NCBI GenBank assembly: GCA_018657955.1
Contig: JABHWD010000018.1
Span: forward strand, 1-64,000
DNA: 64,000 nt
From: Flavobacteriaceae bacterium
GTDB taxonomy: Bacteria; Bacteroidota; Bacteroidia; Flavobacteriales; Flavobacteriaceae
Direction of reading: 5' to 3'
This document shows, one piece after another, positions 1 to 64,000 of this stretch. Made by a program: the position numbers and the translations under genes. The notes under the pieces are model-generated. The model saw only the letters and a list, made by a program, of their open reading frames with translations. It was not told the DNA's origin and searched no databases. Numbering within the stretch: position 1 is the stretch's first letter; each line of letters begins with the position of its first letter.

Positions 1-44
1 AGAGTAAGTGAAAAAATCTTAATACCATTTGAAATTTTATACAT
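1..44 (-). CDS. actF: Probable N-terminus of Alternative Complex III subunit F (partial, runs off window)
   Basis: Reverse-strand ATG at 44 opens MYKISNGIKIFSLTL with no stop to the edge; 13 nt after the actE stop in the act operon. Assignment rests mostly on synteny. Confidence 0.45.
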   Translation of the reverse strand, partial: MYKISNGIKIFSLT

Positions 45-57
45 ATTTATAATCCAA

Positions 58-612
58 TTATTTTTTTAAATCTGATTTTAATTTCATCACATATGATGTT
101 ACAAGCCATCTTTCCTTTTCATTTAATTGATTCGCATGAGATCCCATGGTATTTCTTCCATAATATATAACGTGATATACACTTCCCTCAGTTATATCTC
201 TTCCTTGATCCGAATAGCTTGGAATTCCTAATATTTTTTCTCTTTTCATTAATATACCTTGTCCATCACCCTTATTGCCATGACAAACTCCACAATAAAT
301 GTCATACAATTCTTTAGCTTTAGTCATGTTTATTTCATCATCCCTTAATGGATTATGAAGATTATTTTTTGCTAATTCATATCCTGAATTTGAGTCTTCA
401 TATTGATATAATGAATATCCTCTAGGGATAGTCCCCTCTACAGGATTTAAAGCTGCCTGACTATTTTCAAAAAGAATATTCTCTGCATATGTCTCATATC
501 CAATTGACTCATACATGTTTGGCATATATTCATAATTTGGGTACTCATTATTTTTACATGAATTAAAAACTAATGCAATTATTATTATTAATATTTTGTA
601 TACTATCTTCAT
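58..612 (-). CDS. actE: Alternative Complex III subunit E, monoheme cytochrome c lipoprotein
   Basis: Lipobox-like N-terminus (VFNSC), CGVCHG heme motif, operon position. Confidence 0.9.
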   Translation of the reverse strand: MKIVYKILIIIIALVFNSCKNNEYPNYEYMPNMYESIGYETYAENILFENSQAALNPVEGTIPRGYSLYQYEDSNSGYELAKNNLHNPLRDDEINMTKAKELYDIYCGVCHGNKGDGQGILMKREKILGIPSYSDQGRDITEGSVYHVIYYGRNTMGSHANQLNEKERWLVTSYVMKLKSDLKK

Positions 613-617
613 AATAA

Positions 618-1151
618 TTAATGTTCTTTTGAATCAATTATATTAATTTCAACTGCTCCAGAATCCTTTAATATTTTTTTTAATTTTCCTGTAACCTCGC
701 TAACAGATATTTCAACTAAGAAATGATCATCCGTAGTCCTAGGATCAGGATTTTCTGCAGTCTTAAAAGGCCACATTTTACTTCTAAGATAGAATGTTAT
801 AACCATTAAATGAGCAGCAAAAAACACCGTTAATTCAAACATTATTGGAACAAAAGACGGCATATTTTCAATGTAACTAAAACTAGGTTTTCCTCCTATG
901 TCTTGTGGCCAATCTGCAATCATTATATAGTTCATCATTAAAATTGCAACTGCAAATCCAATACATCCATAAATAAATGATGCAATGGCTATTCTAGTTG
1001 GCTCCAAGCCTAATACTCTGTCTAAACCATGAACGTGAAATGGTGTATAAACCTCTTCTATATGATATTTGTTCTCCTTAATAGTCTTAACGGCAGACAA
1101 TAAAACATCATCATCATTATAAAAAGCACGAACTATTTTTGCAGGTTTCAT
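618..1151 (-). CDS. actD: Alternative Complex III subunit D (DUF3341-type membrane protein)
   Basis: Two TM segments, MKPAKIVRAFYNDDDVLLSAVKTIKE N-terminus typical of ActD; between actC and actE. Confidence 0.88.
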   Translation of the reverse strand: MKPAKIVRAFYNDDDVLLSAVKTIKENKYHIEEVYTPFHVHGLDRVLGLEPTRIAIASFIYGCIGFAVAILMMNYIMIADWPQDIGGKPSFSYIENMPSFVPIMFELTVFFAAHLMVITFYLRSKMWPFKTAENPDPRTTDDHFLVEISVSEVTGKLKKILKDSGAVEINIIDSKEH

Positions 1152-1158
1152 TTCTTAA

Positions 1159-2604
1159 TTATTTGTTTAATTTATTTATTACTGATGTTCTTTTATCAGC
1201 ACCTGTTCCAGTTAATGATTTTCCAGAGTTTCTTAATCTCTTATACTTCCCACCCGAAGTTTTTAATATTGTTTTAATTTCAGCCTGAGCAATTACAGGA
1301 AATGTTCTAGCATATAATAAAAATAATACAAAGAAAAACCCTATAGTTCCCATAAAAATACTAATATCAATAAAAGTTGGAGAGAACATAGTCCATGATG
1401 ATGGTAAATAGTCTCTATGAAGTGAAGTGACAATAATTACAAAACGCTCAAACCACATTCCAATATTTACGACAATTGATATAAAGAATGAGAACATAAT
1501 ACTTGTTCTAAGTCTCTTAAACCACATAAGCTGAGGAGAAAAAACATTACATGTCATCATTGTCCAATAAGCAAAAGCATATGGTCCAGTTGCTCTATTT
1601 AAAAATGCATATTGTTCGTATTCAACTCCTGAATACCAAGCAATAAAAAGCTCAGTCATATATGCTACTCCGACTATAGATCCTGTAATCATTATAACAA
1701 TATTCATTAGCTCTATATGTTGTACTGTAATATACTCTTGAAAATTGCAAACTTTTCTCATAACAATTAACAAGGTTTGTACCATTGCAAAACCAGAAAA
1801 AATTGCTCCAGCAACAAAATAAGGCGGGAATATTGTAGTATGCCATCCTGGAATTACTGAAGTAGCAAAATCATAAGACACGATTGTATGCACAGATAAC
1901 ACTAAGGGTGTTGCTAATCCCGCTAACACTAAAGATACTTCCTCAAATCTTTGCCAGTCCTTTGCTCTGCCTGTCCATCCAAAACTAAGTATACTATATA
2001 TTTTCTTTTGAAAAGGTTTAACTGCCCTATCTCTAATCATCGCGAAATCTGGCAATAAACCTGTCCACCAAAATACTAGTGATACTGATAAATAGGTAGA
2101 TATTGCAAATACATCCCATAATAAAGGAGAATTAAAGTTAACCCAAAGTGACCCAAAAGCATTTGGAATAGGAACCATCCAATATCCAAGCCAAGGTCTA
2201 CCCATATGTATTATTGGGAATAATCCTGCCTGAAGTACAGAAAAAATTGTCATTGCCTCCGCTGATCTATTTATTCCCATTCTCCACTTTTGACGGAACA
2301 ATAATAAAACTGCTGAAATCAAAGTTCCAGCATGTCCTATTCCTATCCACCAAACGAAATTTGTAATATCCCATGCCCATCCAACAGTCTTGTTTAATCC
2401 CCAAACTCCTATTCCTGTTGATATAGTATAAATAATACATCCTACTCCCCACAAAAACATAGCAAGAGCTATAGAAAAAACAATCCACCATTGCTTATTT
2501 GCTCTACCCTCAATAGGCCTAGCTATATCAACAGAAATATCATGATAAGATTTTTCTCCTATTACTAATGGCTTCCTAATTGGTGCTTCATAATGAGACC
2601 CCAT
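1159..2604 (-). CDS. actC: Alternative Complex III subunit C, NrfD/PsrC-like membrane protein
   Basis: Multi-TM NrfD-like protein (GWAWDITNFVWWIGIGHAGTLISAVLLLFRQKWR). Confidence 0.92.
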   Translation of the reverse strand: MGSHYEAPIRKPLVIGEKSYHDISVDIARPIEGRANKQWWIVFSIALAMFLWGVGCIIYTISTGIGVWGLNKTVGWAWDITNFVWWIGIGHAGTLISAVLLLFRQKWRMGINRSAEAMTIFSVLQAGLFPIIHMGRPWLGYWMVPIPNAFGSLWVNFNSPLLWDVFAISTYLSVSLVFWWTGLLPDFAMIRDRAVKPFQKKIYSILSFGWTGRAKDWQRFEEVSLVLAGLATPLVLSVHTIVSYDFATSVIPGWHTTIFPPYFVAGAIFSGFAMVQTLLIVMRKVCNFQEYITVQHIELMNIVIMITGSIVGVAYMTELFIAWYSGVEYEQYAFLNRATGPYAFAYWTMMTCNVFSPQLMWFKRLRTSIMFSFFISIVVNIGMWFERFVIIVTSLHRDYLPSSWTMFSPTFIDISIFMGTIGFFFVLFLLYARTFPVIAQAEIKTILKTSGGKYKRLRNSGKSLTGTGADKRTSVINKLNK

Positions 2605-2622
2605 ACTTTTCTTTATTAATAA

Positions 2623-5600
2623 TTATACTTTTTTATCGTTTCTTATTTTTACTTGATAAACTACATTTGGTTTTGTTCCTACTGCATCTAACAAATGATA
2701 GGCTCTTTTATCATTTTTTAATTTATATATTTCACTGTCTTTTTCATTTATGTCTCCAAACCTCATAGCTCCAGTAGAACACGCTGAAGCACAGGCACTA
2801 TTGAATTCACCTTGAGCTACCGGTCTTCCTTCTAATTTTGCTTTTAATATAACGGCTTGAGTCTTCTGAATACAGAATGAACATTTTTCCATCACACCTC
2901 TTGATCTTACTGTAACATCAGGGTTTAATACCATTCGCCCAAGATCATCATTCATATGATAATCAAATTCATCATTCTGGGTATATAAAAACCAGTTAAA
3001 TCTTCTAACCTTATATGGACAGTTATTTGCACAATACCTTGTTCCTACACATCTATTATAAGCCATCTGATTTTGACCTTGTCTTCCATGACTAGTTGCT
3101 GCAACTGGACATACAGTTTCACATGGAGCATGATTACAGTGCTGACACATTATTGGTTGAAATGCTACTTGTGGGTTTTCAGAAGGGTTTTCAAGTTCAC
3201 CAAATGACTTTAATGAACTTTGTATTCCACTAATATTATCTTTCTTTTCATCGTCCTGATGAAAAGTATCCTCAGAAGAATAATATCTATCAATTCTTAG
3301 CCAATGCATATCTCTACTTCTCCTAACTTCTCTTTTACCAACGACTGGTACATTATTTTCTGCATTACATGCAATCACGCATGCTCCACATCCAGTACAA
3401 GCATTAAGATCAATAGATAAGTTAAAATGATGGCCAATAGATCTATCAAACTCATCCCACAAATCAACCTTTGGAGAAGAAACAGGAGTCTCAATATGAT
3501 TTAAAGAAACTACAGCTTCAGCATTCCAATATTTTGGATCCTTGGTATTAAATACTTCTAGACTAGTTTCCTTAACTATCTCCCCTCTACCCATCAAAGT
3601 ATTATGCAATTGAATACAAGCAAACTCATGCTTACCATCAGTTAGTTTAATTGAAACTTCCTGAACAGTATTAAAATTCTTGTATAATCTATAGGCATTA
3701 ACCCCAGTTTTCATTTCATCCTTAACTCCCCTAGATCTTCCATAACCAAATGACAAACCTACAGTTCCTCTAGCCTGACCCGGCTGAATAATTACAGGAA
3801 CCTTAATTGAATTACCATTCAAACTTATAATAGCATATTTTCCGTTTAATCCGCCATTTGCATCATTCCTGGATTGTGTAAAGAAAGTGCTAGGTTCTAA
3901 ATATAAATTAAGTTTTTTTGCATCAAATTCTGAAATTGTCAAATAATTATCCCAAGTTGCTCTTGTTAAAGGATCCGGGAATTCTTGTAACCAAGGGTTA
4001 TTAGCCTGTTGTCCATCCCCCATACCAATCTTAGGATATAACGTCAATTCATATAAATTTTTATTTGATGATGTTTTATCAATTAAATCTTGAAGATCCA
4101 GGTAATATGTTTTCTCCGCTGCTGACCTTAAAAATTTGTTTTTTGTAATATTATTTTTCTTTTTAGAATATACCCCATCATGAAGAACCTTATTCCAAAA
4201 ACTATTTTCTAAAATATTTTTTTCCCAATTATCTTTAATATATTGATAATAAGACTTTTTACTATTTGACCAGATTAATAACTGATCTTGAAATTGTCTA
4301 GTGTCAAACAATTTATTTATAACAGGCTGAACTAATGAATATTCTCCTTTCTTAATTTCAGCATCACCCCATGATTCTAGGTAATGCGATGATGCAGCAG
4401 CATAATCTACGTGTGATGCTGTTTCATCATTCTTCATTGTAAATAAAATAGAAACATCTACCTTCTCTAACCCTTCAATAAATTCCTGAGAATTAGGTAG
4501 CGAATATACTGGGTTTACTCCAGCCATAATCAATGCACCAACTTCTCCATTCTTCATTTGCTGAACTAATTTTTTAACTTTATTAGCATCACCTAAGCGA
4601 GATTTTATTGTTTCATTTGGATTAAATGCTTTGCTTTTTATTTTTTCATTTATCTGAAGGACTAAGGACTGATAATCAACATCATTAATTCCCGAAATTA
4701 ATACAGCCTTACTTTTACTGTTTAGTATTTCACTAACAGTAGAATCTACTGTTTTTTGTAACTTATCTGAGAGATTAATATTATTATTAATTGAAAATAA
4801 CTTAGAATATATAGAGAGCAAGATTAATTTTTGTTCTGAAGGTTTTACAGAAATTCTAGTGTCTGAGTTTGCACCACTTAATGTCATATTTGATTCAAAC
4901 TGAATATGTCTAGACATTTTTCCTTTTTTAGGAATTCTCTTTGTTGTATATCCAGATTCAAATCCTCCTCCTTGCCAATCACCAATAAAATCTGCTCCAA
5001 TAGAGACAATTAAATTCGCCATTGAAAAATCATAATTAGCTAGTCCTCTTTGACCATACCTTTGTTCAAATGCATCTAAAGCTGCAGATTCAGAAATAGT
5101 ATCATATATAATATGGTTAACATTGCTGTATTTCTTCTTAAATTCATCAATTAATTTGCTTGTCGATGGACTTGCAAATGTTTGAGTTAATAATACAATT
5201 GGTTTTGATGAATCATTAATCTCTTTTAATTTTCTTTTGGTTTCAAAATCAAATTCAACCCATGAAGTTGGAAGACCATTTTTCATTGGTTGAGCTAGTC
5301 TTCCACTGTCATATAAATCTAAAATTGATGCATGAACTCTTGCATTTGCAGCAGATGAGGATGGCGCTAGCTTATTGTGTTCAATTTTTATAGGCCTACC
5401 TTCTCTATTCTTAACTAATATGTTTGCAAAGTCATATCCATTTGATATTGTAGTTGCATAGAAATTAGCTAGTCCTGGGACTATTTCATTTGGCTGTATA
5501 ACATATGGAATTGATTTAACAACAGGCCCCTCACAAGCAGCAAGTGTTGCGGCAGCAGTACTAAATCCTAAGTACTTTAAAAAATCTCTTCTTGATGTTG

Positions 5601-5748
5601 AACTATTTGACAAATTTTCTTTGTCTCCTAAAAATTCATCAACTGGTATTTCTTCAACAAATTCTCTCTGTTTAATATCATCAATGCCAGTGACTTTTTC
5701 AGAACTTAAGTCTGATAAATTTTTCCAATATTTTTTCTTATTAGACAT
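2623..5748 (-). CDS. actB: Alternative Complex III subunit B, Tat-exported molybdopterin-like/4Fe-4S protein
   Basis: Tat motif SRRDFLKYLGFSTAAATLAAC; several ferredoxin-type Cys clusters (CTGCGACVIAC, CQHCNHAPCETVCP, CVGTRYCANNCP). Confidence 0.93.
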   Translation of the reverse strand: MSNKKKYWKNLSDLSSEKVTGIDDIKQREFVEEIPVDEFLGDKENLSNSSTSRRDFLKYLGFSTAAATLAACEGPVVKSIPYVIQPNEIVPGLANFYATTISNGYDFANILVKNREGRPIKIEHNKLAPSSSAANARVHASILDLYDSGRLAQPMKNGLPTSWVEFDFETKRKLKEINDSSKPIVLLTQTFASPSTSKLIDEFKKKYSNVNHIIYDTISESAALDAFEQRYGQRGLANYDFSMANLIVSIGADFIGDWQGGGFESGYTTKRIPKKGKMSRHIQFESNMTLSGANSDTRISVKPSEQKLILLSIYSKLFSINNNINLSDKLQKTVDSTVSEILNSKSKAVLISGINDVDYQSLVLQINEKIKSKAFNPNETIKSRLGDANKVKKLVQQMKNGEVGALIMAGVNPVYSLPNSQEFIEGLEKVDVSILFTMKNDETASHVDYAAASSHYLESWGDAEIKKGEYSLVQPVINKLFDTRQFQDQLLIWSNSKKSYYQYIKDNWEKNILENSFWNKVLHDGVYSKKKNNITKNKFLRSAAEKTYYLDLQDLIDKTSSNKNLYELTLYPKIGMGDGQQANNPWLQEFPDPLTRATWDNYLTISEFDAKKLNLYLEPSTFFTQSRNDANGGLNGKYAIISLNGNSIKVPVIIQPGQARGTVGLSFGYGRSRGVKDEMKTGVNAYRLYKNFNTVQEVSIKLTDGKHEFACIQLHNTLMGRGEIVKETSLEVFNTKDPKYWNAEAVVSLNHIETPVSSPKVDLWDEFDRSIGHHFNLSIDLNACTGCGACVIACNAENNVPVVGKREVRRSRDMHWLRIDRYYSSEDTFHQDDEKKDNISGIQSSLKSFGELENPSENPQVAFQPIMCQHCNHAPCETVCPVAATSHGRQGQNQMAYNRCVGTRYCANNCPYKVRRFNWFLYTQNDEFDYHMNDDLGRMVLNPDVTVRSRGVMEKCSFCIQKTQAVILKAKLEGRPVAQGEFNSACASACSTGAMRFGDINEKDSEIYKLKNDKRAYHLLDAVGTKPNVVYQVKIRNDKKV

Positions 5749-5763
5749 ATTATAATCTATACA

Positions 5764-7107
5764 TTAATAATGACATTTTCCACATTCCAGTCCCCCCATT
5801 TGGGCAACAGTCAATTGCTCAACTCCATATTTTTTTGATAATTCTTTATGAATTTTAGCATAATACTCATTGTCTTTTACCTTTACATTAGTCTCTCTAT
5901 GACAATTTATACACCACCCCATTGTTAATGGAGAAGACTGATACATAATTTCCATTTCTTCAACTGGCCCATGACATGTTTGACATTCAATACCTGCCAC
6001 TGAAACATGTTGCGAATGATTAAAATATGCAAAATCAGGAAGATTATGTATCCTTACCCATTTTACTGGATATGTTGCTCCCGTATATTCCTGTGCTTCA
6101 TCATCCCAGCCTACAGCTTTATAAAGTTTTTGTATTTCACCATCATAAAATGTTTTTGAATATTCTTCAGTAGTTTCTCCATTATATTCATATATAGTCT
6201 TATGACAATTCATACAAACATTTAGAGATGGTATCCCAGAATGCTTACTCACTCTTGCAGAAGAGTGGCAATAATTACAATCAATTTGATTGTCACCAGC
6301 ATGTATTTTATGCGAGTAATGTATTGGCTGAACAGGCATATAGCCCTGGTTCGTTCCTATTTGAATTGTCCAGCCATAAAACCCATATGCACTAACAAGT
6401 AAAAACAATATTGCAGAGCAAAGCATTAGAAATTGATTGTCAACAAAGGCTTTCCATATAGGTTTTGATTTTTCTTTTTCAATTAGCTTAACATCGTTTA
6501 GCCTAGCAAAATTTCTTAAAGTATTGCTAACTAATAAAAGCCCAATAGCTAATAAGAAGAATAATGCGGAAAATATTCCTAAAATTATCTCATTAGATAA
6601 TCCTAAATCATTTGATGAAGCTCCTGCAGTTGAGACAACTGTAGCAACGATTGGAATTGGCTTTTCTTGAGCGGTATAAGCTAGAATATTTTCAATATCA
6701 ATATCTGATAATTGAGGGTAAGCAGTCATTGCTGATCGATTGTATTCAGTATAAATTTTGTTTGCATAAGAATCGCCAGATTTTATAACTGCTGAACTAT
6801 TTCTAATCCATGCATATATCCATTGCTTATCTAATCCTTCGTCATTTAATAATCTATTCTCTGCATGTCGAAGTGCAGGTCCAGTCATTTTTTTATCAAG
6901 CTTGTGACATGCTGCACAATTAGCATTAAATAAAGATTTACCAGCTGTTATATCAACATCTTGAGCAAAGGAATTGGTAAATGGAAGAATTAAAAAAAGA
7001 GTGAAAAATAAATGGATTAAAAAAAATTTAAAAGAAGTTAAATTATTTCTAAAATTAAAAGATCTTAAATATTGTCTTTTATATCTTAAATCCATTCCAA
7101 TAATCAT
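5764..7107 (-). CDS. actA: Alternative Complex III subunit A, multiheme cytochrome c with N-terminal monoheme domain
   Basis: Six CxxCH motifs: CAACH in the N-terminal domain; CNYCH, CMNCH, CQTCH, CINCH, CGKCH after the TM region. Confidence 0.9.
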   Translation of the reverse strand: MIIGMDLRYKRQYLRSFNFRNNLTSFKFFLIHLFFTLFLILPFTNSFAQDVDITAGKSLFNANCAACHKLDKKMTGPALRHAENRLLNDEGLDKQWIYAWIRNSSAVIKSGDSYANKIYTEYNRSAMTAYPQLSDIDIENILAYTAQEKPIPIVATVVSTAGASSNDLGLSNEIILGIFSALFFLLAIGLLLVSNTLRNFARLNDVKLIEKEKSKPIWKAFVDNQFLMLCSAILFLLVSAYGFYGWTIQIGTNQGYMPVQPIHYSHKIHAGDNQIDCNYCHSSARVSKHSGIPSLNVCMNCHKTIYEYNGETTEEYSKTFYDGEIQKLYKAVGWDDEAQEYTGATYPVKWVRIHNLPDFAYFNHSQHVSVAGIECQTCHGPVEEMEIMYQSSPLTMGWCINCHRETNVKVKDNEYYAKIHKELSKKYGVEQLTVAQMGGLECGKCHY

Positions 7108-7261
7108 TTAAAAAAATAAAGCACAAAAGTAACATCAAAAATGGTTATTTTAATCATAAATTGTTTATAATTTATACAAAATAGTAATTTATAACCATTC
7201 TAAATAGAAATCCAATAGAATAAATTATAATCTATTAAATTTGCTTATTAAATCATAGAAA

Positions 7262-7669
7262 ATGAAAAATCTAATTTTTACATTTCAAATATTAGGAATT
7301 GTTTTATTTAGCTGCTTTAATGCCTATGCTCAAAATGGGAGTGTAGAAATAATACAAAGTATTGATATTGAAAAAGTTATAGAAATAAAAAAGGAAATAA
7401 ATAAAAATATTTTAATGCTTAGAATACAAATTTATAATGGTAATCGTGAGGATGCTCAGACCATTAAAGAGAAATTTGAAAGACATAAAATTGATTCAAT
7501 AGTTGATGTAGTCTATGAAACACCTAACTATAAAATATGGGTTGGGCACTACATAAATCAACTAGAGGCGGACAGAAAATTATTAGAAATTAGAAAATAT
7601 TTTTCAGATGCATTTATATTTAGACCAGTAATGAAGACTATTATAGAGCAAGAAATAAAGGAAAATTAG
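7262..7669 (+). CDS. SPOR-domain-like secreted protein
   Basis: Signal peptide followed by LRIQIYNGNREDAQTIKEKFERHKIDSIVDVVYETPNYKIWVGHYINQLEADRKL, a SPOR-type pattern. Confidence 0.75.
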   Translation: MKNLIFTFQILGIVLFSCFNAYAQNGSVEIIQSIDIEKVIEIKKEINKNILMLRIQIYNGNREDAQTIKEKFERHKIDSIVDVVYETPNYKIWVGHYINQLEADRKLLEIRKYFSDAFIFRPVMKTIIEQEIKEN

Positions 7670-7675
7670 TTTAAT

Positions 7676-10327
7676 TTATAATTTCTTTTTAACCTCGACA
7701 TTAATAAATCCTTCAATTTCATCACCTACTTTTATGTCTTTGAAATCATTAATCTGCAACCCGCAATCATAGCCTTTCTTTACCTCTTTTACATCATCCT
7801 TAAATCGTTTTAATGATGATAAAGAACCAGAAAAAACCACAACACCTTCTCTAATTAATCTTATATCAGAATTTCTTAGAATTGAACCTTTTGTAACCAT
7901 ACATCCAGCAATGGTTCCTAGTTTAGATATTTTAAAAATATCTCTAACTTCACACAAGCCTGTCACTTCCTCTTTAATATCAGGGGAAAGCATTCCTTCC
8001 ATTGCATCTTTCAATTCATTAATAGCATCATATATAATTGAATAAGTTCTTATATCAATTTCTTCTTTATCAGCTACTTGCCTTGCATTACCCATAGGTC
8101 TAACATTAAATCCTATTACTAATGCGTCTGATGCTGAGGCAAGTAATACATCACTTTCGGTAATTGCTCCAACTCCTTTATGAATAATATTAACTTGTAT
8201 TTCCTCAGTAGATAATTTTTGAAAAGAATCTGTTAAAGCCTCTACAGAACCATCGACATCACCCTTAAGAATTAAATTTAGTTCTTTAAATTCTCCTAAA
8301 GCAATTCTTCTTCCAATTTCATCTAAAGTAATGTGTCTTTGTGTTCTAACACTTTGTTCTCTTTGTAGTTGATTTCTTTTTGTAGCAATTTGCTTAGCCT
8401 CTCTTTCATCATTATAAACTGAAAAATTATCTCCTGCTTGAGCAGCACCATCTAAACCAAGTATTGAAACTGGTGTTGACGGTCCAGCATTTTTAAGAGT
8501 CTTTCCTCTTTCATCAAACATAGCTTTTACTTTCCCAGTATTTTTTCCAGCTAAAACAAAATCTCCAATTTTTAATGTTCCTGTTTGAACTAAAATTGTT
8601 GAGACATAGCCTCTTCCCTTATCTAAAAAAGCTTCAACAACAGTTCCGGATGCATTCCTGTCTGGATTAGCTTTGAGCTCTAAAAGCTCTGCTTCAAGAA
8701 GTACTTTTTCTAGCAACTCATTAATACCATCTCCCGTTTTAGCAGAGATATCATGAGACTGAATTTTTCCTCCCCAATCTTCTACCAAAAGATTCATCTT
8801 TGATAAACCCTCTTTTATCTTATCTGGACTAGCATCAGGTTTGTCAATTTTATTTATTGCAAAAACAATAGGAACAGAAGCTGCCTGGGAATGTGATATT
8901 GCTTCCTTAGTTTGAGGCATTATATCGTCATCTGCAGCAACTACTATTATAGATAAATCTGTTAATTGTGCTCCCCTAGCCCTCATTGCAGTAAATGCTT
9001 CATGTCCTGGAGTATCTAAAAAAGTAATTTTTTGAGTATCATTAAGCTTTACGCTATAAGCCCCAATATGTTGAGTAATCCCTCCAGACTCTCCAGCTAT
9101 TACATTTTCTTTTCTTATATAATCCAATAATGAGGTCTTTCCATGGTCAACATGTCCCATCACAGTAATAATAGGAGCCCTTGGTTTTAAATCCTTTGGA
9201 TCATCCAATACTTCCTCAGATACTTCCTCTTTCTCAGCAGTTACAAATTCTACCTTATAGCCAAATTCTTCAACTACTATTGTGAGTGTTTCTGCATCTA
9301 ACCTTTGATTTAGAGTAACCATAATTCCTAATGTCATACATGCTGATATAATATCAGTTGATGGCACATTCATCATGGTAGCAATTTCGCTGGCAGTTAC
9401 AAATTCTGTTACCTTAATTACTTTGCTTTCTTCCTCTAAAACAGCAAGTTCTTCCTCTGATTTTTGTTTGTGCTGTTCTCTCTTTTCTCTCCTATATTTT
9501 GCAGCTTTTCCTTTTACAGCTTTTCCTTGAAGTTTCTCTAATGTTTCCTTTATTTGTTTTTGAACTTCCTCTTCATTTGGCTCTTCTTTAGCTCCCTTTT
9601 TAGCTATAGTTCTGCTTTTAAATTTTCCTGACCCTTTATTCTGATCAACATTAGTAGATTTAGTAATAATTCTTCTTCTTCTTTTCTTAGATTTTGGCTT
9701 CTCCTTTGTAGTTTTTTGAGATGAATCCTTTGTAGTTTTTTGAGATGAATCCTTTGTGGTTTTTTGAGATGAATCCTCTTTGAATTTAGATAAATCAATT
9801 GTTTCTCCTGTAGATTTTAATCCTGATAACTTTTTATAATTGTCTGCTAGATTCTGATCAGAACCTGATTTTATTTCTTGTTTCTGTTCCTTCTTTTTAG
9901 ATTCTTTTTTTACTTCTACTTTTTCTTCTACTTTTTCTTTTGATTTAGATTTATCATCATCAATAGGTTTTTCCTTTTTTGGCTTCGGCTCTAAATCTAT
10001 CTTTCCAAGTTTTTTGAATTTTGTTACTTTAGATGCTGCAGTAATTACTTCGTCTTTCTTTTGTTTATTTATTTTTTCTAACTCTTCTTCTTTTTTTAAT
10101 CTCAATTCTTCCTTCTCCTTAATTTGTGCCTTTGCAGCTTCCTTAGAAGCAACCTTATGACTAGCATCAGTTTGAAATTCACTACACAATAATTCATAGA
10201 CTTCTTCACTAATCTTGCTTGTAGGTCTTTTTTCTATTTCATGACCCTTTGATTCTAAGAAATCTATCGCACGATCAATCGAGATGTTTAATTCTCTTAA
10301 TGCTTTATTTAATCTAATAGCAGGCAT
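7676..10327 (-). CDS. infB: Translation initiation factor IF-2
   Basis: GTPase motifs [32 protein letters not shown]; Lys-rich N-terminal linker. Confidence 0.98.
9704..9775 (-). repeat. 24-bp coding tandem repeat, 3 units (DSSQKTTK x3) in infB linker
   Basis: ctttgtagttttttgagatgaatc twice identical, third copy with one substitution (gta to gtg). Confidence 0.95.
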
Positions 10328-10349
10328 AAATATCCTTTATGTAAAATTA

Positions 10350-11582
10350 TTAATTTTTAAATTCTTCCTTAAGAATTTTTATAACATCATTAATTGTCTC
10401 CTCTTCCAAATCTGTTCTCTTAACTAAATCTGCTGCATCCTGTTCTAAAACACTTTTTGCAGTATCAAGTCCAGCCTTAGCTAATTCTTCAATGACCCAT
10501 GATTCTATTTCATCAGAAAATTCAGTCAATTCCACATCTTCATCAACTCCATCTCTAAATACATCAATTTCATATCCAGTCATCTTACCAGCTAGCCTAA
10601 TATTATGACCCCCTCTTCCAATTGCTTTACTTACTTCTTCTGGATTAAGAATAACCTCAACCCTTTTATTCTCTTCATCAATCTTCATAGAAGTAATTTT
10701 GGCAGGGTTTAGAGATCTAGAAATAAATAATTGCAAGTTATTTGTGTAATTAATGACGTCTATATTTTCATTTCCTAATTCTCTTACTATCCCATGAATT
10801 CTTGAGCCTTTCATACCAACACAAGCCCCTACAGGGTCAACTCGATCATCATATGAATCTACCGCTACTTTAGCTTTCTCTCCAGGGATTCTAACAACCT
10901 TTTTTATCGTGATTAAGCCATCAAAAATTTCTGGAATTTCCTGCTCAAATAATTTTTCTAAAAATAATGAAGATGTTCTTGACATAATTATTGAAGGTTT
11001 AGCGCCAATAAGCTCTACGCTCTCAATAATTCCTCTAATATTATCACCTTTTCTAAAGAAATCTGAAGGAATTTGCTTGTCCTTTGGCATAATTATTTCA
11101 TTACCATCATCATCCAATAATATAATTGCTTTATGTCTAATGTGATGAACTTCTGCACTATAAATTACTCCTTCTAATTCTTTAAATTTCTTATATACAT
11201 TAGTGTTATCATGTTCATGAATTTTAGCTGTTAGATTTTGTCTTAAAGCTAAAATTACTCTTCTTCCTAAATCAACTAACTTAACCTCTTCAGAAACATC
11301 TTCTCCTACTTCAAAGTCTGGTTCAATTTTCTTTGCTTCAGTTAAGGATATTTCACAATTTTCATCCTCTAACTTATCATCTTCTACAACAACTCTATTT
11401 CTCCAAATCTCAAGGTCTCCTTTATCTGGATTAATAATAATATCAAAATTATCATCTTCTCCATATTTTCTTTTTAAAGTAGATCTAAAAACATCCTCTA
11501 AAATTGCCATTAAAGTAGATCTGTCAATTAATTTGTCATCTTTAAATTCCGAAAAAGATTCTATCAATGCTATATTCTCCAT
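10350..11582 (-). CDS. nusA: Transcription termination/antitermination protein NusA
   Basis: S1/KH architecture, RIPGEKAKVAVDSYDDRVDPVGACVGMKGSRIHGIVRELGNENIDVINY. Confidence 0.97.
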   Translation of the reverse strand: MENIALIESFSEFKDDKLIDRSTLMAILEDVFRSTLKRKYGEDDNFDIIINPDKGDLEIWRNRVVVEDDKLEDENCEISLTEAKKIEPDFEVGEDVSEEVKLVDLGRRVILALRQNLTAKIHEHDNTNVYKKFKELEGVIYSAEVHHIRHKAIILLDDDGNEIIMPKDKQIPSDFFRKGDNIRGIIESVELIGAKPSIIMSRTSSLFLEKLFEQEIPEIFDGLITIKKVVRIPGEKAKVAVDSYDDRVDPVGACVGMKGSRIHGIVRELGNENIDVINYTNNLQLFISRSLNPAKITSMKIDEENKRVEVILNPEEVSKAIGRGGHNIRLAGKMTGYEIDVFRDGVDEDVELTEFSDEIESWVIEELAKAGLDTAKSVLEQDAADLVKRTDLEEETINDVIKILKEEFKN

Positions 11583-11593
11583 AATTTATTTAA

Positions 11594-12058
11594 TTAAAGT
11601 TTTATTTTAATCTTTGCTTCAATAATGTCTTTATATAATAAGTCTATTTTTTTTTCAACAGTTATTTTTCCTTTTCCAATTAGTTTCCTTTCTCTTTGCT
11701 TCCAAAATAGACTAATTTGATTTGAATCAGCATCAATTAATTTGGCCTCATACTCTGTGTCATTTGTAGTTCTAACAAATAATGTTCTTCCAATATTTTT
11801 CATATACTGTCTAATACTAGAAAGAGGTGTTAGTGCTCCAGAAGAACTTACCTCTAGAGAAAAATCATGTTTATCTCTGTCAATGCTCTGTTCAATAAAT
11901 CTACTAACATACATGCAATCATCAACTGATACTCCCCTGTCTCCATCAATTATAATTTTGATAGAATTATCAAGAGCTATATCTAAATCTATTAAAAATA
12001 GATCCTCTCTGTTTTTTAAACAGTTTGCTAATTCTTTTTCTGTAATATTTCTTAACAT
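11594..12058 (-). CDS. rimP: Ribosome maturation factor RimP (start re-assigned to internal Met; ORF track start 12106)
   Basis: IIIDGDRGVSVDDCMYVSRFIEQSIDRDKHDFSLEVSSSGALTPLSSIRQY is RimP-like. The first 16 codons of the longer ORF overlap a GC-rich hairpin with a T-run, so ATG at 12056-12058 is favoured. Confidence 0.85.
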   Translation of the reverse strand: MLRNITEKELANCLKNREDLFLIDLDIALDNSIKIIIDGDRGVSVDDCMYVSRFIEQSIDRDKHDFSLEVSSSGALTPLSSIRQYMKNIGRTLFVRTTNDTEYEAKLIDADSNQISLFWKQRERKLIGKGKITVEKKIDLLYKDIIEAKIKIKL

Positions 12059-12065
12059 TTTTCTA

Positions 12066-12093
12066 TAAAAAGAGGGGACTTTTCGTCCCCTCT
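12066..12093 (-). terminator. Intrinsic-terminator-like hairpin in front of rimP (candidate attenuator)
   Basis: Reverse strand AGAGGGGAC-GAAAA-GTCCCCTCT followed by TTTTA; perfect 9-bp stem (12071-12079 with 12085-12093), 5-nt loop. Confidence 0.75.
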
Positions 12094-12119
12094 CAATTTC
12101 TTCCATTAATCAGTGGCAG

Positions 12120-12152
12120 CAAATATACAACATTATTTTGAAATCTATCAAA
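12120..12152 (-). promoter_or_regulatory. Candidate Bacteroidota-type promoter for rimP-nusA-infB
   Basis: Reverse strand TTTG (12149-12152), 21-nt spacer, TATATTTG (12120-12127); matches TTTG/TANNTTTG though the spacer is 2 nt longer than the 19-nt consensus. Confidence 0.5.
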
Positions 12153-12184
12153 TATAATTAATACAAGAGATGCACAATCTTTGA

Positions 12185-12820
12185 TTACCTAAAGTCAAAT
12201 CTGAACTTTTTTTTGATGTCCTCAATTTTATTTTCAGATATTTTTTTCTTTCGCAAAATCGCTAGTTTATCGACTTTTTGAATAAGATTATACATTTCAA
12301 GAATTTCTTTATAGTGAGGCCTGTTGAAATCATGAACTATTAGATAGTCCATTTCTGAGATTTGATCATAAAGTTTTACAGAAGTTAAAACCCGACATCT
12401 TCCATCTAAGAAAATTATGGAATACGGATGTTTTATCGAAGACAAATGAGGTTTAAAGACTTCGCTGATTTTTTTTGCATTTTGTTGATATTCGTTTTCA
12501 GGATATCCAAATTTTTTGGTTTCTCCAACAGAAACATGCCTAACTAAGGGCTCTCCAAGCAATGTATTAATGTAATTGGTATACCGATAATCTGTTTCAT
12601 AAGAATGTATGGTATTAAATATCTTACTAGCAATTATAGTACTTCCTCCAGAACCGCTTTCCAAATAAAGTGAGCTTGAATGTTTTGATAAATAGTATTT
12701 AAAAAATATGTACTCTTTAAAAGTCATCCTTGGCAATATCAATTGCTTATCCCAAGTATAAACGCCTATTTTATTGAGATACTTTTTAAGATATTTTTTT
12801 AATATAAATTTGAAGTACAC
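12185..12820 (-). CDS. Hypothetical protein, possible class I SAM-methyltransferase-like fold
   Basis: LYLESGSGGSTIIASK resembles a glycine-rich motif I; YSIIFLDGRCR and DYLIVHDFNRPHY are Rossmann-like strands. Confidence 0.5.
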   Translation of the reverse strand: MYFKFILKKYLKKYLNKIGVYTWDKQLILPRMTFKEYIFFKYYLSKHSSSLYLESGSGGSTIIASKIFNTIHSYETDYRYTNYINTLLGEPLVRHVSVGETKKFGYPENEYQQNAKKISEVFKPHLSSIKHPYSIIFLDGRCRVLTSVKLYDQISEMDYLIVHDFNRPHYKEILEMYNLIQKVDKLAILRKKKISENKIEDIKKKFRFDFR

Positions 12821-12833
12821 TTTTTTTAATTAG

Positions 12834-12906
12834 TTGGCCTACTAGGGCTCGAACCTAGACTCTTCTGGATCAAAACCAGACGTGTTGCCAATTACACCAT
12901 AGGCCA
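12834..12906 (-). tRNA. tRNA-Gln (TTG anticodon)
   Basis: Reverse complement TGGCCTATGGTGTAATTGGCAACACGTCTGGTTTTGATCCAGAAGAGTCTAGGTTCGAGCCCTAGTAGGCCA; 7-bp acceptor, CTAGG-TTCGAGC-CCTAG T-arm, loop TTTTGAT. Confidence 0.95.
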
Positions 12907-13025
12907 ATAATAAGGAAGCAAATTTATAACAATCTTTTATTTGAACAACACTATTTAAAGAATTAACTTAATTTTTTAAATAGTATTAGGCGAATTTATT
13001 CATAAATTTGACTCAAATCCCTAAA

Positions 13026-16000
13026 ATGGATGAAAAAAGTTTTAAAAAATGGACTCTAATCCTTGGATGGTCGTGTTTTTTAATTGCATTCATAGTATAT
13101 TATCTAACTACCGAGCCAACTGTTAGCTTTTGGGATACAGGTGAATATATCACAACTTCAGCAAAGCTTCAAGTTGGACATCCTCCAGGAGCTCCTCTTT
13201 TTCAAATGCTAGGAGCTATTTTCACAATTTTTGCACTAAGTAGTGAGCAAGTAGGATTTACTATAAACTTGATGAGTGGATTTGCAAGCGCATTGACTAT
13301 AGCATTTATGTTCTGGTCTATTACAATGTTATTATCAAAAATTTCTAATAAAATAGCTCATTCTAAAGACAGATCAATTGCAATTCTTGGAGGAGCTTTA
13401 ACAGGAAGCTTGGCTTTTACCTTTACAGATTCTTTTTGGTTTAATGCCGTTGAAGCAGAGGTCTATGCAATGGGAACCTTAATCATGTCTGCTATCTTCT
13501 ATTTAGCTCTTAGATGGGAACAAGACATGTACAAGCCAAGAGGTGATAAATGGCTAGTTCTAATTAGTTTTATAATTGGGTTATCCTTTGGAGTACATTT
13601 GATGGCACTGTTAACTATTCCTGCTATTGCACTAATTTATTTCTTTAAAAATTATAAATCTATTACTATTAAAAGTTTCCTTTTAGCTAACATAGCTGGA
13701 GTTGCAATTCTAATGGGAGTCTTTAAATTATTGCTTCCCTCAACTCTTAAGTTCTTTAGTTTTATGGAATTATTCTTTGTTAATGATATTGGACTGCCCT
13801 TTAACTCCGGGACAATAGCGTCATTTCTTGTAATTGCATATGCTTTTTATTTTGCTATTTCATATACTTCAAAAAGAAATCTTGTTACAGGTAACACCAT
13901 AGTCTTATGTATTCTTTTTATTTTCTTAGGATTTTCATCATGGATAATGCTTCCTATTAGAGCTAATTCAAAAGTTGTTGTAAACGAAAATAACCCCTCT
14001 AGTGTAAGGGAGCTTTTAGCCTATTATAATCTAGAACAATATCCAAAAACTTATCTTTTTTATGGACCTCTATTTACTGATCAATATTCAGGGCTTGATG
14101 AAAACACCCCTTATCTTGATGAAAATCCAAAATATGAAAAAGATGAAGAGGCAGGCAAATATATTATAGTTAACGATTTTAAGAATGCTACACAAAATTA
14201 TAACTCAAAGCATGCATCTGTTTTTCCAAGAATGTGGAGCCCAGAACATGCAGAAAATTATTTGTCATATTCAGGTTTTTTGAATTTTAAAGTCAAGCCA
14301 AAATATATTTCTGAAAACTCTATAACTGAAATAGTCAATGATTTTAAAATAAAGATTCAGGCTGATCAAGTAGATTCTGAAACCTTTCATAAATTTCTAA
14401 AACAATATGGACAATTTCTGGATATCGAAAAGCCTTCAATTTTAAGTAATATATATTATTCGTTTGATTTCCAAATGGGATATATGTACTGGAGATATTT
14501 CATGTGGAATTTTGTTGGAAGACAGGATGACATGCAAGGGAAATTTAATATGCATGGAAACTGGATTAGTGGAATTAATTTTATTGATGAAATGCATTTG
14601 GGGATCAGTCAACAAAATCTGCCAAGTGATGTACTAAATAATAAGGCTCGTAATACCTATTACTTTCTGCCTCTTTTATTAGGCCTAATCGGATTAAGCT
14701 TTCTTTATTATAGAAATAAAGAACTTTTCTGGGTAATGTTAGTTTTCTTTCTCTTTACTGGAATTGCAATACAGGTATATACAAATGTTAGAGCCTTTGA
14801 GCCAAGAGAAAGAGATTATATTGTTGTGGGATCATTTTATGTTTTTGCTATGTGGATAGGCTTTGGCTGCTATGCAATATGGGAATATTTACAGTCTAAA
14901 ATTAAATTTAAATTATTGTCAATACCAATATCTCTCCTTTGTTTAGCTCTAGTACCCGGGATTTTAGCTGCAAATAACTGGGATGATCATGACAGATCTG
15001 GGAGATATACTGCTCACGCTATGGCTATAAATTACTTGGAATCATGTGCTCCAAATTCTATATTGTTCACTATAGGGGACAATGATACTTTTCCGCTCTG
15101 GTATGCCCAAGAAATAGAAGGAATTAGGACTGATGTTAGGATCGTAAATACAAGTTTACTCAGCACTGATTGGTATATAGATCAAATGAAAAGAAAAGCC
15201 TATGATAGTGATCCAATACCATCCTCATTGCCTCATGAAAAATATAAGCATGGAACTCGTGATTATATAATAAAAGAAACTATTACTAATGACACCCTTG
15301 ATCTCAACATTTTCTTAGATTTTATTACAAGAGATGAAAAAAGATTTAAGTATAAATCTCTTCTTGATCAACAAGGGTATGATACAAGGGATTTAAGATC
15401 TCAAGATCTTAATGCTAACTATCTTCCGAGTGAAAACATAAGTATTAAAGTAAATAAGGATAATGTTCTGTCAAACAATATAGTTGGTTCAAAAGATGCA
15501 AATAAAATTGTAGATGAAATTATTATAAAAATAAAAGGGCAAGCTTTATATAAAAATCGTCTTCTAATGCTTGATATAATTGCAAGTAATAACTGGAATC
15601 GGCCAATTTATTTTAGTGGTGGTGCTTTTGGAGATGAAGATTATATTTGGATGAAAGACTATCTTCAGGTTGAAGGAGTTTGTTATAAACTAGTCCCCAT
15701 TAAAACATCTATTGATCCTGAAAGACCTTATGAAATGGGAAGAGTAAACACTGAGACTATGTATCCCCTAGTAAAAAACTGGGCTTGGGGAAAAAGAGAT
15801 AATCAAGATATATATTATGATATTGAGTCAAGAAAAAATAGTATAACCTACAGGGGGAATATGATACGATTAATTGATCAATTAATCATTGAAAATAATT
15901 ATGAAAAGGCAGAAGAAATTTTAGATTTAGCAATAGAAAAAATGCCTATAGAAGATTTTGGATTTTATACACTTTTAGAGCCTTTTATTAATTCATATTA

Positions 16001-16241
16001 TAAAATAGAAAAAAATGAAAAGGCTAGAAATATTTTTGAAAAAATTGCTGTAAAGTATAAAGAGAATCTTGAATATTTTAGTAATATTTCAAATACTAAT
16101 AAAAATAGATATACAGAAGAAATTTATACAGATATTGAGAGGTATAGATCTCTTGTTGATGTGTTGATTTCTTATGAAGAAGGTGAGTATTTAGAAAGTA
16201 AAATGAAAGAATTTAATGACTATTTAGATCTTTTCTTATAA
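13026..16241 (+). CDS. DUF2723 family membrane protein (glycosyltransferase-like); ORF track start 13008 uses TTG
   Basis: FWDTGEYITTSAKLQVGHPPGAPLFQM motif and multi-TM N-terminus. First ATG is at 13026 (MDEKSFKKWTL). Confidence 0.85.
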   Translation: MDEKSFKKWTLILGWSCFLIAFIVYYLTTEPTVSFWDTGEYITTSAKLQVGHPPGAPLFQMLGAIFTIFALSSEQVGFTINLMSGFASALTIAFMFWSITMLLSKISNKIAHSKDRSIAILGGALTGSLAFTFTDSFWFNAVEAEVYAMGTLIMSAIFYLALRWEQDMYKPRGDKWLVLISFIIGLSFGVHLMALLTIPAIALIYFFKNYKSITIKSFLLANIAGVAILMGVFKLLLPSTLKFFSFMELFFVNDIGLPFNSGTIASFLVIAYAFYFAISYTSKRNLVTGNTIVLCILFIFLGFSSWIMLPIRANSKVVVNENNPSSVRELLAYYNLEQYPKTYLFYGPLFTDQYSGLDENTPYLDENPKYEKDEEAGKYIIVNDFKNATQNYNSKHASVFPRMWSPEHAENYLSYSGFLNFKVKPKYISENSITEIVNDFKIKIQADQVDSETFHKFLKQYGQFLDIEKPSILSNIYYSFDFQMGYMYWRYFMWNFVGRQDDMQGKFNMHGNWISGINFIDEMHLGISQQNLPSDVLNNKARNTYYFLPLLLGLIGLSFLYYRNKELFWVMLVFFLFTGIAIQVYTNVRAFEPRERDYIVVGSFYVFAMWIGFGCYAIWEYLQSKIKFKLLSIPISLLCLALVPGILAANNWDDHDRSGRYTAHAMAINYLESCAPNSILFTIGDNDTFPLWYAQEIEGIRTDVRIVNTSLLSTDWYIDQMKRKAYDSDPIPSSLPHEKYKHGTRDYIIKETITNDTLDLNIFLDFITRDEKRFKYKSLLDQQGYDTRDLRSQDLNANYLPSENISIKVNKDNVLSNNIVGSKDANKIVDEIIIKIKGQALYKNRLLMLDIIASNNWNRPIYFSGGAFGDEDYIWMKDYLQVEGVCYKLVPIKTSIDPERPYEMGRVNTETMYPLVKNWAWGKRDNQDIYYDIESRKNSITYRGNMIRLIDQLIIENNYEKAEEILDLAIEKMPIEDFGFYTLLEPFINSYYKIEKNEKARNIFEKIAVKYKENLEYFSNISNTNKNRYTEEIYTDIERYRSLVDVLISYEEGEYLESKMKEFNDYLDLFL

Positions 16242-16242
16242 C

Positions 16243-16539
16243 CTATAAGTATTCCTGAAGCCTTCCAATTAATGTATTTGCATCCTCTTCGCCATTTTGC
16301 CTCCATTTCATTTCACCACTTTTATAAATAATTAAGGTTGGAACTCCCTTAATTCTTAGTGCATCAGCTAATTCGTTATTTTTTTCAACATCTATCTTTA
16401 TAACCTTAGCTTTATCACCTAGAGCGGCTGCTACATCTTTAAGGACAGGATGCATAGTTGTTGAACCTTCGTCCCATTCAGTAAAAAACTCTAATAGGAC
16501 TGGTACCTCAACATCAATTAAATCTCCAAATTTTGCCAT
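16243..16539 (-). CDS. Thioredoxin-family protein
   Basis: VPVLLEFFTEWDEGSTTMHPVLKDVAAALGDKAKVIKIDVEKNNELADALRIKGVPTLIIYKSGE; thioredoxin fold, but no CxxC (there are no cysteines in the ORF). Confidence 0.85.
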   Translation of the reverse strand: MAKFGDLIDVEVPVLLEFFTEWDEGSTTMHPVLKDVAAALGDKAKVIKIDVEKNNELADALRIKGVPTLIIYKSGEMKWRQNGEEDANTLIGRLQEYL

Positions 16540-16755
16540 TAGCTAAAATTTATAATAAATACTATACTACAAATATAACATTTTAATAAAAATTCATGTT
16601 AAAACTATGTTAATCAATGGGTTAATTGGTTTTAAAGTGTTCAGATTATATATAACTAATAAAAAGTTTTAAAAGATTAAAAAAACAAAATCGTTTTTAT
16701 TATTTTAGAGTAATTATTCTCGATTAATATTATTTTAAATTTTTAGATTACAACT

Positions 16756-18435
16756 ATGAAGCCAAAAAACAATAATTCAGCCCTTTATACTTTAGTCAGT
16801 GTTTTCTTTTTCTGGGGATTTATAGCTGCATCAAATGGCGTATTTATTCCTTTTTGCAAAACCTATTTTAGTATAGATCAATTCCAGTCACAACTAGTAG
16901 ATTTTGCATTTTATGGGGCTTACTATGTAGGTGCTTTAATATTATTCATTTGGTCAAGTCAATCAGGAAAAGATGTTTTAAATAATTGGGGATATAAAAG
17001 AGGAATTATTTATGGACTAATAATTTCAGCTTTTGGAGCATTAATAATGTTACCATCAGTTAATGGGGCTGAATTTGGTCAAACTCAAGTTTTTTATTAC
17101 GTATTAATTGTTCTATTCATAATTGGCCTAGGGTTTTCTCTTCAACAAACCGCTGCTAATCCTTTTGCAATTTCTTTAGGTGATCCTGCAACTGGATCAA
17201 ACAGATTAAATCTTGCTGGAGGAATAAATTCATTTGGAACAACTATTGGCCCACTATTAATAGCTTTTATAATATTTGGTTCCGCTCCAATTTCTGGGGC
17301 TGAATTAAATGAGTTAATTAAAACTGGTGGCATTCAGCTTAGTACTATCCAATTACTATATCTTGGTGTTGCAGGTTTGTTTTTAGCAGTAGCAGTTTTT
17401 TTTTATATATCTAAAAGTTTACCTGATACAAGAACTGAGGATAGTTTTAAGCCTGCAGCCAAGGCAAAAAACATGCTAATTCTCTTAACAATAATTATGA
17501 TCGTTTGCTTTGGTTTGATTTTTTATACTTATGCAGAAGGATTTGATTTAATGTCTGGTAAAGAATTAGAAAATAGCAGGCTAATATTATCCCTTATAAG
17601 CCTTATATCTGTTTTTATATTAATCTATTATGCCTATAAAAAAGCTCAAACAAATCCAGATGGATGGGGTGCACTACAATATCCTCAGCTAGGACTAGGA
17701 ATGCTAGCAATTTTCACCTATGTAGGAGTTGAAGTTACTATTCAAAGTAATTTAGGAGAATTGTTGAAGAACGTGAGTGATTCTGTAAATAACTTAAATC
17801 CTTTAGGACTTGAAGTTATGAGTGATTCTCAAATTGCAAAATATATTTCTTTATACTGGGGAGGATTAATGATTGGTAGATGGACTGGATCAATCACTGT
17901 TTTTAATCCTTCAGAAAATATGAAAAAGATTTTATTGTGTATTGTTCCATTTTTAGCATTTGGAGTTATTATAGCTGTTAATCAAATTAGTGGAAACCCT
18001 ATTACGTCTAATGAAATCTTAATATTCTCCTTTATTATATTTATTCAAATAATTGGATTCTATTTAGCAAAAGATAACGCTGTAACAACTATGAAGATAT
18101 TTAGTCTATTTGGAGTTATTGCAATGTTAATTGGAGTATTAGCTTCTGGTAAAATTGCATTGTTTGCATTTTTAACTGGTGGTTTATTTTGCTCAATAAT
18201 GTGGCCTTGTATTTTTTCATTAAGTATCAATGGAATTGGGAAATATACCTCACAAGGCTCGTCATTTTTAATTATGATGATTTTGGGAGGAGCTATAATT
18301 CCTCCTGTTCAAGGGAAATTAGCTGATATCTTTACTATACAAGGTTCGTATTGGGTAGCTGTTCTATGCTTTGCTTTCTTGCTCATATATAGCTTTTTAA
18401 CACAAAAAATATTAGCAAAACAAAATCTTTTATAA
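16756..18435 (+). CDS. MFS transporter, FucP/NagP-like sugar permease
   Basis: 12-TM-like protein with [19 protein letters not shown] and [21 protein letters not shown]. Confidence 0.82.
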
Positions 18436-19419
18436 ATGAAAAGGAGAAAATTTATAAAAAAAACATCATTGCTTTCTATAGGATTAGGAATCACTAATGA
18501 TGCTTTTTCAAATATTCATAAAGAAGCCATTAATTTAAATAAAGATGCATTACCTGTTGTTATCGCAACATGGGATGTAAAATTAGCTACTAAAGTAGCT
18601 TTTGCAACACTAATAAATGGAGGAACAGTTTTAGATGCAATTGAAAATGGATGCAAAATAGAAGAAGCTAATGAAAAAGGGCAGTCTGTTGGAAAAGGAG
18701 GCCTTCCAGACAGAAATGGAAATGTAACATTAGATGCATGTATAATGAATAGTAAAGGAGATTGTGGGTCAGTAATCTTTTTAAAAAACATAAAACATGC
18801 TATTTCATTAGCAAGAAAAGTAATGGAAGACACGCCTCATGTTATGTTGTCTGGAGTTGGGGCTGAAGAATTTGGATATTCAATGGGTTTTAAAAAGGAA
18901 AATCTACTAACTGAAGCATCAAAAAAAGCATGGGAAAAATGGAAAAAAACTTCAAAATATAATTCAATTATAAATATAGAAAATCATGACACAATCGGCA
19001 TGTTAGCAATTGATAGTGATGGAAATATCTCTGGAGGCTGTACTACAAGTGGATTAGCCTATAAAATGCATGGTAGAGTTGGTGATTCTCCAATTATAGG
19101 GTCTGGATTATATGTAGATAACGAAATTGGAGGAGCAGTAGCAACAGGTTTAGGCGAAGAAGTTGTAAAAACAGTAGGCAGCTTTTTAATTGTTGAATTA
19201 ATGCGACAAGGTCATAATCCTCAACAAGCTTGTGAAATGGCAATTAAAAGAATTGTAAATAAACCCAATAGCAATTATAAAAATTTTCAAGTTGGCTATA
19301 TCGCATTAAATAAAAATGGAGATACAGGATGTTATTCAATACAAAAAGGGTTTAGTATGACTAAATATCAATCATATAAAAATGTCAATATTACATCAGA
19401 CTCTTACCTAATTTCTTAA
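18436..19419 (+). CDS. N4-(beta-N-acetylglucosaminyl)-L-asparaginase (Ntn-hydrolase)
   Basis: Signal-like N-terminus, GGLPDRNGNVTLDACIMN, nucleophile motif NHDTIGMLAID, GGCTTSGLAYKMHGRVGDSPIIGSGLYVDNEIGGAVATGLGE. Confidence 0.93.
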   Translation: MKRRKFIKKTSLLSIGLGITNDAFSNIHKEAINLNKDALPVVIATWDVKLATKVAFATLINGGTVLDAIENGCKIEEANEKGQSVGKGGLPDRNGNVTLDACIMNSKGDCGSVIFLKNIKHAISLARKVMEDTPHVMLSGVGAEEFGYSMGFKKENLLTEASKKAWEKWKKTSKYNSIINIENHDTIGMLAIDSDGNISGGCTTSGLAYKMHGRVGDSPIIGSGLYVDNEIGGAVATGLGEEVVKTVGSFLIVELMRQGHNPQQACEMAIKRIVNKPNSNYKNFQVGYIALNKNGDTGCYSIQKGFSMTKYQSYKNVNITSDSYLIS

Positions 19420-19452
19420 TAAATGTAATTTTTATTACATTATTATAAGCCT

Positions 19453-22221
19453 ATGGATAATAAAAAACGTCTTTTTTTAATTGATGCATATGCTCTAATT
19501 TTTAGAGGATATTATGCATTTATAAAGAATCCTAGAATTAATTCAAAAGGACTAGACACCTCTGCTATTTTAGGTTTTACTAATTCATTATTTGATGTGA
19601 TAAAAAGAGAAAAACCAGAATATATTGCCGTATGTTTTGATAAAGGCGGAAGTCAAGATAGAATAAAAATATTTCCTGAATATAAGGCCAATAGAGATGA
19701 AACTCCAGAGGGTATTAAGATAGCCGTTCCGTACATTCAAGAAATATTAAATGCACTTGGGATATGTATAATGGTTAAAGAAGGATATGAGGCGGATGAT
19801 ATAATAGGAACATTGGCAAAAAAAGCTAAAGAAGAAAATTTCGAAACATATATGGTCAGCCCTGATAAAGATTTTGCTCAATTGGTAAATGAAAAAACTT
19901 TTATATATAAACCTATGTTTGGAGGAGGATATGAAACATGGGGTATAGAAGAGGTAAAAAATAAATTTGAAATATCAGATCCAATACAAGTAATTGACTT
20001 CTTAGCTATGAAGGGTGATTCTGCCGATAATATTCCTGGACTACCTGGTGTTGGAGATAAAACGGCCAAAAAATTTCTTAAAGAATATGGTAGTATTGAA
20101 AATTTGTTATCAAATACTGATAAAATCAAAGGCAAATTACGTGAAAAAATAGAGGCTAATAGTGAGGCTGGTTTGCTTTCAAAAAAACTCGCTACTATTA
20201 TTACAGATGTTCCTGTAGATTTTGATTCTAATAAATTCAAGCTAAGTGTAGACGACCCTGATAAACTTTATGAAATATTTTCAGATTTAGAATTTAGGAG
20301 ATTAGCTGAAAACTTCAAAAAAATATTTGATATCCCAATTAAAAAAAACATAGCGCCAGTTAAAGAAAAACAGCCTGAAACTAGATCAATTGCTGCAGGT
20401 CATGGTCAATTTTCTCTTTTTGATCAAGTAAAAGAAGACAAAATAGATGAAAATTTATCAATAAGAGTTTCTAAGAAAAACGTATCACATTTTTTTCAAA
20501 TTATTGATACAAAAATAAGTCTAAAGATATTCCTAGATAAATTAATGAAACAAAGTGAAGTTGCATTTAAACTATTATTAGATCATCATAATCCATTACT
20601 ATCAAATCTAGTTGGAATTTCGTTTTGTTGGAATAAAGACAAAGTCTATTACATAGATTATTTGACAATTCAAAAAACTGATAAAAAAATACTTCAAAAA
20701 ATAAAATTATTTTTTGAAGATCATTCAATCAAAAAAATTAGCGATAATTTAAAGCATGATATAAAATCTCTAGAAAAGCATGATATTTCTATAAATGGAG
20801 AAATATTTGATACAATGTTAGCTCATTACTTAATTAATCCTGATATTAATCACACTACTGAAGTACTCTCTGAAAATTATTTAAACTATTCTATAAATCA
20901 AGAGGCCTCTAACCTTGATAATACATCTGAAAGAGCAAATATCATATTTCAATTAAAGAGTCTTCTAGAAAATGAACTAAAAGCAAATAAACATATATTG
21001 TTATATAAAGAAATAGAAATTCCACTTCTTAGGGTTTTAGCTAATATGGAAATTGAAGGAATTAGTTTAGATGTTTCATGTTTAAGCAAATTATCAAAAT
21101 CTACAGAGCAAGAAATTGAAAAAACAAAAAAGATTATATATGCTGCCTCAAAAGAAGAGTTCAATATATCTTCTCCAAAGCAATTAGGTAAAATTTTATT
21201 TGATAAAATGAAAATATCAGCTAACCCAAAAAAAACAAAGACAGGGCAATATTCAACTTCTGAAGAAATTTTGTCCTATTTAGCAAAAGAGAATGATTTT
21301 GTAAAGACTATTATAGAATACAGAAGCCTTAATAAACTTCAAAATACCTATATAAAGGCTTTACCTAATCAAATATCAAAAAATACTGGTAAAATTCATA
21401 CTGAGTATTTACAAACTGTTGCTGCAACTGGAAGATTAAGTAGTATAAATCCAAATCTCCAAAATATACCAATAAGGACAAAAAGGGGTAAAGAGATAAG
21501 AAAAGCATTTATACCTAGGAATAAAGATTTTGTTATTTTATCAGCAGATTATTCCCAAATTGAATTAAGAATAATAGCAGCATTAAGTGAAGAGGAAAAC
21601 ATGATTAGTGCTTTTAAAAATAATGAGGATATTCACTCATCTACAGCAGCCTCAGTATTCAATACAAAAATTGAGAATGTTACTAATATGCAAAGGACTA
21701 ATGCAAAAACTATAAATTTTGGAATTATATATGGTATATCAACTTTTGGGCTAAGTAATCAGACTGATTTATCAAGGAAAGAGTCTAAAGAGTTAATTGA
21801 GACCTATTATAATAAGTATCCTAAATTGAAGATATATATTGCTTCGCAAGTTTCATTCGCCAGAGAAAAAGGGTATGTAGAAACATTGCTTGGAAGAAGG
21901 AGGTACTTGAAAGATATTAACTCAAGAAACTCTATAGTTAGAGGAGGTTCGGAAAGAAATGCAATTAATGCTCCAATTCAGGGAAGTGCAGCAGATATAA
22001 TAAAAATTGCTATGATTAATATTCAGTCAAAGTTAATCGATAAAAATTTTCATAGTAAAATGCTTTTGCAAGTGCATGATGAATTGGTTTTTGATGTATT
22101 TAAGCCTGAATTAAATGATATAATTACATTAGTTAAAGATGAAATGGAAAATGCATTCATTCTTAAAGTTCCTCTGATAGTAGATATTGATTATGGCGAA
22201 AATTGGTTAGAAGCCCATTAA
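19453..22221 (+). CDS. polA: DNA polymerase I
   Basis: 5'-nuclease domain (KRLFLIDAYALIFRGYYAF), polymerase motifs ADYSQIELRIIAALS and LLQVHDELVFDV. Confidence 0.98.
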   Translation: MDNKKRLFLIDAYALIFRGYYAFIKNPRINSKGLDTSAILGFTNSLFDVIKREKPEYIAVCFDKGGSQDRIKIFPEYKANRDETPEGIKIAVPYIQEILNALGICIMVKEGYEADDIIGTLAKKAKEENFETYMVSPDKDFAQLVNEKTFIYKPMFGGGYETWGIEEVKNKFEISDPIQVIDFLAMKGDSADNIPGLPGVGDKTAKKFLKEYGSIENLLSNTDKIKGKLREKIEANSEAGLLSKKLATIITDVPVDFDSNKFKLSVDDPDKLYEIFSDLEFRRLAENFKKIFDIPIKKNIAPVKEKQPETRSIAAGHGQFSLFDQVKEDKIDENLSIRVSKKNVSHFFQIIDTKISLKIFLDKLMKQSEVAFKLLLDHHNPLLSNLVGISFCWNKDKVYYIDYLTIQKTDKKILQKIKLFFEDHSIKKISDNLKHDIKSLEKHDISINGEIFDTMLAHYLINPDINHTTEVLSENYLNYSINQEASNLDNTSERANIIFQLKSLLENELKANKHILLYKEIEIPLLRVLANMEIEGISLDVSCLSKLSKSTEQEIEKTKKIIYAASKEEFNISSPKQLGKILFDKMKISANPKKTKTGQYSTSEEILSYLAKENDFVKTIIEYRSLNKLQNTYIKALPNQISKNTGKIHTEYLQTVAATGRLSSINPNLQNIPIRTKRGKEIRKAFIPRNKDFVILSADYSQIELRIIAALSEEENMISAFKNNEDIHSSTAASVFNTKIENVTNMQRTNAKTINFGIIYGISTFGLSNQTDLSRKESKELIETYYNKYPKLKIYIASQVSFAREKGYVETLLGRRRYLKDINSRNSIVRGGSERNAINAPIQGSAADIIKIAMINIQSKLIDKNFHSKMLLQVHDELVFDVFKPELNDIITLVKDEMENAFILKVPLIVDIDYGENWLEAH

Positions 22222-22282
22222 TAATGTCTATTTCTACAAAAATCTATAGATAGAGTTCTCTGAAAATAATTTTGAATATCTA

Positions 22283-22313
22283 TTTGGTAGTATAATATAT
22301 AATTGTAGATTTG
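22283..22313 (+). promoter_or_regulatory. Bacteroidota-type promoter upstream of rplM
   Basis: TTTG (22283-22286), exactly 19 nt, TAGATTTG (22306-22313): full match to TTTG-N19-TANNTTTG. Confidence 0.75.
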
Positions 22314-22357
22314 CATCCACTTTTGAGATAAAGATTATTTTAACTTAAAAACTATAA

Positions 22358-22813
22358 ATGGATACATTAAGTTATAAGACAATTTCAGCTAATAAATCTA
22401 CAGCTAATAAACTGTGGGTTTTAGTTGATGCTGAAGGTCAAACTCTAGGAAGACTTGCTTCTAAAGTAGCTATTCTTTTAAGGGGGAAACACAAGCCAAA
22501 CTTCACGCCTCATGTAGATTGTGGAGATAATGTTGTTATCATAAATGCCTCAAAAGTAAATTTGACTGGGAAAAAGTGGGAAAATAAGACCTATATTCGT
22601 TATACAGGTTATCCTGGAGGACAAAGAACTCTTACTGCAAATCAATTATTTGACAAAAATCCCAGTTCAATTATTGAGAAATCAGTAAAAGGAATGTTAC
22701 CAAAAAATAAATTAGGAGCTGCATTATTTCGTAATCTATATGTGTCTAATGATGCCAATCATAATCAAGAGTCACAAAAACCAGTTTCAATTAATCTAAA
22801 CGACGTTAATTAG
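22358..22813 (+). CDS. rplM: 50S ribosomal protein L13
   Basis: LWVLVDAEGQTLGRLASKVAILLRGKHKPNFTPHVDCGDNVVIINASKV. Confidence 0.98.
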   Translation: MDTLSYKTISANKSTANKLWVLVDAEGQTLGRLASKVAILLRGKHKPNFTPHVDCGDNVVIINASKVNLTGKKWENKTYIRYTGYPGGQRTLTANQLFDKNPSSIIEKSVKGMLPKNKLGAALFRNLYVSNDANHNQESQKPVSINLNDVN

Positions 22814-23203
22814 ATGGAAAATGTAATTCACAAAATTGGTAGAAGAAAAACTGCAGTTGCTAGAGTTTATTTGAAAAAGGGCAAAGGGAGTATTATGGTA
22901 AATAAAAAAGATTATAAAATTTATTTTCCAACTCCATCTCTTCAATTTAAAATTAATCAACCTTTTACTCTGACCAAAAACGAAAAAAAATTTGATACTA
23001 ACGTAAAGGTTTCTGGTGGAGGTGCTACTGGACAAGCTGAAGCTGTTAGGCTGGCATTATCCAGAGCATTCTGTGAGCTTGATGAAAAAAATAGAGAAGT
23101 ATTAAAACCTGAAGGATTATTAACTAGAGATCCTAGAATGGTTGAAAGGAAAAAATTTGGGCAGAAAAAAGCAAGAAAAAAATTCCAATTCTCAAAACGA
23201 TAA
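22814..23203 (+). CDS. rpsI: 30S ribosomal protein S9
   Basis: IGRRKTAVARVYLKKGKGSIMVN and C-terminal RKKFGQKKARKKFQFSKR. Confidence 0.98.
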   Translation: MENVIHKIGRRKTAVARVYLKKGKGSIMVNKKDYKIYFPTPSLQFKINQPFTLTKNEKKFDTNVKVSGGGATGQAEAVRLALSRAFCELDEKNREVLKPEGLLTRDPRMVERKKFGQKKARKKFQFSKR

Positions 23204-23238
23204 TATTATAAAATATTTAATAAATCAAAAATTTAGTT

Positions 23239-23290
23239 TAGCATCTAAATACCTAAGGCTTAATTTATTTATACCACTTAGATATTGCTA
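23239..23290 (+). promoter_or_regulatory. Candidate structured leader hairpin upstream of rpsB
   Basis: TAGCATCTAA (23239-23248) pairs with TTAGA-tat-TGCTA (23278-23290), 10 bp interrupted by a 3-nt bulge; ends 26 nt before the start codon. Confidence 0.35.
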
Positions 23291-23316
23291 TAATTAAGAA
23301 CGTAAACTAATTCAAA

Positions 23317-24291
23317 ATGAGAAAAATAGAAGTAAAAGATTTAATTAAAGCAGGTGTTCATTTTGGACATCTTACAAGGAAATGGAACCCTAATATGGCT
23401 CCATTCATATATATGGAAAGAAATGGAATCCATATAATCAATTTATATAAAACAATAAGCAAATTAGAGGAAGCTTCTGGGGCACTAGAAAAAATTGCAG
23501 TATCAGGAAGAAAAATTTTATTTGTTGCAACAAAAAAACAGGCTAAAGATATAGTTGCTGAAGCTGCAAAAAAAGTTAATATGCCTTATATAACTGAAAG
23601 ATGGCCTGGTGGAATGCTTACTAATTTTATTACAATTAGAAAAGCAGTTAAGAAAATGAGTTCTATTGACAGAATGAAACAAGATGGCACATTTAATACG
23701 TTATCAAAAAAAGAAAAATTACAAATAGGAAGGCAGAGAGAAAAGTTAGAAAAAAATTTAGGGTCAATAGCTAATATGACTAGGCTCCCCGGCGCTATTT
23801 TTGTGGTTGATATAGTAAGAGAAAATATTGCTGTTAAAGAAGCTCAAAAATTGAATATCCCTATTTTTGCAATGGTTGATACAAACTCTGATCCAAAAGG
23901 TGTTCAATATGCTATCCCATCCAATGATGATGCATCTAAATCAATCTCTAAAATTATAGAATATATTTCTGATTCTATTCAAACAGGATTAGAAGAAAGA
24001 ACATCAGAAAAAGAAGTGACTGAAGAAACTAAAAAAGAAGTGGCTGAAGAAACTAAAAAAGAAGTGGCTGAGGAAACTAAAAAAGAAGTGGCTGAAGAAA
24101 CTAAAAAAGAAGTGGCTGAGGAAACTAAAGAAGAAGTGGCTGAGGAAACTAAAAAAGAAGTAGCTGAGGAAACTAAAAAAGAAGTGGCTGAAGAAACTAA
24201 AAAAGAAGTGGCTGAGGAAACTAAAGAAGAAGTGGCTGAGGAAACTAAAAAAGAAGTAGCTGAGGAAACTAAAGAAGAAGACAAAAAATAA
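23317..24291 (+). CDS. rpsB: 30S ribosomal protein S2 with long charged repeat tail
   Basis: DLIKAGVHFGHLTRKWNPNMAPFIYMERNGIHIINL; C-terminal 11x EV(A/T)EETK(K/E). Confidence 0.97.
   Translation: MRKIEVKDLIKAGVHFGHLTRKWNPNMAPFIYMERNGIHIINLYKTISKLEEASGALEKIAVSGRKILFVATKKQAKDIVAEAAKKVNMPYITERWPGGMLTNFITIRKAVKKMSSIDRMKQDGTFNTLSKKEKLQIGRQREKLEKNLGSIANMTRLPGAIFVVDIVRENIAVKEAQKLNIPIFAMVDTNSDPKGVQYAIPSNDDASKSISKIIEYISDSIQTGLEERTSEKEVTEETKKEVAEETKKEVAEETKKEVAEETKKEVAEETKEEVAEETKKEVAEETKKEVAEETKKEVAEETKEEVAEETKKEVAEETKEEDKK
24013..24276 (+). repeat. 24-bp coding minisatellite, 11 units, in the 3' end of rpsB
   Basis: gaagtggctgaagaaactaaaaaa-type units in register; block 24085-24180 is identical to 24181-24276 except one A/G difference. 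Confidence 0.98.
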
Positions 24292-24299
24292 ACAATAGT

Positions 24300-25124
24300 A
24301 TGACGAAAATTTCGGCAGCTGAAGTAAATAGCCTTAGAAAATCTACTGGAGCTGGTATGATGGATTGTAAAAATGCATTGGTAGAAGCCAATGGGGATTT
24401 GGATAAAGCAATAGAGGGTTTAAGGAAAAAAGGTAAAAAAGTAGCAGCAAAAAGAGCTGATAGAGACTCTCATGAGGGAGCAGCAATAGCAATCACCAAT
24501 GGTGAAAAGACTATTGGTGCAGCAATTGTATTGGCATGTGAAACTGATTTTGTTGGAAAAAATACTGACTTTGTTGCCCTTGGCAATAAAATAGCAAATG
24601 TAGCACTTGAATGTAATTCTAAAGAAGATCTATTAAAGGCATCAATTGAAGGACTAACTGTTGAAGAAAAACTTTTAGAACAGACAGGAATTATAGGAGA
24701 GAAAATTCAAATTAACAAATTTGTTAAAATTAATGCTCCATATGTTGGATCATACATTCACGCAGGAAATAAAATTGCAACTATTGTTGGATTGTCAAAA
24801 GTAGGCGATAATGTGGAAATAATAGGCAAAGATATAGCCATGCAAGTTGCAGCTATGGATCCTATTGCTCTAGATGAATCAAGTGTAGAATTTGATGTAA
24901 TAGAAAAAGAAATTGAAATTGCTAAAGATCAGTTGCGAGCTGAAGGTAAGCCAGAATCTATGTTAGATAATATTGCCAAAGGAAAGCTAAAACGATTCTT
25001 TAAAGATAACACCCTGTTAAACCAGGCCTTTATAAAAGACACCAAGATAAGTGTTTCTGCTTATCTCTCATCATTTGACACCAACCTAACTGTAAACTCT
25101 TATGAAAGGGTTTCAATTGGATAG
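24300..25124 (+). CDS. tsf: Elongation factor Ts
   Basis: AAEVNSLRKSTGAGMMDCKNALVEANGDLDKAIEGLRKKG. Confidence 0.98.
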   Translation: MTKISAAEVNSLRKSTGAGMMDCKNALVEANGDLDKAIEGLRKKGKKVAAKRADRDSHEGAAIAITNGEKTIGAAIVLACETDFVGKNTDFVALGNKIANVALECNSKEDLLKASIEGLTVEEKLLEQTGIIGEKIQINKFVKINAPYVGSYIHAGNKIATIVGLSKVGDNVEIIGKDIAMQVAAMDPIALDESSVEFDVIEKEIEIAKDQLRAEGKPESMLDNIAKGKLKRFFKDNTLLNQAFIKDTKISVSAYLSSFDTNLTVNSYERVSIG

Positions 25125-25158
25125 TTTATAGGTATCATATATTTCTAAATTTTACCTT

Positions 25159-25189
25159 TTTATTAATTAAAAAATGTATAGTATATTTG
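25159..25189 (+). promoter_or_regulatory. Candidate promoter upstream of pyrH
   Basis: TTTA (25159-25162), 19 nt, TATATTTG (25182-25189); one mismatch in the -33 element. Confidence 0.45.
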
Positions 25190-25205
25190 TATATATTTAT
25201 TAATT

Positions 25206-25913
25206 ATGAGCTACAATAGAATTCTCCTAAAACTTTCAGGAGAAGCCCTTGTGGGTGACAAAAATGCAGGAATTGATTCAAAAAAATTATTGCATTATGC
25301 CAACGAAATTAAAAAAATACATGATATAGGAGTTGAAGTTTCTATTGTAATTGGCGGTGGTAATATTTATAGAGGGTTTAATAATACCGAACATAAAATT
25401 GACAGGGTTCAGGGAGATTATATGGGAATGCTTGCTACTATAATTAATGGGCTTGCTCTTCAGAATACACTTGAAAATATTGGAATTCCTACTAGACTCC
25501 AAAGCGCAATAAATGTTAACCAAGTAGCTGAACCTTATATAAAAAGAAAAGCTATTAGGCACCTAGAAAAAAATCGAATAGTAATTTTTGCAGCTGGAAC
25601 AGGGAATCCGTATTTCACAACAGATTCAGCAGCTGTTCTAAGAGCTATTGAAATTGAAGCAGATATAATTTTAAAAGGCACTAAAGTTGATGGAATATAT
25701 GATTGTGATCCTGAAATTAATTCAGATGCTGTAAAATTTGAAAATATTACATTTAATGAAGCTATAAAAAAAGGCCTAAAAATAATGGATACTACTGCTT
25801 TTACTCTTAGCCAAGAAAATAATTTGCCTATAATTGTATTTGATATTAATTCATCAGATAATTTATTGAAGGCTGTTTCTGGAGAAAAAATTGGTACTAT
25901 TGTAAACATTTAA
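25206..25913 (+). CDS. pyrH: UMP kinase
   Basis: YNRILLKLSGEALVGDKNAGID, VIGGGNIYRG, FAAGTGNPYFTTDSAAVLRAIEI. Confidence 0.98.
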   Translation: MSYNRILLKLSGEALVGDKNAGIDSKKLLHYANEIKKIHDIGVEVSIVIGGGNIYRGFNNTEHKIDRVQGDYMGMLATIINGLALQNTLENIGIPTRLQSAINVNQVAEPYIKRKAIRHLEKNRIVIFAAGTGNPYFTTDSAAVLRAIEIEADIILKGTKVDGIYDCDPEINSDAVKFENITFNEAIKKGLKIMDTTAFTLSQENNLPIIVFDINSSDNLLKAVSGEKIGTIVNI

Positions 25914-25923
25914 TATTAATAAA

Positions 25924-26481
25924 ATGAATGAAGAATTACATCTAATATTTGATATAGCTAAAGAATCAATGTCTAATGCAATAACACATTTAGAAAAAAA
26001 ATTAATGAATATTCGAGCAGGAAAAGCTAATCCTAATATGCTTTCTAGTGTAACAGTCGAATACTATGGATCTAACACTCCTTTGTCTCAAGTTGCAAAT
26101 ATAAATACTCCCGATGGTAGAACAATTATTGTTCAGCCTTGGGAAAAATCAATTCTTCCTGAAGTAGAAAAAGGAATAGAAATAGCTAATCTTGGGTTTA
26201 ATCCAATGAATAATGGAGAGACTATAATTATTACTGTTCCTGCTCTTACTGAAGAAAGAAGGGAAGAATTAGCCAAGCAAGCAAAAACAGAAACTGAAGA
26301 AGCAAAAGTTGCTATTAGAAATGCTAGAAAGGAGGCAAATAATGAAGTTAAAAAATCTTCAGATTTGTCTGAAGATTTGAAAAAAAATTCTGAACTAGAT
26401 ATTCAAGAAAGAACAGACAATTATATAGAGAAGGTAGATAAAATTTTTGAGCTAAAGCAAAAAGAAATAATGACCTTATAA
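25924..26481 (+). CDS. frr: Ribosome recycling factor
   Basis: MSNAITHLEKKLMNIRAGKANPNMLSSVTVEYYGSNTPLSQVANINTPDGRTI. Confidence 0.98.
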   Translation: MNEELHLIFDIAKESMSNAITHLEKKLMNIRAGKANPNMLSSVTVEYYGSNTPLSQVANINTPDGRTIIVQPWEKSILPEVEKGIEIANLGFNPMNNGETIIITVPALTEERREELAKQAKTETEEAKVAIRNARKEANNEVKKSSDLSEDLKKNSELDIQERTDNYIEKVDKIFELKQKEIMTL

Positions 26482-26547
26482 TCATCTTTTTTCTTTAAGC
26501 TATTTTGAGAACTAATTAATATCTTTATAAAAGATAATTTATAAAAA

Positions 26548-28947
26548 ATGTCAGAAAAAAATGTAGGTGGGCTATGGGAATCCATTGCTAGAATTATTCT
26601 CAATAATAGAATACTTATAATAATTTCCCTAATATTAGCTACATACTTTTTTAGCACACACTGGCATAAAATTAGATTTACGTATACAGAAGCAAACCTT
26701 TTGCCAAATACCCATGAAGAGAATTTAAAATACAATTCTTTTACAAGTAAATTTGGGGAAGAAGGAAATCTAATTGTGATTGGTGTAAAAGATAGCTTAT
26801 TATTTACACTCGAAAATTTAAATGCCTGGAATAAACTTTCTAATAGTTTTAAAGACCTTCCTCAAGTTGAAACAGTAATTGCATTTGGAGATCTACAAAA
26901 ATTAATAAAAGATAAAGATAAAAGACAATTCTATATTGAGCCATTCATCGAAGATTCTATTAGTTCTAATGCTGAGTTGAAAAGCCTAAAAGATGAGCTT
27001 TTCTTTAAATCTCCTTTTTATGATAAATTCTTAATTAATACTAAAACAAAATCTGTTAGAACTGCAATTAATTTAAAATCATCTATTGTCAATACTGTTA
27101 AAAGAGAAGAATTTATAAATAAAGTTCTTTTACCCAGGGTTAATGCTTTTGAGAAAGCTCACAATATAGACATTAGAATCTCTGGAATGCCTTATGTGAG
27201 GACTAAATACTCAGAAACTATTAAAGCTGAACTTGGAAAGTTTGTCATTCTCGCAATTTTTGTTACCTCTCTTATTTTCTACTTCTTTTTTAGATCACTT
27301 ACAGCAACTGTTATTTCTATCTGTACTGTATGTATTGGAGTAATGTGGACTTTAGGAATAATTGGGATCCTTGAGTATGAGCTTACTGTATTAACAGCTG
27401 TAATTCCTCCATTAATTATTGTTATAGGAATGCCAAATTGTATTTATTTAATAAAGAAATATCAGCATGAAGTTAATACCCATGGGGATAAATCCCTTTC
27501 ATTACAAAAAGTAATAACTAAAATTGGGAATGCAACGTTGATGACAAATGTAACAACTGCTTCAGGGTTTGCAACATTTATTATTACAAACAGTCAATTA
27601 TTAAAAGAATTTGGGACTGTGGCTTCACTTAGTATCCTTTCAATTTTTATAATCTGTATTTTAGTCATACCAATAATTTATAGTTTTCTTCCAATCCCTG
27701 GAGACAAACATTTGAAGCATCTAAATAAAAAATGGATAGTATCGCTTTTTGACTGGATGGCTTTAACTGTAAAAACTAAAAAAATTGAAATTTATACTAT
27801 ATCAATAATCCTCCTGGCTGTTAGTATTATTGGTATCTATAAAATAGAAATATCTGGAAGTTTAATTGATGATCTTCCTAAAAATACAGAGTTTTTTGAA
27901 GATATAATGTTTTATGAAAAAGAATTCAATGGAATTCTCCCACTTGAAATTTATATTGACACGAAAAGAAAAAAAGCAGTTACTAAGCTATCAACAATTA
28001 AAAAAATGAAAGTGTTAGAGGATATTATTTCTGAGATTCCCGAATTATCAAGGCCTATCTCTATAGTCAGCCTAGTCAAATATTCAAAACAAGCATACTA
28101 CAATGGAAATCCTAAATATTATCAAGTACCTACAACTCAAGAAAATAGTTTCATTCTTTCCTATGCAAAAAATTCAACTTCAGGAACTGATGGTATTGAC
28201 CTAATTAAAAATTTCGTTGATAGCACTGGGCAATACACCAGGATTACAACTTTTATGAAAGATATTAAAATAGAAAGAATGGAGAGGATAGAAGAAAAAT
28301 TATATTATGAAATTTCAAAAATTATGCCCAAAGATAGATATGAAGTCTATCTAACTGGAAAAGCATATTTATTTCAGCAAGGGACATATTTTTTAGTTAA
28401 AAATCTTATTCTTTCGCTCTCATTAGCAATTGTTCTAATATCAATATTTATGGCATACATGTTTAGAAATTTTAGAATGATTATTATATCTCTTATTCCT
28501 AATTTATTGCCCCTCTTGATAACTGCTGGCTTAATGGGGTTCATTGGGGTTCCAATCAAACCATCTACAATACTAATTTTTAGTATTGCTTTTGGAATAT
28601 CTGTTGATGATACAATTCATTTCTTAGCAAAATATAGACAGGAGCTTCAAGATAATAAGTGGCAAATAAAAAAATCTGTCTATAATGCTATAAAAGAAAC
28701 AGGTATAAGCATGTTTTATACTTCGGTAGTTCTTTTCTTTGGTTTTTCTGTTTTTATAATCTCAAATTTTGGTGGAACTGTTGCTCTTGGAGCGCTAGTT
28801 TCTGCTACACTTTTATTAGCAATGCTTTCAAATCTTTTACTATTACCTTCTATGCTTTTATCACTTGAAAGAAGTGTTGCAAATGAAAAAGTGTTAAAAA
28901 AACCTAAGATAAAAATTCTTACAGATGAAGAGGAATTATTGAATTAA
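26548..28947 (+). CDS. RND/MMPL-family transporter
   Basis: Two symmetric TM blocks; FSIAFGISVDDTIHFLAKYRQEL motif. Confidence 0.88.
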   Translation: MSEKNVGGLWESIARIILNNRILIIISLILATYFFSTHWHKIRFTYTEANLLPNTHEENLKYNSFTSKFGEEGNLIVIGVKDSLLFTLENLNAWNKLSNSFKDLPQVETVIAFGDLQKLIKDKDKRQFYIEPFIEDSISSNAELKSLKDELFFKSPFYDKFLINTKTKSVRTAINLKSSIVNTVKREEFINKVLLPRVNAFEKAHNIDIRISGMPYVRTKYSETIKAELGKFVILAIFVTSLIFYFFFRSLTATVISICTVCIGVMWTLGIIGILEYELTVLTAVIPPLIIVIGMPNCIYLIKKYQHEVNTHGDKSLSLQKVITKIGNATLMTNVTTASGFATFIITNSQLLKEFGTVASLSILSIFIICILVIPIIYSFLPIPGDKHLKHLNKKWIVSLFDWMALTVKTKKIEIYTISIILLAVSIIGIYKIEISGSLIDDLPKNTEFFEDIMFYEKEFNGILPLEIYIDTKRKKAVTKLSTIKKMKVLEDIISEIPELSRPISIVSLVKYSKQAYYNGNPKYYQVPTTQENSFILSYAKNSTSGTDGIDLIKNFVDSTGQYTRITTFMKDIKIERMERIEEKLYYEISKIMPKDRYEVYLTGKAYLFQQGTYFLVKNLILSLSLAIVLISIFMAYMFRNFRMIIISLIPNLLPLLITAGLMGFIGVPIKPSTILIFSIAFGISVDDTIHFLAKYRQELQDNKWQIKKSVYNAIKETGISMFYTSVVLFFGFSVFIISNFGGTVALGALVSATLLLAMLSNLLLLPSMLLSLERSVANEKVLKKPKIKILTDEEELLN

Positions 28948-28986
28948 TTTCTAGCAAAACCATATCTTTGAATTAAACTATAATTA

Positions 28987-30420
28987 ATGAGCAATACAAC
29001 TGTTCTTAAAATATTAAATGAATTAAAGAAAAATCAAACAATAGAAATTTGTGGATGGGTTAAAACATTTAGAGCTAATAGATTTATTGCACTTAACGAT
29101 GGATCCTGTCTTGAAAATATTCAATGTGTAATTGATTTTGAAAATACAGATGATAATATTCTTAAAAAAATAACAACAGGTTGTGCTGTTAAAATATTTG
29201 GGGAAATTGTTAAAAGTACAGGGGCAAAACAGGCTATAGAAATTCAAGTAAATAAAATTGATATTCTAGGAGAATCGAATCCTGATCAGTATCCTATTCA
29301 ACCAAAGAAACATTCATTTGAATTTCTAAGAGAAAATGCTCATTTAAGAACAAGGACCTCCACATTTAATGCAATAATGAGATTAAGATCTTCCTTGTCA
29401 TTTGCAATTCATAAATTTCTCAATGGAAAAGGGTTTTACTATGTTCATACTCCTATTATAACTGGCAGTGATGCCGAAGGAGCTGGAGAACAATTTAGGG
29501 TTACAACTTTAACCCCAAAAAATCCTGAATTAAATTCAGATAAAGAAGTTGATTTTAAAAAAGATTTTTTTGGAAAAGAAACTAAATTAACCGTTTCTGG
29601 TCAATTAGAAGCAGAAGCATATGCGATGTCTCTAGGGAAAGTATATACTTTTGGACCTACATTTAGAGCTGAAAATTCAAATACATCAAGACATCTTTCT
29701 GAGTTTTGGATGATAGAACCTGAAGCTGCATTTATAGATATAAATGGCAATATGGATCTGGCTGAAGATTTTCTTAAATATCTATTAGAAGATATTGTTA
29801 ATAATAACATGAGTGAATTAAAATTCTTAGAATCAAGACTTCTAGATGAAGAAAAAACAAAGCCTGAAAAAGACAGAAGCGAAATGAGCTTAATTGAAAA
29901 AATTGATTTTGTTATAAAGAATAAATTTAAACGAATAACCTATACTGAAGCAATAGATATTTTAAGAGATTCTAAGCCCAATAAAAAAAAGAAATTCAAA
30001 TATATAATTAAAGATTGGGGATCAGATCTACAAAGTGAACATGAAAGATTCTTAGTTGAAAAACACTTTAGGCGCCCAGTTATAATATACAATTATCCTG
30101 CTAGCATAAAATCATTTTATATGAGATTAAATGATGACAATAAGACTGTAAGAGCTATGGACATTCTTTTTCCAGGAATAGGAGAGATAGTTGGAGGATC
30201 TCAAAGAGAAGAAAGAGCTGATGTTCTTAAGAAAAGAATGAAAGAGCTTGGGATTGATGAAAAAGAATTATGGTGGTATAATGATCTTAGAAAATTTGGT
30301 ACCGCAATACATTCCGGATTTGGATTGGGATTTGAAAGACTAGTCATGTTCGCAACTGGAATATCCAATATCAGGGATGTAATCCCTTTCCCTAGAACAC
30401 CGCAGAATGCAGAATTTTAA
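28987..30420 (+). CDS. asnS: Asparaginyl-tRNA synthetase
   Basis: Class II aaRS; FRAENSNTSRHLSEFWMIEPE and GFGLGFERLVMFATGISNIRDVIPFPRTP. Confidence 0.97.
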   Translation: MSNTTVLKILNELKKNQTIEICGWVKTFRANRFIALNDGSCLENIQCVIDFENTDDNILKKITTGCAVKIFGEIVKSTGAKQAIEIQVNKIDILGESNPDQYPIQPKKHSFEFLRENAHLRTRTSTFNAIMRLRSSLSFAIHKFLNGKGFYYVHTPIITGSDAEGAGEQFRVTTLTPKNPELNSDKEVDFKKDFFGKETKLTVSGQLEAEAYAMSLGKVYTFGPTFRAENSNTSRHLSEFWMIEPEAAFIDINGNMDLAEDFLKYLLEDIVNNNMSELKFLESRLLDEEKTKPEKDRSEMSLIEKIDFVIKNKFKRITYTEAIDILRDSKPNKKKKFKYIIKDWGSDLQSEHERFLVEKHFRRPVIIYNYPASIKSFYMRLNDDNKTVRAMDILFPGIGEIVGGSQREERADVLKKRMKELGIDEKELWWYNDLRKFGTAIHSGFGLGFERLVMFATGISNIRDVIPFPRTPQNAEF

Positions 30421-30434
30421 ATATCTCATGCATC

Positions 30435-31886
30435 ATGAAACAATATTTAAAATTAAAACTAAATCAGAAATTATCTCCCCAACAAATTCAATTAATGAAG
30501 TTAATACAACTTCCCACAATTGATTTTGAACAAAAAATTAAACAAGAATTAGAAGAAAATCCTGCTCTAGAAATTAGAGATAATAGTAATGAAATTCTTG
30601 ATGAAGATTTTTCAAATTCTAATGAAGATGAATTAAATAATGATTCCATTGATAATGAAGATATAGATATTGAAAATTATCTAAATTATGATGATACTCC
30701 GGCATATAAGCTAAGCTACAATACAAATATCGATAGCGAAAACAATGAAATTCCTTTTGCCTCAGGAATATCATTTACTGAGTATTTATTGAACCAACTT
30801 AATACTTTAAGATTAAATGCTGAAGAGATAAAAATTGCAGAATTTTTAGTTGGAAGCATAGACAATAGCGGGTATTTAAGACAAGATCTTGATGAGATAA
30901 TAGATGATTTAGTGTTTACTCAAAATATTGTTGTGTCAATTGAAAAATTGAAAAAAATGTTATCTGTTGTTCAACAATTAGATCCTCCAGGTGTAGGGGC
31001 GCAATCACTTCAAGAATGTCTAATATTACAATTAAAAAGAAAGCCTTCAAATAAACAGATTAATCTTGCTAATAATATTATTGAAAACTCCTTTGATCAA
31101 TTCTCTAAAAAACATTTTAATAAATTAATAGTAAAATATGATATTAATGAAGATGAGCTAAAAGCTGCAATGATTGAAATTGAAAAATTAAATCCCAAGC
31201 CAGGAAATAGTTATTCAAACTATGGAAAACCTATTGAACAGATAATTCCTGATTTCAAAATAGAAATTTCTAATAATATGCTTGTCCTAACTCTAAATAA
31301 TAGGAACAATCCTGTTTTAAAAATATCTAAGCATTATGACGAAATGCTAAAGGGATATAAGTTAGATAAGAATAAAACAAAATCACAAAGAGAAGTAATC
31401 CAATTCATTAAACAAAAGCTAGATTCTGCTAAATGGTTTATTGATGCTGTCAATCAGAGGCAAAATACCCTTTATATTACAATGCATGCAATTATGCAAT
31501 ATCAAGAAGAATATTTTATTACTGGAGATGAAAAAAAGATGAAGCCTATGATTTTAAAAGATATTGCAAAAAAAATTGAAATGGATATTTCAACAATATC
31601 AAGAGTTGCAAATAGTAAATATGTTGACACTCCTTATGGCACAAAATTATTGAAAGAATTTTTTAGCGAATCTATGACTACACAAACTGGCGAGGAAATT
31701 TCAACAATTGAAATAAAGAAAATTTTAGAAATAATTATAGAAAATGAAAATAAAAGAGCTCCAGAAACCGATGAAAAACTTGTTAAATTATTACAAGAAA
31801 AAGGTTATAAAATAGCTAGAAGAACCGTTGCAAAATATAGAGAACAATTAAATATTCCTGTAGCAAGACTTAGAAAGGAACTCTAA
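30435..31886 (+). CDS. rpoN: RNA polymerase sigma-54 factor
   Basis: LSPQQIQLMKLIQLPTIDFEQKIKQELEENPALE; RpoN box ARRTVAKYREQLNIPVARLRKEL. Confidence 0.97.
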   Translation: MKQYLKLKLNQKLSPQQIQLMKLIQLPTIDFEQKIKQELEENPALEIRDNSNEILDEDFSNSNEDELNNDSIDNEDIDIENYLNYDDTPAYKLSYNTNIDSENNEIPFASGISFTEYLLNQLNTLRLNAEEIKIAEFLVGSIDNSGYLRQDLDEIIDDLVFTQNIVVSIEKLKKMLSVVQQLDPPGVGAQSLQECLILQLKRKPSNKQINLANNIIENSFDQFSKKHFNKLIVKYDINEDELKAAMIEIEKLNPKPGNSYSNYGKPIEQIIPDFKIEISNNMLVLTLNNRNNPVLKISKHYDEMLKGYKLDKNKTKSQREVIQFIKQKLDSAKWFIDAVNQRQNTLYITMHAIMQYQEEYFITGDEKKMKPMILKDIAKKIEMDISTISRVANSKYVDTPYGTKLLKEFFSESMTTQTGEEISTIEIKKILEIIIENENKRAPETDEKLVKLLQEKGYKIARRTVAKYREQLNIPVARLRKEL

Positions 31887-32365
31887 TTTTTATTTAAAGA
31901 GACATCCCCAATTCTGGTAGTATAATTAATCTTAAGGGCATTCACTTTTCTTAATTCCTGTTTAATGTCTCCAACTATGCCCATATTAGTTTCCTTATCA
32001 ACTTTTAATGCTGTAGTTAAAAAAGGTCTTAATTCCTCTCTCTTTGATTCCCTTTCTGCATAAATAAATGCAGGGACATCAGAAATTTCTGCAAACTTAT
32101 CATTTAGCTGAATTCTTGCCTCAGTTCCATATTGTGATTGATATCCAGAATTAGGCTTGCCAGCATATATGTACATTACTAATTCTTTTTTATCTAATTT
32201 TTCAACCTGATTTGCAGCTGGCAATTCATTTTTTATCTTTAAGTCATTGTCTCGCATAACTGTTGCTACCATAAAAAAGAATAATAACATAAATACAATA
32301 TCGGGTAGAGATGCTGTATTTACTGCTGGAATTTCGCCTTTATTCTTCTTATTAAATTTTGACAT
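31883..32365 (-). CDS. ExbD/TolR-family biopolymer transport protein
   Basis: Short N-terminal TM after NTASLPDIVFMLLFFFMVATVMR; clusters with exbB-like gene. Confidence 0.87.
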   Translation of the reverse strand: MSKFNKKNKGEIPAVNTASLPDIVFMLLFFFMVATVMRDNDLKIKNELPAANQVEKLDKKELVMYIYAGKPNSGYQSQYGTEARIQLNDKFAEISDVPAFIYAERESKREELRPFLTTALKVDKETNMGIVGDIKQELRKVNALKINYTTRIGDVSLNKN

Positions 32366-32378
32366 AAATAAATTTTAA

Positions 32379-32975
32379 CTATTGAACCTCAGATAATTTT
32401 TGTGGATAATCCTTTCTGAGGTTATTAATTTTTTGTTTTAATTTTTTCTTATTTCCAGGCCAATTAACATCTCTATAATTTTTTATCATTTCAGAATACG
32501 ATTCACCATAAAGTTCTTCTGCTCTAACATTCCTTAAATGAGTATATGCTGCTACAAGCTCGTTTTGCACAGAGATATATGCAGCATAAGAAGTTTCTCT
32601 TTCATTCTTTAAAGAAATTATAGCCTTGTCAGGATTGTCAGAAGATCTAGGATCTTTTTTGCCCTTACAATAATCACAACCATCTTCTCCCTTGCCTCCT
32701 CCATTATCCAAAAATTCTATTGCAGCTGCTCTGATTTCTTCTAATTCCATTAGCTCATCCTCAACGAGAAGCTGATCCTTGCCATTTAATAAAACTGTAA
32801 AAATATTTTTCTGTTTAATTACTACGTCTTCTTCTGATTCTTCAATAGGCGGAAGTTTTCTGCTAATGCCTGAGTCTGTTTCAATAGTAGTTGTAACAAG
32901 AAAAAATATTAATAGCAAAAAGGCTATATCAGCCATTGAGCCTGCATTTACTTCTGGAGAGGATCTTCTTGCCAT
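32379..32975 (-). CDS. ExbD/TolR-family biopolymer transport protein with a CxxC-containing insertion
   Basis: PEVNAGSMADIAFLLLIFFLVTTTIETDSGISRKLPP; periplasmic insertion GGGKGEDGCDYCKGKKDPRSSDNP. Confidence 0.88.
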   Translation of the reverse strand: MARRSSPEVNAGSMADIAFLLLIFFLVTTTIETDSGISRKLPPIEESEEDVVIKQKNIFTVLLNGKDQLLVEDELMELEEIRAAAIEFLDNGGGKGEDGCDYCKGKKDPRSSDNPDKAIISLKNERETSYAAYISVQNELVAAYTHLRNVRAEELYGESYSEMIKNYRDVNWPGNKKKLKQKINNLRKDYPQKLSEVQ

Positions 32976-32978
32976 AAA

Positions 32979-33392
32979 TTATTTTCTATTTTTTATACCA
33001 AACCATAACATTGAACCACTCGCAATTAGTATAAGAGAATAAAACATAAACAACGCGGCACTTATTAACTTAGCACCTGCAGCTGACAACACTTTACCAT
33101 CTCTAAGAGGCGTTTCTTCTCCTCTTGCTAAAACAAAATAGCATATAATGAATAGTACTAAAAAAGCTCCTAAGACCTTTAATGTGCTTCTTAATGAATC
33201 TTTATCAGATATTACCTTTTTCAAGGTATAAAACAACACAGATGATACAATTAATACCATCATTAAATAGGCAACAATTAATATATAATCAATGCCTTGA
33301 AGCATATCAAGCATCTGAATCATTATAACAAATAGAACTCCTAATAATGATAGAGCCAATGCTATATACTTTATAATTTTGTATGAATTCAT
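32979..33392 (-). CDS. Hypothetical four-TM membrane protein of the exb cluster
   Basis: Four hydrophobic segments; lies between exbB- and exbD-like genes on the same strand. Confidence 0.7.
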   Translation of the reverse strand: MNSYKIIKYIALALSLLGVLFVIMIQMLDMLQGIDYILIVAYLMMVLIVSSVLFYTLKKVISDKDSLRSTLKVLGAFLVLFIICYFVLARGEETPLRDGKVLSAAGAKLISAALFMFYSLILIASGSMLWFGIKNRK

Positions 33393-33397
33393 AATTG

Positions 33398-34192
33398 TTA
33401 TTTGTTATTATTAACCAATATATCCATTAATGAAATGGAAGCATTTTCCATATCATTAACTATGCTGTCAATTTTTGCTATTATATAGTTGTAAAATATC
33501 TGAAGAATAATTGCAACAATTAGACCAAATACTGTAGTAAGAAGAGCTACCTTAATACCCCCTGCCACTAATGATGGTTGCATATCTCCTGCAGCTTCAA
33601 TTTTATCAAAAGCTTGAATCATACCAATAACCGTTCCCATGAATCCTAACATAGGTGCAAGAGCTATAAATAATGAAATCCATGAAACATTTTTTTCTAG
33701 CTGTCCCATTTGCACTCCACCATACGCAATTACAGCTTTTTCTGCAGACTCAATGCTTTCATTTGCCCTGTCTAATCCTTGATAAAAAATAGATGCTACT
33801 GGGCCAGGTGTGTTTCTGCAAACTTCTTTAGCTGCTTTAACACCGCCAGACTTCATAGCTACCTCTACCTCTTCTGTTAATTTTTCTGAATCAGATTCTG
33901 ATAAATTAAGATAAATGATTCTCTCTATAGCAATAGCTAAGCCTAAAATAAGACATAAAAGAACAATCCCCATAAATCCAGGACCTCCTTCAATAAACCT
34001 CTTTTTTAATTCTTGATGAAAATTTAGCTGTTCTACCTCCGCTACGACTTCTTCAACCGCCATTGAACTATCTTCAAATGTTTCTTGAGCCTCAGCTGCT
34101 CCCATTTCATCTTGAAATATGTTTACGTTTGAATTTAAATTTTGAATAAATACAACTGAAATAATCGCAATAATACTTAGTAATCTTTTCAT
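33398..34192 (-). CDS. exbB: MotA/TolQ/ExbB proton channel family protein
   Basis: VSWISLFIALAPMLGFMGTVIGMIQAFDKIEAAGDMQPSLVAGGIKVALLTTVFGLIVAI. Confidence 0.93.
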   Translation of the reverse strand: MKRLLSIIAIISVVFIQNLNSNVNIFQDEMGAAEAQETFEDSSMAVEEVVAEVEQLNFHQELKKRFIEGGPGFMGIVLLCLILGLAIAIERIIYLNLSESDSEKLTEEVEVAMKSGGVKAAKEVCRNTPGPVASIFYQGLDRANESIESAEKAVIAYGGVQMGQLEKNVSWISLFIALAPMLGFMGTVIGMIQAFDKIEAAGDMQPSLVAGGIKVALLTTVFGLIVAIILQIFYNYIIAKIDSIVNDMENASISLMDILVNNNK

Positions 34193-34262
34193 TTTGTTTC
34201 GTTTAATTAATTTAATAGAGTTTAAAGATATAAAAAATTATAATTAACACTATAATTGCATG

Positions 34263-34350
34263 CAGAGAGGAAGGGATTCGAACCCTCGATACACTTTTGG
34301 TGTATACACGCTTTCCAAGCGTGCGCCTTCGACCACTCGGCCACCTCTCT
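34263..34350 (-). tRNA. tRNA-Ser (GGA anticodon)
   Basis: Reverse complement AGAGAGGTGGCCGAGTGGTCGAAGGCGCACGCTTGGAAAGCGTGTATACACCAAAAGTGTATCGAGGGTTCGAATCCCTTCCTCTCTG; long variable arm, loop TTGGAAA, discriminator G. Confidence 0.95.
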
Positions 34351-34405
34351 ATAATATCACTATTATATCGGAACAAATAAAAAGAAAAAAAATTAATTAT
34401 AAAAC

Positions 34406-34437
34406 TTTATATTATTCTTTTTTTAGGATAATATAAA
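34406..34437 (-). terminator. AT-rich inverted repeat downstream of tatD (weak candidate terminator)
   Basis: TTTATATTAT / ATAATATAAA perfect 10-bp stem, 12-nt loop, 19 nt past the tatD stop; AT-only stem makes it weak. Confidence 0.3.
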
Positions 34438-34455
34438 ATAGAAAAAAAATGCATA

Positions 34456-35223
34456 TTATATCTTAAAGACTTCAATGGAGTTATTTGTAGTGATATTTAT
34501 TATTTCTTCTATGCTAACTTGATATATTTCTGTTAATTTCTCAGCAATATTAATGATAAATGCACTTTCATTTCTTTTGCCCCTATTAGGAGATGGAGCT
34601 AAATAAGGAGAATCTGTTTCTAAAACTATATGTTTTAAATCTATTTTGTCTAGAAATTTATCTATCATTCCGTTTTTAAATGTAACAACTCCTCCAATTC
34701 CTAATTTCATTCCCATTGAAATAATTTTATTGGCCTCTTCCAAAGTCCCAGTAAAACAATGAAAAATTCCTGATAAATCTTTTGTGCCTTCTAATTCTAA
34801 AACCTCAAATATTTCATCATATGATTTTCTGGAATGGATTACTATAGGTAAATTATATTTCTTTGCTAATCTAATTTGTTGCATAAAAACTTCTTTTTGA
34901 AGTTCTATATTTTTTGTTTCCCAGTGGAGATCAATTCCTATTTCACCTACTGCAATACATTGATTTTCTATTATGTTTTTCTCAACATGTTTTAGCTCAT
35001 CAAGATAATTTTCTTCAATATAACAGGGATGCAGGCCAGCCATTAAAAAAATATTTTTAGGAAATTTTCTTTTAAGAGTTAACATTGATTGTGTATGAGA
35101 AGAATCTATAGCAGGGAGAAAAAGTCTAGTAACATTAGCCCTTATAGCCTTATTTATTACTTGATCTCTGTCTGAATCAAATTCCTTAAGATACAAATGT
35201 GTGTGCGTGTCTGAGATTATCAT
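34456..35223 (-). CDS. tatD: TatD-family hydrolase
   Basis: SDTHTHLYLKEFDSDRDQVINKA, GEIGIDLHW, ETDSPYLAPSPNRGKRNES. Confidence 0.94.
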   Translation of the reverse strand: MIISDTHTHLYLKEFDSDRDQVINKAIRANVTRLFLPAIDSSHTQSMLTLKRKFPKNIFLMAGLHPCYIEENYLDELKHVEKNIIENQCIAVGEIGIDLHWETKNIELQKEVFMQQIRLAKKYNLPIVIHSRKSYDEIFEVLELEGTKDLSGIFHCFTGTLEEANKIISMGMKLGIGGVVTFKNGMIDKFLDKIDLKHIVLETDSPYLAPSPNRGKRNESAFIINIAEKLTEIYQVSIEEIINITTNNSIEVFKI

Positions 35224-35227
35224 TAAA

Positions 35228-36430
35228 CTACTTTAATTCTAGAGATTCGAGAATTTTGTTTTCCATCAAAATTTCAGCAGGACTTTCTAATGCTTCTTTA
35301 ATTGTAACTAGAAATCCTACACTTTCTCTTCCATCAATAATTCGATGATCATATGAAAGAGCTAAATACATGACAGGTCTAATCTCAACCTTTCCGTCAA
35401 CGACAATCGGTCGTTCAACAATATTATGCATTCCTAAAATGGCGCTTTGAGGAGGATTAATAATTGGAGTTGATAGCATGCTCCCAAAAACACCACCATT
35501 AGAAATAGTAAATGTTCCTCCTGTCATTTCATCAACTGTTATTTTTGAATCTCTAGCGCGTTCAGCAAGCGTTTTTATTTGTATTTCAATTTCCTTGAAT
35601 GACAGCTTTTCAGCATGACGAATTACTGGGACCATCAGTCCTTTTGGGCCAGAAACTGCTATGCTAATATCATAATATTGATATGTTATCATTTCTTTTC
35701 CATCAATCATTGAGTTTACAGATGGAAATTCTTTAAGAGCTCTTACACAAGCAAGGGTGAAGAAAGACATAAAGCCTAAATTAACTCCATGTTTTTCTTT
35801 GAATTTTTCTTTATATTTTTTTCTCAATTCAAATATAGCAGACATATCTACTTCATTAAAAGTAGTTAGCATTGCTGTATCATTTTTTACACTAACTAGC
35901 CTCTCTGCAACCTTCCTCCTTAAAAGAGATAATTTTGTCCTTTTTTCTACCCTATTTCCATCAGCAATAGACCCCATTGAAGGTTTAGCCATCATTACGT
36001 CTTGTTTAGTAATTCTTCCGTCCTTTCCAGTTCCTTTTATATCTTCAATCTTAATATTATTTTCAGATATAATTTTTTTAGCGGCTGGACTTAAAATATC
36101 TGATTTGCTAACATTAACTGTTTCTACTTCAATTTTTGATGTAACTGATTCTTCTTTTGATTCTGGTTCTGAATTATTTTTAGCTTCACCCCCTTTAGAT
36201 GTGTCAATTAAGCAAACTACTTGGCCTACATCTACAGAATCTCCTTCTTGAACTTTTAATGTAATGACACCACCTTCCTCTGCTGGTAATTCTAAGGTAG
36301 CTTTATCACTATCAAGCTCTGCTATTATTTGATCCTTTTCAACATAATCTCCGTCTGCCACCAGCCAAGTGGCAATTTCTACTTCAGTTATTGATTCTCC
36401 CGGAGATGGGACTTTCATTTCTAGAATCAT
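35228..36430 (-). CDS. odhB: 2-oxoglutarate dehydrogenase E2 (dihydrolipoyl succinyltransferase)
   Basis: Lipoyl motif [18 protein letters not shown]3-binding region; catalytic [19 protein letters not shown]. Confidence 0.96.
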
Positions 36431-36733
36431 AATATCTTATCTTTTATATAGAACTATTTGCAGTAACTACAATTAAAATATACCCAACAATAATAATTAA
36501 ACCGAAAATGTAATACCTATTTTTTAAACACTTTTTTAACATAAACACTTACTTTATTTCCCTAATTCAAAACCTTAATTTGTTCAATTTCTAAATCAAA
36601 CTTATATAAAAACTTTTTACCTAATTTATTAACTCTATTATATCTAAATATAAACATACAATTCCAAACAATTTCTTCTATATAATAAAACTGACGATAT
36701 AGATTATTTATTTATGATATAAAATTAATAATA

Positions 36734-37672
36734 TTAATCGATTAAACCGTTAAGGTCATACAATGAAAAAAACTCCCAAATTAACTCACTGGCATTAATA
36801 TCTCTGTTGCCCCATGCGCCAACCCAATCATGGCCTCCTCCATCTACCCTGTAATGCTTAACCATTGTATTAGTATTAGTTACAGCATTATCGCAAGAAT
36901 AAGTAATTTCTTGAACAGTTGAAAAATCTAAAGCAAATATATCTGGAATGTCTATTACTACTGGGCTTGAATCACATGAATTATGTCCTCGCCAATAATC
37001 AATAACATCATTTATAGCCATTGTCCCATTTCCACCATTATATGGAACAAGGACGTCGTTAGTCCCGTGAATTTGAAGAATAGAAATTGCTCTTTGGGGT
37101 TGACAAACATCAAAAGTCTCAGGGGTCATTGATCCCGTAACCGATGCAATAGCAGCTATTTTTTCACTTAGTTGACATGCAAGTAAAAAACTCATATATC
37201 CTCCATTTGACATTCCGGTACTATATATTCTCTCAGAATTAATTAAATAGTTTTCAGAGATAGTATCAATTAAAAAATCTATAAAAGCAACATCGTCAAC
37301 AGAGCTTCCAAGAGTCCATCCGCCAACATTCCAGTGAGTTGTTCCATTAAAATAACTTCCTTGTGGATATACGACTATAAAATTTTCTTCACTAGCAATG
37401 TCATTAAATCCTGTATATGCCATTATAACTTCATTGCTACTCCCCCATCCATGCATGCAAAAAAGTAATGGCACAGGGTCAAAAGGATCATACGAATCTG
37501 GCACAAAAATATTAAATGAACGAGTTATGCCTTGAAACTCTATCTCAAATTCCTGAAGCCCATATTCTACTGTAATAACTGGATCTGTAGGATCTACAAT
37601 ATTTATTGGATCTTCAACTGTTTCAGAAGAACAAGAGAAAATTAATAAAATGACTATTAAGGCTTTTTTCAT
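36734..37672 (-). CDS. Lipoprotein esterase, LpqC / polyhydroxybutyrate-depolymerase-like
   Basis: IVILLIFSCSS lipobox; YSTGMSNGGYMSFLLACQ nucleophile elbow; ILQIHGTNDVLVPYNGG. Confidence 0.85.
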   Translation of the reverse strand: MKKALIVILLIFSCSSETVEDPINIVDPTDPVITVEYGLQEFEIEFQGITRSFNIFVPDSYDPFDPVPLLFCMHGWGSSNEVIMAYTGFNDIASEENFIVVYPQGSYFNGTTHWNVGGWTLGSSVDDVAFIDFLIDTISENYLINSERIYSTGMSNGGYMSFLLACQLSEKIAAIASVTGSMTPETFDVCQPQRAISILQIHGTNDVLVPYNGGNGTMAINDVIDYWRGHNSCDSSPVVIDIPDIFALDFSTVQEITYSCDNAVTNTNTMVKHYRVDGGGHDWVGAWGNRDINASELIWEFFSLYDLNGLID

Positions 37673-37700
37673 TAAAATTTTTTAGTTCAACTCTAAGATA

Positions 37701-40460
37701 CTATTTCAATATTTGATTATCCTTTTCAGGGTTAAATACATATTCAATCACCTCTCTATGCCTTTTTTCAAATCTGATGGAACTGCCAGCTGCAGTTGCC
37801 CCATAATTTCTTCTAGATGCAATTCTAAAATCCTTTGCTTCTTTTAGATTCATTAGTAAAAATCCATATGCCCCCATATTTCTAGGCTCTTCTTGTGCCC
37901 ATACAATATCAGAAACGTTAGAATATTTTTTTATAATTGACCTAATAACCTCCTTAGGCAATGGGAATAATTGTTCTATTCTAACAATTGCCAAATTATT
38001 ACGTCCAAGTCTTTCCTTTTCTTCTAGTAAGTCGTAATAAAACTTCCCTGTGACAAATACTATACTATCAATTGTTTTTGGATCTGCATCAGTATCATCA
38101 ATAACAACTTGAAATCCACCTTTTGTAAATTCATCAACACTAGAAAATACTCTTGAATGCCTTAATAAACTTTTTGGGGTAAAAACTATCAAAGGCTTTC
38201 TATAATTGGTTTTCATTTGTCTTCTAAGAAGGTGATACATGTTTGCTGGTGTAGTACAATTGGCTACAAAAACATTGTCCTTTGCACATAGCTGTAAATA
38301 TCTTTCAACTCTTGCAGAAGAATGCTCAGATCCTTGCCCTTCATATCCATGGGGCAATAGTAAAACTATTCCATTTGATGTTTTCCATTTGTCTTCACCT
38401 GAAAAAATGTATTGATCTATTATAATTTGCGCACCATTACCAAAATCTCCAAACTGTGCCTCCCAAATAGTAAGAGTATTTGGGTTGCTCATTGCATAAC
38501 CGTATTCAAACCCTAACACACCATATTCAGATAATAAAGAATTGTAAATTGAAAAAGTGCCTTGACCTTCAGATATATTATTATGTAAAATTATCTTTTC
38601 TTCACTTTCCTCAACCTTGACGACAGAATGACGATGTGAAAAAGTCCCTCTTTCAACATCTTGTCCTGATATTCTAACATTAAATCCTTCTTCTAATAGG
38701 CTTCCATACGCTAAATGTTCAGCCATTGACCAATCTAGCTTATCATTATTGAACATATCAAGTCTAGAAGAAATTAATTTTTTAATTTTATTTATGAATT
38801 TTTTATCATTTGGTAAAGTTGAAATAATTTCAACAATTTTTTCAAGCTTAATTCTAGGATATGTTGTGTTAACTGGCAACATCATTTCTTTTTTATTTGC
38901 TCTAGAGAATAATTTCCATTCATCATCCATAAAATCTGTGATCTTCGTTTTCTTAACTTTCTTAGAATCTTTTAATTCATCTTCAAGCCATTTTTTATAG
39001 TTGCTCTCTAACTCATTAACATATTTTTCATTAATTACTCCTTCATTAATTAATTTGTCAGCATAAATCTTTTTTGGGTTAGGATGCTGAGCTATAATTT
39101 TATATAGTTTTGGCTGAGTAAATCTAGGCTCATCTCCTTCATTATGACCGTATTTTCTATAGCCAAGTAAATCAATAAAAACATCTTTTTTAAATTCCAT
39201 TCTAAAATCTAAGGCAAATAAAATAGCATGAACTACAGATTCTACATCATCTGCATTAACATGTAATACTGGAGATAAAGTTACCTTTCCGACATCTGTA
39301 CAATAGGAGCTTGACCTTCCATCTAAATAATTCGTAGTAAAACCTATTTGATTATTTACAACAATATGTATTGTCCCATTTGTTTGATATCCATTAAGTT
39401 GAGACATTTGTACTAACTCATAAACTAATCCCTGACCAGCAATTGCAGCATCTCCATGGATAATTATTGGAAGTACTTTTTCAAAATTTTCTGGGAAGTG
39501 TAAATCTTGTTTTGATCTAACAATTCCATTAACTATTGATCCAACAGCTTCTAAATGAGATGGATTTGGAGCAATATTTAAATTGATTTTTTTGCCTTTT
39601 ATTGTTTCTCTATTACTAGTCCAGCCTAAATGATATTTTACATCTCCATCAAATATTTTCTCCTCATAATCTTTCCCTTCAAACTCGTTAAAAATATTTT
39701 TAGCTGATTTTCCAAAAATATTCACCAGAGTACTTAATCTTCCTCTATGGGCCATCCCCATAACAAATTCTTTAATTCCTTTATCTGCAGCAATTTCAAT
39801 CAAAATATCTAAAGCAGGAATTAATGATTCGCCTCCCTCAAGTGAAAATCTCTTTTGCCCTACATATTTTGTGTGCAAAAAGCTCTCAAATGAAACTGCT
39901 TCTACAAGTTTGCCAAGTAATCGTTTCTTTTGATTAACAGAAAGTTTGGGATGATTATTGTTGATGTTTAATTTGTTTTGAATCCAATCAATTATCCTTG
40001 GATTTCGTATATACATATATTCAATACCAATTGAATCGCAATATATTTCAGTAAGATGTTGAATTATAATTCGTAAAGGCTGTGGGCCTATCCCTAGGAT
40101 TTCTCCTGCATTAAATACAGTATCTAAATCATCATTAGATAAATCAAAATACTCAATAGCCAAACTAGGATTATATGATCTTCTGTCTCTAACTGGATTA
40201 GTTCTAGTAAATAGATGGCCTCTTGATCGATAGCCATTTATTAAATTTATTACATTAAACTCTTTTTGAACATGATCTGGAATTTGTGAAGTAACCCCTT
40301 CAACAATTTCTCCTTGAAAAAGCTTATTACTTCCAAAATCATAACCCTGAAAAAAAGCTCTCCAACTCGGCTCTACTGAATCAGGGTCCTTTAAATATTG
40401 ATCATACAAGTCGGCAAAGAAAACCGTATGAGCAGCGTTTAAAAAAGAAAAATTATCCAT
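37701..40460 (-). CDS. odhA: 2-oxoglutarate dehydrogenase E1
   Basis: FVMGMAHRGRLSTLVNIFGK, IHGDAAIAGQGLVYE, LLPHGYEGQGSEHSSARVERYLQLCA. Confidence 0.97.
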   Translation of the reverse strand: MDNFSFLNAAHTVFFADLYDQYLKDPDSVEPSWRAFFQGYDFGSNKLFQGEIVEGVTSQIPDHVQKEFNVINLINGYRSRGHLFTRTNPVRDRRSYNPSLAIEYFDLSNDDLDTVFNAGEILGIGPQPLRIIIQHLTEIYCDSIGIEYMYIRNPRIIDWIQNKLNINNNHPKLSVNQKKRLLGKLVEAVSFESFLHTKYVGQKRFSLEGGESLIPALDILIEIAADKGIKEFVMGMAHRGRLSTLVNIFGKSAKNIFNEFEGKDYEEKIFDGDVKYHLGWTSNRETIKGKKINLNIAPNPSHLEAVGSIVNGIVRSKQDLHFPENFEKVLPIIIHGDAAIAGQGLVYELVQMSQLNGYQTNGTIHIVVNNQIGFTTNYLDGRSSSYCTDVGKVTLSPVLHVNADDVESVVHAILFALDFRMEFKKDVFIDLLGYRKYGHNEGDEPRFTQPKLYKIIAQHPNPKKIYADKLINEGVINEKYVNELESNYKKWLEDELKDSKKVKKTKITDFMDDEWKLFSRANKKEMMLPVNTTYPRIKLEKIVEIISTLPNDKKFINKIKKLISSRLDMFNNDKLDWSMAEHLAYGSLLEEGFNVRISGQDVERGTFSHRHSVVKVEESEEKIILHNNISEGQGTFSIYNSLLSEYGVLGFEYGYAMSNPNTLTIWEAQFGDFGNGAQIIIDQYIFSGEDKWKTSNGIVLLLPHGYEGQGSEHSSARVERYLQLCAKDNVFVANCTTPANMYHLLRRQMKTNYRKPLIVFTPKSLLRHSRVFSSVDEFTKGGFQVVIDDTDADPKTIDSIVFVTGKFYYDLLEEKERLGRNNLAIVRIEQLFPLPKEVIRSIIKKYSNVSDIVWAQEEPRNMGAYGFLLMNLKEAKDFRIASRRNYGATAAGSSIRFEKRHREVIEYVFNPEKDNQILK

Positions 40461-40486
40461 TATAAAAATTTCTATTTTTCAGATTA

Positions 40487-40494
40487 CAAAGGTA
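40487..40494 (-). promoter_or_regulatory. Candidate -7 element upstream of odhA
   Basis: Reverse strand TACCTTTG matches TANNTTTG; no matching -33 box found at 19 nt. Confidence 0.25.
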
Positions 40495-40523
40495 ATTAAT
40501 TTTAATTAAAAAGAATAGTAAAA

Positions 40524-41498
40524 CTATATCTTCCTTTGCGTAAGTGAATTACCAAAATTATACAGAAATTCATTTTTTTCCTTAGGCAATTTAAGTGATT
40601 CTAAAATTTGAAATGCATTATCAGTGTGTTTTTGAATTTCAGCAGCAATTTCATTTTCAATATTGCATTTATTATACAAGTTTTTAACCAAAGCTATTTT
40701 TTCTTGAGGATTATCATGGCAACTATTATATAGTGAAATTAAATCAGATTTTTCATCGTCTGAAAGTAGCTCAAGTGTCTTTATGTATAAGAATGTTTTC
40801 TTTTTTTTAATTATATCGCCACCTATTTTTTTGCCAAAAGCATTTTCATTGCCAAAACAATCAAGATAATCATCTTGCAATTGAAATGCTATGCCTAGAT
40901 TCTTGCCAAATTCATAAATTTTCTCTTGTTCTTTTAATGTTGCATCTGCTATAATTGCTCCCATTTTCATTGCTGCACCAATTAATTCAGCAGTTTTACA
41001 GGTTATCATTAATATATATTCATCTAGGGATATTTCCTGCTTTTTTTCAAAATCTATATCTAATTGTTGGCCTTCACATACCTTTATTGCTGTTTTGCTA
41101 AATAGTGTTGCCATTGGCACAAAAATATTTGCTTCATAATTTTCAAATATCTGATAGGCTAAAATTAACATCACATCTCCAGATAAAATTGCAATACTGC
41201 TATCCCACTTTTTGTGCACTGTAATATTTCCTCTTCTAAGATCTGCAGAATCCATAATGTCATCATGAACTAAGGAGAAAGCATGAAAAACCTCACCAGC
41301 TAATGCAGCATTTAGTGCTTTTTTCGCTGATCCAGAAAAAATATCTGTACTTACTAATGTTAATATGGGTCTAATTCTTTTTCCTTCAAGATTTAAAATA
41401 TAGTTTACAGGATCATATAGATTTTTAGGAACTGCATTGACTGTGTATTTTTCTAGATGATCAGTAAACATTTGATGATATTGAGAAAGAGAAAGCAT
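40524..41498 (-). CDS. Polyprenyl synthetase
   Basis: GKRIRPILTLVS, LVHDDIMDSADLRRG, FQLQDDYLDCFGN aspartate-rich motifs. Confidence 0.93.
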   Translation of the reverse strand: MLSLSQYHQMFTDHLEKYTVNAVPKNLYDPVNYILNLEGKRIRPILTLVSTDIFSGSAKKALNAALAGEVFHAFSLVHDDIMDSADLRRGNITVHKKWDSSIAILSGDVMLILAYQIFENYEANIFVPMATLFSKTAIKVCEGQQLDIDFEKKQEISLDEYILMITCKTAELIGAAMKMGAIIADATLKEQEKIYEFGKNLGIAFQLQDDYLDCFGNENAFGKKIGGDIIKKKKTFLYIKTLELLSDDEKSDLISLYNSCHDNPQEKIALVKNLYNKCNIENEIAAEIQKHTDNAFQILESLKLPKEKNEFLYNFGNSLTQRKI

Positions 41499-41621
41499 CC
41501 TATAATAATATTTGAGTTAAATGTATAATAAAATCCTAATTAAAAAAAGCCTGTGAAAATTATAAAATATGATAGAGTTATAAATAATATCTTCTTAAAT
41601 TTGCAAATGTAAACTGTCGTT

Positions 41622-43370
41622 ATGTATAGGACTCATAATTGTGGAGAATTAAGGAAATCTGATATTGGAAAGCAGGTTACCCTTTCTGGATGGGTACAAA
41701 AAATTCGAGATAAAGGATTTATGATTTGGGTAGATATGCGAGACAGATATGGGATCTCTCAATTAATCTTTGATGAACAAAGAACAAGCAAAGATTTATT
41801 AAATCAAGCAAAATCATTAGGCCGTGAGTTTGTAATACAAATACATGGCGAGGTCATTGAAAGGGCTTCTAAAAATCAAAACATTCCAACAGGAGATATT
41901 GAAATATTAGTTAAAGAACTTACAATACTGAATAGTTCTACTACTCCTCCTTTTACAATAGAAGATAATACAGATGGGGGTGAAGAGCTAAGAATGAAGT
42001 ACAGATATTTAGATATTCGCAGAGAGCCTATAAAGAAAAATTTAATCCTAAGACATGAAATCACTCAACAAGTAAGGAAATATCTTTCGGACAATTCATT
42101 TATAGAAGTAGAAACGCCATGTTTAATAAAATCAACTCCAGAAGGAGCTAGAGATTTTATTGTTCCATCAAGGATTAATGAAGGGGATTTTTATGCTCTA
42201 CCCCAATCTCCTCAAACATTTAAACAGTTATTAATGGTGGCTGGTCTAGATAAATATTTTCAAATTGTCAAATGCTTTAGAGATGAAGATTTAAGAGCAG
42301 ATCGTCAGCCTGAATTTACGCAAATAGATTGCGAAATGGCATTTGTTGAACAAGATGATGTTTTAAATACTTTTGAAGGTCTTATAACTGATATATTTAA
42401 AAAAATCAAAAAAATTGATATAAATAAATTTCCAAAGATTACATATGAACAAGCAATAGAAATCTATGGAACTGACAAGCCTGATATTAGATTTGGGATG
42501 GAATTTGTAGAATTAAATGATGTGTGTCAGCATAAAGATTTTAATATGTTTAATTCTGCAGAATTAGTTGTAGGAATTGTTGTCAATGGGGGGAATACAT
42601 TTACAAGAAAAGAAATTGACAAATATATTGATTGGATAAAAACACCTCAAGTGGGAGCAATGGGCATGGTATATTTAAGATGTAATGATGATGGTGGATT
42701 TAAATCTTCTGTTGACAAATTTTATGATCAAGCTGATCTGAAAAATATCGCAGAAAAAACTAAAGCAAATAAAGGCGATTTAATTATGATTTTATCTGGA
42801 GATAAAAATAAGGTTAGATCACAACTTGGCGCACTTCGCCTTGAATTAGCTAAAAATCTAGGGCTTAGAAATTCAGAAGAATTTGCTCCATTATGGGTTG
42901 TAGATTTTCCATTATTAAACTGGGATGAAGAAGAAAATAAATTTCATGCAATGCACCATCCATTTACTTCTCCAAAACCAGATCAAATAGACCTTTTAAA
43001 AACCTCTCCTAGTTCTGTAAAAGCTAATGCATATGATCTAGTAATTAATGGAAATGAAATAGGTGGTGGATCTATTAGAATCCATAATAAAAGTGTTCAA
43101 GAACAAATGTTTAAGTGTCTTGGATTTACAAAAAAAGAGTCAGAAGAACAATTTGGGTTTCTAATGAATGCATTTAAGTATGGTTCTCCTCCTCATGGAG
43201 GTATAGCATTTGGGCTTGATAGATTAGTTGCAATACTTGGTGGGAGTGAAACTATCAGAGACTTCATAGCATTTCCAAAAAATAATGCGGGGAGAGATGT
43301 TATGATTGATTCGCCCTCAAAAATATCTAAAGAACAACTGAAAGAGCTTAAATTAAAACAAGACCTATAA
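41622..43370 (+). CDS. aspS: Aspartyl-tRNA synthetase
   Basis: [42 protein letters not shown]; class II motifs; [17 protein letters not shown]. Confidence 0.97.
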
Positions 43371-43373
43371 ATA

Positions 43374-43589
43374 ATGAAATGGGTTGTTTATGTATTACTA
43401 ATTTTATCAATACTTCTAATAACTTCTGGGTATCTAATAGATGATATTAATTCTGAGAAATTTATAGGAGGGGGTACATTAATTTTATTCTTTATAGTAA
43501 TACCATTATTTCTTTATTACAGATGGAAAAATAAAAAACTTAAAGATTTTATTTTGGATAATAAAGAGCTAGAAAAAATGAAAAATTAA
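43374..43589 (+). CDS. Small two-TM hypothetical membrane protein
   Basis: Starts 3 nt after aspS; two hydrophobic segments and a charged tail. Confidence 0.6.
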   Translation: MKWVVYVLLILSILLITSGYLIDDINSEKFIGGGTLILFFIVIPLFLYYRWKNKKLKDFILDNKELEKMKN

Positions 43590-44035
43590 TTTAAATTCCT
43601 TCTAGTAATAAAAAACTTTTCTAACATATCCTTAGATTCATTTTCTAAAATACCACTACTAACTTTTGTTTTAGGATGAAGTTTGCTTCCCATTGTAGTA
43701 AATCCCCTTTTTAAATCTTTTGCGGCATAAAATAAATGGGAGATCCTACTCCAGTATAATGCGCCTGCACACATTTGACAAGGTTCTAGAGTAACATACA
43801 TAGTACATCCATCCAAGAATTTACCACCAAGATAATTTTCAGCAGCTGTTATTGCTAATATCTCTGCATGTGCTGTAACATCATTTAATGTCTCTGTTAA
43901 ATTATGTCCTCTTGCTATAATTTGATTATCTATAACAACTACAGCGCCTATAGGAACCTCTCCTTTTGATAAAGCCATCTGCGCTTCCTCAATAGCCTTA
44001 TTCATAAAATATTTACTATCGTATTCTAATTTCAT
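43586..44035 (-). CDS. tadA: Nucleoside deaminase, tRNA-adenosine deaminase-like
   Basis: VTAHAEILAITAAENYLG and TLEPCQMCAGALYWSRI zinc-site motifs. Confidence 0.92.
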   Translation of the reverse strand: MKLEYDSKYFMNKAIEEAQMALSKGEVPIGAVVVIDNQIIARGHNLTETLNDVTAHAEILAITAAENYLGGKFLDGCTMYVTLEPCQMCAGALYWSRISHLFYAAKDLKRGFTTMGSKLHPKTKVSSGILENESKDMLEKFFITRRNLN

Positions 44036-44042
44036 TAAAATC

Positions 44043-44261
44043 CTATTCTATAATGATTTTGTAATTAGTTTCAAATTGACTGTTATTAATGTTTAGAATA
44101 TATATACCACTAGATAAATTTGAAACATTAATGTCTTTGGTTTGGTAAGAAAATTTTTCAATATTATCATCTAAATAATTATTAATAATATCACTTTGCT
44201 GAGCAGATACTGATAAGATTATAAATGTTATTATAAATGAAAATATACTTCTAGTATTCAT
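44043..44261 (-). CDS. Mini-protein: signal peptide plus T9SS type A-like sorting tail
   Basis: MNTRSIFSFIITFIILSVSAQ followed by KDINVSNLSSGIYILNINNSQFETNYKIIIE; overlaps dgt by 11 nt. Confidence 0.6.
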   Translation of the reverse strand: MNTRSIFSFIITFIILSVSAQQSDIINNYLDDNIEKFSYQTKDINVSNLSSGIYILNINNSQFETNYKIIIE

Positions 44262-45585
44262 TGGCTGTTATTTTTTTATACACTAGAAGTGCTTGACTAT
44301 CTGAAAAAGATGCAATATAATGGCATATCTCTAAAATCCTGCTATATAGGTCTGGTTTATTAAGATCTATTGTCTTTGGTAATAGGCTTAGTATCAACTT
44401 ATCATAACTATTAGAATTCCCTGCATGCATATTATTTGCTGCAGTAATATAACTTTCTAATAATACGCTTATAAGATTATAGCCAGCAATTTCTTTTTCT
44501 ATGACTTCCTTAGATTCATATATATTCTCTACACTAATTTTAATTATATCTGAAATCTGAGCTTTATATTTGCTTCGATCCAAAAGAGATGATTGAAAAA
44601 CTCCTTGAATTATCTCTGTTTCATTCTTCATAAATATCTCAACACATTCATTTATCAAAGTGTTTATAGACAATGCTCTTAAGTAACTTATCCTGTCGGT
44701 TGTATTACTTAATTGGTGATACTTTTCAGTATTAATTGAATCCCTTACCAGATTAATTAAATATTCTAAAGCAAATTCTTCTTCAATTAATCCAAGATTT
44801 ATCCCATCCTCAAAGTCAATTATTGTATAACAGATGTCATCAGCTGCCTCAACTAAATATGCTAATGGATGCCTAATATAACTTTCTGTTTCATCCTTTG
44901 TCAAACCAAGTTCCCCTGCTACGTCATTAAATACATCTACTTCACTTTGAAAGAATCCATATTTCTTATGTGACGCATTTTTAGTTGGCCTTTTAGGAAG
45001 TGATTCTTTAGGGTATTTTACAAAAGCTCCCAAGGTAGCATAACTTAATCGAAGTCCTCCTTCTCTTCCAATTCGAGATTGTGTTAAAATTTTAAAACCA
45101 TTAGCATTACCTTCAAAATCACACAAATCTTGATATTGTTTTTTAGTTAAATCCTTGGAAAATTCTTTACCTTTTTCAGAAATAAAAAACTGACCAATAG
45201 ATTTTTCTCCAGAATGACCAAATGGAGGATTCCCGATATCATGAGCTAATGAAGCAGAAGCTACTATCGCACCAAAATCATTGGATTGGTATTCATGTGT
45301 TTCTCTTAAGTCTGGATATTTGTCTAATATTTTCAAACCAACCTTTCTGCCTAAAGATCTTCCCACAACGCTAACTTCCAAACTATGAGTTAGTCTTGTA
45401 TGTACAAAATCTTCGCTGGAAAGTGGGACTACCTGTGTTTTATCTTGAAGACTTCTAAATTCTGAAGAAAAAATTATTCTATCATAATCCACTTCAAATC
45501 CAAGACGGGTTTCGTCCTGATCTTTTCTTTCTCTTTTTTGAGTATCACCAAATCTTTTTAATGATAATAATTTTTCCCAGTTCAT
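44251..45585 (-). CDS. dgt: dGTP triphosphohydrolase
   Basis: HD-domain motifs HTRLTHSLEVSVVGRSLG and SLAHDIGNPPFGHSGE. Confidence 0.94.
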   Translation of the reverse strand: MNWEKLLSLKRFGDTQKRERKDQDETRLGFEVDYDRIIFSSEFRSLQDKTQVVPLSSEDFVHTRLTHSLEVSVVGRSLGRKVGLKILDKYPDLRETHEYQSNDFGAIVASASLAHDIGNPPFGHSGEKSIGQFFISEKGKEFSKDLTKKQYQDLCDFEGNANGFKILTQSRIGREGGLRLSYATLGAFVKYPKESLPKRPTKNASHKKYGFFQSEVDVFNDVAGELGLTKDETESYIRHPLAYLVEAADDICYTIIDFEDGINLGLIEEEFALEYLINLVRDSINTEKYHQLSNTTDRISYLRALSINTLINECVEIFMKNETEIIQGVFQSSLLDRSKYKAQISDIIKISVENIYESKEVIEKEIAGYNLISVLLESYITAANNMHAGNSNSYDKLILSLLPKTIDLNKPDLYSRILEICHYIASFSDSQALLVYKKITANEY

Positions 45586-45749
45586 TGTTTTATTTCCTGA
45601 TAAGCAATATTATCAACTACCAATCATTTTAGATAATTTTATTTGAGATTACAGACTACCTCTGGCCAAGGCAAGTTTTTATTTATAATAAAGATAACAT
45701 TTAGTTAACAATTAATTCATATTGGAGAATGATATTTGTATTGACATAA

Positions 45750-46769
45750 ATGTTGTCTATCATGATTAAAAATATATTTGTAATCATATCTATCTTGTTG
45801 CCGTTGATTAGCTTCTCACAAAACAATACATCAAATTTAGATGCTAAAGGTCAACCACATTTTAAAGTTTTTTGGAATTATCATTATGATTATACAAAAG
45901 ATGCTGAACAAGTAAGCGCCTTTGAGTTATCACGAGTTTATCTTGGGTATAAATATACATTTGATGAAAAGTTTTCTGCAAAGATTACCTATGATATAGG
46001 CAAAAATGATGCAGGGAGCAATCATACTGCATTTGTAAAAATTGCTCAATTGGATTATAAAATTGACCCTAGTATTAAAATCAGTATGGGATTATTTAGG
46101 GGAAAACAATATAATGATCAAACAAAATTTTGGGGCTATAGGTATATATATAAAATGCTTCAGGGTGAAAATAAATTTGGCCCGAGTGCTGATTTAGGAA
46201 TTAATGCAGAATTTAAAATTAGTAAAGCACTAATGGCAAATCTATTCATTGTAAATGGAGAAGGTTATAAAAATGTTCAAGATGATGATGGCAATCAAAG
46301 ATTTGGCATGAACCTGATTTATAATCCATCAAAACAAATAACCACTAAATTATATTATGACACGCATACATCTGAAAATTCTAAATCCTTAAATAATATT
46401 GCATTTTTTGCGGGATATAAAGCTAGTTCTTGGAGAATAGGTGCAGAATATAATAAAATGGAAAATGGGACAAACTATAAAACAGCAATAGATGATCATA
46501 ATTTAGATGGTATCTCTGTATATGGTAGTTATGTGCTTAATAATAAGATTGAAATATTTGCTCGATTTGATGAAATATCTTCAAATACATTAACTGGCCA
46601 AGACAATAGCTGGAACTATGAAAAAGATGGAGCTCTAATAATCTTTGGAGCGCAATACATCGCAGCAAAAGGAATAAAATTTTCAATAAACTCTAGAAAT
46701 TTTAATTATATTAATGATGATATAAAAGATTCATCATTAATATATTTTAACGCTGAATTTAAATTATAA
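45750..46769 (+). CDS. Outer-membrane porin-like beta-barrel
   Basis: Signal peptide (SFSQ), alternating amphipathic strands, adjacent to phosphate transporter; C-terminal strand YFNAEFKL. Confidence 0.7.
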   Translation: MLSIMIKNIFVIISILLPLISFSQNNTSNLDAKGQPHFKVFWNYHYDYTKDAEQVSAFELSRVYLGYKYTFDEKFSAKITYDIGKNDAGSNHTAFVKIAQLDYKIDPSIKISMGLFRGKQYNDQTKFWGYRYIYKMLQGENKFGPSADLGINAEFKISKALMANLFIVNGEGYKNVQDDDGNQRFGMNLIYNPSKQITTKLYYDTHTSENSKSLNNIAFFAGYKASSWRIGAEYNKMENGTNYKTAIDDHNLDGISVYGSYVLNNKIEIFARFDEISSNTLTGQDNSWNYEKDGALIIFGAQYIAAKGIKFSINSRNFNYINDDIKDSSLIYFNAEFKL

Positions 46770-46772
46770 AAA

Positions 46773-49067
46773 ATGGAGAATATCTATTTATTAATGTTGG
46801 TTGCTTTAATAGGTTTGGCTATTGTAGATCTTATTGTAGGTGTTAGTAATGATGCTGTTAATTTTTTAAACTCTGCCCTTGGCTCTAAAGTTCTTTCATT
46901 TAGAACAATTATGATTGTTGCGAGTTTAGGGATTGCAGTTGGAGCAATATTTTCTAGCGGTATGATGGAAGTAGCAAGAAAGGGAATATTTAACCCAGGG
47001 GAATTCATGTTTAATGAAATCATGATTATTTTTATGGCAGTAATGATTACTGATATTTTGCTCCTTGATTTCTTTAATACTGTTGGGATGCCAACCTCTA
47101 CTACAGTTTCTATTGTCTTTGAATTATTAGGGGCCTCTGTTGCTATGGCATTAATTAAAATTGGAGTAAATAATGGTGATTTCTCTGATCTAGCAATGTA
47201 TATAAATACAGAAAAAGCAACACAAATAATACTCGGTATTTTACTCTCGGTGGTAGTTGCATTTTCCATTGGAGCTATAGTCCAATGGATTTCTAGGCTA
47301 CTGCTTTCTTATGATTTTGCATCAAGAGCAAATTGGGTGAGTGCAATCTTTGGAGGTGTTGCTTTAACTGCAATTACCTATTTTATTTTAATGAAAGGGA
47401 TAAAAGGAGCGTCATATGCAGAAGAAAGCTTTGATATAATTGGAGGTATGACCATTAAAGATTATCTAGAATCTAATGTTGTTTCAATTGTTGCTTACAG
47501 TTCTATTTTCTGGTCACTGTTATCATACTTTTTTATAACTGTTATAAAAGTGGATATTTATAAAATAATTATTGCTGTTGGTACATTTGCATTAGCTCTA
47601 GCTTTTGCCGGAAATGATTTGGTGAATTTTATTGGTGTACCCATAGCAGCTTGGCAATCCTATGAAGCTTGGATGGCTTCTGGAGTCGCTGCAAATGAAT
47701 TTAGTATGCAAGTGTTAGCTTCTAAAGTGCCTACACCAAATCATCTTTTATTTGCTGCTGGTATCATTATGGTGCTAACATTATGGTTTTCTAAAAAAGC
47801 TCATCGCGTTGTTAAAACTGGACTTGATTTAGCTAATCAAGGGAATATAGATGAAAGATTTAATCCTAATTTTATGTCAAGGTCTTTAGTTAGGCTTGGG
47901 ACAAATACTGCAGATTTAGCTTTAAAAATTTTACCAAATTCTGCAATTAATTTTATTGAAAAACAATTTGCTAATCCTGAATTATCTTCAAAGAATATTG
48001 ACAAAGAAGATAAGCCATCATTTGATGTGATTCGTGCTTCTGTTAATCTAATGGTGGCTGGTATTCTAATTTCAATTGCCACTTCTTATAAATTACCTCT
48101 TTCTACAACATATGTAACTTTTATGGTTGTCATGGGGACATCACTTGCTGATAAAGCTTGGGGAAGCGAAAGCGCTGTATATAGAGTAGCAGGCGTGTTG
48201 AATGTTATTGCTGGATGGTTTGGTACCGCGATTATTGCATTTGTTGCAGCTGGGACTATTGCTTATTTAATCAATATAAGTGAGCTAATGATTGCTGTAT
48301 TATTATTCGTTGCAATAATAATAATGGTTAGATACTATATGTATGGAAAATCTAAAAGAGAAAACAGTATGGATGAAAGTTTAGTAATAGCTGAGAGTAG
48401 TTCACTACAAGGAGTTATCTATGAAAGTGCAAAAACTATTGCTAAATTAATCAAGCGTGGGAACAAGGTTTATAATAATACAATTGAAGGGCTCTCCAGG
48501 CAAGACTTAAGTCTCTTGGATAAAAATAATAAGCAGATTGATAAACTATCACAAGAAGTTGACAATTTAAAAGATAAGCTATTCTACTTTATTAGAAACC
48601 TAGATGAGTCTAGTTTAGGAGCTAGTAATTTTTATATAAACCTTTTAGGATACTTACAAGATATTACTCAATCACTAAAATATATTTCTAAAACAAGTCA
48701 TAAGCATATTAACAATAATCATAGTAAATTAAGATTAAGCCAAATAAGAGATTTAATCGAAATTGATAAAATCATGAATGATTTATTTGAAGAAATTAAA
48801 ATTTCATTTGAAAAACGATCATTTCACAAAATGGAAGTAATATTAAAAAACAAAAAAATCTTATTTAGTTTAGTTGATGAGAAAATTGAGGCTCAAATTT
48901 CTAGGACAAGAACCTCAGAGGAAGGAAGTCCAAAGAATACTACACTATACTTTAGCCTTCTAAAAGAGACTAAAGATCTTTTAAAGGCAATAATGAGTTT
49001 AATAGAGGAATATTATCTTTCTCATGATGATAGTATTAAGCCTGCAAAAGCAAATAAAAATATTTAG
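46773..49067 (+). CDS. Inorganic phosphate transporter (PiT family) with C-terminal PhoU/DUF47-like domain
   Basis: GVSNDAVNFLNSALGSKVLSFRT and AFAGNDLVNFIGVPIAAWQS; helical C-terminal ~230 aa. Confidence 0.9.
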   Translation: MENIYLLMLVALIGLAIVDLIVGVSNDAVNFLNSALGSKVLSFRTIMIVASLGIAVGAIFSSGMMEVARKGIFNPGEFMFNEIMIIFMAVMITDILLLDFFNTVGMPTSTTVSIVFELLGASVAMALIKIGVNNGDFSDLAMYINTEKATQIILGILLSVVVAFSIGAIVQWISRLLLSYDFASRANWVSAIFGGVALTAITYFILMKGIKGASYAEESFDIIGGMTIKDYLESNVVSIVAYSSIFWSLLSYFFITVIKVDIYKIIIAVGTFALALAFAGNDLVNFIGVPIAAWQSYEAWMASGVAANEFSMQVLASKVPTPNHLLFAAGIIMVLTLWFSKKAHRVVKTGLDLANQGNIDERFNPNFMSRSLVRLGTNTADLALKILPNSAINFIEKQFANPELSSKNIDKEDKPSFDVIRASVNLMVAGILISIATSYKLPLSTTYVTFMVVMGTSLADKAWGSESAVYRVAGVLNVIAGWFGTAIIAFVAAGTIAYLINISELMIAVLLFVAIIIMVRYYMYGKSKRENSMDESLVIAESSSLQGVIYESAKTIAKLIKRGNKVYNNTIEGLSRQDLSLLDKNNKQIDKLSQEVDNLKDKLFYFIRNLDESSLGASNFYINLLGYLQDITQSLKYISKTSHKHINNNHSKLRLSQIRDLIEIDKIMNDLFEEIKISFEKRSFHKMEVILKNKKILFSLVDEKIEAQISRTRTSEEGSPKNTTLYFSLLKETKDLLKAIMSLIEEYYLSHDDSIKPAKANKNI

Positions 49068-49076
49068 GGTTAAAAT

Positions 49077-49122
49077 AAAAAAACCTCCTAATTATAGTAA
49101 AAAAAAATTAGGAGGTTTTTTT
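49077..49122. terminator. Bidirectional intrinsic terminator between PiT gene and nrdA
   Basis: aaaaaacctcctaatt ... aattaggaggtttttt: A-tract, GC-containing stem and T-tract between convergent genes. Confidence 0.92.
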
Positions 49123-49134
49123 ATCTATTAAGGT

Positions 49135-51615
49135 TTAGGAGCCACACATTAAGCAATCATCTTCTTGACTCTCATTTGTCTTTGCTATTAATTCTTTCAT
49201 TTCTTTTGGGGTCATAGGATCAACATCAATCTCCTTAGTTTTTGCAAACTTCTCTGCTGCTTTCTTTGCTGTATGCTTTTTATTTGCAACTATTTCAGGT
49301 TTCTCTTCCTTGACAATTGGCTCCTTTAGAGCAGGGTCTTCCTCAACTTTTTTGTCTAATGTAAACTTGATTGCATCAACTGCGCTCTTAGTTCTTAAAT
49401 AATACATTCCTGTTTTAAGACCGCTCTTCCATCCATAAAAGTGCATGGATGTAAGTTTAGCCATGGTAGCTCCTTCAACAAATAAATTTAATGATTGTGA
49501 CTGATCTATAAAATAGCCTCTATGCTTAGCCATATCAATTATATCTTTCATGCTGAGCTCCCAAACAGTTTTATATAATTCTTTAATATCATCAGGAATA
49601 ATGTCAATATTTTGTATTGATCCGTTTGCTCTCATGATCTCTTGTTTTAATCCTTCATTCCATAACCCTAATGAAACAAGATCTTCTAATAAATGTTTGT
49701 TGACAATAATAAATTCTCCAGAAAGCACTCTTCTTGTGTATATGTTAGAGGTATAGGGTTCAAAGCATTCATTGTTGCCAAGAATTTGAGAAGTACTGGC
49801 TGTAGGCATTGGTGCTACAAGCAATGAATTTCTTACCCCATGTTTTAATACATTCTTTCTAAGCTTATCCCAATCCCATAATCCACTAAGATCTTTTTCG
49901 TCTACATCCCATAAATTATGTTGAAATTTTCCTTCGCTAATAGGTGACCCTTTATAAGTTTCATATTTCCCATCCTTCTTTGCCTCTTCCATCGATGCAG
50001 TCACCGCTGCATAGTAGATAGTCTCAAAAATATCCTGATTTAATTTTTTTGCTTCATCACTAGTAAATGGCATTCTTAATTTAATGAAAGCATCTGCTAA
50101 TCCTTGTACTCCAATTCCTATAGGTCTGTGACGGAAGTTAGAATTCTGGGCTTCAATAACAGGATAATAATTTCTATCTATTACTTTATTTAAATTTTTA
50201 GTTATTCGCTTAGTTATTCTAAATAATTCTTGATGATCAAAAGCATTCTCCTTAACAAACATTGGAAGGGCAATAGAAGCTAAATTACAAACTGCAATTT
50301 CATCAGGAGATGTATATTCTAAAATTTCTGTACACAAATTTGAAGATCTAATTGTTCCTAAATTTTGCTGATTCGATTTTAAATTAGCAGCATCTTTATA
50401 TAGCATGTATGGATTTCCTGTTTCAATTTGAGCTTCTAAAATTTTCTCCCATAACTCTCTTGCCTTTATTAATTTTCTTCCTTTACCTTCCTTTTCATAT
50501 TTAGTATATAACTTATCGAACTCTTCACTATGAACATCACAAAGCCCTGGACATTCATTAGGGCACATTAATGTCCATTCACTATCTGTTTCAACTCTTT
50601 TCATAAATAAGTCTGGCATCCACATTGCATAAAACAAGTCTCTAGCTCGCATCTCCTCTTTTCCATGATTTTTCTTTAATTCAAGAAAATCAAATATGTC
50701 TGAATGCCAAGGCTCAATATAAATAGCAAAGCTTCCTTTTCTTTTTCCACCGCCTTGATCTACATACCTAGCAGTATCGTTAAAGACTTGTAGCATTGGT
50801 ACAATCCCATTGCTTGTTCCATTAGTTCCTGCGATATAACTTCCCGTTGATCTTATATTATGAATTGACAATCCAACGCCTCCCGCAGACTGTGAAATCT
50901 TAGCAGTTTGTTTTAATGTATCATATATTCCTTCAATACTATCATCTTTCATTGTAAGTAAGAAGCATGATGACATTTGTGGTTTAGGAGTTCCGGCATT
51001 AAACAATGTTGGAGTTGCATGAATAAAATATTTTTTACTCATTAATTCATAAGTCTCTATGGCTGCATCTAAATCATTTAAATGAATTCCAATTGAAACT
51101 CTCATTAACATATGTTGAGGTCTTTCAGCAATCTTCCCATTTAGTTTTAATAAGTACGATCTTTCTAAAGTTTTAAATCCAAAATAATCATACCCAAAAT
51201 CTCTATTATATATTATAGTAGAATCTAATAGCTCCTTGTTTTCAGAAATGACTTTATAAACCTCATCCGAAAGCAACGGTGCTTTTTTGTCAGTCCTTGG
51301 ATTAATATAATTATATAGATCATCCATGACCTCGCTAAATATTTTTTTTGTGTTCTTGTGTAAATTAGAGACAGAAATTCTTGCAGCTAATATTGCATAA
51401 TCTGGATGAGCAGTAGTTAAGGTTGCAGCTATTTCAGCAGCAAGATTATCAAGCTCGCTAGTAGTAACTCCATCATATAGGCCTTCAATAACACGCATCG
51501 CTACTTTGACTGGATCAACCAATGGGTTTAAACCATAACAAAGTTTTCTAATACGGGCCGTAATTTTGTCAAACATTATAGGCTGCTTCCTGCCATCTCT
51601 CTTAGCTACATACAT
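49135..51615 (-). CDS. nrdA: Ribonucleotide reductase class I alpha subunit
   Basis: ATP-cone N-terminus; [52 protein letters not shown]-terminal DCLMCGS. Confidence 0.97.
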
Positions 51616-51695
51616 ATGGGGTCAAAAAAATTTATATCTTTTTTTAAGATAATTAATAACTTATTTAAATTGTTTTAATAGCCTAGTTAGTCTAA

Positions 51696-52676
51696 TTAAA
51701 AATCAGCATCAAAACTAAATTTATCCTTCTCTTCTTCCTTGTTTAGCACACCTGCTTTTTGATATTCAGAAACACGTTTCTCAAAGAAGTTAGTTTTTCC
51801 TTGTAAAGAAATCATGTCCATAAAATCAAATGGATTAGAAGTGTTAAATTCCTTTTTACATCCAAGTTCCACAAGCAGCCTGTCTGTAACAAATTCTAGA
51901 TACTGAGTCATAAGCTTTGCATTCATCCCAATTAAACTAACTGGCAATGATTCTGTAACAAACATCCTCTCAATATCAAGCGCATTAACCAAAATTTCTT
52001 TAATCCTTTTTGGTGGCACCTTGTTTACTAAGTGATTGTTATGTAGATGCACTGCAAAGTCACAATGTACCCCTTCGTCTCTAGAAATTAATTCGTTTGA
52101 AAAAGTCAACCCTGGCATAAGTCCTCTCTTTTTTAACCAAAAAATTGAACAAAAAGATCCAGAAAAAAATATTCCTTCCACAGCTGCAAATGCAATTAAT
52201 CTCTCGGCAAAGCTTGGAGATTCAATCCATTTTAATGCCCATTCTGCCTTTTCCATTATAGCAGGGAATCTGTCAATAGCATTGAATAACATATCCTTTT
52301 CCTCTTCATCCTTAACATAAGTGTCAATCAATAAAGAATATGTTTCGCTATGAATATTCTCCATCATAATTTGAAAACCATAAAAGAACTTTGCTTCACT
52401 ATATTGTACTTCATTGACAAAATTTTCAGCTAAATTTTCATTAACAATTCCATCACTAGCTGCAAAAAAAGCAAGTATATGCTTAATGAAATATCTTTCA
52501 TCGTCATTGAGTTTATTGGTCCAATCTGACAAATCTTGATGCAAATCAATCTCCTCTGCGGTCCAAAAACTAGCTTCAGATTTCTTATACCATTCCCAAA
52601 TATCATGATGCTGAATTGGGAATATTACAAACCGATTTTTATTTTTTTTAAGTAAGGGCTCTACAAAAGCTGACAT
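51696..52676 (-). CDS. nrdB: Ribonucleotide reductase class I beta subunit
   Basis: [17 protein letters not shown] with radical-site Tyr context; [35 protein letters not shown]. Confidence 0.97.
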
Positions 52677-52828
52677 AATATTTTTATTAAATAAAAAATT
52701 TGATTTAAATTGTGACTAACAAATAGACAAAATTGTTGACGAAAATAAAAGGCATTTTTATTAACATTTTCAATAAGTTTTTAACAAACTGGTCTGATAA
52801 AAAAATATTAAATATTTATAAGAAAATT

Positions 52829-53029
52829 ATGAAAAAACTAATTATCATTATTTCAATTTTAGCAATACTACTTATAGTGTTCAATATTAGACTCATAGAT
52901 TTTAACGAATTTTTTTCTGAAAAAAATACGGTTGCGATCGTCACAATAATTGCTGGACTATGTTGTCTAATACTTCTACGAATTGTAAAAGTTTCAAATA
53001 AAATAAAGAACTACAATAAAGAAAAATAA
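52829..53029 (+). CDS. Small hypothetical membrane protein (ORF track start 52733)
   Basis: Internal ATG at 52829 gives MKKLIIIISILAILLIVFN..., a two-TM protein; upstream part looks non-coding. Confidence 0.5.
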   Translation: MKKLIIIISILAILLIVFNIRLIDFNEFFSEKNTVAIVTIIAGLCCLILLRIVKVSNKIKNYNKEK

Positions 53030-53035
53030 TTAGTT

Positions 53036-53458
53036 TTATTGATCGATATGACACACTTCAATTCCGGCCTTTTCTAAAAAATCAACACCCGACTTATCCT
53101 TATATTCCTTCTGATAAACAACTCTTTTTATATTGGCCTGATGAATTAATTTACTGCATTGCTTGCATGGGCAAAGGGAGATATACAAGGTGGCTCCTTT
53201 ACATGACTGGGTGGAAGATGCCACCTTAGAAATTGCATTAGCTTCTGCATGTAAAACATACCATTTAGTATAGCCATTATCATCTTCACAAATATTTTCA
53301 AATCCAGAAGGAGTCCCATTAAAGCCGTCAGAAATAATCATATTGTTTTTTACAATTATAGCTCCAACCTTTCTTCTCTCACAATAAGAAAGTTTTCCCC
53401 ATTCATTAGCAATCTTTAAATAGGCAAGATCATATTTGTGTTGTTTTTCTGGTGTCAA
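53036..53458 (-). CDS. dCMP deaminase-family protein
   Basis: CERRKVGAIIVKNNMIISDGFNGTPSG, LHAEANAI, SLCPCKQCSKLIHQANIKRVVY. Confidence 0.93.
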   Translation of the reverse strand: MTPEKQHKYDLAYLKIANEWGKLSYCERRKVGAIIVKNNMIISDGFNGTPSGFENICEDDNGYTKWYVLHAEANAISKVASSTQSCKGATLYISLCPCKQCSKLIHQANIKRVVYQKEYKDKSGVDFLEKAGIEVCHIDQ

Positions 53459-53487
53459 TTTTTATAAATAATGTTAAAAATATAAAA

Positions 53488-55515
53488 TTAATTGTTCTTA
53501 AAGACTTCTAATCCACAATTTAAAAACTCTAAATATTCATCTTCATTAGGGGTATAGCCTACAGGATTATTTATAATCTCATTAGAGTTAGGATCATAGA
53601 GAACATAGTATGGCTGAGAATTTGTCTTAAAATATTGTGCCTGAAAATAGGCCCATTTATGACCATAATTAATTAGCTTCCTTACACCTTGTCCTCTAGT
53701 TCTTGTTACTAATAATTGTTCATTCTCTGGCAATATTTTTTTATCATCTACATATAAAGAAATTAGCACATAGTTTTCTCTAATTACATTGTCTATTTTT
53801 TTTAATGGCCAAACATGCTCTTCCATTTTTCTACAATTCACACAAGCATATCCTGTGAAATCTAACAATATGGGCTTGTTATTTTTTTTAGCATATTCAA
53901 TCCCTGATTTTAAATCCTTAAAACAATCTAAATTATTTGGACATTCCTTAGGAGAGAAATAGCTATATCCTAAAGGTGGTGCAAGACCACTAAGCAAGCT
54001 CAATGCTCTATAGGATTGAGTTTCTTTATTATAAATTAAGCCAGATGCTAAATATATAGCAAACCCTAAAGATAGTAATGCGAATACTGCTCTTGTAATT
54101 GATAATTTTTTGAGTTTTATTTCATTTGGAAATTGGATTTTTCCAAAAAGATATATTGCCAATAAAAGAAAAATAATTAGCCATAAAACTAAAAATACTT
54201 CAATTTTAATTATCCCCCAATGGGCAACCAAATCAGCATTAGACAAAAACTTTAACGCTAAGGCAAGCTCTATAAATCCTAAGGAAACCTTTATAGTATT
54301 TAACCATCCTCCTGACTTTGGCAATGCTTCTAGCATATTTGGAAACATTGCAAATACTGCAAAAGGGAGCCCAAGTGCAAGTCCAAACCCTCCCATTCCA
54401 GCAGTTAATTCCCAAGCTCCTGAATCACTAGAAATTGAGCCTGCAAGTAATGATCCTAAAATTGGTCCTGTACAAGAAAAGGAAACAACAGCCAAAGTCA
54501 ATGCCATAAAAAATATTCCTATTATGCCTCCTACGGATTCTCTTTTTGTGGACCTGTCTACCCAAGATGAAGGGAGAGTTAATTCATAATATCCAAAGAA
54601 TGAAAATGCGAATAAAAGAAATATTATAAAAAAGAAAATGTTTAAGTATATGTTTGTTGAAATATCATTTAATATGTCAGGATTTACAGAATCTAATAAA
54701 TGAAATGGAATGCTTAATATTAAATATACTAATACAATAAATACCCCATATAGGATGGCATTAAAATAGCTATTCGTATTATCATTTTTTTTAGTAAAAA
54801 AACTTACTGTTAAAGGAATCATTGGAAAGACGCAGGGAGTAAGTAGTGCAAGTAATCCGCCAATAAAACCAAGCCCAAAAATACTATATAGGGTTCTAGC
54901 TGGACTGGATACTGTTGTGGTGTTTACTGATGCATTACCGCAACTAACTTTTGATTTTTTAATATCAGTAGGTAAAAATCCATATAGGATTAAATTATTT
55001 TTTTCTAAATTATTTTGATTTACTGTAGTATTCTCTTGAGTCTCATTCTCCAATATATTGTTTGAAAAATTAAATCTAAAGTCAATTATTTCAGGGGCTA
55101 GACATTGCGTATCATCACAAGTCATAAACTCAAAACTACCTGAAACAGGATTATCATAATTATTTATTTCAACCTTTTGTCTGAAAATTGCTTGGTTATA
55201 GAACTTAGACACTACCATGTCGAATACGAGGTCGTTTTGCGTTACCATATTAATAGAATCCTCAACTACCTCGTCAATTAAATTATAACTTGATGATTCT
55301 GAGAAAAAGAAAGTAGTTGGGATGGGACCTCCTTCATCAACTGATTGAGAATAAATTGCCCAATTGGGATCAATGTCTGCAGTGAATACTAGCTCATACT
55401 GATTTTCTGAAATTTGATTTTTTTCAAAATTCCAATGTACAGGCTCAAAAATTTGTGAAAACAAACATGTAGAACAAAAAGAAAATAGTACAAATAAAAT
55501 TCTACCTAGCTTCAT
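53488..55515 (-). CDS. dsbD: Thiol:disulfide interchange protein DsbD-like
   Basis: N-terminal domain, eight-TM core LLALLTPCVFPMIPLTVSFFTKK, C-terminal thioredoxin domain DFTGYACVNCRKMEE. Confidence 0.94.
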   Translation of the reverse strand: MKLGRILFVLFSFCSTCLFSQIFEPVHWNFEKNQISENQYELVFTADIDPNWAIYSQSVDEGGPIPTTFFFSESSSYNLIDEVVEDSINMVTQNDLVFDMVVSKFYNQAIFRQKVEINNYDNPVSGSFEFMTCDDTQCLAPEIIDFRFNFSNNILENETQENTTVNQNNLEKNNLILYGFLPTDIKKSKVSCGNASVNTTTVSSPARTLYSIFGLGFIGGLLALLTPCVFPMIPLTVSFFTKKNDNTNSYFNAILYGVFIVLVYLILSIPFHLLDSVNPDILNDISTNIYLNIFFFIIFLLFAFSFFGYYELTLPSSWVDRSTKRESVGGIIGIFFMALTLAVVSFSCTGPILGSLLAGSISSDSGAWELTAGMGGFGLALGLPFAVFAMFPNMLEALPKSGGWLNTIKVSLGFIELALALKFLSNADLVAHWGIIKIEVFLVLWLIIFLLLAIYLFGKIQFPNEIKLKKLSITRAVFALLSLGFAIYLASGLIYNKETQSYRALSLLSGLAPPLGYSYFSPKECPNNLDCFKDLKSGIEYAKKNNKPILLDFTGYACVNCRKMEEHVWPLKKIDNVIRENYVLISLYVDDKKILPENEQLLVTRTRGQGVRKLINYGHKWAYFQAQYFKTNSQPYYVLYDPNSNEIINNPVGYTPNEDEYLEFLNCGLEVFKNN

Positions 55516-55561
55516 TATTAAATAATATGTTCTGCAAAGAAATTAAAAATAATTTTATTAG

Positions 55562-55891
55562 TTAATATAATAAATGTTTTTTCTTATTAGTAGTCCACCC
55601 AGATTGGGATTTATAGTCGACAAAATAAATTTTCAAATCTGCCTGAGATTTATAATCAACAAAAAATACTTTGAAATCAGCTTGGCTTTTGTAATCTACA
55701 AAGAACCATAATCCTTCATTCCCCTTTGCTTGAGATTTATAGTCCACTTTATAGACTAAAAGATCAGCTTGACTTTTATATTCTACAACGAATATATTAA
55801 CGTCTGCTTGAGATTTGTACTCTACAGAATAAAAAGTTTGTGAATTTGCAGAAAAAAAACTAACCAAAAAAATAGTTAAAAACAATCTCAT
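55562..55891 (-). CDS. Small secreted YKSQ-repeat protein, probable 7(1) septoil-knot (DUF6150-like) family
   Basis: Signal peptide MRLFLTIFLVSFFSANSQ then six V(D/E)YKSQ(A/S) motifs at 13, 13, 16, 13, 13-residue spacing; GNEGLWFFVDYKSQ centre. Family name recalled, not searched. Confidence 0.7.
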   Translation of the reverse strand: MRLFLTIFLVSFFSANSQTFYSVEYKSQADVNIFVVEYKSQADLLVYKVDYKSQAKGNEGLWFFVDYKSQADFKVFFVDYKSQADLKIYFVDYKSQSGWTTNKKKHLLY

Positions 55892-55942
55892 CTCTCAATA
55901 TAATATTTTATAAATAAATTTTCACTATTAAATATTAATTTG

Positions 55943-56014
55943 TAGCCCCGGCAGGAATCGAACCTGCATCTAAAGTTTAGGAAACTTCTATTCTATCCAT
56001 TGAACTACGGGGCC
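55943..56014 (-). tRNA. tRNA-Arg (CCT anticodon)
   Basis: Reverse complement GGCCCCGTAGTTCAATGGATAGAATAGAAGTTTCCTAAACTTTAGATGCAGGTTCGATTCCTGCCGGGGCTA; anticodon loop TTCCTAA. Confidence 0.94.
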
Positions 56015-56097
56015 GTGAGTAAATACAAATATATATTTACCTATTTAATTATTTTTTTAAAAAGTAATTATTATTTTGTAGTTCTAACTAAACATAG

Positions 56098-56712
56098 ATG
56101 TCTAATAAAGATCATTGGGAAAAAATATATTCTACTAAAGAAATTGATGGAGTGAGTTGGTATCAAGAAACTCCAACTACATCATTGAATATTATTGATT
56201 CATTAAAATTAAATTTAAACACATCCATAATTGACATAGGTGCTGGCAAAAGTTTTCTTGCAGATAACTTACTAGATCTTGGTTATAATGATATTACAAT
56301 TCTTGATATTTCTAGAAATGCTTTAAATGAAGTCACTAGAAGAGTAGGAAAGAAAAACCATAAAATTAAATGCATTGAATCAAATGTAATTGACCTGTCA
56401 TCAGGCCAAAAATATGATGTCTGGCATGATAGAGCAGTCTTTCATTTTATTACTAATAATCAGGAAAGGGAAAAATATTTAGACCTATTAAATTCATCTT
56501 TAAATAAAGATGGGTGTTTAATTATAGGAACATTCTCAGAAGATGGCCCGCTAAAATGTAGTGGCCTTGAAGTTCAAAGATATTCCGTCAAAGACTTAAG
56601 AGAGTTACTAAAACCAAATTTTAAGTTTATTGATGGCTTTAAAGAAATCCATGATACTCCATTTAATACTAGTCAAAGTTTTACATTTTGCACATTTAAA
56701 AAAATAAAATAA
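56098..56712 (+). CDS. Class I SAM-dependent methyltransferase
   Basis: SIIDIGAGKSFLADNLLDLGYNDITILDIS; DVWHDRAVFHFI. Confidence 0.88.
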   Translation: MSNKDHWEKIYSTKEIDGVSWYQETPTTSLNIIDSLKLNLNTSIIDIGAGKSFLADNLLDLGYNDITILDISRNALNEVTRRVGKKNHKIKCIESNVIDLSSGQKYDVWHDRAVFHFITNNQEREKYLDLLNSSLNKDGCLIIGTFSEDGPLKCSGLEVQRYSVKDLRELLKPNFKFIDGFKEIHDTPFNTSQSFTFCTFKKIK

Positions 56713-56723
56713 TCGATACTTTT

Positions 56724-57812
56724 TTATTTTAATTTTATAGGATTCCCTGCTTTTTCATTCTCTATGATCACGCCAGTTAATTTTGCAATAGTTGGTGCAA
56801 TTTGATTAACATAATATTCCCCTTTTTCTAATCTTGGCTCTTTTATGTCTGGGCCTAAAATTGCAAGCCATGTATATTCGCAACCATTAGCTCCACTTCC
56901 ATGACTAGTCCACATTGAGTTGGGCACATCACCATCACCTCTTCCATGATCAGTAGTAATAAACATATATGTATTGTCCTTATAAAAAGGATGGTCTTGT
57001 AGATAGGTCCATAGCTCCTCAATCATTTTGTCGGTATTATGTAATGACGCTATATAATCATCATAGCTTCCTGCATGAGAAAAGCTATCAGTTTCATCAT
57101 AAGAAATATAAACTGCTTTTGGGCTTCTGTTTTTAATATGCTCCATTGACAGAATGTGAGTAAATAAATCATATCGCACATTATCTCTAAAGAGCGGAAT
57201 CATAGTCTGATAATTTTCAATAAAAGATTCAAGTTTAGATAATTTGTCGTTTTCTAAATTACTATATCCAGCACTGACAGGAACCCCGCTTCTCTTATCA
57301 TTAATTATAAAAGGAAAAACATCCCAGCTGCAAAAAGCAGCAACTTTACCAGAATAATTTTCATTGGCATTAAGTAGCTCTAATATTGTTTTGTTTTTAT
57401 TGTATATTTTATTGTTACTTCTGATAGAATCATCCGCAAATCCAGTTAAAATTTCATTATATCCTGGATAGGAAAATAATTGATCATTGGTTAGTTTTAA
57501 GACTGATCCTTCATTCTTGTTTCCAATTAATATTCCATTTTTATTAATATAGTTTCCAAAGAAAGGAAGTAGTTTTTGCTGGCGTTTTTTATTATTATCG
57601 CTTAAGAACATTTCTTTGAGTAAAGCAGAATTCTTAGTGAATTTTTTATTTTCAATAAGATCCAAATCAACACCATTAAATACTTCCTGCCATCTTACGC
57701 CATCAAGAGTAATTAAAATAATGTTTGGGCTATTATTGTCATTAGACTCGCTAGATTCTACACATGACGACAGAACAATTATTGATATAAGTAAAAGAAT
57801 AAATTTTCTCAT
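56724..57812 (-). CDS. Alkaline phosphatase/sulfatase-superfamily lipoprotein
   Basis: Lipobox VLSSC; NIILITLDGVRWQEVF; YMFITTDHGRGDG metal-site motif. Confidence 0.85.
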   Translation of the reverse strand: MRKFILLLISIIVLSSCVESSESNDNNSPNIILITLDGVRWQEVFNGVDLDLIENKKFTKNSALLKEMFLSDNNKKRQQKLLPFFGNYINKNGILIGNKNEGSVLKLTNDQLFSYPGYNEILTGFADDSIRSNNKIYNKNKTILELLNANENYSGKVAAFCSWDVFPFIINDKRSGVPVSAGYSNLENDKLSKLESFIENYQTMIPLFRDNVRYDLFTHILSMEHIKNRSPKAVYISYDETDSFSHAGSYDDYIASLHNTDKMIEELWTYLQDHPFYKDNTYMFITTDHGRGDGDVPNSMWTSHGSGANGCEYTWLAILGPDIKEPRLEKGEYYVNQIAPTIAKLTGVIIENEKAGNPIKLK

Positions 57813-57938
57813 TTTAATTTTTTTGTTTAGTATTTTAGTTTTGTCAAGATGAAAGGATTATCCTTTGTCTCGCTTTGTAAATGTATAAAAGAAAAATAAT
57901 TAGTGTGAAAAAAATAAATTTTAATATAATTTTGATAG

Positions 57939-59426
57939 ATGATGAATGATTTAAAAAAAATATTAAATGCAGAGCAAATAAGAAATGTTGATAATCATAC
58001 TATTAGCAATAAACCAATCCCATCTATTGATTTAATGGAATATGCTTCTAATTGTTTCGTGAATTCAATTTGGGACAAACAATTCATAACAAAAAAAATA
58101 GCTGTAGTTTGTGGAACTGGCAATAATGGTGGAGATGGTCTAGCCATTTCAAGATTATTGAAAGAAAAAAAGGTTTCTGTCAAGACATATTTTTTAAATA
58201 TCAGCTCCAAAATATCTAAAGATTGTCAATTAAATCTAACGAAACTTGGTTCAGTAGAAGAATTAACAAATTCTGATCCGATACCAAATTTTTCTAAGTA
58301 TGATCTAATAATAGATGCAATATTTGGCACAGGCCTTTCAAAGCCTGTAGGAGGATATTATACTAGAATCATTGATTCAATAAACAGTCAGGAATGTTCC
58401 ATTTATTCTGTTGACATTCCGTCAGGAATGTACTGCGATAAAATTTCGGATTCAAAACATATAATTAATGCAGATTTAACAGTTAGTTTTCAAAGACCTA
58501 AATTATCTTTTTTTCTTCCTGAGAGTGGAGCTCATATTAAAAAGTGGAGAATTATAGATATAGGTTTGGATGAAGAATATATTCAAAATATGGATTCCAA
58601 TAAATTTATTATTGATGAGAGGATAAGAAAACATATTAAAACTAGAAATAGGCAATCTCACAAAGGTAATTATGGCAGGGCATTAATAATCGCAGGATCT
58701 ATTGGAAAAATTGGAGCAGCGGTCTTAGCAGCAAAAGCATGCTTAAGAAGTGGTGTGGGACTTCTTACTACTCATACACCAAAATGTGGTTATGAAATCA
58801 TGCAAAAATCTATTCCCGAATCTATGTGTTCCATTGATAAAGCAGAATGTTATATATCTGAATCTCCTGAAATTACTAACTATAATGCTATTGGAATAGG
58901 GCCGGGTTTAGATCAAAAAAAGGATACTAAAGAAATGTTAGAAAAACTCTTTAATAAAGCTAAAAAAGGGACATTAGTTCTAGATGCTGATGCCATCAAT
59001 ATACTAGCAAAGCACAAAGAGCTTATCTCGCTAATACCAAAAAACTCTATTCTAACACCGCATATTAAAGAATTTGAACGCCTGGTGGGAAAATGCAGAA
59101 ATTCCATTGAAAGATTTGAAAAACAAATTGAATTCTCCAAAACTAATAAGTGTATAATTGTATTAAAAAATGCATTTACTACAATTTCTACGCCCATGGG
59201 AGATATTTTCTTTAATACCTCAGGAAATGCAGGAATGGCAACTGCTGGAAGTGGGGACGTGTTAACTGGAATTATTACATCTTTATTAGCACAAAAATAT
59301 GATCCAGCTATTGCTGCTACACTAGGTGTTTATTGCCATGGTCATGCTGGAGATGTTGCCGCAAAAGAAAAAGGAGAACTCGGGTTAATTGCTTCTGATA
59401 TTATAGATCACTTAAAATTTAGCTAA
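57939..59426 (+). CDS. nnr: Bifunctional NAD(P)H-hydrate epimerase / ADP-dependent NAD(P)H-hydrate dehydratase
   Basis: VVCGTGNNGGDGLAISRLL; KGNYGRALIIAGSIGKIGAAVLAAKACLRSGVGL; GNAGMATAGSGDVLTGIITSLLAQ. Confidence 0.95.
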   Translation: MMNDLKKILNAEQIRNVDNHTISNKPIPSIDLMEYASNCFVNSIWDKQFITKKIAVVCGTGNNGGDGLAISRLLKEKKVSVKTYFLNISSKISKDCQLNLTKLGSVEELTNSDPIPNFSKYDLIIDAIFGTGLSKPVGGYYTRIIDSINSQECSIYSVDIPSGMYCDKISDSKHIINADLTVSFQRPKLSFFLPESGAHIKKWRIIDIGLDEEYIQNMDSNKFIIDERIRKHIKTRNRQSHKGNYGRALIIAGSIGKIGAAVLAAKACLRSGVGLLTTHTPKCGYEIMQKSIPESMCSIDKAECYISESPEITNYNAIGIGPGLDQKKDTKEMLEKLFNKAKKGTLVLDADAINILAKHKELISLIPKNSILTPHIKEFERLVGKCRNSIERFEKQIEFSKTNKCIIVLKNAFTTISTPMGDIFFNTSGNAGMATAGSGDVLTGIITSLLAQKYDPAIAATLGVYCHGHAGDVAAKEKGELGLIASDIIDHLKFS

Positions 59427-60158
59427 TTACTTTAGCGTTACTTTTCTAACTACAGGGTTAAAAGGCGAATCAATTAATTCCCCATTAGAATCTAACAATT
59501 CTAATTTGATGGTAACCTCTCCAATAGATAACCCCTCTATATAATACGGAGCCCATTCATCTATCATAAATTCGCTGTCATTAATAGTGGCGCGCACTTT
59601 ATTTCCTTCAGCAGAAATTTCTGTATTTACAAGATAAAAATCAAATAATAATTTTTTTATGTCATCTCCTTCATATACTCCCTTGGGTCTACTATAAAAC
59701 AAAAATTCAGATTCTAAATCATAAGGCTCATAGTCTTCAGGTCCAGAGGGGATTTGCATTAATGAAAATGCGTTTGGATTCTTGACAGATTCATGAAAAG
59801 ATCTTGATAAAAAGAATAAAATTAAATTATTTCCTTGTTTCAATTCTTTTGAAAAACCAGAAGTATAATGAGCAGAATAAGGTCCATTATTTACAATCAT
59901 ATGAATATGTTGACCTTTAGCAGAATTAGCTAAACCATTCTCAATTGCTCCTTCTGTTTGAAGCCCTAACTCATAATTCTCAACATTAAAACTAAAATTG
60001 TTATTTGAATCTTCATCTTCTGCAATTTGGGGAAGAGATAATATTGAATTAGAGAATTCAGGTGACCCCTCAAACTTTGTAATACTAATTGTGGATTGAT
60101 CTGAACATCCAACTATTAGAGACACTATAAGAATAAATGATATATTTTTCATAAACAT
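59427..60158 (-). CDS. Hypothetical lipoprotein
   Basis: LIVSLIVGC lipobox; GQHIHMIVNNGPYSAHYTSGF region. Confidence 0.75.
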   Translation of the reverse strand: MFMKNISFILIVSLIVGCSDQSTISITKFEGSPEFSNSILSLPQIAEDEDSNNNFSFNVENYELGLQTEGAIENGLANSAKGQHIHMIVNNGPYSAHYTSGFSKELKQGNNLILFFLSRSFHESVKNPNAFSLMQIPSGPEDYEPYDLESEFLFYSRPKGVYEGDDIKKLLFDFYLVNTEISAEGNKVRATINDSEFMIDEWAPYYIEGLSIGEVTIKLELLDSNGELIDSPFNPVVRKVTLK

Positions 60159-60176
60159 AAAACTAATAAAAAATGA

Positions 60177-60947
60177 TTAGAATTTTAGATGCCTAACAGT
60201 ATCCTTATGATTGATAATTTGCTGTAGAGATTCAATGCCAATTGCCAAATGTTTTTTATCAAATAATTCAGAATTTTTATCATCCTTTACTCTAGTTTTA
60301 ACACCTTCTGGAATCATTGGTTGATCCGTAACTAGAAGCAAAGCTCCAATAGGGATTCTATTGTTAAAGCCAACAGTAAATAAAGTTGCTGTTTCCATAT
60401 CAATAGAATATGCTCTGATTTGTTTTAAATAATTTTTGAATTTACCATCAAATTCCCAAACCCTTCTGTTTGTTGTAAAAACAGTTCCCGTCCAATAATC
60501 TATTTTTTGATATTTTAATGCAGAGGAAATGGCCCTTTGTAATGAGAAAGACGGCATTGCTGGAACTTCGATTGGGAAATAATCATTTGAAGTACCTTCT
60601 CCTCTAATAGCTCCAATAGGTAAAATAAAATCTCCTATTTTAATTCTCTTTTTTAATCCACCGCATTTGCCTAAAAAAAGAACAGCCTTAGGCCTTATTG
60701 CAGATAATAAATCCATTATGGTGGCAGCATTTGGACTACCCATTCCAAAATTTATTATTGTAATATTTTCATGTGTGGCTGATGGCATGTTCTTATCAAG
60801 GCCATCAACATTAACATTATTGATTTTAGCAAATTCGTCAACGTATTTTTGAAAATTAGTAAGTAATATGAATTTTCCGAATGAAGTTATTTTTATTCCA
60901 GAATATCTTGTAATCCAATCCTTTACAATATCTTTTTTAGTTTTCAT
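60177..60947 (-). CDS. amn: AMP nucleosidase / nucleoside phosphorylase-family protein
   Basis: VLFLGKCGGLKKRIKIGDFILPIGAIRGEGTS; AYSIDMETATLFTVGFNN. Confidence 0.85.
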   Translation of the reverse strand: MKTKKDIVKDWITRYSGIKITSFGKFILLTNFQKYVDEFAKINNVNVDGLDKNMPSATHENITIINFGMGSPNAATIMDLLSAIRPKAVLFLGKCGGLKKRIKIGDFILPIGAIRGEGTSNDYFPIEVPAMPSFSLQRAISSALKYQKIDYWTGTVFTTNRRVWEFDGKFKNYLKQIRAYSIDMETATLFTVGFNNRIPIGALLLVTDQPMIPEGVKTRVKDDKNSELFDKKHLAIGIESLQQIINHKDTVRHLKF

Positions 60948-61002
60948 ATTACAAATTTACTGCATTTTCATTAAATTGAATAATAATAGACTAAACTATT
61001 AC

Positions 61003-62004
61003 ATGGAGATAAATAATACCTTTTTTCCGGAAAAATTGTATTCCTGCTGGCACCCTGTTGGTTATAGTGATGAAATAAAAATGGACTCACCGTTTGGTAC
61101 ATTTCTTTTGGATGAAGCAATTGTGATTTGGCGTACATCTGATGGCAAGATTCATGCTATGAAAGATCTTTGTATTCATAGAGGTACTGCATTATCATTA
61201 GGCTGGTTAAAAGATGATTGTATTGTTTGCCCTTATCATGCATGGCAATATGATAGGAATGGTGAATGTGTATTAATACCTCAAGCTCCAAATGCAAAAA
61301 TCCCCAGCAAGGCTAATACGCCTAAATATAATTGTATGGAACAATTTGGAATTGTATGGGTGGCTATTAATAAGCCTGTCTATAATCTGCCAAATATTCA
61401 AGAGTTTAATGACAAAAAATGGCAATTTATTAATACTGGGCCTTTTGAATGGGATAGTGATAGTTCTAGACAAGTAGAAAATTTTACTGATTTTGGTCAC
61501 TTCCCCTGGGTACATCCAGGACTCTTAGGTGATCCTGAGCGTCCATTAGTTCCAGAATGTAAAGTACAGGTAAAAGGATCCGTACTTCATTATTCTATTG
61601 TAAGGCCTGAAACTTCTAATACAAATGATTTTCCAATTTTTGCAAATAAAGAAGTTGTAAAACCTGAAAGAAGAAGTGTTTATGAACTACATCTTCCTTA
61701 TACTATTTTATTAAGATTAGGATGGGGTGGTGAAAAAGGTATGATTTACTTTTTTGCATCACAACCGATTTCAAAAAATAAATGTAGAGGATATTGTATT
61801 GTAGGTCGCAACTATAATCATGATGAGCCAGAATCTGTTATTCAAGATTTTGAAAAAGTAATTTTTGATCAAGACAAAAGAATTGTGGAATCTCAGAGAC
61901 CTCAACAAGTTCCATTTGATCTTTCAGAAGAATTGCATCTAAAATTTGATTCAGTTGCTATGAATTATAGAAGAACTATGAAAAAAGAAAAATTATATTA
62001 TTAA
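61003..62004 (+). CDS. Rieske 2Fe-2S aromatic-ring-hydroxylating-type oxygenase (ORF track start 60868)
   Basis: Rieske motif CIHRGTALSLGWLKDDCIVCPYHAW; ATG at 61003 (MEINNTFFPEKLYSCWHPVGYS) avoids overlap with the amn start. Confidence 0.88.
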   Translation: MEINNTFFPEKLYSCWHPVGYSDEIKMDSPFGTFLLDEAIVIWRTSDGKIHAMKDLCIHRGTALSLGWLKDDCIVCPYHAWQYDRNGECVLIPQAPNAKIPSKANTPKYNCMEQFGIVWVAINKPVYNLPNIQEFNDKKWQFINTGPFEWDSDSSRQVENFTDFGHFPWVHPGLLGDPERPLVPECKVQVKGSVLHYSIVRPETSNTNDFPIFANKEVVKPERRSVYELHLPYTILLRLGWGGEKGMIYFFASQPISKNKCRGYCIVGRNYNHDEPESVIQDFEKVIFDQDKRIVESQRPQQVPFDLSEELHLKFDSVAMNYRRTMKKEKLYY

Positions 62005-62556
62005 TTATCTACTGGCCCAATAGTCCCACTCGCCAGAAGCAACATACCTTTCTAATACATTATCTAGGTTTAGTTTAATTCTTTTTTTAAATGGATCATT
62101 TAGAGATTTGGTATCGATAAACTGCATTATAACAGTACTAACTATTTTTATAATTTCAGATTTAAGGAAATTGATTCCTCTACTCATTATATTATTTTTA
62201 TGAAACTGCTGCACCTTTCCCTTAATAGAATCTTCCTTGCCTAAATAAAAAGATTTTGTAGATCCAGAAATCTTAACAATGCAATTATAGGTAGCCCATC
62301 TCTTATCAAATCCAATAGAAATAATCGGGGCAAGGTGCTTATTATTCTTTTTTAAAAGTAGTGCAACTTCCAGTTGATAATCCTCAACTATCTTAATTCT
62401 GCTATTAAGATCTTTTAATTTCTCAGAAAGCCTTTTCCTTGTTTTTAGTAACCTTTCATATTCAGGTGCTAAAGACTCCAATTCATTTAATTTACTTAAC
62501 TCTTCTTTGTTTAGAAAATTGCCCTTTAGTAATTTTAAGGAAAAATTTGACTTCAT
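62005..62556 (-). CDS. Hypothetical coiled-coil-containing protein
   Basis: Complete 183-aa ORF with helical N-terminal half and ending ERYVASGEWDYWASR. Confidence 0.6.
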   Translation of the reverse strand: MKSNFSLKLLKGNFLNKEELSKLNELESLAPEYERLLKTRKRLSEKLKDLNSRIKIVEDYQLEVALLLKKNNKHLAPIISIGFDKRWATYNCIVKISGSTKSFYLGKEDSIKGKVQQFHKNNIMSRGINFLKSEIIKIVSTVIMQFIDTKSLNDPFKKRIKLNLDNVLERYVASGEWDYWASR

Positions 62557-62590
62557 ATAATAAAATATATGAGCAAATATAATAAATGAT

Positions 62591-62638
62591 TTAACTCTAT
62601 ACTAATAAAAAACATATATCTTATTAGTATAGAGTTAA
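62591..62638. repeat. Perfect 18-bp inverted repeat with 12-nt loop
   Basis: TTAACTCTATACTAATAA (62591-62608) and TTATTAGTATAGAGTTAA (62621-62638). Confidence 0.95.
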
Positions 62639-62648
62639 TAAAAATTAA

Positions 62649-62888
62649 TTAGTCAATAGAAATGTCGCCTTTTGTTTGTGACCAGGCAATAATTTTTCCA
62701 TTTTCAACTTGATACCACTCATTATAAGTTCCATCAGATCCATCAAATCCTGCATTAACCCATTCTCCTCTATTATTACCATAATCGGTCCCCTCAGGTT
62801 TTGAAGGTTTAATAGAAAAACCATAGGCATATCTTCTTCTTTTAAAATTATTGTAAATTGTAGGTATGAATTGGAAATGTAAACACAC
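62649..62888 (-). pseudogene. Possible gene remnant (79-aa ORF, second overlapping frame 62645-62908)
   Basis: FSIKPSKPEGTDYGNNRGEWVNAGFDGSDGTYNEWYQVENGKIIAWSQTKGDISID has coding-like composition, but its 5' end runs into the opposite-strand gene at 62866. Confidence 0.4.
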
Positions 62889-63285
62889 TTGGAAAAGAGC
62901 AAGAACAAATACTCTATGGTGTTTATTAGGCTGTTCTATTGGAGACTTTGGAACAATATTCTATTTTCAAAATGTAGAACACGATTGGAGTACCTTTGAA
63001 GTAATGAGTTTAGCATTGGTAAACGGATTGTTAACCTCTATTGTTTTAGAAACAATAATTCTTCTAAAACAAATGGGTTTTAAAATTGCGTTAAAAACTG
63101 CCTTAGGTATGAGTTTTATATCAATGTTAGGAATGGAATTATCTATGAATATTACTGACGCACTATTAACTGGTGGTGCGGTATTAACTTGGTGGGCAAT
63201 ACCAATAATGTTATTTATGGGGTTCATAACGCCACTACCTTATAACTATTGGAGATTAAAAAAGTATAATGTAAGTTGTCATTGA
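62866..63285 (+). CDS. DUF4396-like membrane protein
   Basis: TWKRARTNTLWCLLGCSIGDFGTIFYFQ and several TM segments; family name from memory. Confidence 0.7.
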   Translation: MNWKCKHTWKRARTNTLWCLLGCSIGDFGTIFYFQNVEHDWSTFEVMSLALVNGLLTSIVLETIILLKQMGFKIALKTALGMSFISMLGMELSMNITDALLTGGAVLTWWAIPIMLFMGFITPLPYNYWRLKKYNVSCH

Positions 63286-63322
63286 ATTAAAAGAAGAGGA
63301 TGTTCTCTAAATAAAAGCTTTA

Positions 63323-64000
63323 TTATTTTTTAGGGTAATAAACTATTTTATTATATGCATTCTTTGCTATTAAATCTTTAGAATATAATAATTTGAAATA
63401 CTCATCATTAGCCCAAGATTCATATAAATTTCTATAGAAAGGGCTTGAAGGGTCTCCAGATTGACCGGGAGAATTTGTTGCAATGCTATTATCCCAATCT
63501 TTTGTGTCTATTATTACTCTAAAGCTAGCGCCAGAAGACTGATTTAACCCTGAGCCTGTTGATCCAGGAGTATAACTATTACCTCCTCTAGGGTATGTTT
63601 TGAAACTAATTATTTTATTTATAGAATCATTCACAACATCATCAAGAGAGTGGCTAACCTTAATGTGTTTGTAATTACTTTGACCATAAATCCAGTCATT
63701 AACATTACTTCCGAATCTATTTTTTAAATCTTGTACTGATGACATAAAGACATTCTCTAAAAAATTATTTTTTTCTTCAACTTCAAAAGAATTAATTTTT
63801 TCTATAATCTTATAAAGCTGAACCCCTAATAAATTTCTTACTTCTTCAGGCACATACTCCATATAGAAAGAATATATAAGTTGTCTCTCAAAATTCACAT
63901 AAATAGTAGCTTCTACTGAGTTTTTAAATAACTTATTATCCCATTTTTCAAGCATAGAAATATATTTTTTAAACTCTTTCTTAAAACTTACTTTTAAAAG
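63323..64000 (-). CDS. C-terminal part of a penicillin acylase-family (peptidase S45-like) protein, truncated by window edge
   Basis: SFRVIIDTKDWDNSIATNSPGQSGDPSSPFYRNLYESWANDEYFKLLYSKDLI resembles the penicillin-acylase beta-subunit C-terminus; frame stays open to 64000 (LLKVSFKKEFKKYIS before the ORF track Met). Confidence 0.78.
   Translation of the reverse strand, partial: LLKVSFKKEFKKYISMLEKWDNKLFKNSVEATIYVNFERQLIYSFYMEYVPEEVRNLLGVQLYKIIEKINSFEVEEKNNFLENVFMSSVQDLKNRFGSNVNDWIYGQSNYKHIKVSHSLDDVVNDSINKIISFKTYPRGGNSYTPGSTGSGLNQSSGASFRVIIDTKDWDNSIATNSPGQSGDPSSPFYRNLYESWANDEYFKLLYSKDLIAKNAYNKIVYYPKK

Follow-up and report, generated by a model that had tools for sequence, protein, structure and literature searches.

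Q9PR55 (UU089.1) of Ureaplasma is a small beta-repeat protein that resists unfolding and proteolysis, and its knot is, to our knowledge, the most complex protein knot known. The 7_1 topology was predicted (PMC9278004) and confirmed by crystallography (PDB 8IWA; PMC13352647), and the knot is represented experimentally by the entries 8IWA, 8IWB, 8IWC, 8JRM and 8W68. A reported homologue of 112 amino acids, P73136, forms a related torus knot, 5_1, in AlphaFold (PMC9278004). The Caulobacteraceae Knotted Solenoid (3_1) is likewise a knotted, repeat-built beta protein of a restricted bacterial group, but its published description is that of a dimeric solenoid with a different fold (PMC13123833). The family to which our protein belongs has no name in Pfam other than "DUF6150" (PF19647), and no paper in the literature collection searched mentions it by name.

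The locus lies within a stretch of 64,000 nucleotides from a Flavobacteriaceae genome (GCA_018657955.1, contig JABHWD010000018.1), hereafter the window. An intact coding sequence for 109 amino acids occupies positions 55562-55891 of its minus strand, with the ATG at 55891 and the stop codon at 55562-55564 (Table 1). The initial annotation, made from the letters alone, had described six V(D/E)YKSQ repeats with spacings of 13, 13, 16, 13 and 13 residues, and exactly these were recovered, with YKSQ starting at residues 25, 38, 51, 67, 80 and 93; when its residues were shuffled 100,000 times, no sequence contained more than two YKSQ motifs. The motif Ser codons read TCT, AGT, TCT, AGC, TCT and TCC in order, precisely as reported there. 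Since Tandem Repeats Finder detected no DNA repeat in the window, the YKSQ repeat is conserved as protein only, and on this point too the earlier description held, as it did for the short basic tail (TTNKKKHLLY, the C-terminal end). Membership in DUF6150, also proposed there, was borne out by a Pfam search (PF19647, E 7.3e-23, 80.8 bits against a gathering cut-off of 27), the match covering positions 4-98 of the 98 in the profile. The repeat spacing, the N-x-G-x-W linker and the (A)GW end of the family are all conserved, and the protein has no feature that distinguishes it within the Bacteroidota members of DUF6150. An NCBIfam search returned no family, and a Pfam match to Lysostaphin_N (20 bits against a cut-off of 60) was discarded as repeat noise.

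Table 1. Coordinates of the DUF6150 gene, its parts and its neighbours in the window.
Feature	Position	Strand	Basis
Complete coding sequence, DUF6150 (PF19647) protein, 109 aa	55562-55891	-	Pfam match; conserved in 30 relatives
Signal-peptide-like segment, residues 1-17, putative cleavage between ANS and Q	55841-55891	-	Homologue comparison
Mature domain (predicted; cysteine-free, pI 8.7), residues 18-109, 92 aa	55565-55840	-	AlphaFold2; composition
Turn 1 YKSQ, residues 25-28	55808-55819	-	Codon and motif count
Turn 2 YKSQ, residues 38-41	55769-55780	-	Codon and motif count
Turn 3 YKSQ, residues 51-54	55730-55741	-	Codon and motif count
Linker KGNEG, residues 56-60, dividing the repeats 3+3; then invariant W62	55712-55726	-	Alignments A1, A2
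Turn 4 YKSQ, residues 67-70	55682-55693	-	Codon and motif count
Turn 5 YKSQ, residues 80-83	55643-55654	-	Codon and motif count
Turn 6 YKSQ, residues 93-96, then conserved GW	55604-55615	-	Codon and motif count; A2
DsbD-like protein, 675 aa, downstream neighbour, 46 bp after stop	53488-55515	-	Pfam; clade-level synteny only
tRNA-Arg (anticodon cct), 50 bp upstream	55942-56014	-	Neighbour only

Thirty relatives were retrieved from GTDB genomes, nearly all of them marine Bacteroidota MAGs and single cells, and further DUF6150 members were found in 13 of the 98 nearest genomes, 73 of 392 from the order, 70 of 389 from the class and 21 of 397 from a sample of the phylum; the window genome itself holds a single copy. 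Close relatives (61-91% identity) were checked for loss of the repeat frame, and they retained the frame and all six repeats, the exceptions being occasional substitutions within single motifs. Two alignments, one of close relatives with the leader included (A1) and one of 71 diverse, leaderless mature domains (A2), show D26, L27, W45 and W82 (mature numbering) as invariant and the repeat spacing as kept. Comparison of the window gene with its four closest orthologues gave a dN/dS of 0.054-0.095 for the mature domain and 0.14-0.23 for the leader; the gene is therefore under selection, and it is a real DUF6150 gene under strong purifying selection. Homologues were absent from the plasmid and phage searches and the viral fold library gave no match; two of the viral contigs searched contained matches. 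One genome carries two diverged DUF6150 genes in tandem, about 0.7 kb apart (L058/L063). A divergent branch with xxFAD repeats (L122, L124, L125, L128 and L129) carries cysteines at both ends of the domain (C-x2-G ... GC), which may form a disulfide closing the chain; if knotted, such a covalently closed form would deserve particular attention.

The N-terminus (MRLFLTIFLVSFFSANS, then Q) resembles a signal peptide. Across 117 homologues, a hydrophobic leader directly precedes the domain in 115, the residue at -1 being A, S or G, and Q occupies +1 in 114, a comparison that backs the signal peptide proposed earlier. The description of the protein as "an exported version" holds only in part: the leader is present, but the implication of a special version is misleading, because nearly all of the Bacteroidota members recovered carry one. 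The leaders thus support export as the norm for the Bacteroidota members retrieved. There are also members lacking an evident leader (L013, L123, L130, L135, L061 and L127). L061 and L127 have five DUF6150 repeats, then a Ser-rich stretch, then a hydrophobic segment and finally a bacterial SH3-like domain, an architecture suggesting that the module also serves in the cytosol or anchored to a membrane.

The structure was modeled with AlphaFold2. Using the close relatives only (A1), the pLDDT was 37; with A2 as input it rose to 95 with a pTM of 0.82, and all five models reached 88-95, which makes the prediction a confident one. Strands are predicted at mature positions 2-5, 14-18, 27-31, 44-47, 56-60 and 69-73, with a three-residue helical turn at every YKSQ motif joining them, and the model shows six strand-turn repeats laid out as three, a linker and three. 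An outer-membrane barrel was rejected, given that strands only about five residues long, in a chain of 92, would be too short. In a Foldseek search against the PDB, the top four matches were all to Q9PR55 (8iwa twice, 8iwb and 8jrm), the best with an E-value of 0.0099 and a probability of 0.85, which makes Q9PR55 the best local-structure match of the model. The superposition was poor (rmsd 10 Å, with a TM of 0.33-0.38 that is hardly above the chance matches lower in the same list), and the alignment comprised 73 columns, probably fewer than a full correct match to Q9PR55 would need. The low TM may mean that the global fold differs, or that the sequential alignment slipped between repeats of 13 residues in our protein and about 11 in Q9PR55 (VTSFPDxKVQF, seen within residues 21-80).

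A direct sequence match between the two proteins is absent. PDB sequence searches with the window protein, the alignments A1, A2 and A3, and the members L055, L061 and L013 all missed Q9PR55, comparing the close-family profile directly with Q9PR55 yielded nothing useful, and residues 21-80 of Q9PR55 had no match to DUF6150 when run against Pfam. A profile of divergent members (A4) had Q9PR55/8IWA as its sole PDB match (E 0.082). The intermediate is L123, one of these divergent members, a protein of 87 amino acids that matches DUF6150 in Pfam with an E-value of 1.2e-8 and aligns with the window family in the same register (hhalign probability 97.7, 74 columns). Its sole PDB match is Q9PR55 (8IWA, E 3.4e-6), with which it has SFPDxK(V/I/L)Q repeats in common. 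In phmmer, the match of L123 to Q9PR55 is composed of short repeat-shifted pieces, for which reason homology between DUF6150 and Q9PR55 is likely but not proven, and repeat convergence is possible. Through L123 and the local structure, the window protein is thus likely, though not proven, to be a distant relative of Q9PR55. A 7_1 knot in the window protein is plausible but unproven.

The same strand-turn units as in Q9PR55 could also build an unknotted closed beta-solenoid or prism, in which the two laps stack instead of interlacing. This would fit a global superposition on 8IWA that is poor despite the best local match; AlphaFold can disregard the barriers to chain crossing (PMC10672856), and topologies already differ among homologues, with 5_1 in P73136 and 7_1 in Q9PR55 (PMC9278004). 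Against it stand the sequence link that L123 provides to the knotted Q9PR55 and the layout of three strands, linker and strands, which can be read in both the window protein and Q9PR55. We regard the unknotted fold as unlikely, yet it is the most probable of the alternatives considered here.

As a DUF6150 member the window protein is ordinary, but the evolutionary pattern of its turns is unexpected. In the A2 alignment the six turns agree with one another within many species and differ between species: YKSQ in the window protein is replaced by YENQ (L108), YKSD (L040), WKSD (L105), YDYQ (L102), HxHQ (L071), NQAY (L100) and SKYD (L092), and mixed, possibly intermediate states are seen in L053 and L074. 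Identity at the Ser position is 0.92 within a protein, compared with 0.47 for the same repeat across species. Changes were placed on a tree built by parsimony from the 64 non-motif columns, so that the counts are approximate. The four turn positions change on shared branches and take the same new residue. On the same branch versus different branches, change to the same residue had a frequency of 0.86 versus 0.22 at the Ser position, 0.76 versus 0.13 at Gln, 0.74 versus 0.09 at Tyr and 0.48 versus 0.11 at the variable position. Same-branch changes are few at the neighboring Ala and Asp and at the strand positions, and the contrast of the turns with these control columns is large.

Such likeness among repeats could come from recent DNA duplication or gene conversion, the resemblance to Q9PR55 then being convergence without common descent. 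Turn codons in three lineages are indeed more alike than codon usage predicts (observed/expected 0.90/0.48 in L105, 0.73/0.45 in L099 and 0.78/0.52 in L102), and in these the repeats may have been homogenized more recently. The motif Ser codons are also identical in excess (0.456 observed, 0.336 expected) and share a codon family pairwise at a rate of 0.75, where 0.59 would be expected. For V, E, Y, K, Q and D, in contrast, repeats share codons at close to the near-random level given by codon usage, neither the strand residues nor the A and D within these units change in step, the repeat number is constant across the close family, and the window lacks a DNA repeat. For the window gene this explanation is already disfavored, and as a general account we consider it improbable. 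Concerted turn change with near-random silent codons in most lineages is most simply read as selection for six identical turns, although an old gene conversion followed by silent decay is possible. We propose that the turns change in concert because all six must match one another, either for packing in symmetric rings or for joint contact with one repetitive ligand; either would yield six identical turns. The wider proposition, a secreted torus-knotted family that would tie after crossing the membrane and whose identical turns are kept by selection, evolving in concert without gene conversion, we hold at somewhat less than even odds.

The genomic surroundings offer a further candidate role, in which the protein would work together with the DsbD-like thiol-disulfide protein encoded downstream, in envelope redox or folding. 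The dsbD-like gene, on the same strand and 46 bp downstream, is retained in the window's own genus and in the lineages sister to it. Other lineages have no dsbD neighbor, the mature DUF6150 protein has no cysteine, and a conserved operon partner was sought among relatives and none was found outside the dsbD clade. In the distant L118, a separate dsbD-like gene (69-1430) lies beside DUF6150 in convergent orientation, which may be coincidence; it is the only such case elsewhere. A partnership with DsbD is the least probable of the explanations weighed. Also in the window, positions 59427-60158 encode a protein of 243 aa that starts like a lipoprotein, matches no Pfam family at E 0.001 and is conserved in L016 and L025. 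Given that the DUF6150 protein of the window has no conserved catalytic set, cysteine, lipobox or fixed operon, a non-enzymatic and very stable binding or structural module of the envelope or secreted fraction is favored, tentatively and with low confidence.

Our preferred reading, to which we assign a probability of about 0.55, is that the gene encodes a real, selected and exported DUF6150 protein with a ring-like beta fold, probably torus-knotted, and, with low confidence, with the function outlined above. The protein would be translocated unfolded and its leader cleaved before Gln18, after which the 92-residue domain, now beyond the cytosol, would fold up as a compact beta structure in the form of a ring, with two laps of three repeats side by side. 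The backbone would then probably be torus-knotted as in Q9PR55, either 7_1 or a simpler torus knot. The in-step change of the six turns provides a clear natural case in which the repeats of a single chain appear to be co-selected, which is useful for the design of repeat proteins. If knotted, the family would comprise dozens of natural proteins, small and exported, that are related to the most complex knotted protein known, and it would be a system in which to ask whether such a knot, outside the cell and unaided by cytosolic chaperones, can tie spontaneously, and whether the knot type survives a change of repeat length from 11 to 13 residues.
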